Source: an uncultured Opitutia bacterium
Lineage (GTDB): Bacteria; Verrucomicrobiota; Verrucomicrobiia; Opitutales; UBA953
Assembly (NCBI GenBank): GCA_903860195.1
Contig: CAIOPO010000181.1
Span: 1-33,783 of the forward strand
Direction of reading: 5' to 3'
DNA length: 33,783 nt
Below are positions 1-33,783 of the stretch, piece after piece (the stretch's first letter is position 1; every line of letters begins with the position of its first letter). The notes beneath the pieces are model-generated. The model worked only from the letters and a program-made list of their open reading frames with translations. It made no database searches and was not told the DNA's origin. The position numbers and the translations under genes were made by a program.

Positions 1-639
1 AACCTGATCGGGCCGGCCAAGGTCGTGCAGCTCGACCTGCCGCTGCTCGGTCCGACCGACTTCGGCGCGGGCAACATCTTCTTCCCGCTGTCCTACATCT
101 TCGGCGACATCCTCACCGAAGTCTACGGCTACGCCCTCGCGCGCCGCGTGATCTGGTCGGGCTTCGCCGCCATGGCCTTCGCGACGGTGATGACCTGGGT
201 GGTGCTCGCGATGCCCGCGAGCCCCGACGAGCCTTTCAGCGCGCAGCTGCAGCCGGCGCTGGTCATCTGCTTCGGCGGGGGCTGGCGCATCGCGCTCGGC
301 TCGATCCTCGCGTTCTGCGTGGGCGACTTCGTCAACTCCTACGTGCTGGCCAAGATGAAGGTCATGACGCAGGGCCGCCACGCCTGGATGCGCTTCATCG
401 GCTCGACCGTCGTGGGCCAGGGCGTGGACAGCCTGATCTTCTACCCGCTGGCCTTCCTCGGCATCTGGTCGACGTCCACCCTGCTGGCGGTGATGGCCGC
501 GAACTGGGGCTTCAAGGTGCTGGTGGAGGCGGTCATGACGCCGGTCACCTACGTGATCTGCGAGCGCCTCAAGCGTTCGGAAGGCGTGGACGCCTTCGAC
601 GACCGCACGGACTTCAACCCGTTCTCACTGAAGCGCTGA
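1..639 (+). CDS. yhhQ: Queuosine precursor transporter YhhQ (VUT family), 5' end missing
   Basis: The reading frame is open from base 1, so the true start lies before the window and 212 codons are visible. It is a polytopic inner-membrane protein of the YhhQ/VUT (DUF165) family, which imports the 7-deazaguanine precursors preQ0/preQ1 for queuosine modification of tRNA. The family signature FPLSYIFGDILTEVYGY lies near the visible N-terminus. Several hydrophobic helices follow, including one with the GDFVNSYVLAKMK segment typical of the family, and a last helix ending near VTYVICERLK. E. coli YhhQ has 221 residues, so perhaps 10-20 residues are missing. The GTG at 25 is only an internal codon. 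The gene ends 7 bp from the 3' end of a tRNA-Leu gene on the other strand. Substrate specificity is inferred from the family. Confidence 0.85.
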   Translation, partial: NLIGPAKVVQLDLPLLGPTDFGAGNIFFPLSYIFGDILTEVYGYALARRVIWSGFAAMAFATVMTWVVLAMPASPDEPFSAQLQPALVICFGGGWRIALGSILAFCVGDFVNSYVLAKMKVMTQGRHAWMRFIGSTVVGQGVDSLIFYPLAFLGIWSTSTLLAVMAANWGFKVLVEAVMTPVTYVICERLKRSEGVDAFDDRTDFNPFSLKR

Positions 640-646
640 AGGGCCG

Positions 647-727
647 TGCCCCGGGCAGGACTCGAACCTGCACGCCTTGCGGCAAGGGATTTTAAGTCCC
701 GTATGTCTGCCATTCCATCACCGGGGC
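647..727 (-). tRNA. tRNA-Leu (anticodon UAA)
   Basis: On the minus strand a 7-bp acceptor stem GCCCCGG/CCGGGGC closes a type II cloverleaf of 81 nt. The anticodon loop CTTAAAA carries TAA, which reads UUA leucine codons. The long variable arm has a GCC/GGC stem with a GCAA loop. The T arm has the stem-loop GCAGG-TTCGAGT-CCTGC. The base pair at the foot of the anticodon stem looks like a C-U mismatch. The discriminator base is A, as expected for leucine. CCA is not encoded after the discriminator, unlike the other two tRNAs in this window. The gene lies head-to-head with trpA and tail-to-tail with yhhQ. Confidence 0.93.
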
Positions 728-825
728 CGGCAGGAAGAATCCTGCCCGCCGGACATCCGCTGGCAACCTGGTAAAGCGGCCGCGTTGTCCTTGCGCTCGG
801 AGGCAAAGCGGTCTTCCTTCCGCGC

Positions 826-1617
826 ATGGATCGCTTAGCCCAGACGTTCGCGCGCTGCAAGGCCGAGGGCCGGCCGGCCTTCGTCAGCTACGTCTGCGCC
901 GGAGACCCCGACCTGGAGACCTCCCGCGCGGTGCTGCTCTCGCTCGCCCGCAACGGCGCCGACGTGCTCGAGGTCGGCGTGCCCTTCTCCGACCCGCTGG
1001 CGGACGGACTCACCAACCAGCTGGCCTCCCAGCGGGCGCTGGAGGCCGGCATGGACGGCGCGAAACTGCTCGACCTGCTGCGCGGAGTCCGCGCGGGCAC
1101 GGACCTCCCCATCGTCCTCTACTGCTACTACAACCTGCTGTTCTCGGCGGGGCTGGAGGACTACTGCCGCAAGGTGCGCGAGGCGGGAGCCGACGGGCTG
1201 CTGGTGCTCGACTGCCCGCCGGAGGAGGCCGGCGACCTCATCGCCGCATCCCGGAAGCACGGGCTCGCCAACGTCTTCATCGTCGCCCCGACCACGCCGC
1301 CCGCGCGCATCGCCCTCATCGCCAAGCACGCCTCGGGCTTCATCTATTACGTCTCGCGCGAAGGCGTGACCGGCGAACGCTCCGAACTGGCCGCCAACCT
1401 CTCCGCGTCGGTCGCCGAGATCCGCAAGCACACCGCCCTGCCGGTCTGCGTCGGCTTCGGCGTGTCGAAACCCGAACACGTCCGGGCCATCGCCCAGGTC
1501 GCCGACGGCGTGGTCGTCGGGAGCGCCCTGGTCAACGTGATCGCCGCCCATAAGGATGATAAGTCCCAGGCCGCCGCCGCCATCGGCGCGAAGGTCCGGG
1601 AGTTGTTGGCTAAATAA
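826..1617 (+). CDS. trpA: Tryptophan synthase alpha subunit
   Basis: It cleaves indole-3-glycerol phosphate to indole and glyceraldehyde-3-phosphate and channels indole to TrpB. It is a cytoplasmic TIM barrel of 263 aa (E. coli has 268). The substrate region FVSYVCAGDPD (residues 19-29) is followed by VLEVGVPFSDPLADG (47-61). Catalytic Glu49 and Asp60 fall at exactly the E. coli numbers. Loop 6 appears as YVSREGVTGER, and the phosphate-binding segments VCVGFGVSKPEH and DGVVVGSALV follow. One departure is ADGLTNQ where ADGP-type sequences are usual. No trpB or other trp gene adjoins it: a tRNA gene lies upstream and pyrB downstream, so trpA is split from the rest of the pathway here. The ATG at 826 gives the family's normal N-terminus. 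Confidence 0.96.
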   Translation: MDRLAQTFARCKAEGRPAFVSYVCAGDPDLETSRAVLLSLARNGADVLEVGVPFSDPLADGLTNQLASQRALEAGMDGAKLLDLLRGVRAGTDLPIVLYCYYNLLFSAGLEDYCRKVREAGADGLLVLDCPPEEAGDLIAASRKHGLANVFIVAPTTPPARIALIAKHASGFIYYVSREGVTGERSELAANLSASVAEIRKHTALPVCVGFGVSKPEHVRAIAQVADGVVVGSALVNVIAAHKDDKSQAAAAIGAKVRELLAK

Positions 1618-1693
1618 GAGAGCATCAGGGCCAGAGCTGGGGCTGGAATCAAAACGTGGTCTGACTCAGTGCCTTTGATGGGCATTCACCTAG

Positions 1694-1720
1694 CCCTAGC
1701 CCCGTCCCTAGCCCTGGCCC
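1694..1720. repeat. C-rich hexamer-like tract (CCCTAG type), G-quadruplex motif on the minus strand
   Basis: Five C-runs (CCC or CCCC) at 1694-1696, 1700-1703, 1706-1708, 1712-1714 and 1718-1720 are separated by 2-3 nt spacers TAG, GT, TAG and TGG. The minus strand therefore carries five GGG runs with very short loops, a textbook intramolecular G-quadruplex pattern. The tract lies between trpA and pyrB, about 80 bp before the pyrB start. A very similar tract occurs at 9770-9802. Beyond the tract, the trpA-pyrB gap holds only a weak 8-bp inverted repeat (1627-1634 with 1714-1721). Confidence 0.7.
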
Positions 1721-1802
1721 TATCTCCGCCCTTGACCAAGGGCCTCCCCTCCCCACTTTCCCCGTGGTCCCGACCACGTCGGGGCCACCGGAACCTCACC
1801 GC

Positions 1803-2744
1803 ATGGCCTCACGCGACACCTGGACCAAAAAGGACCTGACCGGCATCGAGGAGCTTTCGGCCGCCGAAATCGGCGCGATCTTCCGACAGGCGGACAAGTT
1901 CCTCCCCGCGCTGGCCCCGGGCAAGGGGCTCGACCTGATGAAGGGACGCACGGTGGTGAACCTCTTCCTCGAGCCCAGCACGCGCACCCGCACGGCCTTC
2001 GAGATCTCCGCCAAGAAGCTCGGCGCCGAGGTGGTCTCGATCAACACGACGGCCTCCTCCCTCGTGAAGGGCGAGACCCTGCGCGACACGGCCATGAACA
2101 TCCGCGCGATGGGCGTGGACGCCATCGTCATCCGGCACTCCTCCGCCGGCGCGGCCCGCTACCTCGGGGGCGTCCTCGACATCTCCGTGGTCAACGCGGG
2201 GGACGGAGCCCATGAGCACCCGACGCAGGCCCTGCTCGACGCCTTCACGCTGCGCCGGAAGTTCGGCGACGTGAAGGGGCTCAAGGTCACCATCCTCGGC
2301 GACATCCTCTTCAGCCGCGTCGCGCGGTCCAACATCCTCTGTCTCTCCAAGCTCGGGGCGCAGGTCACCCTGGCGGGCCCCGCGACCCTGGTGCCCGCCT
2401 CGCTGAAGGAGGCCTACCCGCAGGTGCGGCTGGCGCACGACCTCAAGTCGGCGCTTTCCGGCGCGGACGCCGTCATGCTGCTGCGCATCCAGCACGAGCG
2501 CCAGACCACGACGCACTTCCCCTCCCTCGCGGAATACACCTCCCAGTTCGGCCTCAACGCCGAACGCGCCGCCTGGCTCAAGCCCGGCGCCATCGTCATG
2601 CATCCCGGACCCATCAACCGCGGCGTCGAGGTCGAGAGCGAGGTCGCCGACGGACCGCGCTCGGTCATCCTCGAACAGGTGACCAACGGCGTCGCGGTGC
2701 GCATGGCGGTCCTCCACCTCTGCACGGGAGCCCTCCGCCGATGA
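1803..2744 (+). CDS. pyrB: Aspartate carbamoyltransferase catalytic subunit
   Basis: It condenses carbamoyl phosphate with aspartate in the second step of de novo pyrimidine synthesis. All signature motifs are present: carbamoyl-phosphate loop STRTR (residues 59-63), SLVKGE with Lys89, HPTQ (139-142), LRIQHER and HPGPINRG. The length of 313 aa matches the catalytic chain of E. coli (311). I chose the ATG at 1803, which gives a standard N-terminus. A GTG at 1764 would add 13 residues of low-complexity sequence from the C-rich leader. The stop codon overlaps the start of the next gene by 4 bp (ATGA), implying translational coupling to the dihydroorotase-like protein. No pyrI regulatory subunit is adjacent, consistent with a PyrB/PyrC'-type complex. 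Confidence 0.95.
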   Translation: MASRDTWTKKDLTGIEELSAAEIGAIFRQADKFLPALAPGKGLDLMKGRTVVNLFLEPSTRTRTAFEISAKKLGAEVVSINTTASSLVKGETLRDTAMNIRAMGVDAIVIRHSSAGAARYLGGVLDISVVNAGDGAHEHPTQALLDAFTLRRKFGDVKGLKVTILGDILFSRVARSNILCLSKLGAQVTLAGPATLVPASLKEAYPQVRLAHDLKSALSGADAVMLLRIQHERQTTTHFPSLAEYTSQFGLNAERAAWLKPGAIVMHPGPINRGVEVESEVADGPRSVILEQVTNGVAVRMAVLHLCTGALRR

Positions 2745-4036
2745 AGACCTCCGAAACCACGCCGCTCAGGATCAAAGGGGCGCGGATCATCGATCCGGCC
2801 TCAGGAAGGGACGAAAGGCGCGGCGAGCTCTGCGTCTCGGAAGGGCGCTTCACCGACCGCCTGTCCGAGGCGGAATCTCGCCGGGCCGTCACGGTCGACG
2901 CCACGGGACTCGTGGTCGCCCCCGGCTTCGTCGACCTCTGCTGCCGCCTCGGCGAACCCGGCAGGTCGGCCCGTGAGACGGTCCGCACCGGCACGCTCGC
3001 CGCCGCGGCGGGAGGCTTCACGACCGTGGTGGCGATGCCCGACTCTTCCCCGCCCGCCGACAACGTCGGCACGGTGCAGCTGCTGCGCGAGATCTGCGGC
3101 CGTGAGGCCGCGGTCCGCGTGCTCCCCGCGGGCACGCTCACCAAGGGGCATGAGGGCAAGGCGCTCGCGCCGCTCGGCTCATTGCGCAAGGCCGGGGTCT
3201 GCGCGGTCACCGACACGGTCTCCGGGGTGCAGAACAACGAGATCATGCGGCGCGCGCTGGAATACGCGGCGATGTTCGGGCTGGTGGTCCTGGACCACTG
3301 CCAGGACAGCAGCATGACGGAAGGGGCGCAGATGCACGAGGGCGCCTGGTCGCTCCGTCTCGGACTGCGCGGCTGGCCGCGGGCCGCCGAAGAGATCGTC
3401 GCGTCCAGCGACTGCGCCCTCGCCGGCCTCACCCGGGCCCGCATCCACCTGCAGCACCTTTCCTCGGGCGGCTCGGCCGAGATCGTCCGCCAGGCCAAGG
3501 CCAAGGGGCTGCCGGTCACGGCCGAAGTCTCCGCCCTGCACCTGCTGCTCACCGACGCCGACCTCGGCGGCTATGACGCTAATCTGAAGCTCAACCCGCC
3601 GCTGCGGGAGGAGCGCGACCGGCTGGCGCTCATCGCGGCGCTGGTCGACGGCACGCTCGACGCGGTCTGCTCCGACCACTCGCCCTGCACGGCGACGGAG
3701 AAGGACTGCGAATTCGACCAGGCGCCCTTCGGCGCCGCCACGCTCGAGACGGCCTTCGCGGCCGCCCACGACGCCGTGGTCGCCGACGGTCACGCGCCGC
3801 TCGCGGTGCTGCTCGAGAGGCTGACCTCCGGCCCCGCGCGCGTGCTCGGACTCGAGGCCGGCACGCTCGCCGCGGGCGCCGCCGCCGACTTCGTGCTGCT
3901 CGACCCCGAAGCGCGCTGGAAGCCCTCGGCGGCCGGCCTGCTTTCGAAATCCGGCAACAACCCCCTCGTGGGACGCGCCCTCCGCGGCCGCGTGAAGTCG
4001 ACGTACGTGGGCGGACGCAAGGCCTTCGGCGCCTGA
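2741..4036 (+). CDS. Dihydroorotase-like protein lacking metal ligands (PyrC'-type ATCase partner)
   Basis: It has the 431-aa fold of class I dihydroorotase, with PGFVDL, AAAAGGFTTVVAMPD, HEGAWSLRLGL and LKLNPPLREERDR all recognisable. The metal site is degraded. The family HxHxR (as in DLHVHLREPG) is DLCCRLGEPG here: Cys67 and Arg69 replace the two zinc histidines, and Gly71 replaces the substrate-binding arginine. The DDG motif is TDTV (Asp158 then Thr159), and TPHHL is SALHL. His186, His239 and Asp312 remain. Catalysis of carbamoyl-aspartate cyclisation is therefore unlikely. Non-catalytic PyrC' homologues are known to form complexes with PyrB in Pseudomonas, and the 4-bp overlap with pyrB fits that role. 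Automatic annotation would call this pyrC. A functional dihydroorotase should be encoded elsewhere. Confidence 0.88.
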   Translation: MKTSETTPLRIKGARIIDPASGRDERRGELCVSEGRFTDRLSEAESRRAVTVDATGLVVAPGFVDLCCRLGEPGRSARETVRTGTLAAAAGGFTTVVAMPDSSPPADNVGTVQLLREICGREAAVRVLPAGTLTKGHEGKALAPLGSLRKAGVCAVTDTVSGVQNNEIMRRALEYAAMFGLVVLDHCQDSSMTEGAQMHEGAWSLRLGLRGWPRAAEEIVASSDCALAGLTRARIHLQHLSSGGSAEIVRQAKAKGLPVTAEVSALHLLLTDADLGGYDANLKLNPPLREERDRLALIAALVDGTLDAVCSDHSPCTATEKDCEFDQAPFGAATLETAFAAAHDAVVADGHAPLAVLLERLTSGPARVLGLEAGTLAAGAAADFVLLDPEARWKPSAAGLLSKSGNNPLVGRALRGRVKSTYVGGRKAFGA

Positions 4037-4037
4037 G

Positions 4038-4979
4038 ATGCCGGACCCGGTCGTCGAGTCCTTCTCCGAACTGTCAGCGGTCGACTGGACCTGCATCGCC
4101 TTCAACATCGCCCTGGCCGTGGCGGGACTGCGCGTGCTGCGCCGCTGGTCCGCGGGCGGCGGACCGAGGCTGGAACGTCGGGCTGACCCCGGCACGGCGG
4201 CGGCCGGCCTGGTGACGTCGCTGCTCACCTTCGCGCTCATCTTCCCGCTGCTCTCGCAGTTCATCGCCAGCTTCTACAAGACGGAGTTCGGCGTGACGCA
4301 GCAGGACATCTTCTTCGCGACCTTGGTCGCGCAGTTCGCGGCCGCAGGCACCATCCTGGGGCTGGGCTTCGCGCTCCCGGGCGCGGTGCAATGGACGCCC
4401 ACGGCCGCTCCGGAAAGCGCACCCACGGCGTCCGACTCGCCCGTCGGCTCACTGCGCCTCCTGCGCTGGCGGGAGACGTTGCGCGCCTATCTGGGCGTAT
4501 GCGCGCTGGCCACGGCCGGTTCGCTGGCCTGGAAAGGAATCCACCGGCTGTGGACGCGGGCCCATGAGTCGGGCCTGACCGGAGCCCCGCCGGAAGACCA
4601 GCTCCAGGACATCGTGGAGATAGTGCTGCGCGCCGATCCGCTCACGGTGAAGTTCGGCCTGCTGACTTTGATGGTGGTCGTCGGAGCCCCGCTGATGGAG
4701 GAGCTGGTGTTCCGGGGCACGCTCTACCCGGCCCTCAAGTCCCTGCTGGGCTGGCTCCCCCCTCGCATCGGCGTGGCGGGCGCCGCCGCGGGCACGGGCC
4801 TGCTCTTCAGCGCGGTGCACCTCACGCCGTCCGCCTTCATCCCGCTGACGCTGTTCGGCGCCTTCCTTTGCTTCGTCCGGGACCGTCACGGCCTGGCCGC
4901 TTCCGTCTGCGTCCACGCGACCTTCAACGCGATGAACCTGTTCTGGCTCAAGGTCGCGCCCGACGTCGCCAATCTCTGA
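4038..4979 (+). CDS. CPBP family intramembrane glutamic endopeptidase
   Basis: This is a membrane-embedded CAAX-processing/bacteriocin-processing (Abi, CPBP) protease homologue of 313 aa. Hydrophobic segments lie near residues 17-35, 57-78, 90-115, 150-165, 205-220 and in the C-terminal third. The catalytic motifs are in order: EELVFRG at 221-227 (Glu221/Glu222), His261 in SAVHL, and HATFN at 293-297 (HxxxN). The start ATG lies 1 bp after the stop of the dihydroorotase-like gene, and its stop is 2 bp before thiL, so it belongs to the pyrB-thiL run. Nothing in the sequence identifies its substrate. Operon position alone does not show a role in pyrimidine or thiamine metabolism. Confidence 0.88.
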   Translation: MPDPVVESFSELSAVDWTCIAFNIALAVAGLRVLRRWSAGGGPRLERRADPGTAAAGLVTSLLTFALIFPLLSQFIASFYKTEFGVTQQDIFFATLVAQFAAAGTILGLGFALPGAVQWTPTAAPESAPTASDSPVGSLRLLRWRETLRAYLGVCALATAGSLAWKGIHRLWTRAHESGLTGAPPEDQLQDIVEIVLRADPLTVKFGLLTLMVVVGAPLMEELVFRGTLYPALKSLLGWLPPRIGVAGAAAGTGLLFSAVHLTPSAFIPLTLFGAFLCFVRDRHGLAASVCVHATFNAMNLFWLKVAPDVANL

Positions 4980-4981
4980 CC

Positions 4982-5941
4982 ATGGGAGCCCTCACCGCCA
5001 TCAAGGAAAAGTCCGTCTCCGTCCTGACCGAGGAGCGCATCATCGCCGACGTCATCCAGGCGATGTCCGACGCCTGCCCGCCCTTCCCCGAGGGGCCGGG
5101 CGGCGACTGCGCCCACCTGCCCGAGACGGGCGGGCGCGCGTTCCGGGTCAGCACGGTGGACGGCGTGATCCTGGGCCGCCACTTCGACCTGGCCTGCGAG
5201 GGCCGGCGCGCCGGCGCCAAGCTCGTGAACCGCAATCTCTCCGACCTCGCCGCCGCGGGAGCCAGGCCCTCCGACGCGCTGCTGGCGCTGACCCTCGGAC
5301 CCGACGTCGACGCCGGATGGCTCCGCGACTTCGCCTTCGGCGCCGGACGCGCGGCGGTCAAGGCGGGCCTCCGGATCGTCGGCGGCGACGTCGCGCAGGG
5401 GCCGGCAGGCGTCTTCGTGGCGACGCTTTCGGTCCAAGGACAGGCGCATCGCGTGCTCTCGCGCAGAGGGACGGCGGAAGGCGACGTGCTCTTCGTCACC
5501 GGCAGCCTGGGCGGTTCGGCCTACGGCCGGCACCTCGACTTCGCGCCCCGGCTGGCCGAAGGCGAATGGCTGTGCGGCCGAGGCGAGGTCACCGCGTGCA
5601 CCGACGTCTCCGACGGCCTGATCAAGGATCTCCCCGGGATGCTGGGACGGGGCCTGGACGCGAAGGTCGACCTGACGCGCATACCGGTCGCGGAATCCGC
5701 GTCCCTGCTTTCAAAGGGCGACGGCAAGCCCGCCCTTGAGCACGCCCTGATGGACGGCGAGGACCATGAGCTGGCGTTCTCGGTGCGCGCCGCCGAGGCC
5801 GACGCGCTGGAGACGGACTTCCGCAAGGCCTTCCCCGGCACCGCGCTCACCCGCATCGGCACGGCCGCCAAGGGCGAAGGGCGTCTTACGGACCTGAAGG
5901 GAGAAGCCGTCGCGGGACGGGGCTTCAGCCACTTCGCCTGA
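4982..5941 (+). CDS. thiL: Thiamine-monophosphate kinase
   Basis: It phosphorylates thiamine monophosphate to thiamine diphosphate with ATP in the cytosol and belongs to the AIR-synthase/PurM-like superfamily. Family blocks in order are GPGGDCAHLP, VDGVILGRHFD, NLSDLAAAGARPSDA, RIVGGDVAQG, FVTGSLGGSAYG, CTDVSDGLIKDL and DGEDHELAF. The length of 319 aa is normal. The usual GDDA of the first block is GGDC here, so the first acidic metal ligand appears to be Gly, while the later Asp-rich blocks are kept. I chose the ATG at 4982. An upstream in-frame start at 4868 would lie inside the preceding gene and add Arg/Pro-rich shadow sequence. No TPP riboswitch is visible because the gene is embedded in the operon. 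Confidence 0.87.
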   Translation: MGALTAIKEKSVSVLTEERIIADVIQAMSDACPPFPEGPGGDCAHLPETGGRAFRVSTVDGVILGRHFDLACEGRRAGAKLVNRNLSDLAAAGARPSDALLALTLGPDVDAGWLRDFAFGAGRAAVKAGLRIVGGDVAQGPAGVFVATLSVQGQAHRVLSRRGTAEGDVLFVTGSLGGSAYGRHLDFAPRLAEGEWLCGRGEVTACTDVSDGLIKDLPGMLGRGLDAKVDLTRIPVAESASLLSKGDGKPALEHALMDGEDHELAFSVRAAEADALETDFRKAFPGTALTRIGTAAKGEGRLTDLKGEAVAGRGFSHFA

Positions 5942-5945
5942 GACG

Positions 5946-6401
5946 CTAGAGCTTGAACTGCCGGATGACGACGAAGAGGGCGAAGATCAGCGCGCACCCC
6001 GCGAAGGTCACGGTCGTCGTCTCATAGGTCGCGAGCAGCTTCAGCACGGCGTCGAGCAGCGAGAGCGAGTCACGCGTGTCGGCCTCGGCACGGGCGAGGG
6101 CCTCGACGGCGTTACGGTCGGCCTCCTCCACCTTCTTGTTGTCCGAGCTCAGGGTGTCGTTGGGCCCGATGAGCACCGCGATGGTGTCCTTGGATCGCAT
6201 CGCCTTGCGGAAGGCGTCGACCGAGCCCTGGATGCCCACGGTGGCGGTGCGGACCTTGGCGGTCGTGTCCTTCAGCTCGTGACTGAACCAGAGACCCGCC
6301 AGGGAGACGAGCAGGGTCACGACGGCCATGCCGACGATGCCGACCTCGGCCTGGACGAGTCCGCCCCCCGAGGGACGGCGATTGGTGCGTTTGGCGCTCA
6401 T
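5946..6401 (-). CDS. Small two-TM protein with a periplasmic-type coiled-coil segment, unknown function
   Basis: I do not recognise a family. The 151-aa product has a short basic N-terminus (residues 1-12), a hydrophobic helix at about 20-40 (GIVGMAVVTLLVSLAGLWF), and a polar helical stretch at about 42-125 rich in Ala, Glu, Asp, Lys and Thr. A second hydrophobic helix at about 130-147 ends in a basic tail. This suggests a hairpin membrane protein with a roughly 85-residue loop on one side. It is the last gene of a three-gene minus-strand cluster, 28 bp after the holin-like gene, and converges on thiL with only 4 bp between the stops. It could be an accessory to the holin-like protein, but nothing in the sequence proves that. 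Confidence 0.7.
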   Translation of the reverse strand: MSAKRTNRRPSGGGLVQAEVGIVGMAVVTLLVSLAGLWFSHELKDTTAKVRTATVGIQGSVDAFRKAMRSKDTIAVLIGPNDTLSSDNKKVEEADRNAVEALARAEADTRDSLSLLDAVLKLLATYETTTVTFAGCALIFALFVVIRQFKL

Positions 6402-6429
6402 GGAGACGGTGGTTTGATGAAAGGAGGGG

Positions 6430-6861
6430 TCACTTGCGGCGGGACTTGCCCCCGCGGGACGCGGACTTGGGCTTGGAACGCTTGCGGCCGGACGACTTCT
6501 TGCGGCCCTTGCGACGGCGGGGCGGGTCGGCCATGCCGAGCTTCTTGCGGATGACGCCGGTGATCCAGTCGACCAGCTCAGGCGCGAGGGCGCCGGCCAG
6601 GCCCTGGACGATGGCCTTGTTGATGGCGGAGAGCTGCCACTGGAAGGTGACGAAGAACGCGATGATGGCGAAGATCGCCGCCGCCACGACGTGCCGGAAG
6701 GAACGCCACAGGCTGGCGTGCGCGGCGTCGTCGATGAGGAGCCGGCCGACCATCGCGGCGGCGCCGATCAGGGCCACGATCCACCCGCCGCGCTTGAACT
6801 CGGCGATGGCGGAAAGGAAGCCCCCGGCCGAATCGAGGGCGGCGAGCGCGTCCGTCAGCAC
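6430..6861 (-). CDS. Holin-like small membrane protein with a highly basic C-terminal tail
   Basis: The product is 143 aa. Residues about 24-42 (GGWIVALIGAAAMVGRLL) and about 57-75 (FRHVVAAAIFAIIAFFVTF) are membrane helices. They are followed by an amphipathic glycine/alanine segment IVQGLAGALAPELVDWI. The VGRLLID...FRHVV...GLAGAL layout resembles phage holins of the LydA/phage-holin-family type, but this is recall and not a search. The last 35 residues are almost entirely Lys, Arg, Ser and Gly and would bind nucleic acid or anionic lipid. The start is a GTG, supported by a strong Shine-Dalgarno at 6865-6872. It sits between the DUF5069 gene and the two-TM gene. There is no endolysin next to it, so a lysis role is not supported by context. 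Confidence 0.65.
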   Translation of the reverse strand: MLTDALAALDSAGGFLSAIAEFKRGGWIVALIGAAAMVGRLLIDDAAHASLWRSFRHVVAAAIFAIIAFFVTFQWQLSAINKAIVQGLAGALAPELVDWITGVIRKKLGMADPPRRRKGRKKSSGRKRSKPKSASRGGKSRRK

Positions 6862-6864
6862 GGC

Positions 6865-6872
6865 TCACCTCC
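6865..6872 (-). promoter_or_regulatory. Strong Shine-Dalgarno deciding a GTG start
   Basis: Read on the minus strand, GGAGGTGA precedes the GTG at 6861 with 3 nt between (5 nt from the GGAGGT core). Most starts in this window lack a clear Shine-Dalgarno, so this one is notable and fixes the GTG as the initiator of the holin-like gene. Confidence 0.75.
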
Positions 6873-6977
6873 GTCCGTCGGGCGCGGGCGGGCCGGGGCT
6901 TCGCAGATTCGGGGGCGGACTCGCACGCGAGGCCGAATATGAGGGAGCCGGCCGCGGACTCAACCCCCGAGTCCCCT

Positions 6978-7424
6978 TCAGAGGGCCTGCCGCCGCGGCT
7001 GACGGCCCTCGTCGACCTCGATGTAGTCGAACATGGTGTCCACGCCGGAGTCCGCGCCCAGTCCGTTCTCCTTGAGGCGGCGCAGGAGCACTTCGTTGGC
7101 CTCGTCACGCCAGCCTCGCTTGGTCATGAAGCCGTTCCAGATCTCGACGTCGTTCACGCTCAGCCGGCGTCCGCGGGACTGCGCCCACTCATGGGCTTCG
7201 GCGTCGGTCGCGGCGGGATGGGCCAGGACCCAGTCGCGCAAGTCCGGATAGGACACGCCGAGATACTGGCAGCAGCGGTCATCGAAGGCCTTGCCGAGAT
7301 TGTTCACGAAGTCGGCGTGCAGACGGCCGGCCGCGTGCAGTCGGATCTTCGAAAGCAGGCGGGGGAAGTAGACGAAGCCGTTGACGGCGTCATAGGGGGA
7401 GAGAAGTCCGGGGACGACGGGCAT
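6978..7424 (-). CDS. DUF5069 domain-containing protein
   Basis: The 148-aa soluble protein matches my memory of the DUF5069 family, small proteins common in Verrucomicrobiota, Planctomycetota and Acidobacteriota. Typical elements are an early FVYFPRLLSKIRLHAAG segment (about residues 17-33), a CCQYLGVSYPDLRDWV block (about 51-66), then EIWNGFMTKRGWRDEA (about 94-109) and a C-terminal MFDYIEVDEGR. There is no signal peptide or membrane segment, so it is probably cytoplasmic. Its biochemical role is unknown. It is the first gene of the minus-strand trio ending at 5946, with 116 bp to the next gene. That gap has no ORF I can support. It diverges from the SGNH hydrolase gene across 169 bp. Confidence 0.8.
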   Translation of the reverse strand: MPVVPGLLSPYDAVNGFVYFPRLLSKIRLHAAGRLHADFVNNLGKAFDDRCCQYLGVSYPDLRDWVLAHPAATDAEAHEWAQSRGRRLSVNDVEIWNGFMTKRGWRDEANEVLLRRLKENGLGADSGVDTMFDYIEVDEGRQPRRQAL

Positions 7425-7503
7425 GGGATTGGAGTCGGCGGAAGGATGGAGGATGGACGTTCGGGGATGGAAGATAAAAGACCCTCAGCCGGCGCATCCG
7501 CTC

Positions 7504-7528
7504 CGGCCGGCCCCCAAACGGCCGGCCG
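7504..7528. repeat. GC-rich hairpin in a divergent intergenic region
   Basis: A perfect 9-bp inverted repeat CGGCCGGCC (7504-7512) / GGCCGGCCG (7520-7528) with a 7-nt loop lies between the divergent DUF5069 and SGNH genes, 65 bp before the SGNH start. It could be a 5' UTR hairpin or an operator. No T-tract follows on either strand, so it is not a clear terminator. Confidence 0.5.
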
Positions 7529-7593
7529 ACTGCGTCCCTCCGCGCCTCTTAGGTTGCCCTCGTGCCGCGCCCGCCTTTCCCTGTCCCGACCCC

Positions 7594-8292
7594 ATGAGAC
7601 GCCTGCACCTCCTGCTGCTGCTCGGACTGCTTTCCGGCTGCGCATCCCACCGTGACCTCGCCTCCGAACCGCTGCGCATGAGCCAGGACATCGCGTCCTT
7701 CGAGGAGAAGGACCGCGTCGAGCCGCCTCCGGAAGGGGGCCTGCTTCTTTCCGGCGCGAGCACCATGCGGCTCTGGAAGTCGGCGCCGCAGGACTTCGCC
7801 CCGATGCCGCTGATCAACCGCGGCTTCGGCGGCTCCTACACCACCGAGGTGCTCGGCTACATGGAGCGCATCACCCTGCCCTACCGCCCGCGGGTCGTCG
7901 TGCTCCACTGCGGCAGCAATGACATCAACGCCGGCGACTCCGCCGAACGGGTCGTGGCCCGCGTGGAGGCCTACCTCGCCGGCCTGCGCAAAGTCTGCCC
8001 TGACGCCGCCCTGGTCATCCTCGCGACCACCCACGCGCCCTCCCGTCGCGCCAAGTGGGACGAGATGCGCAAGGCCGACGCGGGCTTCCGCCGGATCGCC
8101 GCCGCCACGAAGGGCGTGGCCTTCGTCGACATCAACGAGGCGCTCAATTTCCCCGGCGATGAACCGCGCCCGGGCATGTACCTCAAGGACGACCTTCATC
8201 CCACGGAGGCCGGCTACGCGGCGATGCTCAAGGTCGTCCGCCCGGCCGTCGACGCGGCCTGGAAAGCCAACGCCGCGGCCTACGGGAAGTAA
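7594..8292 (+). CDS. SGNH/GDSL hydrolase, predicted lipoprotein
   Basis: It is a secreted esterase/lipase-type serine hydrolase. The signal peptide runs to a lipobox LSGC (residues 13-16) with Cys16 as lipidation site. Block I is LLSGASTMRLW, with Ser56 the likely nucleophile in place of the GDS serine. Block II is NRGFGGS with Gly80, block III is LHCGSND with Asn109, and block V is DDLHP with Asp199 and His202. All four SGNH blocks are therefore kept in a 232-aa protein. I chose the ATG at 7594 because it gives the lipoprotein signal. An upstream in-frame start at 7423 adds low-complexity sequence from the intergenic hairpin region. The substrate is unknown; acetylated glycans or lipids are typical. 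The gene is apparently monocistronic. Confidence 0.88.
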   Translation: MRRLHLLLLLGLLSGCASHRDLASEPLRMSQDIASFEEKDRVEPPPEGGLLLSGASTMRLWKSAPQDFAPMPLINRGFGGSYTTEVLGYMERITLPYRPRVVVLHCGSNDINAGDSAERVVARVEAYLAGLRKVCPDAALVILATTHAPSRRAKWDEMRKADAGFRRIAAATKGVAFVDINEALNFPGDEPRPGMYLKDDLHPTEAGYAAMLKVVRPAVDAAWKANAAAYGK

Positions 8293-8323
8293 GGTCGCGA
8301 GAAGAGACCGGACGTGAGGCGAC

Positions 8324-8363
8324 CGGGGCGGCCCGCCCCGCACGCCCCATCTTTTCCTATACT
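8324..8363 (+). promoter_or_regulatory. Hairpin followed by a -10-like element ahead of the MFS gene
   Basis: A perfect inverted repeat CGGGGCGG/CCGCCCCG (8324-8331 and 8333-8340, realistically with its central bases unpaired) follows the SGNH stop. It is followed 10 bp later by CTTTT and then by TATACT at 8358-8363. The hairpin may end SGNH transcription and the hexamer may be the -10 box for the MFS gene, but I see no convincing -35. Confidence 0.3.
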
Positions 8364-8395
8364 CGCCGCTCCCTGCCCGATACGCTCGCACGCCG

Positions 8396-9649
8396 ATGTC
8401 CTCCCCCGCCGAGCCGCCCGCCGTCGAACGGTTCCCGAACGGGCCGTTCACGCGGTACATGATCGGCGAGGGCATTTCGATGACGGGTACCTGGATGCAG
8501 GGCATGGCGCTCGGCTGGGTGATGACGGAGGTCGTGGAGCGCGACGGACTCCAGCGATACGAAGGACTCCTGCAGGCCGCCCCGCACCTCGCGAGCGGCG
8601 TCGTGATGCTGCTGCTCTTCCGCGTGGGCGGCGCCTGCGCGGACCGGCATGACAAGCGCTTCATCCTGCAGGCCTGCCAGGTGGCGCAGATCTTCTTCGC
8701 CCTGGCCATCGGCCAGCTCATCGCGCTCGGGGCCCTGCACACCTGGCACCTCATCGCCGCCGCGGCCCTGCTCGGCGTCTCCAGCTCCTTCGAGATGCCC
8801 GCCGCCGCGGCGATCGTCCCCGAGCTCGTGGCCAAGGAGAACGTCGGGAAGGCCATCGCCATGGACCGCGCGGTCTTCCACGCGACGCGCCTGGTCGGTC
8901 CGGCCGCCGCGGGCTACCTCGTCGGGCGCTACGGCGCCGAATGGGCCTTCTACCTCAACGCCGCCTCGTTCGTGGCGCTGATGATCGCGCTGGCCACCCT
9001 GCCGCGCCGGACCCAGGGCACGGCCGAGGAAGAACGGCGGCGCCAAGGGGGCGCCGGCGAGGGCCTGCGTCACGTGCGGCAGGACAGGCCCAGTCTCGCG
9101 ATGGTCGCCTTGCTCGCCACCAACACGCTCTTCGTCTTCCCGGTCATCATCGTGCTGCTCCCGCTTTACGCGAAGAAGGACCTCGGCGCGACCCCCGAGC
9201 AGATGGGACTGCTCATGCTCTGCTCGGGGATCGGCTCCGTCTCCGGCTCGCTGCTGATCATGGCGCTGAAGCCGGCCTTCCGTCGCCTGGCCATCCTGAC
9301 GGGCATGGTCCTGGCTTGCGGCGCGCTCGTCAGCCTCAGCCGGGCCGAACTGCTCTTCTGGGCCGGCGCCTCGCTCGTGGCCCTCGCGGTCGGCGTCTCC
9401 ACGCTCGTCGGCCTCGCCAACACGATCGTCCAGGAGCGCTCGCCGGCCGAACTGCGCGGACGCGTCTCCGCCGTCGCCGGCCTGAGCTTCTTCGGCTTCC
9501 TGCCCTTCGCCGCGATGATCATGGGCTGGATGACCGACCTCTTCCGGCTGCGCAACGTCCTGCTGGGCTCAGCCGTCTGCTACGCCGCCATCGGCCTGGT
9601 CGTCATGCTCACCGTCGGCAGCAAGGTGACCGGCGAGCAGGAGGCCTGA
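8396..9649 (+). CDS. MFS transporter (MFS_3 / enterobactin-exporter-like)
   Basis: It is a 417-aa polytopic inner-membrane carrier of the major facilitator superfamily, probably a proton-driven exporter. The N-terminus RYMIGEGISMTGTWMQGMALGWVM is the EntS/MFS_3-type first helix. The loop 2-3 signature appears as GGACADRHDKR. SSFEMPAAAAIVPELV, with NVGKAIAMDRAVFHATRLVGPAAAGYLV, is the helix 4-5 block typical of this subfamily. The second half contains the GLLMLCSGIGSVSGSL and VQERSPAELRGRVSA blocks. About 12 hydrophobic helices can be counted. The substrate is unknown and no siderophore genes are nearby. The ATG at 8396 gives a sensible short cytoplasmic N-terminus. Confidence 0.88.
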   Translation: MSSPAEPPAVERFPNGPFTRYMIGEGISMTGTWMQGMALGWVMTEVVERDGLQRYEGLLQAAPHLASGVVMLLLFRVGGACADRHDKRFILQACQVAQIFFALAIGQLIALGALHTWHLIAAAALLGVSSSFEMPAAAAIVPELVAKENVGKAIAMDRAVFHATRLVGPAAAGYLVGRYGAEWAFYLNAASFVALMIALATLPRRTQGTAEEERRRQGGAGEGLRHVRQDRPSLAMVALLATNTLFVFPVIIVLLPLYAKKDLGATPEQMGLLMLCSGIGSVSGSLLIMALKPAFRRLAILTGMVLACGALVSLSRAELLFWAGASLVALAVGVSTLVGLANTIVQERSPAELRGRVSAVAGLSFFGFLPFAAMIMGWMTDLFRLRNVLLGSAVCYAAIGLVVMLTVGSKVTGEQEA

Positions 9650-9732
9650 GGCGCACGCAAAGTAAGGGCGAGGCTACGCCACGCACGGTCACGGCATAGT
9701 CTTGCCCGCGGTGCGACGACCCGAAACAGCCA

Positions 9733-9753
9733 GGGCAGCACGCAGTGCTGCCC
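9733..9753. repeat. Perfect 9-bp hairpin downstream of the MFS gene
   Basis: GGGCAGCAC (9733-9741), loop GCA, GTGCTGCCC (9745-9753). It lies 83 bp after the MFS stop and just before the CCCTA tract. The stem could serve as a terminator, but no T-run follows on the + strand. Between the MFS stop and this hairpin nothing else is recognised. Confidence 0.6.
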
Positions 9754-9769
9754 CTCCAACGTCACCTAG

Positions 9770-9802
9770 CCCTGTCCCTAACCCTAGCCCTACCCCTATC
9801 CC
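9770..9802. repeat. Telomere-like CCCTA(A/G) tract, G-quadruplex motif on the minus strand
   Basis: Six C-runs at 9770-9772, 9776-9778, 9782-9784, 9788-9790, 9793-9796 and 9800-9802 are separated by TGT, TAA, TAG, TA and TAT. On the minus strand this is six GGG runs with 2-3 nt loops, close to the vertebrate telomere pattern and a strong candidate for intramolecular G-quadruplex folding. It is flanked by hairpins at 9733-9753 and 9804-9820 and lies downstream of tRNA-Arg in that gene's direction. Confidence 0.75.
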
Positions 9803-9803
9803 T

Positions 9804-9820
9804 GGCGAGCTACGCTCGCC
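9804..9820. repeat. 7-bp hairpin with 3-nt loop just downstream of tRNA-Arg
   Basis: GGCGAGC (9804-9810), TAC, GCTCGCC (9814-9820): a perfect stem with a TAC loop (GTA on the minus strand), only 5 bp beyond the encoded CCA of tRNA-Arg. It may end the tRNA transcript or act as a 3' processing barrier. A hairpin with the same loop, GGGGC-TAC-GCCCC, lies near tRNA-Ser at 16693-16705. Confidence 0.65.
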
Positions 9821-9825
9821 CAAAG

Positions 9826-9900
9826 TGGTGCACCCGTTGGGATTCGAACCCAAATCGCCGGCTTCGGAGGCCAGAATTCTATCCATTGAACTACGGGTAC
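9826..9900 (-). tRNA. tRNA-Arg (anticodon CCG)
   Basis: The minus strand reads acceptor GTACCCG/CGGGTGC (one T-G pair), discriminator A, and an encoded CCA at 9826-9828. The anticodon loop CTCCGAA carries CCG, which reads the CGG arginine codon. The T arm is TTGGG-TTCGAAT-CCCAA. It is 75 nt including CCA. The gene is transcribed away from the CE15 esterase stop side, with hairpins and the G-rich tract directly downstream. Confidence 0.95.
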
Positions 9901-9949
9901 CGAGCGGTCAGAAAACCAGACGGGGCCCGACAAGTCAACCCTCGGCCCC

Positions 9950-11221
9950 TCAGCGGGACTTCAGGTGGCGATCGGCGAAATCGGCGTAGTTCTTCCAGTC
10001 CTCGAGGAGGATGTCGTGCTTGCCGGCACGGAGATGGTAGCCGACCGTCCGCCCGACGGGCTGGCCGACGGGCGGGAACTCCTTGGTGCCCAGGCCGGGC
10101 TGGCCGAGCACCTGATAGACCGGGTCGGCGTGCACGGCGCCGAGGAACTCGCCGAGAGGATCGGCCCAGCTGTCCTCGGAGGCGCTGGCGACGTAGAGCG
10201 GGCGCGGCGCGACGAGCGCGAGCAGGTAATGCGCGTCGAGCGGCAGCTTGTCCTCCTTCTCGGAGAAGGTCTCGAAGCGCGCGGTGAACCAATGCGGGAA
10301 GCCGCGGCCGGGGTAATGCCCGGAGATGACGCCCACGGTCTCGCCGAAGATGCGCTTGTTGAGCGCGGCGCCGCCGCAGCCGGAGTTGTTCGAGATGACG
10401 AACGCGAAACGCCGGTCCTGCGCGCCGGCCCAGAGCGCGGCCTTGCCGAGACGCGAATGGCCGTGCACGGCGGCGCGACCGGCGTCGACGGACGGGACCT
10501 TCTCAAGGACGTCAAGCATGCGCGAAAGGCCCCAGGCCCAGCAGCCGATGGCGCCCCATTCGCCGTCCCGCCACTTCGTGTTCACGCCGTCGGGCGAGAC
10601 GGCCGCACGGAAGCCGGACTTCCAGCCTTCGGGATGATCAGGTTCGAAATCCCCGTAGTACGCCGTGGCCGAGGCGTAACCGCGGTCGACGAGGGCCTCG
10701 AATTCCCAACGGCGCGCCTGGCCTCCGCGCTGCGCAGGGTCGGCCTGGGCCGTGCCCTTGAGCGCCCACTGCTTGGAGACCCAGCTCGCGGGGACGAAGA
10801 CCCCGGGCTCCTCGGCGGTGGTGTGGTTGCCGCCGAAGTTGAGTCCGACGAAGACCGGAGCGGGACGCTTGGCCCCGTTGGGCACGTAGAGGAGCATGTC
10901 GAACGAGGGGCCCTGCTTTCCGATCGGCCAGACCCTGAACTGCGTGCGCGTGGCCTTGCCGCCGAAGGCGTCCTTGGACTGCTCCCGGACCTCGACCACG
11001 GCGTCGGCCTGCAGCCGGGCGGTGTCCGGCGTGCGGCCGAACATGTTCTCCTCGACGAGGCGGAAGACCTCCGGGCGTCGGACTTCGTTCCAGGTCTTCG
11101 CGTCGGTCACCCTGCGTCCGTCGGCGCAGACCAACGGATCGGGCAGCGTATACGGGGGCACCTTGGATTCCTCCTGCACGGTGGCGGGAATCGCGGCGCA
11201 AAGCATCAGGGGCAGCAGCAT
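9950..11221 (-). CDS. Glucuronoyl esterase, CE15-like alpha/beta hydrolase
   Basis: It is a 423-aa secreted hydrolase. CE15 enzymes cleave ester bonds between lignin alcohols and 4-O-methyl-glucuronic acid side chains of xylan. The family nucleophile motif GHSRLGKAA covers residues 254-262, with Ser256 as nucleophile and the adjacent Arg257 as oxyanion residue. SNNSGCGGAAL (277-287) follows, and an acidic SASEDSWADPLGEF stretch (346-359) is a possible source of the catalytic acid. His402 in GKHDI completes the triad. The N-terminus is a short hydrophobic signal peptide. The gene lies 45 bp downstream of folA on the same strand, probably by chance. It suggests plant-polymer use by the host. 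Which acidic residue is catalytic cannot be settled by eye. Confidence 0.85.
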   Translation of the reverse strand: MLLPLMLCAAIPATVQEESKVPPYTLPDPLVCADGRRVTDAKTWNEVRRPEVFRLVEENMFGRTPDTARLQADAVVEVREQSKDAFGGKATRTQFRVWPIGKQGPSFDMLLYVPNGAKRPAPVFVGLNFGGNHTTAEEPGVFVPASWVSKQWALKGTAQADPAQRGGQARRWEFEALVDRGYASATAYYGDFEPDHPEGWKSGFRAAVSPDGVNTKWRDGEWGAIGCWAWGLSRMLDVLEKVPSVDAGRAAVHGHSRLGKAALWAGAQDRRFAFVISNNSGCGGAALNKRIFGETVGVISGHYPGRGFPHWFTARFETFSEKEDKLPLDAHYLLALVAPRPLYVASASEDSWADPLGEFLGAVHADPVYQVLGQPGLGTKEFPPVGQPVGRTVGYHLRAGKHDILLEDWKNYADFADRHLKSR

Positions 11222-11266
11222 GGCGGCAGAATGCGTTCCGCCTGACCGTCGGGCAAGCGGCCAATG

Positions 11267-11764
11267 CTAACGGTCCCAGACTTCGAAATCGTATTCGAGC
11301 CCTTCGTGGACGCCATGCTCCCGCGAGACCAGCCTCGTGAAATGCCTCTGCCAGTCCGGCGGGAAGCGGCGGTCGCCTTCGAAGTCACGGTGGATGCGCG
11401 TGATGAGCAGGCGTGAACAGAGGGGCAGACCCTCGGCGTAGATGCGCTCACCGCCGGTGATCCAGACCGGTCCCGGCCAGGGCATGCCTTGCGCCACCTG
11501 CACGGCCTCCTCGAGGGTGGACGTGCGCTCCGCGCCCGGGAAGCGCTTGGCCGGGTCGCGCGAGACCACCACGGTGCCACGGCCGGGCAGGGCCTTGCCC
11601 AGTTCGGCGTAGCAGGCGGGCCCCTCGATCATGACCCCGCCCTCGGTCTGCTTCATGAACCATTCGAGGTCCTCGGGAATATGCCAGGGCAGCCGGCCGG
11701 CCGAACCGATGACCCCGTTGCGGGCCACAGCCACGATGCACTGGATGGGCTTGGTCGAGGCCAT
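11267..11764 (-). CDS. folA: Dihydrofolate reductase
   Basis: It reduces dihydrofolate to tetrahydrofolate with NADPH in the cytosol. Family blocks are IVAVARNGVIG (10-20), RLPWHIPEDLEWF (24-36) with Asp32 at the place of E. coli Asp27, and VWITGGERIYAEGLP. The length of 165 aa is normal. The usual NADPH-binding GRxT segment is MIEGPACYAELG here, a clear divergence that could change cofactor or antifolate binding. I chose the ATG at 11764. An in-frame upstream start at 11806 would only add residues from the divergent promoter region. It is divergent from the PpiD-like gene across 86 bp. No thyA is adjacent. Confidence 0.9.
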   Translation of the reverse strand: MASTKPIQCIVAVARNGVIGSAGRLPWHIPEDLEWFMKQTEGGVMIEGPACYAELGKALPGRGTVVVSRDPAKRFPGAERTSTLEEAVQVAQGMPWPGPVWITGGERIYAEGLPLCSRLLITRIHRDFEGDRRFPPDWQRHFTRLVSREHGVHEGLEYDFEVWDR

Positions 11765-11850
11765 GGACCTAGGGATGTGAACAAGTCCGGCGGGCGCAAG
11801 CGGCACCCCCTCTGGTTGACACCCGCCGAGCCCCCCGCCAAGGTCGTCGG

Positions 11851-13455
11851 ATGATTACCTGGCTGCAGGGTGCCACCTCGAAGCACCACCGGACGATCTT
11901 CAGCTTCCTGCTGGTGATCATCGTCGCTTCCTTCGTCTTCTACGGCTTTGCCGGCCAGAACGGCATCAGCCGGGGCGGCGCCTACCTCTACATGGGAGTG
12001 GACCTGAACGACCCCCAGGTGCGCCAGCGGCACCAGGACGCCATCAATTTCTCCTTCCTGACCACCCGCCGCCCCGACCAGTCCGGACTCGAGCGCCGGG
12101 TCGCCGAACTGGCCATGGCCGACGCGCTCAACATCCCCTCCCCTTCCCCCGCCGAAATCCGGCGCATCGCCCGGGACCTGACGGCCGGACCCGACCCCAA
12201 GAACGCCGGCGACGGGCTGGCCATGTTCATCGAGATGGCGGGCAAGCGGCTCGACGCCTCGGAAGAGGAGACCCGCGCGCGCTTCGAGACCTACATCATC
12301 GACACCTGGAGGATCACCCGGGCGCGCGCCGCGCTCTCGGGCCCCGGTCACGCCACCAGCGCCCAGCTCAAGAGACTGCTCGAGCGCGAACGCGCCCTCT
12401 GGACCGTGGACGCGGCCACCTTCTCTCCCGCCGCCTTCAAGACCGAGGTCAAGGACGACGAGGCCAAGGCGAAGGCCGCCTTCGAGGCCGGCAAGGAATC
12501 CTTCCGCATCCCGGCCCGCATCAAGGCGACGCTGGTCGTCATCCCCGGCTCCATCCCTGACAATCAGCCGGTGTCGGACGACGAGCTCATCAGCGCCGCC
12601 TACAACAATGCGGAGAAGCTCAAGCTCGAGCCGGGCAAGATCCAGGAGGAGGCCCTGAAGCGCCGGGCCGAGCTGGAGAAGATCGTCCGCCTGGATCGCG
12701 CGACCAGGAACTTCGCCGGCACGGTTTCGGACGACCTTGACGAACAGTTCGGCCAGGAGAAGGACAAGTCCGCCGCGCCCGCCTTCGCCGCCTGGCTCCA
12801 GAGCCGCAAGGCCTCCCTCACGCCCGTGCCCGAATTCGAGGAAGGCGCCACGCCGGTGCTGCCGAAGGCTCCGGAGTCCGGCCTGCGCGTGCTCGCCAGC
12901 CTGCCCGCCGCGGAATGGCGCACGGACGCCTACGCCACCCCGGAAGGCGCGGCCTTCCTCTACGTGAACTCCCGCACGCCCTCCCGTCTCCCCACCTTCG
13001 AAGAGGCCAAGGAGAAGGCCCTCGCCGCCTGGCGCGCCTCCGAACGGGAACGACTGGTCGCCGCGGAGATCTCGCGTCTCTCCAAGGCGCTGCTGGCCGA
13101 CCAGACGGCGGGCAAGTCCTTCACCGAAAGCGCCAAGGCGCTCGGACTCAAGCTCTCCACCCCGGCCCCCTTCTCCGCCTTCTCGGCGCCCGAGGCGATC
13201 GCCGGGGCGGCCGAAGACTCCGCCATGGTCGTCGAGGCGGCCGGCATCGGCAAAGTCGCCGGCCCGGTCCGCACCCGCTCCGGAGACCACGTCTTCCTCC
13301 GCGCCGCCAAGCGCGAAGTGCCGCCCGCCGACCCGAAGAAGGACGACCCCGCCCCCATCATCAAGGGCATCTCGGACGACAACGCCGCGCGCTTCGGCTT
13401 CGGCCTGCTCCGCGACCTGACGCCCCAGCCCGAGGCGTCCCAGCAGCCCCGCTGA
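11851..13455 (+). CDS. Membrane-anchored SurA_N/PpiD-like periplasmic chaperone
   Basis: The 534-aa protein has a short basic cytoplasmic N-terminus, one membrane helix at about residues 15-33 (TIFSFLLVIIVASFVFYGF), and a long periplasmic part. This layout matches PpiD and the SurA_N-type folding factors that assist outer-membrane protein biogenesis. Helical charged regions (about 60-300) are followed by an Ala/Pro-rich C-terminal half. A PpiC (parvulin) core is not clearly visible. The segment with SGDHVFLRAAKREVP near 470-490 resembles the end of a parvulin-like fold, so a degenerate domain is possible. A strong rho-independent terminator follows directly. A TTGACA at 11816 could be its -35 box, but no matching -10 is evident. 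Confidence 0.7.
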   Translation: MITWLQGATSKHHRTIFSFLLVIIVASFVFYGFAGQNGISRGGAYLYMGVDLNDPQVRQRHQDAINFSFLTTRRPDQSGLERRVAELAMADALNIPSPSPAEIRRIARDLTAGPDPKNAGDGLAMFIEMAGKRLDASEEETRARFETYIIDTWRITRARAALSGPGHATSAQLKRLLERERALWTVDAATFSPAAFKTEVKDDEAKAKAAFEAGKESFRIPARIKATLVVIPGSIPDNQPVSDDELISAAYNNAEKLKLEPGKIQEEALKRRAELEKIVRLDRATRNFAGTVSDDLDEQFGQEKDKSAAPAFAAWLQSRKASLTPVPEFEEGATPVLPKAPESGLRVLASLPAAEWRTDAYATPEGAAFLYVNSRTPSRLPTFEEAKEKALAAWRASERERLVAAEISRLSKALLADQTAGKSFTESAKALGLKLSTPAPFSAFSAPEAIAGAAEDSAMVVEAAGIGKVAGPVRTRSGDHVFLRAAKREVPPADPKKDDPAPIIKGISDDNAARFGFGLLRDLTPQPEASQQPR

Positions 13456-13471
13456 GCTTCGGCGGACCTCT

Positions 13472-13515
13472 CGGAACCCCTCCGGAGGCCCCGCCCCGGA
13501 GGGGTTCCGCTTTTA
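13472..13515 (+). terminator. Rho-independent terminator after the PpiD-like gene
   Basis: A perfect 14-bp stem CGGAACCCCTCCGG (13472-13485) / CCGGAGGGGTTCCG (13496-13509) with a 10-nt loop is followed by CTTTTA. It begins 17 bp after the stop codon. It isolates the chaperone gene from gltX. Confidence 0.92.
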
Positions 13516-13535
13516 TCGCCCGTTCCTGCTTTCCT

Positions 13536-13563
13536 CCCCCTGCCTCGCCCCCTAGCCCTTCCC
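13536..13563. repeat. C-run tract before gltX
   Basis: C-runs at 13536-13540, 13548-13552, 13556-13558 and 13561-13563 include the CCCTAGCCC word shared with the tracts at 1694 and 9770. The minus strand has four G-runs, one with a 7-nt loop, so it still fits a relaxed G-quadruplex pattern. It ends 7 bp before the gltX start and replaces any Shine-Dalgarno. Confidence 0.5.
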
Positions 13564-13569
13564 AGACGC

Positions 13570-14934
13570 ATGTCACAGGTCCGCGTTCGTTTCGCACCCA
13601 GCCCCACCGGCTTCTTCCACATCGGAAGCGCCCGCACCGCCCTGTTCAACTGGCTCTATGCGCGGCATACGGGAGGCAAGTTCATCCTCCGCATCGAGGA
13701 CACCGACAAGGAACGCAACTCGGAGGCCTTCCTGAACGTCATCCTCGACTCGATGCGCTGGCTGGGAATGGACTGGGACGAAGGACCCGAAGTCGGCGGC
13801 CCGCACGGACCCTACTTCCAGTCGCAGCGGACCGGACTTTACCGTGCCAAGCTCAAGGAGCTGGCCGACAAGGGACGCGCCTACGAGAAGGACGGGGCCT
13901 GGTGGCTCCGGCTGGAAGGCGCGCGCACGCAGGCGCACGACGAGCACCTGAAGCGCGACTACGAGAAGGTCGACTCCCCGCCCATGGTGCTGGACGACCT
14001 CGTGCGCGGTCGCGTCGAGCGCGCGGAGGACCGTGACTTCGTGATCTTCCGCTCCAACGGCGAACCGGTCTTCCACTTCGTCAACGTCGTCGACGACATC
14101 GAGATGAAGATCACCCACGTGATCCGCGGCGAGGACCATCTCTCGAACACGTCCAAGCACGTCGAGCTCTTCAAGGCCTTCGGCGTCGAACCGCCGAAGT
14201 ACGCCCACATCCCGCTCATCCTCAAGACCGACGGACCGGGCAAGATGTCCAAGCGCGACAAGGGCGCCCTCATCGAGGAATACCAGCAGCGCCGCTACCT
14301 GCCCTCCGCCGTCCGCAACTACCTCTGCCTCCTCGGCTGGACGCCGGCCGACGGCAAGGAGGTGCTGCCCATCGCCGAGATCGTCCGGCAGTTCGAACTC
14401 AAGGACGTGCACCAGTCCAACGCCCGCTTCGACGAGCGGAAGATGTCGCACGTCAACGCGCTGACCCTCCGCGGCCTGCCCGCGGCCGAGTTCGCCGCCC
14501 TCGCCCGCCCGATCCTGGCCGAGGCCGGGGTCATCGACGCCTCGGTCTCCGACGCCCGCCTGGCCGAGGTCCTGGGCATCGTGCAGGAGAAGGTGGTCTC
14601 GCTCGAGCACCTGCCCGAATTCATGGGCTTCTTCTTCAGCGCGGAGTTCAGGAAAGACGAAGGCGCGCTCGCCAACCTCACCAAGAAGGGCGGCGACCCC
14701 GCGGCCCGCGTCCGGGAACTGCTGCCCGCGCTCGAAGCCGCCGAATGGAGCGAGCCCGCCCTCGAAGCCGCCTTCGCCGCGGTCGGAGCCGCCCACGGCC
14801 GCAAGCCCACCGACTATTTCGCCCCGGCCCGTTTCGCGGTCTCCGGCCAGGGCGGCGGCGCCCACCTGCTGGGCGTCCTCCGCGTCCTGGGCCGCGACGC
14901 CACCCTCGCCCGCCTGCGGGCCTACGCCTCCTGA
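13570..14934 (+). CDS. gltX: Glutamyl-tRNA synthetase
   Basis: It charges tRNA-Glu with glutamate (class Ib synthetase, cytosol). The N-terminal [18 protein letters not shown] carries the HIGH-type signature as HIGS, and KMSKRDKG is the KMSKS loop. The middle contains [14 protein letters not shown] and [10 protein letters not shown], typical of the family. The length of 454 aa is within the bacterial range (465-490 is common). The presence of a separate glnS 4 bp downstream suggests this enzyme is discriminating and need not mischarge tRNA-Gln. There is no obvious Shine-Dalgarno; the leader is pyrimidine-rich. Confidence 0.96.
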
Positions 14935-14938
14935 AGCC

Positions 14939-16615
14939 ATGTCCGAAAGCCCGACCCACCGGCACTTCATCCAGCAGATCATCGATTCGGACCTGGCCGC
15001 CGGCCGCCGGACTTCGGTGGTCACGCGCTTCCCGCCGGAGCCCAACGGCTACCTGCACGTGGGCCACGCCAAGTCCATCTGCCTCAACTTCGGCCTGGCG
15101 CTCGAGTTCCAGGGCCGCTGCCACCTGCGGATGGACGACACGAATCCCGCCAAGGAGGAGACGGAATACGTGGAGTCGATCAAGGAGGACGTGCGCTGGC
15201 TGGGCTTCGACTGGGGCGAGCACTACTACCAGGCCTCGGACTACTTCGCGCGGATGCATGCCGACGCCGTCAGGCTGATCCGGCTCGGCAAGGCCTACGT
15301 CTGCTTCCTCTCGCAGGACCAGATCCGCGAGTTCCACGGCGACGAGAAGCGGGCGGGCAAGGCCAGCCCGACCCGCGACGCCACGGTCGAGGAGAACTTG
15401 GCGGCGTTCGAAAAGATGACCCGCGGCGAATACGACGAAGGCAAGGCGGTCCTCCGCGCCAAGATCGACATGGCCTCGCCGAACATGCACCTGCGCGACC
15501 CGGTCATCTACCGCATCCGCAAGACGAGCCACCACAACACCGGCGACCAGTGGTGCGTCTATCCGATGTATGACTACGCGCATCCCCTCGAGGACGCCTA
15601 CGAGTCCGTCACGCATTCGATCTGCACGCTGGAGTTCGAAGTCCACCGTCCCTTCTACGACTGGCTCCTCTCCGCCCTCGGCTTCGAGGGCCGTCCGCAG
15701 CAGATCGAATTCGCCCGCCTCAACCTGACCTACACGGTCATGTCCAAGCGCCGCCTGCTCGAGCTGGTGCAGGAAGGACGCGTCTCCGGCTGGGATGACC
15801 CGCGCATGCCCACCATCTCGGGGATGCGCCGCCGCGGCTACACCCCGGCCGCCTTGCGCAAGTTCTGCGAGACGGTCGGCGTCACCAAGCACAACTCGCT
15901 CTCCGACGTGGCCCTGCTCGAGCACGCCGTCCGCGACGACCTCAACCGCACTTCGCCCCGCTTCATGGCCGTGCTCGATCCGGTCCGTCTGGTCATCGAG
16001 AACTACCCCGAGGGTCAGACCGAGGAGCTGCAGGCCGTCAACAACCCCGAGGACCCGGCGGCGGGCACGCGCAAGGTGCCCTTCTCCCGGACGCTGCTCA
16101 TCGAGCGCGCGGACTTCCTGGAGAACGCCGACAAGAAGTTCTTCCGCCTCACGCCCGGCCAGGAGGTCCGCCTCCGCTGGGGCTACTTCGTGAAGTGCAC
16201 CGGCTGCCGCAAGGACGCGGCCGGCAATGTCACGGAGGTCACCTGTACCTACGACCCCGCCACCCGCGGCGGCGACGCGCCGGACGGCCGCAAGGTCAAG
16301 GGCACCATCCATTGGGTCTCCGAAGCCCACGCCGGCGACGTCGAAGCCCGTCTCTACGACCGCCTTTTCGCCCACGAGGACCTGAACCACCTCCCCGAAG
16401 GCAAGGACTGGCGCGACCTGCTCAATCCCGCCTCACTCAACGCCGTGCGCGCCAAGGTCGAGCCGGCGCTGCTGGCCGTGAGCCCGGGCACGAGGGTCCA
16501 GTTCGAACGCACCGGCTATTTCTGCGCCGACGCCAAGGATTCGAAGCCGGAGCAGCCCGTCTTCAACCGCACGGTCACGCTCAAGGACTCCTGGGCGAAG
16601 CAGGCCGGCAAGTGA
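14939..16615 (+). CDS. glnS: Glutaminyl-tRNA synthetase
   Basis: It charges tRNA-Gln directly with glutamine, avoiding the GatCAB transamidation route for that tRNA. The class I signature RFPPEPNGYLHVGHAKS lies at about residues 25-41, with MDDTNPAKEE after it. VMSKRRLLELV is the KMSKS loop. The C-terminal anticodon-binding beta-barrels include RVQFERTGYFCADAKDS. The 558-aa length matches E. coli GlnRS (554). It starts 4 bp after the gltX stop, so the two are very likely cotranscribed. The stop codon overlaps the first bases of a 63-nt direct repeat related to the tRNA-Ser 3' end. Confidence 0.96.
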   Translation: MSESPTHRHFIQQIIDSDLAAGRRTSVVTRFPPEPNGYLHVGHAKSICLNFGLALEFQGRCHLRMDDTNPAKEETEYVESIKEDVRWLGFDWGEHYYQASDYFARMHADAVRLIRLGKAYVCFLSQDQIREFHGDEKRAGKASPTRDATVEENLAAFEKMTRGEYDEGKAVLRAKIDMASPNMHLRDPVIYRIRKTSHHNTGDQWCVYPMYDYAHPLEDAYESVTHSICTLEFEVHRPFYDWLLSALGFEGRPQQIEFARLNLTYTVMSKRRLLELVQEGRVSGWDDPRMPTISGMRRRGYTPAALRKFCETVGVTKHNSLSDVALLEHAVRDDLNRTSPRFMAVLDPVRLVIENYPEGQTEELQAVNNPEDPAAGTRKVPFSRTLLIERADFLENADKKFFRLTPGQEVRLRWGYFVKCTGCRKDAAGNVTEVTCTYDPATRGGDAPDGRKVKGTIHWVSEAHAGDVEARLYDRLFAHEDLNHLPEGKDWRDLLNPASLNAVRAKVEPALLAVSPGTRVQFERTGYFCADAKDSKPEQPVFNRTVTLKDSWAKQAGK

Positions 16616-16676
16616 GGTTCTCATCCCTTCGTCGGGGCTGGTTGGGCTGATTCGGTCTGGCGGAGAGGGAGGGATT
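16614..16676 (-). repeat. Direct repeat copy 1: partial tRNA-Ser 3' end with flank
   Basis: This 63-nt segment matches 16749-16811 with 7 mismatches, all in the flank; the 29 nt at 16648-16676 are identical. It contains, on the minus strand, the CCA, discriminator, 3' acceptor strand and part of the T arm of tRNA-Ser, and then breaks off in the T loop. It is a tRNA remnant and not a functional tRNA. Confidence 0.85.
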
Positions 16677-16680
16677 GGCT

Positions 16681-16737
16681 CCGCTGCGCTGCGGGGCTAC
16701 GCCCCAAACCTTCGGTTTGCCCGCTCGGCCTTCGGCC
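16681..16737. repeat. Array of short perfect hairpins between the tRNA-Ser 3'-end copies
   Basis: Successive stems are CCGC/GCGG (16681-16694), GGGGC-TAC-GCCCC (16693-16705), AAACC-TTC-GGTTT (16706-16718) and GGCC-TTC-GGCC (16727-16737). Three have 3-nt loops. The array fills most of the 72 bp between the two direct repeats. It could be a REP-like palindromic element or a bidirectional terminator between glnS and tRNA-Ser. Confidence 0.75.
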
Positions 16738-16748
16738 TCGCCGAACCG

Positions 16749-16880
<132 letters not shown>

Positions 16881-16936
16881 TGAAAACCAGACTGAAAGCC
16901 CATCAAAGGTGGACGCCCTGATGCGTCAACCACGGA

Positions 16937-18166
16937 CTAGGCCCCGGCGGCCGTCCGGACGCGCCCCAAGGCCGAAGTTTGGCGCTCCCGAAGGACGGCC
17001 TGGGCCCTGCTGACCTTGGCCTTCGCGGCGGCGGGGTCCTTGGCGATGGACAGGACGGCCGGCACGATGCCCGCGAGCTGCGGTTCGTCGTCCAGGTCGA
17101 AGAGCCATTCGTGCAGGCCGATGTCCTTCCACATGTTGCCCTTCGAGGTCTGCTCGGCCCAGCGGCACACGACGGCCGGGATGCCGTTGCCGACGCACAT
17201 GATGGGCGAATGCATCTCATTGCCGAAGAGTCCGGCGCTGCGGACGTAGACGCTCAACGCCTCGTCGGTGAGCCAGTAATCCTGACGCCAGACCACGCGG
17301 TCCTTCACGTCGTCAGGCAGCCTGTCGTAAAGCATCTCCTTGCCGATGGCCATCTGGGTCCGGTCCTCGGGGCAGATCAGCACCTTGAGGTCGGTCTGCT
17401 TCACGACCGCGACGATGGCGGCGCGAAGCTGCGCATGGTCGTGCTCTTTCATCTCGTCGTTGCGCTTCTGCTTCACGGGATCGAAGGCGCGCTCACGGTG
17501 GATCGTCCAATACGGCGTGAACCGGTAGCGCGGGATGCAGCAGAGGAACTTGCCCCGCTCGAGGCCCCAGCCGTGCAGGAAGGCCTCGGCCTTCTCGTCG
17601 TCGCGCAGGTCGGTCGCGAACGCGCCGTCGGGTCCGAATTCCATGACCGGACACTTCACGCCGGCGGCCTGGGCGGTCGCGAGCGAGACCGAGTCGCGGA
17701 AATAGACGAACTGGGCGCCGGTGAGTACTCCGACCGTCTCCGGCGTCGGACTGCCCAGCGTGATGCCCAGCACGCCGTAGGGCTTAGGACCCTGCTGTCG
17801 CCAGAGCGCGACCTGCTTCTCGCCCACCAGGGAGGGACCGGAACCGTGCAACAGGAAGTCGTTCTCGGCGTAAAGCTTCGCGACGTCAGGCCTGGGGCTG
17901 GCGAACTTCAGCTTCGGAAAACGGGCGGCCAGCATCTCCTTCACGCCGTTGTCGACGTTGGAGGGCCAGAGCGTGACCTCGGCCTCCGGGAAGTGCCGCT
18001 CCAGCAAGGCCAGCACCCCCGGGGTGTGCGCGATGTCGCCGATGTTCACGGTCTGCCAGGAGGACCGCAGCACGATCCGCGGCGCCCTCCCCTTCGTCGT
18101 GCAGCCGGCCAGCGCCGCGCCGAGGGCCGCGACGGAGGCGGCGAGGAAGTCGCGTCGTGAAGTCAT
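16937..18166 (-). CDS. Polysaccharide pyruvyl transferase family protein with Tat/lipoprotein signal
   Basis: The 409-aa protein begins with a twin-arginine signal SRRDFLAAS and a lipobox-like LAGC with Cys22, so it is probably exported and lipidated. The rest resembles the polysaccharide pyruvyl transferase fold (CsaB/WcaK-like, PF04230). It has a Rossmann-type start with NIGD (NIGDIAHTPGVLALL), the LLHGSGPSLVG segment, YFRDSVSL, and a C-terminal half with GNEMHSPIMCVGNGIPAV, the usual R.H-type region. Family members move pyruvate from PEP to glycans in the cytosol, so an exported version is odd. It is the last gene of the five-gene minus-strand operon, 46 bp after the cytochrome/WD40 gene. 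Function is unassigned. Confidence 0.75.
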   Translation of the reverse strand: MTSRRDFLAASVAALGAALAGCTTKGRAPRIVLRSSWQTVNIGDIAHTPGVLALLERHFPEAEVTLWPSNVDNGVKEMLAARFPKLKFASPRPDVAKLYAENDFLLHGSGPSLVGEKQVALWRQQGPKPYGVLGITLGSPTPETVGVLTGAQFVYFRDSVSLATAQAAGVKCPVMEFGPDGAFATDLRDDEKAEAFLHGWGLERGKFLCCIPRYRFTPYWTIHRERAFDPVKQKRNDEMKEHDHAQLRAAIVAVVKQTDLKVLICPEDRTQMAIGKEMLYDRLPDDVKDRVVWRQDYWLTDEALSVYVRSAGLFGNEMHSPIMCVGNGIPAVVCRWAEQTSKGNMWKDIGLHEWLFDLDDEPQLAGIVPAVLSIAKDPAAAKAKVSRAQAVLRERQTSALGRVRTAAGA

Positions 18167-18212
18167 GGCGGAGGTCTCTCACGCCACGGGCCCGCGGGCG
18201 AGAAGCAAAAGC

Positions 18213-21200
18213 TCAGTTGGCCTTCGGAGCGTCCTTCTTGGGCAGCAGGGCGAGGTAACGCTCCCGGTCCTGCGCCACCTTGGCCTTGAGGGGTTCGACC
18301 TGCGGCTGGAGTTCCGCGAGCGACTTGGCGATCTCCTCGAGGTTTTTCAGGCGCTGGGGACCTTCCTTGACGGCGGCGGCGAGCGCCTTCTCGGCGGCAT
18401 CGACGGACTGGCGCCCGGCGGCGAGCGCCTTCTCGGCTTCGGCGAGCTCGGCCTGCTTGGCGACGAGCGGCTTGGAGGCCTCGGCAAGCTTGGCCCGGGC
18501 GGCGGTCAGGGCCTTCTCCAGGCCGGGGATCGCCTCCTGCGAGGACTTGAGGGCGGCCTGCTGGGGCGCGAGCTGGGCCTGCTGGTCCTTCTCCAGCTTG
18601 GCGACGGCCGCTTCCTTGGCCTGGCGCTCCGCGACCTGCTTCTCACGGATCGCCATGAGGCGGTCCACTTCGGTCCGGGCGGCCTTGTGGGCCTCCTCCG
18701 TCTTGACGGTCTGCGCGGCGAGTCCTGCGAGCTTGCCCTCCTCGGCCTTCAGGGCTGCGACCGCGGCGGCGAGGATCTTCTCGCGCTCGCCGAGGACGGC
18801 CTGCGCGGAGGCCAGGGAGGACTGCGCCTTGGCCACGGCGGCGAGTGCGGCCGACAGGCTCTTTTCGGTGGCGCGCTTGCGCTCGAAGTAGCCGATCGAG
18901 AAGATCGCCTTGAAGCCGCGGGCGGCCTCGAATTCGGTCCGGGCCGCGGTGACGGCCTGCGCGGCGGAGGCGACGCCGGCCTGCGCGGCCGCGACCTCCT
19001 TGGACTGGGCGGCGAGCACGGCCTCGGCCTTGTCGCGGCGCGAGGCGACCGCGGTGACGACCGCTTTCGCGTCGGCCTGCGCCTTCTTCGCGGCCTCCAT
19101 CGTCTTGAGCGCGGTCTCGAGCGCCGCCCGGGCGGCGTTGCGCTGCAGACGGACGGGCTCGATGGACTGGTTGAACTGCTCGACCGCCGCCTTCGCGGCG
19201 TTGACGTTCATCAGGTGGGTGCCGGCGGCCTTGTCCAAGGCGGCCTGGAGTTCGGCCACCGCCTTGAGCTGCGACTCGAGACGGCCGGAGGCCTCGGCCT
19301 CGGACTGACGCGGAGCCGACAGCTCCTTCTCCAGCGCGGGCAGCTCGGCCTTGATGCGGGCGGCGGCCTGCTCGAGGGCGGGCACGCGGGCGGCGGCTTC
19401 ATCGCGCGCCTGCCGGGCGGCGGGCAGCCTGGCCTCGGCCTGCTTGGCGGCGGCCTCGTTCTCCGTCCGGGCGGCGATGAGGTCGGCGATGTCCGACTCG
19501 ATCTTGGCGAGCCGGTCCTGGTCGGAGAGCAGGCCGACGTTGAACTGGGCGGCCTTGAGCGCGGCGAGACGCTCGCGCAACGACGGCAGCTCGGCGTGCG
19601 CGGTGCGGACCTTGGAGAGCGACGCGTCGGCGGCCTCGACCTTGGCGAGGCGGGCCTTGGTGCGCGCGGACTGGTCGACGTAGAAGCCGCGGGCCTTGGT
19701 GATGTCGGCGATCTGCGCCTCAGCCTTGGCCTTGTCCTTGGCGAGCAGGCCTTTCCAGTAGGCGAGCCCCTTGTCCATCTCGACGACGCGCGCCTCGAGG
19801 TCGGCGAGGTCGGCGCGGAGCCAGGCGGCGTTCGCGGAGGATTCGCGCAGGGCGTAGAGGGCCTTCTGCAGCGCGTCCAGCTCCCCGGCCCGGACCTTGG
19901 CGAGCTCGGCCCGACGGGCGACGATGGCGGGGCGCTCCTTTTCCGGAACCTTGTCATGCTTCACCTTGAGGTCGGCGCGCTCCTTCTCGATGCCGGCGAC
20001 CTTGGCCCGCATCGCGGCGACGGCGGCTTCGGCGTCGGCGGAGGCCTTGCGGGCGGCCGCTTCGGCGGGGCTGGGCTCGACCGCGGGATGGGCGGCCAGC
20101 AGGGCCTCGATTTCGGCGATGCGACGCTCGGTCTCGGCGACGCGGTCCGCGAGCTTGGGAGGATTGGAGGAGACCTGCGCGGCGGCCTGACCGTTGGTGA
20201 GGTCGATGAACTTGACCTCGCCGAGCCAGTTGCCGGAGACGGCGGACTTGCCGTCGTGCAGCGCGGCGACCGCGGAGACCACGTCCCCCTGCGGCTGCGC
20301 TTCACCGAGCTTCTTGCCCTCGACCGACCACAGCGCGACCTTGCCGTCCTGTCCGCAGGTGACGATGCGCCCGTCGGGCGTGAAGGCGACGCCCTCCACC
20401 CCGCCGCCGTGGGCGGACCAGTTGGCCACGCGCTTGCCCGTCTTCATCTCCCAGACCGAGACCGTGCCGTCGGCGGAGCAGCTGGCGAGGACGTTGGAGT
20501 CGGCGCGCCAGGAAAGTCCGGTGACGGACTTCTGGTGCTGTCCGAGGTTGAAGAATTCGCCGCCGTTGTCGGCCTCCCAGACCATGACGTTCCCGTTGCG
20601 GTCGGAGGTGGCGAGGAGGATGCCGTCGGGACTGAAGTCGGCGCCGGTCACCCACTCGGTGTGCTTCGAGATGACGTAGAGCTCCTCGCCGGTGGCGACG
20701 TCGAAGCACTTGACCTTCTTGGCATTGGTCCCGAACGCGACCCGGCGGTGGTCGGGCGAGATGTCGGCCGACATCAGCTGGTCGAACTCCTTGCCGACCT
20801 CGGCGATGCGGCGCCCCGTGCGCACATCCCAGATCACGGCGTGGCCGAGCTTGCCGCCCCGGCCTCCCCCGAGGATCAGGAGCGAGCCGTTGGCGCTGAA
20901 CTTCAGCGAACGCGCGTAGCCTTCCGGATAAGGCAGGACGCCGGCCAGCTCGCGCGAGTCGGTGTCGTAGAGGAGGATCTGCTTCTGTCCCGCGACCGCG
21001 AGGAGCGAGGTCCAGGGGCTGGCCGCCATCGCGACCACCGCGGAGGTCCGGGGCGTCACCACGACGGGCTCGAGCAGGACGTGCTCAGGGCGCGCCGCGG
21101 GTCCGTCAGGCTTCCCGGCGGAACCGGTGACCGCGAGCTCGACCTTGGGGCGGTTCGACTTGCGGGCGACGCTGTTCTTGGACTGGAGGGCGCCGCCTTC

Positions 21201-21539
21201 GATCCACTTGGCGAGCGTGACGAGGTCCTTCGCGTCGAGCGGCGCGCCTTCGGGCGGCATGAAGGGCTCCTCCTTCTTGGCGCTGCAGGTCCAGAGACGG
21301 CTGGCGGAAGGATTGCCCGGATCGATCACGGCCCCGCCCGAGCCGCCGTCGACGAGTCCCGCGTAGCTGGTCAGCTCCAGGCCGCCCTTCTTCTTGTCCG
21401 GGTTGTGGCAGGAGAAGCACTTGTTCTCCAGCAGGGGCCGGATGTGGTCGTCGTAGGTGAGCTTCTCCTGGGCCTGGGCGCAGACGCTGAGGAGCGCGGC
21501 GCAGACGAGGGACCGGCGGCTGAGCGGACGTACGCGCAT
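18213..21539 (-). CDS. Cytochrome c / WD40 beta-propeller / long coiled-coil fusion protein
   Basis: The 1108-aa exported protein has three parts. After a signal peptide (about 1-24), a planctomycete-type cytochrome c domain (PSCyt1) carries CFSCH at 41-45 and a possible distal Met94 in FMPPEG. Residues about 165-450 form about seven WD40 blades (for example VIWDVRTGR, DFSPDGILLATSDRNG and SCSADGTVSVWE), enough for one propeller. Residues about 463-1090 are an Ala/Glu/Lys-rich coiled coil with almost no proline over long stretches and one non-heptad interruption with AIFSIGYFERKR. The C-terminus is charged. PSCyt1-WD40 proteins are common in this phylum; the 600-residue coiled coil is less usual. 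It starts 13 bp after the DUF1549/1553 gene and is likely cotranscribed. Function is unknown. Confidence 0.85.
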   Translation of the reverse strand: MRVRPLSRRSLVCAALLSVCAQAQEKLTYDDHIRPLLENKCFSCHNPDKKKGGLELTSYAGLVDGGSGGAVIDPGNPSASRLWTCSAKKEEPFMPPEGAPLDAKDLVTLAKWIEGGALQSKNSVARKSNRPKVELAVTGSAGKPDGPAARPEHVLLEPVVVTPRTSAVVAMAASPWTSLLAVAGQKQILLYDTDSRELAGVLPYPEGYARSLKFSANGSLLILGGGRGGKLGHAVIWDVRTGRRIAEVGKEFDQLMSADISPDHRRVAFGTNAKKVKCFDVATGEELYVISKHTEWVTGADFSPDGILLATSDRNGNVMVWEADNGGEFFNLGQHQKSVTGLSWRADSNVLASCSADGTVSVWEMKTGKRVANWSAHGGGVEGVAFTPDGRIVTCGQDGKVALWSVEGKKLGEAQPQGDVVSAVAALHDGKSAVSGNWLGEVKFIDLTNGQAAAQVSSNPPKLADRVAETERRIAEIEALLAAHPAVEPSPAEAAARKASADAEAAVAAMRAKVAGIEKERADLKVKHDKVPEKERPAIVARRAELAKVRAGELDALQKALYALRESSANAAWLRADLADLEARVVEMDKGLAYWKGLLAKDKAKAEAQIADITKARGFYVDQSARTKARLAKVEAADASLSKVRTAHAELPSLRERLAALKAAQFNVGLLSDQDRLAKIESDIADLIAARTENEAAAKQAEARLPAARQARDEAAARVPALEQAAARIKAELPALEKELSAPRQSEAEASGRLESQLKAVAELQAALDKAAGTHLMNVNAAKAAVEQFNQSIEPVRLQRNAARAALETALKTMEAAKKAQADAKAVVTAVASRRDKAEAVLAAQSKEVAAAQAGVASAAQAVTAARTEFEAARGFKAIFSIGYFERKRATEKSLSAALAAVAKAQSSLASAQAVLGEREKILAAAVAALKAEEGKLAGLAAQTVKTEEAHKAARTEVDRLMAIREKQVAERQAKEAAVAKLEKDQQAQLAPQQAALKSSQEAIPGLEKALTAARAKLAEASKPLVAKQAELAEAEKALAAGRQSVDAAEKALAAAVKEGPQRLKNLEEIAKSLAELQPQVEPLKAKVAQDRERYLALLPKKDAPKAN

Positions 21540-21552
21540 CGTGGCGGGACGG

Positions 21553-24342
21553 TCAGTGGTTGAAGTAGAACTCCTTGGAGTTCATCAGCGCCCAGAAGGC
21601 GTCCTCGAGCACGGCCTGCCGGCTCTCGGGCTCGGCGGCGACGGACTTGATGACCGCGGCGGCCTCGGCCGGGAGCGGACGGCGGCCGAAGACGCGCATG
21701 AACAGCTCCTCGACGATCTCAGGGTCCTTCTTGCCGGCGGCGATGAGGGTCTCGACCACCTTGCCGCGACGGATGCGCTCGTTGAGCGCGTCGCCGTTCA
21801 TCAGGTGCAGGGCCTGGGAGAGCGAGGGGTCGGTCTTGACCTCGCTGGACGCGACCGACTCGCGCTTGGCGCGGCCGAAGGTGGTCAGGAAGTAGTTGGA
21901 CACCGCGCCGTCGGCGATCTGCACCGCGCGGGCGCCGAGCGGGAGGCCCTGGAACTTGTTCGGGGTCTCCGTGATCTGCGAGATGGCGTCGAGGAGGACC
22001 TCGGCGCGCACGCGGCGGACCTGCGAACGGGCGAAGTTCAGACGGTCGCCGGCGTTGGTCTCGTTCGGCTGCGAACTGCGCTGGTAGGCGGCCGAGAGCA
22101 CGATGTCTCGGACGATGCGCCTGAAGTCGTAGTTGTATTCCGTGAGGCGCTTGGCGAGCTCGTCGAGCAGCTCGGGGTTGGAGGGCGGATTCGAGATGCG
22201 CACGTCGTCGACCGGATCGACGATGCCCACGCCGAAGAAGTGGGCCCACACGATGTTGGCGAGGTTGCGGGCGAAGTACGGGTTGCGGGGCGAGGCCAGC
22301 CACTCGGCCAGGACCTTGCGGCGGTCGTCGCCCGGCTTGAGGTCAGGCTCCTCGGCGCCGAGGAACTTGGGCTTCACGGACTTCTTGGTGAGGAAGTGCT
22401 GCGACTCGCCGCCCCGGCTGTTGAAGATCACGACCTCCTGCGGGTCGTCGGTGGTCTTGCGGCCGATCTGGGCGAAGAAGGCGTTGAAGCCGTAGTAGTC
22501 GTCCATCGTCCACCGGTCGAACGGGTGGTTGTGGCACTGCGCGCACTGCAGGCGCATACCCATGAAGACCTGGGCGACGTTCTCGGACAGCTTCAGGCGG
22601 TCGAGCTCGTTCTGGTAGTAGTTGACGGAGGGCACCGAGACGGTGCCGCCGCTGGAGGAGAGCAGCTCGACGACGATCTTGTCGATGGGGACGTTCTTGC
22701 CGATGCGGTCGGCGAGCCAGTTGTAGTAGAGGAGCGCGTTCTTGTAGAAGGGCGGCGCGTTGTTGCCCTGGTTGATGCCGGAGCGGATCTGCAGCAGCTC
22801 GGACCACTTCATCACCCAGAGCTCGGTGAACTCCTTGCGCTGCAGCAGGGCGTCGACGAGCTTGGCGCGCTTGTCCGGGGACTTGTCGGCGACGAAGGCG
22901 CGGACTTCCTCGGGCTTCGGATAGAGGCCGACGACGTCGATGTGGACGCGACGGACGAAGGTCTCGTCGTCACAGAGGCCGGAGGGCAGGATGCGCAGGC
23001 GGTGCAGGCGCTCGTTCACCGCCTTGTCGACGTAGTTGACCTCCTCGGCCTTGGGACGCTCGTACTTCAGGCCCTTGGGGATGACGATGACCTGGGCGGT
23101 GATGCTGTAGACGTCGAAGCGCGCCAGCATGAAGGCGGCGCCGCGGTCGCCGGACTTGACCAGGCCGCCCTTGGTGATGGAGGCGACGGGGTCGTTGTTC
23201 GAGCTGAAGACGACCAGGTCGGTCACGTCACGGTCGGTGCCGTCGGAATACTTGGCCCGGACGGTGATCTGCTGGGCGGTGCCGGGGCCTTCGAGCACGA
23301 TCTGGGAGGGGAAGATCTCGACGCCGGTGACCTTGGCGATGTCGGCGGGATCGTCCTTGGCCCCGTTGGTGATCCATTCCAGGACCGCCTTGTTGTAAGC
23401 GGAGTCGGGCTCGTAGAGCTTGTTGCCCGAATGCGGCACGGCGCCCACGGCCTTCTCGACGAGGGTGCTTTCCTCGGGGATGGCGAGGTTGATGCGGCGG
23501 CCGACCATCTCGCGGGTGAGACGGACGTAGTCGCCGGCGGGATCCATGCCGAAGAGGGAGAGGCGGAAGCCGTCCTTGCCGCGGGCGGAACCGTGGCAGC
23601 CGCCGCTGTTGCAGTTGGCGCGCATGAAGACGGGCATGACGTCCTGACGGAAGGAGACCGCCCGGTCCTTGAGGCCGTCCTTGACCGCGACGGGGGCCTT
23701 GGCGGTGAGTCCGCCGATCTGGGCGGAGAGTTCGGTGGCGCCGGCGTCGCCGGCGGCGGTCAGGGTGAAGCCGTCCAGTCGCGCGACCTTGGGATCGGCC
23801 ACCTTGAGCGAGGCGAAGGAGGTGACGTCGCGGGTGGTCGCGTCCTGGAAGGTCGCGAAGACGACCACGCGATGGAAGTCACGGCGGGTCTCGAGGGAGA
23901 ACGAGGCGGGCAGGATCTCCAGCTTCTGGATGGTGGCCAGCTTGGCGGTGAGGTCGGCGCGCTCGGCGTCCACGGCCTTGTCACGGGCCTTGAGCACGAC
24001 GCCGGAGGTCCAGACGGCGCCCTCGGCGACCCAGCGGCGCAGGAGGTCGATCTCGGCCGCGGGCAGCGGCCCGTCCTTGGGCGGCATGATGTCGTCATGC
24101 CCCTTGGGCAGGGTGATGCGCTTCACGATCTCTCCGTCCTTGGGGTCGAGCAGGGAGGCCCCGCTCTCGCCGCCCTTGGCCATCTCCTCACGGGTGGTCA
24201 TGAGGAGCTTGCCCTTCACCTTGTCGGGGTTGTGGCACTCGACGCAGCGCCCCTCGAGGACCGGACGGACCTCGTCGAAGGAGACGGGGGCTCCGCCCAG
24301 CACGGTCGCCAGGAGCAGCGGAAGAAGGGTGAGGATGCGCAT
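21553..24342 (-). CDS. PSCyt1 / Big2-like / DUF1549-DUF1553 protein with three haem-binding motifs
   Basis: The 929-aa exported protein starts with a signal peptide (about 1-18). A PSCyt1 cytochrome domain has CVECH (33-37) and IMPPKDG. Two Ig-like Big2-type stretches follow (about 150-225 and 340-420). Between them is CNSGGCH (244-250), a C-x4-CH variant haem motif. DUF1549 (about 437-640) contains CAQCH (600-604) in the conserved CAQCHNHPFD block, and DUF1553 occupies about 680-920 (NIVWAHFFGVGIVDPVDD). DUF1549/DUF1553 proteins are abundant in Planctomycetota and Verrucomicrobiota and usually travel with DUF1501 genes, as here. They are thought to act in periplasmic polymer or sugar metabolism, without firm biochemistry. 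It starts 7 bp after the PPC gene. Confidence 0.92.
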   Translation of the reverse strand: MRILTLLPLLLATVLGGAPVSFDEVRPVLEGRCVECHNPDKVKGKLLMTTREEMAKGGESGASLLDPKDGEIVKRITLPKGHDDIMPPKDGPLPAAEIDLLRRWVAEGAVWTSGVVLKARDKAVDAERADLTAKLATIQKLEILPASFSLETRRDFHRVVVFATFQDATTRDVTSFASLKVADPKVARLDGFTLTAAGDAGATELSAQIGGLTAKAPVAVKDGLKDRAVSFRQDVMPVFMRANCNSGGCHGSARGKDGFRLSLFGMDPAGDYVRLTREMVGRRINLAIPEESTLVEKAVGAVPHSGNKLYEPDSAYNKAVLEWITNGAKDDPADIAKVTGVEIFPSQIVLEGPGTAQQITVRAKYSDGTDRDVTDLVVFSSNNDPVASITKGGLVKSGDRGAAFMLARFDVYSITAQVIVIPKGLKYERPKAEEVNYVDKAVNERLHRLRILPSGLCDDETFVRRVHIDVVGLYPKPEEVRAFVADKSPDKRAKLVDALLQRKEFTELWVMKWSELLQIRSGINQGNNAPPFYKNALLYYNWLADRIGKNVPIDKIVVELLSSSGGTVSVPSVNYYQNELDRLKLSENVAQVFMGMRLQCAQCHNHPFDRWTMDDYYGFNAFFAQIGRKTTDDPQEVVIFNSRGGESQHFLTKKSVKPKFLGAEEPDLKPGDDRRKVLAEWLASPRNPYFARNLANIVWAHFFGVGIVDPVDDVRISNPPSNPELLDELAKRLTEYNYDFRRIVRDIVLSAAYQRSSQPNETNAGDRLNFARSQVRRVRAEVLLDAISQITETPNKFQGLPLGARAVQIADGAVSNYFLTTFGRAKRESVASSEVKTDPSLSQALHLMNGDALNERIRRGKVVETLIAAGKKDPEIVEELFMRVFGRRPLPAEAAAVIKSVAAEPESRQAVLEDAFWALMNSKEFYFNH

Positions 24343-24349
24343 GAAAGTT

Positions 24350-26782
24350 TCAGTTCTTGGCCCCGGCCTTCTCCTGACGGAGCTGCTCGAGACGCGAAAG
24401 CACGACGGGCGCGGGCGCGGCCGGCGCCGCGGCCTTGGGGGCGGCGGCGGGCGCCGCGGCCTTGGCGACCGGAGCCGCCTTGCGCGGGGCGTCGATGCGG
24501 AGGGACGAGCCGAGCGCGATGCGGTGGGTGGCGGTGGACTTGCCCACGGGAATGTCCACCTGGACGAAGAGGTTGTCCTTCTTGCCGATCGGCGAGGCCT
24601 CGGTGGTCACCACGTTGAAGCGCATCTCCTTGGTGTCCTTCGTGACCTTGATCGGGGCGATCTGGATGGTGTCGGGCACGCCGACGAGAGTGGCGACGGC
24701 CTCGCCCTCGAAGGCGCGCGGGGCCTCGAAGTTGGTCGCCATCACGGCCTCCTTGCCGCGCTCAAGGGCGGTGAGGGGCACGGCGTTGGCGGCGACGTAG
24801 GCGTCCTCGGTGCGCACTTCGCAGAAGGGCGCGGCGTTGAAGACGCGCCCCTTGCCGGCGTCGGCCTCGCCCATGACGGTGAAGTTCCAGGACTTGGTCT
24901 CCACGCCGCCGTTGGCGCTGAGCTGGAAGACGCAGGAGTCGCCGCCCTCGGGAATGGTCTGCTCGCCGAGCGAGGAGACGCCGGGAGGAGTCCAGGTCAT
25001 GAAGACGCGGATGGGCGCCTTGAAGCCCTCCTTGCGCCTGGCCACGACCTTGAGGAAGAGCACGCCGTTGCGCACGAGGGGCGCGGCGGGCTTCTCGATC
25101 TCAAGCGAGTAGGGCGCCTCCTCGACCACGGCCACGGGCAGCGTGTCCTCGACTCCCTGATAGTAGATGACGTTGCCGATCCGGACGATGTCGAAGGTGC
25201 GGCGCATCTGCCCGGTGATCTTGACCGAGGGATCGGCGGGGACGAGACGGACGGACGAAAGGCCGTGGCCGAGCGGGGCGTCCGGCGCGGCTTCGAGCAG
25301 GAAGGGCACGTTGGGCAGGGAGCCCGGAGCCTCGGAGGTGAGGGCCTTCACGCCGGCAGGCAGGCCGGGGACCTCGAACTTGAAGTCGCCGCCGACGCCG
25401 TTGCGGGTGAAATTGAAGAGGAGCGCCATGCGGCCGCCGCGGGGCACCGCCATGAACTGCCTGTAGTTGGTGTCGTTGACCGTGTAGTCGGGCGAAGCGA
25501 AGGTGAGGCTCGGCTGCGAGGCGACGATCTCGATGCGGTAGACGAAGTTGGGGCCGCCGCGCTCGAGATGGTCGGAGACGCGCACGATGTACACGCCGTC
25601 GGCGGGCACGGTCAGGCGGAAACGGGAGTCGAGGCGGCGCATGCCTCCGCCGTCATCGTTGGAAGTCAGCGCACGGCCGGCGGAGCTGAGCAGGGAGACC
25701 GTGGGGTCGAGCGGCGAGCCGAAGGTCTGCGCGAAGGCGCGTCCCTCGATGGTCTGTCCCTTCTTCAGCGGGATGCGGAAGAAGTCCACGTCGCCGGGCT
25801 TCTCGATGATGCCGTTGAGGGCGTACGCGGGGGCCTCGGCGGCGACGTTGGCCTGCTCGGCGACGTCATTGGGCTCGGCCTCGAGGGTGTTGTCGAAGGA
25901 GGAGAGACGGAAGACGTTCCCGGAAGGGGTGTTCGCGCGGGTGCGCGGCAGGAGCATGAAGTCCGCGTCCTCCTCGGCGGGCAGCTGCACCTCCTCGGAG
26001 AAGGACTCGCGGCCCTCGACGAAACGGACCTGGACCTTGGTGCCGACCTTGCCGCCGGCGGGGTAGATGGCGTCCGGGCGGGGGAAGTCGCCGACGTGCA
26101 GGCGGTAGAAGGAGTTGCCGGAACCGCGGTAGGACGACTCGCGGACCATCACGTAATAGTCGCCGTCGTACTCGGCGACGAAGGAGCAGTAGCCGTCCTG
26201 ACGGTGCAGGATGGTGTCGTCCGAGAAGGCCTTCTCGAAACGTCCCTGGTCGAGGATCGCCACGTAGGGGTCCATCGCGCCCTGCGGGATGGCGCCGAGG
26301 CGGAGGCCGTCGACCTGCACGCTGATGCGCTGCCCTTTCTTCACCGACACCTTGTAGTAGTCGACGTCCTCGGAGAGCACGACGCCCTCCACGGTGGAGC
26401 CGAGCTTGACGGCCTGGGCCTGGGCGAAGTCGGTGTTGGGCTCCGCCTCCTCGACGTTCGGGAAGGGGCTCGCGAAGAACTGCCGCATGTGCGAGACGCC
26501 CGTCTTCGTCCGGACGCGCACGACGTGGTTGCCGGGGCGGACGGACTTGTCGATGGCGACCATCATCTCGACCTTGTTGGTCGCGCGGCTGAGGACCTTG
26601 GTGACCTTGAAGCCGGGCGTGTAGAACATCAGGTCCTCGAAGTCGTCGAGGCGGCTGCCGCCGATGGTGAGCTGGAACTCCGAACCGATCTGGCCGCCGA
26701 AGGGCTTGGTCGAGGTGAAGTCCGGATAGGCGGCCCGGACGCAGGCCGCCGTCAGGAGAAGGGAGGTGAGGATGCGGAGCAT
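24350..26782 (-). CDS. Exported PPC-domain protein
   Basis: The 810-aa protein has a signal peptide (about 1-17). Two regions look like bacterial pre-peptidase C-terminal (PPC) domains: about 95-215, starting EAEPNTDFAQAQAV, and about 300-420, starting EAEPNDVAEQANV. Both have DVDYY/DVDFF and a final Y-R-hydrophobic strand. Beta-sandwich-like sequence covers the remainder, and the last 60 residues are an Ala/Pro/Lys-rich tail. No protease catalytic domain is evident, so it is probably a structural or binding protein. It sits between the DUF1501 and DUF1549/1553 genes, an arrangement I recall from Planctomycetota/Verrucomicrobiota genomes. Confidence 0.85.
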   Translation of the reverse strand: MLRILTSLLLTAACVRAAYPDFTSTKPFGGQIGSEFQLTIGGSRLDDFEDLMFYTPGFKVTKVLSRATNKVEMMVAIDKSVRPGNHVVRVRTKTGVSHMRQFFASPFPNVEEAEPNTDFAQAQAVKLGSTVEGVVLSEDVDYYKVSVKKGQRISVQVDGLRLGAIPQGAMDPYVAILDQGRFEKAFSDDTILHRQDGYCSFVAEYDGDYYVMVRESSYRGSGNSFYRLHVGDFPRPDAIYPAGGKVGTKVQVRFVEGRESFSEEVQLPAEEDADFMLLPRTRANTPSGNVFRLSSFDNTLEAEPNDVAEQANVAAEAPAYALNGIIEKPGDVDFFRIPLKKGQTIEGRAFAQTFGSPLDPTVSLLSSAGRALTSNDDGGGMRRLDSRFRLTVPADGVYIVRVSDHLERGGPNFVYRIEIVASQPSLTFASPDYTVNDTNYRQFMAVPRGGRMALLFNFTRNGVGGDFKFEVPGLPAGVKALTSEAPGSLPNVPFLLEAAPDAPLGHGLSSVRLVPADPSVKITGQMRRTFDIVRIGNVIYYQGVEDTLPVAVVEEAPYSLEIEKPAAPLVRNGVLFLKVVARRKEGFKAPIRVFMTWTPPGVSSLGEQTIPEGGDSCVFQLSANGGVETKSWNFTVMGEADAGKGRVFNAAPFCEVRTEDAYVAANAVPLTALERGKEAVMATNFEAPRAFEGEAVATLVGVPDTIQIAPIKVTKDTKEMRFNVVTTEASPIGKKDNLFVQVDIPVGKSTATHRIALGSSLRIDAPRKAAPVAKAAAPAAAPKAAAPAAPAPVVLSRLEQLRQEKAGAKN

Positions 26783-26845
26783 GGGCGGGTCGGGCGGGTC
26801 GCCCCGCGGACGCCCGCCGCGGGCGGACGGCGCGGGGCGCGCGGA

Positions 26846-28177
26846 TCAGGCGAGCCAGTCGTTCATCACGCGTCCGCCGTTGACGATGTCGATCGGACGG
26901 CCGCCGTCGGCCATGATGCGCTTCTCGCTGTTGATGCCGAGGCAGCGGTACATGGTCTTGGCGAGGTCCTCCGGTCCGACCGCGTCGCGGTCGGGCTCGC
27001 CGCCGAGGGCGTCGGAGGCGCCGTGGACGTAGCCTTCCTTCATGCCGCCGCCCGCGAGGGCCACGGAGAAGACGCGCGGCCAGTGGTCGCGGCCGTTGGT
27101 GCCGTTGATCTTCGGGGTGCGGCCGAACTCGGAGCTGACCATGACGAGCGTGCGCTTGAGCATGCCGCGGTCGTGGAGGTCGGTGATGAGACGGGCGAAG
27201 GCCTGGTCGAAGGCCGGGGCGTTCTGCTCGAAGCCGCCGCGGACGTTGGAGTGGTGGTCCCAGCCTCCGTAGGTGACGGAGACCATGCGCACGCCGGCCT
27301 CCACGAGGCGGCGGGCGAGGATGAGGCGCTGGCCGGCGGTGTTGCGGCCGTATTCGTCACGCAGCTTGTCGGGCTCCTTGGAGAGGTCGAAGGCCTCGCG
27401 GGCCTTGCTGCTGCTGACGAGGCCGTAGGCGGCCTGGTAGAAGCTGTCCATGGCGTTGATCGCGTCGGACTTCTCGACGGTGCGGAAGTGCTCGTCGACG
27501 GCGGCCAGCATGCCGCGGCGGCGGTCGAAACGGGTGGCGGTGACCTCCTTGGGAGCCAGCAGGTCGCGGACGGTGAAGTCCTTGGCGGCGGGGTCGCTGC
27601 CGAGCGCGAAAGGCCCGAAGGCGCTGCTCATGTAGCCGGTGCCCTGCTCGGGAATCGACTGGCTGGGGACGACGACGTAGGGCGGCAGGTTGTTGCGCGA
27701 GCCCTGCTCGTGGGAGACGACGGAGCCGAAGCTGGGGAACTTGATCGCGGGGCTCGGACGGTAGCCGGTGAACATGTTGTGCGTGCCACGCTCGTGCGCG
27801 GCCTCACCGTGCGTCATCGAACGGACGACGGTGAGCTTGTTCATGATCTTGGCGATGTTGACGAACTTCTCGCCGACGTACTCGCCGGGGACGGAGGTCT
27901 TGATCGGAGTGAAGGGACCGCGGTAGTCGGGCGAAGCGAAGGGCTTGGGATCCCAGGACTCGTGCTGCGCGATGCCGCCCGGGAGGTAGATGTGGATCAC
28001 GGCGTCGGCGAGCGCGGGGAAGGACTCGACCTTCGGAATCTCCAGCGCCTGCAGCCTGAGCATCTCAGGGAGGCTGAGACCGATCGTTCCGAGCACGCCG
28101 ACCTGAAGGAAGTCGCGGCGGCTGAGGGCGGACAGGAAGTCAGGGTGGTCGCCCTGGCAGTTCTTGTGGAGTTTCAT
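26846..28177 (-). CDS. DUF1501 domain-containing protein (Tat-exported)
   Basis: The 443-aa protein has a twin-arginine motif SRRDFLQVG at about residues 19-27, after an N-terminal region with a CQGDHPDFL segment. The DUF1501 core, an alkaline-phosphatase/sulfatase-like fold, shows AVIHIYLPGGIAQHESWDPK, RSMTHGEAAHERGTHNMFTGY, SSEFGRTPKINGTNGRDHWP and a C-terminal LGI. These His/Asp/Ser-rich blocks are the family's conserved metal-site-like positions, but activity has not been defined. It is the first gene of the minus-strand operon ending at 16937, 63 bp before the PPC gene. A CATAAT element at 28196-28201 (minus strand) lies close to the start, with TTGCAA at 28222-28227 spaced a long 20 bp. 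Confidence 0.92.
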   Translation of the reverse strand: MKLHKNCQGDHPDFLSALSRRDFLQVGVLGTIGLSLPEMLRLQALEIPKVESFPALADAVIHIYLPGGIAQHESWDPKPFASPDYRGPFTPIKTSVPGEYVGEKFVNIAKIMNKLTVVRSMTHGEAAHERGTHNMFTGYRPSPAIKFPSFGSVVSHEQGSRNNLPPYVVVPSQSIPEQGTGYMSSAFGPFALGSDPAAKDFTVRDLLAPKEVTATRFDRRRGMLAAVDEHFRTVEKSDAINAMDSFYQAAYGLVSSSKAREAFDLSKEPDKLRDEYGRNTAGQRLILARRLVEAGVRMVSVTYGGWDHHSNVRGGFEQNAPAFDQAFARLITDLHDRGMLKRTLVMVSSEFGRTPKINGTNGRDHWPRVFSVALAGGGMKEGYVHGASDALGGEPDRDAVGPEDLAKTMYRCLGINSEKRIMADGGRPIDIVNGGRVMNDWLA

Positions 28178-28631
28178 GGTGGGGTGGCTTGTGAAATTAT
28201 GACAACGGGAGAGCGGTCTGGTTGCAACGCGAGGCGTGTTTTCCGTTTTCGTGACCGTCCGGGGAAATCCTTAATGAGCAGCCGGTTAGGGCGGGGTGCC
28301 TTTTCCGGGGCGGGAATCGGCTGATGGACTCATTTCTCGCCCCAAAATCAGGTATAGCGAGTGTAAAAAACCTAGGTAAATACCCCCATTATCGAGGGGG
28401 GTGGGATTCACCGGTCTATTAATATTCGTAAATACCTAATAGTCAGTAATTTGTATATTTAATTCCTTTTTTTGTCTGGGGTATTCTCAAACGCCTGAGC
28501 CGGCCCCAAGGGGGGATTGCAAGCAGGCGGGGAAAAGCCGATAAAAACGACACCCCCTTGAGGCCCTTTCCGGCCGAACCACGGGTTGCGCCGAGTCCCG
28601 GCCGCCCGCCCCGATCTTCCACCCCCGCATC
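28178..28631. promoter_or_regulatory. AT-rich divergent intergenic region
   Basis: These 454 bp separate the divergent DUF1501 operon and 846-aa membrane gene and contain no credible gene. From about 28350 to 28490 the base composition turns strongly AT-rich, unlike the rest of the window. This part holds a palindrome ACCTAGGT (28370-28377), a direct repeat GTAAATACC (28376-28384 and 28428-28436), a hairpin ACCCCC/GGGGGT (28382-28387 and 28397-28402), and TATATT followed by a T7 run near 28467-28473. No DnaA box was seen. It most likely holds promoters and operators for one or both operons. Confidence 0.6.
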
Positions 28632-31172
28632 ATGACCTCCGACACCGACCCGACGAACAGCCCAAAGGACCCGAGGAGCCTGCCGCTCGGATTCCGCGCG
28701 GTGCTCCTGGCGTCCGCGCTCTTCATCGCGGGTTGCTCCGCCTACTTCTCGGTGCTCGGACTCGGCAAGCTGTTCACGGGCGCGGAAGTCGCCGTGATGG
28801 TCATGGCCGCCTCGCTCGAGATCGGCAAGCTGGTCGCCGCGTCCTTCCTTTACCGGCACTGGCACCAGATCACGGGGACGCTGCGCTTCTACCTGACGCT
28901 GGCGGTGGTCGCGCTCATCGGCATCACTTCGCTGGGCAACTACGGCTACCTGGCCAGGGCCTTCGAGGAGACCGCCACCACGATCGCCCGCAATGAGGCC
29001 GGCATCGCCGACCTCGAACGCGCGATGGCCGAGACGCAGCGGCGGATCGAGGACGCGAAGGGCCGCACGACACGGGTCAGCACGGCCAGCCGGGAGGACA
29101 TCGCCAAGCTCCAAGGGCGCCTGTCCCAGGCGGGGGAATCCCTCGCGCAGTCGCTCGCGCGTATCCAGGAGCAGCGCAAGGCGCTCGACGCGCGCCGGGC
29201 CCAGGAGCTGACGACGGCCTCCGGCCGCTCCGGCGAGCTCGGCTCGACGCTGGCCAAGAGCATCGCGGCCGAGGAGGCCTCGGCCGCCCGCGCGATCGCC
29301 GCCGAGGAGTCCGCCATCGCGGGGCTGAACGAACGCATCAAGGTGCTGGACCAGGCCGTGGCGGCCTACACGGCGCGCGGCACGACGACCTTCCTCATCT
29401 TCGAACAGGACAACGTCCGCAAGGGCCAGGAGCTGCGCGAGCAGCAGAAGCCCGAACGGGACGCGATCCTCGGCAAGCTCAAGGAGTCGTCCGAAGCGAT
29501 CGCGCGCCTGCGCTCCGAGAGCGCGGCCCGCATCGAGCGGCTCCGCACCGACCAGACCAAGGTGAGCGCCGACTCGGCCAAGGACACGGCGGCCCTGCGC
29601 GACCAGTTCGCGCGGGAGCTCGGCCGGCTCGACGAGGAGGAGAAGGCGCTGCGGCGCTCCGGCGAGGCCGCCGTCTCGGCCCTCGAGAAGCAGCTCGCGG
29701 ACCTCCAGCGGCAGGGCGAGACGCGCACGGGGCTGACCGACGCGGAAGTGGAGGCCCTGTACCGCTCGAACCGTGAGCGCGCCGACGAGATCCAGAAGCT
29801 CCGCGACCAGATTGCGTCGACGGACATCGGCTCCTACCGCTTCGTGGCCCGCGCCTTCGACGCGGAGGCGACGGACGTGGTCAAGTGGCTCATCCTCACG
29901 CTGGTCGCGGTGTTCGACCCGCTGGCGGTCACGCTGGTCGTCGCCTTCAACATGACGATGATGGGGCCGCGTCCCGCCGCCGGCGCGACGGTCGCCGGAC
30001 CCGCCTCTTCCGCCGCGCCCGGGCGACGGGGACTCTCCCTCGAGACGGTCGTGGCCGTCGCGCTCGCGGCCGCGCTGGCCGGCCTGATCGTCTGGCTGCT
30101 GACTTCGGACGACGGCCGGCCGGCCCGGAGCGTCGGCGCGGTGGAGATGGTGCCGGGGGACAGCTTCGCGGTGGTGACGCTCCGCCCCGACACGCTGCGC
30201 GGCGGGGCCGGCCTGCCGGATTGGCTCGGAAGCGGCGGCAAGGGACTCGCGCTCGCGGTCGCGGAACTGTCCAAGAACGGGCTGGATCCGACGGCGGACG
30301 TCCACGCTTTCGCGAAGTTTCCCTCCGGAACCGGCCCGGCCGGAGACGGCAACCACCCGGTGGTCATCTGCGGACTGGTGCTCAAGGTCGCCGACGCCGC
30401 GCTGGCGGAAACCGCGCTCTCCAAGGTGACGGATGAGATCGCGGCCTCGCTCAGGAACGCTCCGGACCGGCCGGCCGCCAGCCGCAGCCGCTCGATGATC
30501 CGCCACGGGCGCGGGCGTTACATGGACCCGGAAGGGGGCTTCCTCACGTTCGGCGTCACGGCGGGCGCCGCGGTCATACTCATCGAATTCGAAGGCGATC
30601 CCGCCTCCCCCAGGATCGAACAGGAGATCCGCCGCTGCCTCGCCGGACCCGCGACGACGGACGAATCGGCGCGCCTGCCGGCGCAGGCGCTCGCCTCCGA
30701 GGGAGCGCTGTCGCTGTGGCTCGACGCCGACCGTCTCTTCAGCCGCCTGCCGATGGGCGAACGCACCAAGGCGCGCTACGGCAAGGCCCGCTCGGCCACG
30801 GACTTCGAGCTCTCGCTGACGGTGAACCCCGCGGGCAGGGACTCGCTCGCGGTCACGGGAAGCCACGTCTACCGGTTCGACCGTTTCAACGTGCCCGGCA
30901 ATCCCATGGCAGGCCTCGCGCAGGCCGGCACTCCCGCCGACGCGGACCTGGCCTGGAAGCTTCTGAACCGCTGCGGTGACACGCTGGACTTCGACGCGCT
31001 CATCGAGCGTCTGCGCTCGGCGCTGGGCGAGGACGGACGGAGCGGACCCAAGCTCGTGAGGGTCGAGAAGTCCGTCGCCTCGGCCCGCTCGGCCAAGTTC
31101 AGCATGACGGCGAAGTTCGACGCGAAGGCGGGCCCGCCGTTGGTGACGGCGATGCGGCTGATCGCGCAGTGA
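28632..31172 (+). CDS. Large membrane protein: N-terminal TM domain, coiled coil, two TMs, exported C-terminal domain
   Basis: The product is 846 aa. Residues about 22-107 hold three hydrophobic helices, including AYFSVLGLGKLFTGAEV and MAASLEIGKLVAASFLY. They are followed by about 300 residues of coiled coil (about 110-410). A membrane helix at 416-440 contains FDPLAVTLVVAFNM and another lies at about 473-493. The C-terminal 350 residues form a soluble alpha/beta-like domain with KGLALAVAELSKNGLDP, resembling DUF3352-like or other planctomycetal domains. The N-terminal helices plus the FDPLAV helix resemble, from memory, membrane proteins encoded by marine myophages. That link needs a profile search. 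It is translationally coupled (GTGA overlap) to a lipoprotein gene. Function is unknown. Confidence 0.8.
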   Translation: MTSDTDPTNSPKDPRSLPLGFRAVLLASALFIAGCSAYFSVLGLGKLFTGAEVAVMVMAASLEIGKLVAASFLYRHWHQITGTLRFYLTLAVVALIGITSLGNYGYLARAFEETATTIARNEAGIADLERAMAETQRRIEDAKGRTTRVSTASREDIAKLQGRLSQAGESLAQSLARIQEQRKALDARRAQELTTASGRSGELGSTLAKSIAAEEASAARAIAAEESAIAGLNERIKVLDQAVAAYTARGTTTFLIFEQDNVRKGQELREQQKPERDAILGKLKESSEAIARLRSESAARIERLRTDQTKVSADSAKDTAALRDQFARELGRLDEEEKALRRSGEAAVSALEKQLADLQRQGETRTGLTDAEVEALYRSNRERADEIQKLRDQIASTDIGSYRFVARAFDAEATDVVKWLILTLVAVFDPLAVTLVVAFNMTMMGPRPAAGATVAGPASSAAPGRRGLSLETVVAVALAAALAGLIVWLLTSDDGRPARSVGAVEMVPGDSFAVVTLRPDTLRGGAGLPDWLGSGGKGLALAVAELSKNGLDPTADVHAFAKFPSGTGPAGDGNHPVVICGLVLKVADAALAETALSKVTDEIAASLRNAPDRPAASRSRSMIRHGRGRYMDPEGGFLTFGVTAGAAVILIEFEGDPASPRIEQEIRRCLAGPATTDESARLPAQALASEGALSLWLDADRLFSRLPMGERTKARYGKARSATDFELSLTVNPAGRDSLAVTGSHVYRFDRFNVPGNPMAGLAQAGTPADADLAWKLLNRCGDTLDFDALIERLRSALGEDGRSGPKLVRVEKSVASARSAKFSMTAKFDAKAGPPLVTAMRLIAQ

Positions 31173-32185
31173 GACGGGAGATGCGCGCCTCGCTCTGCAC
31201 TTTCCTGATCGCGGGGGCGGCCTGCCTGCCGCTCGGAGGATGCAGGACGGATTCAGGTTCGGGAGTCGCGGAGTGGGACGAGCTCACGGGCGGCGGCTCC
31301 GGCAAAGGCCGTCCCGTCACGGGCGGCGAAGTTTCCGAAGGGAAGAAACCCGACGCTCCTTCCGCTTCTCACGCCAAGGCGGCCGACGTGCCGAAGAAGG
31401 ATACGGACGGCCCCGGAGCAACGTCCGCGAAGGAGCCGGCGCGCATGCCGACGCCGGTCGCCGCGAAAACTGCCGGGAGCGCCGTGGACTTGATGACGCC
31501 GGACAAAGGCGGAATCAGCGCGAAGAGAAAAGGCCCGGGGCTGCCGGACTCCGCCGCACCCGGACCGATGACAAAGGCGTCCGCCGGCGCCGTCCTGCCC
31601 GCGCCGGGCGAACTCGCGCCGACGAGCGCAATGAAAACCGGTTCGCTCTCGCTGCCCACTGCCGACGTCTCCGCCTCACGCGCCGCACCGGCGTCCATCG
31701 GCCTGTCCGCCGTGGAGACGAAGCCCGCGAATCGTCGGACGGAAGCCTCAAGGATCAGCGTGCCCGGCGGGATCGCGTCCGCCGCCGCCGCCAAAACCGG
31801 CGGAGAGCCCATCTCAATCCCCGCCATCGAGAGCGCGGAAAAGCGTCGCGCCGCGCCCTCCCCCGTCGCCATCCGGACGGGAGAGGCGCCGGTCGCCGCG
31901 AAGTCCGCGGTCGCCGCACCCTCGCTCAAGATGGAAGCGGAAGCGCGCGCCCAGGGCAGGCAGCCGTCCGCCGGACATCGGGTCGCCCTGCCCTCCGGTC
32001 CGAAGCCCGGAGAAGGGACGGCTGACTCACGCGCCCTGCCGGAAGGCGTGGCCGGCGAAGACCCCCTCAGCCGGAAGCGCATCCCCATCCCCTTCCGTCT
32101 CACCGAGTGGATTTCCGGAGAAACGTCGGAACGGGACCGCCGCGCCGAAACCGTGCGGCTGGAACCGGGTGAACGGCCGAAGTGA
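31169..32185 (+). CDS. Low-complexity lipoprotein coupled to the 846-aa membrane protein
   Basis: It starts at a GTG overlapping the upstream stop (GTGA), or at an ATG at 31181, giving a lipoprotein signal with lipobox LGGC (Cys25 from the GTG). The mature part of about 310 residues is rich in Ala, Pro, Ser, Lys and Gly with scattered acidic residues, and no fold is recognisable. Imperfect short repeats of the type AAKTG/AVKTG-like segments (TAGSAV, MKTGSL, AAKTGGEP, IRTGEAPV) suggest a disordered, repeat-derived chain. It ends with a charged segment, GETSERDRRAETVRLEPGE. The overlap points to coexpression with the membrane protein, perhaps as an outer-membrane or peptidoglycan-facing partner. 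The gene converges with the DUF1080 gene, with a 21-bp gap. I do not recognise the family. Confidence 0.65.
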   Translation: MRREMRASLCTFLIAGAACLPLGGCRTDSGSGVAEWDELTGGGSGKGRPVTGGEVSEGKKPDAPSASHAKAADVPKKDTDGPGATSAKEPARMPTPVAAKTAGSAVDLMTPDKGGISAKRKGPGLPDSAAPGPMTKASAGAVLPAPGELAPTSAMKTGSLSLPTADVSASRAAPASIGLSAVETKPANRRTEASRISVPGGIASAAAAKTGGEPISIPAIESAEKRRAAPSPVAIRTGEAPVAAKSAVAAPSLKMEAEARAQGRQPSAGHRVALPSGPKPGEGTADSRALPEGVAGEDPLSRKRIPIPFRLTEWISGETSERDRRAETVRLEPGERPK

Positions 32186-32206
32186 CCGCGCGGCGAGAGC
32201 CCCGGC

Positions 32207-32836
32207 TCAGAGCGCCTGCGCGGACACGTTGCGGTATTCGACGCGCATCTTCAGGCCGCCGTGGACCTGGAGTCCGACGGGGCCGGCCTTGGGATAGCTG
32301 GCGTCGACGTAGTTGGAGACCTGCTCGCCGTTGAGCCAGACGGTGTAGGTGTCGCCCTTGGCCTGGAAGCGGATCTTGTTCCACTCGCCCTTCTTCCAGA
32401 GCGAAGCGACCTTCGGAGCCCAGCCGGATTCGGGATAGCCGGCCTTGGCGGGCTTGCTGCCAGGGATGACGCAGTAGAAGGCGCAGGTCATGTCCTTCTT
32501 GAGCGAACGGGAGACGCCGATCTGCATCTGGATGTCCCGCTTGCCGGACTCGTCACGGCGGACCATGATGCCGCTGTCGATCTCGCCCTCGAAGCGGACT
32601 TCGCACTCCACGACGACGTCCTGGTAGTCCTTCTCGGTGTAGAGCATCGAACCCTTCTTGTAATCGGCGAAGGCGGGGTCGTTGAGGCCGATCAGCGCGC
32701 CGTTCTCGACCTTCCAGAATCCTTCGGCGGCGGGCTTGCGCCAGCCCGACAGGTCCTTGCCGTTGAAGAGGGACTCGGCGGAGAGGGAGGCGGCGGCGCA
32801 GGCGAGCGCGACGGAGAGGATGCGGGTGAGGCTCAT
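32207..32836 (-). CDS. DUF1080 (3-keto-disaccharide hydrolase-like) exported protein
   Basis: The 209-aa protein has a signal peptide (about 1-20) ending near SLSAESLFNGKDLSGW, the classic DUF1080 opening. The concanavalin/LamG-type jelly roll follows with FWKVENGALIG, MLYTEKDYQDVVVECEVRF, SGIMVRRDESG, WNKIRFQAKGD and GPVGLQVHGG. Some DUF1080 proteins are 3-keto-glycoside hydrolases or eliminases acting on oxidised disaccharides; the specific substrate here cannot be seen. I chose the ATG at 32836 because it gives the signal peptide; a start at 32905 would add Arg/Pro-rich sequence. It is divergent from the NHL-repeat gene across 107 bp. Confidence 0.92.
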   Translation of the reverse strand: MSLTRILSVALACAAASLSAESLFNGKDLSGWRKPAAEGFWKVENGALIGLNDPAFADYKKGSMLYTEKDYQDVVVECEVRFEGEIDSGIMVRRDESGKRDIQMQIGVSRSLKKDMTCAFYCVIPGSKPAKAGYPESGWAPKVASLWKKGEWNKIRFQAKGDTYTVWLNGEQVSNYVDASYPKAGPVGLQVHGGLKMRVEYRNVSAQAL

Positions 32837-32943
32837 GGGGGTGACCGCAGGATTGCCCCGAGGTCCCGCGGAGTGAAGCCGAAAGACCGCACGGCGACCT
32901 TGCATCTCGGCGAAGCGAACCCTAATTTCGGAAAACCCCGACC

Positions 32944-33783
32944 ATGAACGCCCTGCGAATCACCGCCCTCCTCACCGTGTGCTCCTCCCTCCTCGCCGCC
33001 GAGCCGAAGTATGAACTCCGCCCCGACTTCCTCGGGACTCCCGCCGGCCGCGAGACCATCGGCAACGGACACGGCGAGATCGCCGTGGACTCCGCCGGCA
33101 ACATCTACGTGAGCGTGCAGGAGGCCAACGCCGGCCTCCAGGTCTACGGCAAGGACGGCAAGCACGTTCGGACGCTCGCCCTGCCCGCCTCCCTCCACGG
33201 CTTCGTCATCCGCAAGACTTCCGAGGGCGAATTCATCTACGGCGCGGTCCTGGCCGATCAGCGCGTGATCAAGGCCAGACTCGACGGCACCGTCGTCATG
33301 GAGATCAAGGCCGACGCCTTCCCCGCCGACAAGGGCAAGGCCAAGGACAAGAAGGGCGCCGAGGTCAACGCGCTCAAGCTCACCGGTCTCGACGTGGGTC
33401 CGGACGGAGACATCTACGTGGTGGACGGCTACGGCAAGAGCTGGATCTTCCGCTTCGACGCCAAGGGCGCCTTCAGGTCGGTCTTCGGCGGCCCGACTCA
33501 GGTCGTCGACGGCAAGGGCTTCGCCAACACGCACAAGATCTTCGTGGACACCCGCTTCAGCCCCGCCCGCATCCTCTGCCTGGACCGTGGCAACAACCGC
33601 ATGTTCCACCTGGACCTCGACGGCGGCAACGCCCGCATGATTGCCAACTCGGGCCTGCGCAACCCGTCCTCGGCCTCCTTCCATGGCGACCTGATGTGCG
33701 TGGCCGAGATCGCCGGCCGCGTCTCGGTCTGGGACAAGGAGAACAAGATGGTCGCCGCCCTCGGCGCCAATGACACCAAGGGC
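32944..33783 (+). CDS. NHL-repeat / six-bladed propeller protein, 3' end missing
   Basis: An open frame of exactly 280 codons runs from the ATG at 32944 to the window end without a stop. It starts with a signal peptide MNALRITALLTVCSSLLAAE. NHL-type blade motifs follow: HGEIAVDSAGNIYVSV, KLTGLDVGPDGDIYVVDGYG, SWIFRFDAKGAF, and RILCLDRGNNRMFHLDLDG. A charged Lys-rich insert KADAFPADKGKAKDKKG sits between blades. It is predicted to be an exported beta-propeller for binding or catalysis. It neighbours a DUF1080 gene, a pairing common in polysaccharide-utilising Verrucomicrobiota, and may bind or act on sugars. The part missing at the 3' end is unknown. Confidence 0.85.
   Translation, partial: MNALRITALLTVCSSLLAAEPKYELRPDFLGTPAGRETIGNGHGEIAVDSAGNIYVSVQEANAGLQVYGKDGKHVRTLALPASLHGFVIRKTSEGEFIYGAVLADQRVIKARLDGTVVMEIKADAFPADKGKAKDKKGAEVNALKLTGLDVGPDGDIYVVDGYGKSWIFRFDAKGAFRSVFGGPTQVVDGKGFANTHKIFVDTRFSPARILCLDRGNNRMFHLDLDGGNARMIANSGLRNPSSASFHGDLMCVAEIAGRVSVWDKENKMVAALGANDTKG

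Follow-up and report, generated by a model that had tools for sequence, protein, structure and literature searches.

Proteins with DUF1501, PSCyt and PSD domains are numerous in Planctomycetota and Verrucomicrobiota, and the papers that mention them give their function as unknown (PMC5615132, PMC4452313, PMC4960237, PMC5587647, PMC2754498, PMC5122149, PMC4982196). The same is stated for the PSCyt proteins of freshwater Verrucomicrobia, which often have sulfatase genes nearby (He et al. 2017, PMC5615132), and in Planctomycetes DUF1501 genes have been noted beside WD40 genes (PMC5587647). Our literature search, which for the most part did not reach subscription papers, found no functional study of these domains. 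Among described systems, the PVC DUF1501 module of Kamneva et al. 2012, as related in PMC4452313 and PMC4960237, resembles the genes A to D analysed here in that it joins DUF1501 to signal-peptide-bearing neighbours in Planctomycetes and some Verrucomicrobia. Pairs of PSCyt2/PSD1 and DUF1501 genes, as described by He et al. 2017 (PMC5615132), draw on the same domain families but occur as many paralogues per genome. The DUF1501-DUF1800 pairs, found for example near bacterial chitin synthase genes, likewise combine a Tat-exported DUF1501 protein with a second unknown one, although no haem domains and no PPC or WD40 partner are described for them (PMC5122149).

DUF1501 loci in PVC bacteria are therefore already known, and the A-D cassette is a variant of these. 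It may differ from the Kamneva module, in so far as that module is described in the papers cited, in that it is a single orthologous lineage whose partners are PPC and PSCyt1-WD40 proteins and, in one lineage, an additional gene E; because this comparison is by description only, our claim of novelty is lowered to match. The window, that is, the whole 33,783-nucleotide stretch of DNA that was analysed, is contig C181 of a 2.1 Mb genome (209 contigs, 85% complete). The named genomes closest to it are, for the most part, those of freshwater-type Opitutae obtained from metagenomes. This genome has 21 DUF1501 matches over the cut-off and 18 PSD1 genes, 12 of which are followed by DUF1501 within 500 bp. 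Its pairs are thus mostly PSD1 first, whereas the window block begins with DUF1501 and carries a PPC gene between the two, an order seen in this genome in the window block only (hand count). On contig C208 (L159:7512-10525) the genome has a second DUF1501/PSD1 pair with low scores (340 and 121 bits), which differs from its other pairs.

All five open reading frames are on the minus strand (Table 1), in the transcription order A, B, C, D, E, with intergenic gaps of 63, 7, 13 and 46 bp. The first-pass annotation had described five exported, closely spaced genes on one strand, and this description, including the domains that it named, is borne out. The N-termini of A (twin-arginine motif SRRDFLQ) and E (TIGR01409, 19.7 bits against a cut-off of 16.7) are of the Tat type, and those of B, C and D appear Sec-like by eye. 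Within the block, a scan for sigma-70-type signals detected neither a promoter nor an excess of terminators, a result that carries no information in this phylum.

Table 1. Genes of the locus and the open reading frames upstream of it (window coordinates).
Feature	Coordinates	Strand	Length and description
Gene A	26846..28177	-	443 aa; Tat-type exported DUF1501 protein, alkaline-phosphatase/NPP superfamily fold (predicted)
Gene B	24350..26782	-	810 aa; Sec-type exported Ig/PPC protein; Pro/Ala low-complexity linker; C-terminal tail LSRLEQLR
Gene C	21553..24342	-	929 aa; exported PSCyt1 - Ig-like - cytochrome (CX4CH) - Big_2 - PSCyt2 (DUF1549) - PSD1 (DUF1553)
Gene D	18213..21539	-	1108 aa; exported; PSCyt1, WD40 propeller and a long Ala-rich coiled coil whose length varies
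Gene E	16937..18166	-	409 aa; Tat-exported PS_pyruv_trans-fold protein; LAGC is lipobox-like in this species; accessory neighbour restricted to the genus group
Divergent ORF upstream of A	28632-31172	+	846 aa; membrane/coiled-coil protein; 53-78% in many genus members; no Pfam match
ORF after the divergent membrane protein	31169-32185	+	338 aa; no Pfam or NCBIfam match

Genes A-D are a separate orthologous cassette, and Planctomycetota and Verrucomicrobiota share its gene order. We surveyed gene order, by tblastn and by script, in named loci representing the best 80 of 371 relatives found with an alignment of B; several of these loci share contigs with genomes that were examined separately, so that the sets are not independent. 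Among 38 Opitutae-like loci, with all genes on one strand and counting only contigs with room, A precedes B in 36/36, and C and D follow in 36/36 and 33/33, respectively. Twenty distant loci, belonging to Gemmataceae, Isosphaeraceae, Pirellulaceae, Gimesia, other Planctomycetota and some Verrucomicrobiota, show the same arrangement, with A in 19/19, C in 19/19 and D in 16/17 by script where the contig had room, and the sole miss (L146) does show D by tblastn. The flanking genes that recur around the planctomycete loci belong only to families common to three or four loci. Two contigs labelled Polynucleobacter meluiroseus (L084) and Akkermansia muciniphila (L103) carry an Opitutae-type cassette, with B at 73% and 65%, and the species names given to these metagenome bins are apparently mistaken. 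The 22 Verrucomicrobiaceae-like loci are arranged differently: A adjoins in only 3/19, C in 15/17 and D in 4/12. Scattering in relatives, the observation that the first-pass annotation had held to speak against its operon, is thus real in part of this family, but the dispersed genes are nevertheless retained: an A orthologue (78-82% identical) is present elsewhere, with no B, C or D nearby, in 10/10 genomes, and a D orthologue is kept in 7/7.

Co-inheritance was also apparent when A and B were surveyed in 288 evenly sampled genomes of Verrucomicrobiota. Orthologues of B (E<=1e-80) occur in 20 of these genomes and those of A (E<=1e-120) in the identical 20, with a score gap between the lowest cassette A (606 bits) and the next match (422 bits); A stands directly before B in 18 of the 20. 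The naive probability of such a pattern match is 3e-31, or 6e-17 when counted by genus, but because the genomes are related, this is not a formal test, and the co-occurrence is phylogenetically clustered in 11 genera. In the class to which Zavarzinella belongs, 151 of 198 genomes contain B (E<=1e-200), only three of them in two copies; because this threshold is strict, the remaining 47 genomes may hold weaker relatives. In phylogenetic analysis, the A proteins of the cassette group in a single clade apart from 11 paralogues (support 99/98), in a tree in which some paralogue branches are long and their own placement is unsure. In the trees of A, B, C and D alike, the genus group of the window joins Verrucomicrobiaceae (100/100) rather than other Opitutales, a concordance that suggests that A-D moved, or was retained, jointly as a whole set. 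Taken together, these observations strongly support A-D as a real, ancient, co-inherited set of four genes for exported proteins. The five-gene unit of the first-pass annotation holds for these four, whose order and strand are kept as far as Planctomycetota and whose A and B profiles are identical; gene E lies outside the conserved unit.

Gene A is a clear DUF1501 protein (PF07394, 2e-108, 363.4 bits against a cut-off of 27, profile positions 1-388 of 390), although, among the matches listed, it is only 28-36% identical to the other DUF1501 copies of its genome. Its structure model, built from a 28-row alignment, is of middling confidence (pLDDT 64, pTM 0.69) and, in a structure search, matched ENPP6 (Z 16.5 over 241 residues, 3.7 A), which points to a fold of the alkaline-phosphatase/NPP superfamily; sequence searches of solved structures yielded nothing useful. 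Weak matches to the Phosphodiest profile were obtained for 17 of 28 orthologues, and weak DUF1552 matches for the same number. The alignment contains nine invariant polar residues (H123, E125, H128, H133, D307, H309, E350, D364 and H365) which, judged from the alignment, could bind metal. No canonical Ser/Thr nucleophile of the superfamily is obvious in this alignment, and, given this and the pLDDT of the model, A may be non-catalytic. Type I sulfatases are marked by a Cys/Ser formylglycine signature, C/S-x-P-x-R. We rejected this assignment for A, which has no PF00884 match, no invariant S-x-P-x-R and only two cysteines (7 and 412), both outside the signature, so that of the sulfatase-fold protein announced by the first-pass annotation the fold is retained and the sulfatase is not.

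In gene B, PPC is matched in two stretches (1.1e-12, Pfam), and the linker that precedes the C-terminal tail is rich in Pro, Ala and Lys. The tail itself is well conserved: L[ST]RLE[KQ]LR forms the C-terminal end in 74 of the 77 orthologues examined, and two of the three exceptions are truncated where their contigs stop, whereas the third has LTRLQKLR. In loci L039-L158 the pattern is absent from every non-B open reading frame of 80 aa or more.

Genes C and D contain the putative haem-binding domains. Gene C matches PSCyt2/DUF1549 (8.4e-47), PSD1/DUF1553 (8.2e-43) and PSCyt1 (5.9e-9) and fits the definition of a PSCyt protein, namely PSCyt2 followed by PSD1 with a CXXCH motif inside PSCyt2, and gene D matches PSCyt1 (3.4e-14) and WD40 (6.1e-28). 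The motifs are CVECH (position 33), CNSGGCH (244, of the CX4CH type) and CAQCH (600) in C and CFSCH (41) in D; the chance expectation for CXXCH, estimated from 20,000 shuffles, is 0.0009 in C and 0.00055 in D. The earlier claim of at least four haem motifs in two adjacent proteins is thus correct in number, with three CXXCH and one CX4CH, but the fourth motif is of the latter type and the term multihaem is apt only in a modest sense. The Cys and His residues of C motifs 244 and 600 are invariant in 33/33 orthologues, and these two motifs, together with that of D, are present in 21/21 loci listed, compared to 13/21 for the N-terminal PSCyt1 motif of C. Given this conservation, we regard C and D as candidate c-type cytochromes. 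The N-terminal motif is missing in L052, L139, L141, L144, L147 and L149-L151, which represent a single freshwater subclade and the listed planctomycete loci; the number of haems thus differs between lineages. Similarly, PSCyt2 and PSD1 profiles match 33/33 C orthologues and PSCyt1 only 19/33, and the N-terminal PSCyt1 is an extra domain specific to some lineages. Because 15 of the 33 C orthologues also match DUF1800 weakly (E<=0.1, best 6.6e-5), there are hints that the DUF1501-DUF1800 and DUF1501-PSD1 pairs may be versions of one theme. The model of C (pLDDT 74) appears to run from a haem domain through an Ig domain, a second haem domain and a second Ig domain to the helical PSCyt2-PSD1 part. 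Sequence searches of solved structures matched only the Ig-like domains of C, and structure searches likewise matched the Ig parts alone and left the helical PSCyt2/PSD1 half unmatched, which is no measure of its novelty. Because no solved structure matched this half, an enzymatic role for it is something that we only infer.

The 3' end of the locus is changeable. Gene E matches PS_pyruv_trans (PF04230) over the full profile length (4.1e-11, 43.8 bits against a cut-off of 25.3), a feature that it has in common with CsaB and other polysaccharide pyruvyl transferases, from which it differs by its export signal; it falls far under the CsaB equivalog cut-off (21.8 versus 213 bits), and sequence searches of solved structures gave nothing useful. 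H319 is invariant in all 14 alignment rows. Polysaccharide pyruvyl transferases use phosphoenolpyruvate, a cytosolic donor, on a glycan. The Tat signal of E, which is found in the genus group, would therefore separate the protein from that donor. Gene E is present in 31 of 37 genus-group genomes, that of the window included, usually directly after D; by hand count, 30 of these genomes have both B and E, three B only, one E only and three neither. In L097, L103 and L105 the contig continues beyond D, but E does not follow there; E is also absent alongside the cassettes of G037 and G054 and from the cassettes of other families and of planctomycetes. Conversely, G049 and G055 have E and lack a full B orthologue and the cassette. 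A five-gene unit that includes E was rejected given these distant cassettes without E and these genomes with E alone. Several E-family proteins are encoded in G055, an order-level relative, away from any DUF1501 cassette (L058, L059, L060), and because the open reading frames of the L058 and L059 homologues start only 12-15 residues before the matched part, there is no room in them for a Tat leader.

Sister clades within the genus have two further genes between D and E, one for a sulfatase (PF00884, 2.7e-50) and one for a putative metalloprotease. The pair, a sulfatase and an exported HExxH-like protein, lies directly 3' of D at L052:13016-15345 and at the matching places in L051, L053, L054, L073, L097 and L105. 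With duplicates removed by hand, the sulfatase follows D at 76% identity or more in nine distinct genomes, with E next in five; the best Pfam matches of the HExxH-like protein are under cut-off, and the clade of the window lacks both proteins. Because E is absent from some cassettes, present without them and separated from D by these insertions, it is a lineage-specific accessory of the changeable 3' end, probably a later and optional neighbour.

As to function, our confidence is evenly poised that the products of A-D work as a single exported unit, most probably a complex at the envelope, with the following mechanism of haem electron transfer. B would be the scaffold and would dock a partner through its C-terminal tail, whereas the propeller and coiled coil of D would position the haem domain of that protein. 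Electrons would pass, in one direction or the other, between D and C, in which two haem motifs are invariant and a third is optional, and the PSCyt2/PSD1 module of C would work with A, as a metal-dependent protein of the alkaline-phosphatase superfamily, on an envelope or extracellular polymer; electron transfer would be coupled to the alkaline-phosphatase-fold A on the B scaffold. Its presence as a single copy in most genomes of the planctomycete class points to a housekeeping function in the envelope. It does not suggest one of the numerous systems dedicated to particular substrates, to which the multiplication of the paralogues may be due. More speculative, and in our view possible but doubtful, is the specific version in which A-D is an undescribed haem-bearing envelope machine that most members of a planctomycete class keep as one copy and that moved as a unit among Verrucomicrobiota. 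In this version the end of B, behind its low-complexity linker, would be a dedicated docking tag that recruits A or one of the cytochrome subunits, and electron transfer would be coupled to a hydrolysis or transfer reaction on an envelope polymer.

The proximity of the genes could, in principle, reflect chance or gene density, with separate transcripts and no common function, and the displacement of A and D in part of Verrucomicrobiaceae speaks for such an explanation. However, the order is kept over two phyla, the planctomycete loci have no widely recurrent other neighbours, the phylogenetic profiles of A and B are identical and the genes are retained after dispersal, so that we disfavour this explanation as very improbable. 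A larger system of five or more genes for the degradation of sulfated or acidic polysaccharides would comprise A-D, the sulfatase, the putative metalloprotease and E, with C and D oxidising sugars and E acting on pyruvylated glycans. The genes inserted between D and E in the sister clades agree with this scheme, and so do the sulfatase genes near PSCyt genes and the carbohydrate-binding modules on some PSCyt proteins, as described in PMC5615132. Yet the sulfatase, the protease-like gene and E are variable and missing from distant cassettes, and presence as one copy in the majority of a class's genomes is a poor fit to a niche substrate. Moreover, the glycan processing suggested by the first-pass annotation finds no counterpart within A-E, where Pfam detected no glycoside hydrolase, lyase or carbohydrate-binding match, and where no sugar uptake gene accompanies them as in a polysaccharide utilisation locus. 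We therefore consider such a degradation system unlikely, although a glycan link of the locus is possible because a genuine sulfatase sits after D in the sister clades.

The prevalence of adhesive and scaffold domains (Ig/PPC, propeller, coiled coil), together with the lack of an obvious canonical nucleophile in A, would also suit a mainly structural envelope assembly in which A is non-catalytic and the haems are structural or sensory. Such an assembly would fit the proposal, made in the literature, that a DUF1501 module is tied to PVC cell organisation; DUF1501 clusters, or a 'highly conserved genetic module', are described as occurring mainly in compartmentalised PVC species (PMC4452313, PMC4960237). 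The strictly conserved polar residues of A and the haem ligands of C look catalytic, however, and the cassette is kept also by a freshwater genus with genomes of about 2 Mb, so that a mainly structural role does not seem to us a probable one.

Under the preferred reading, that of one exported unit working on the envelope, the tail of B is a concrete handle for finding a binding partner. The many paralogues per genome make the DUF1501, PSCyt and PSD families hard to test. Because the A-D cassette is co-inherited, widely retained and as a rule present only once per genome, deleting its genes singly in a planctomycete amenable to genetics could give the family a function.
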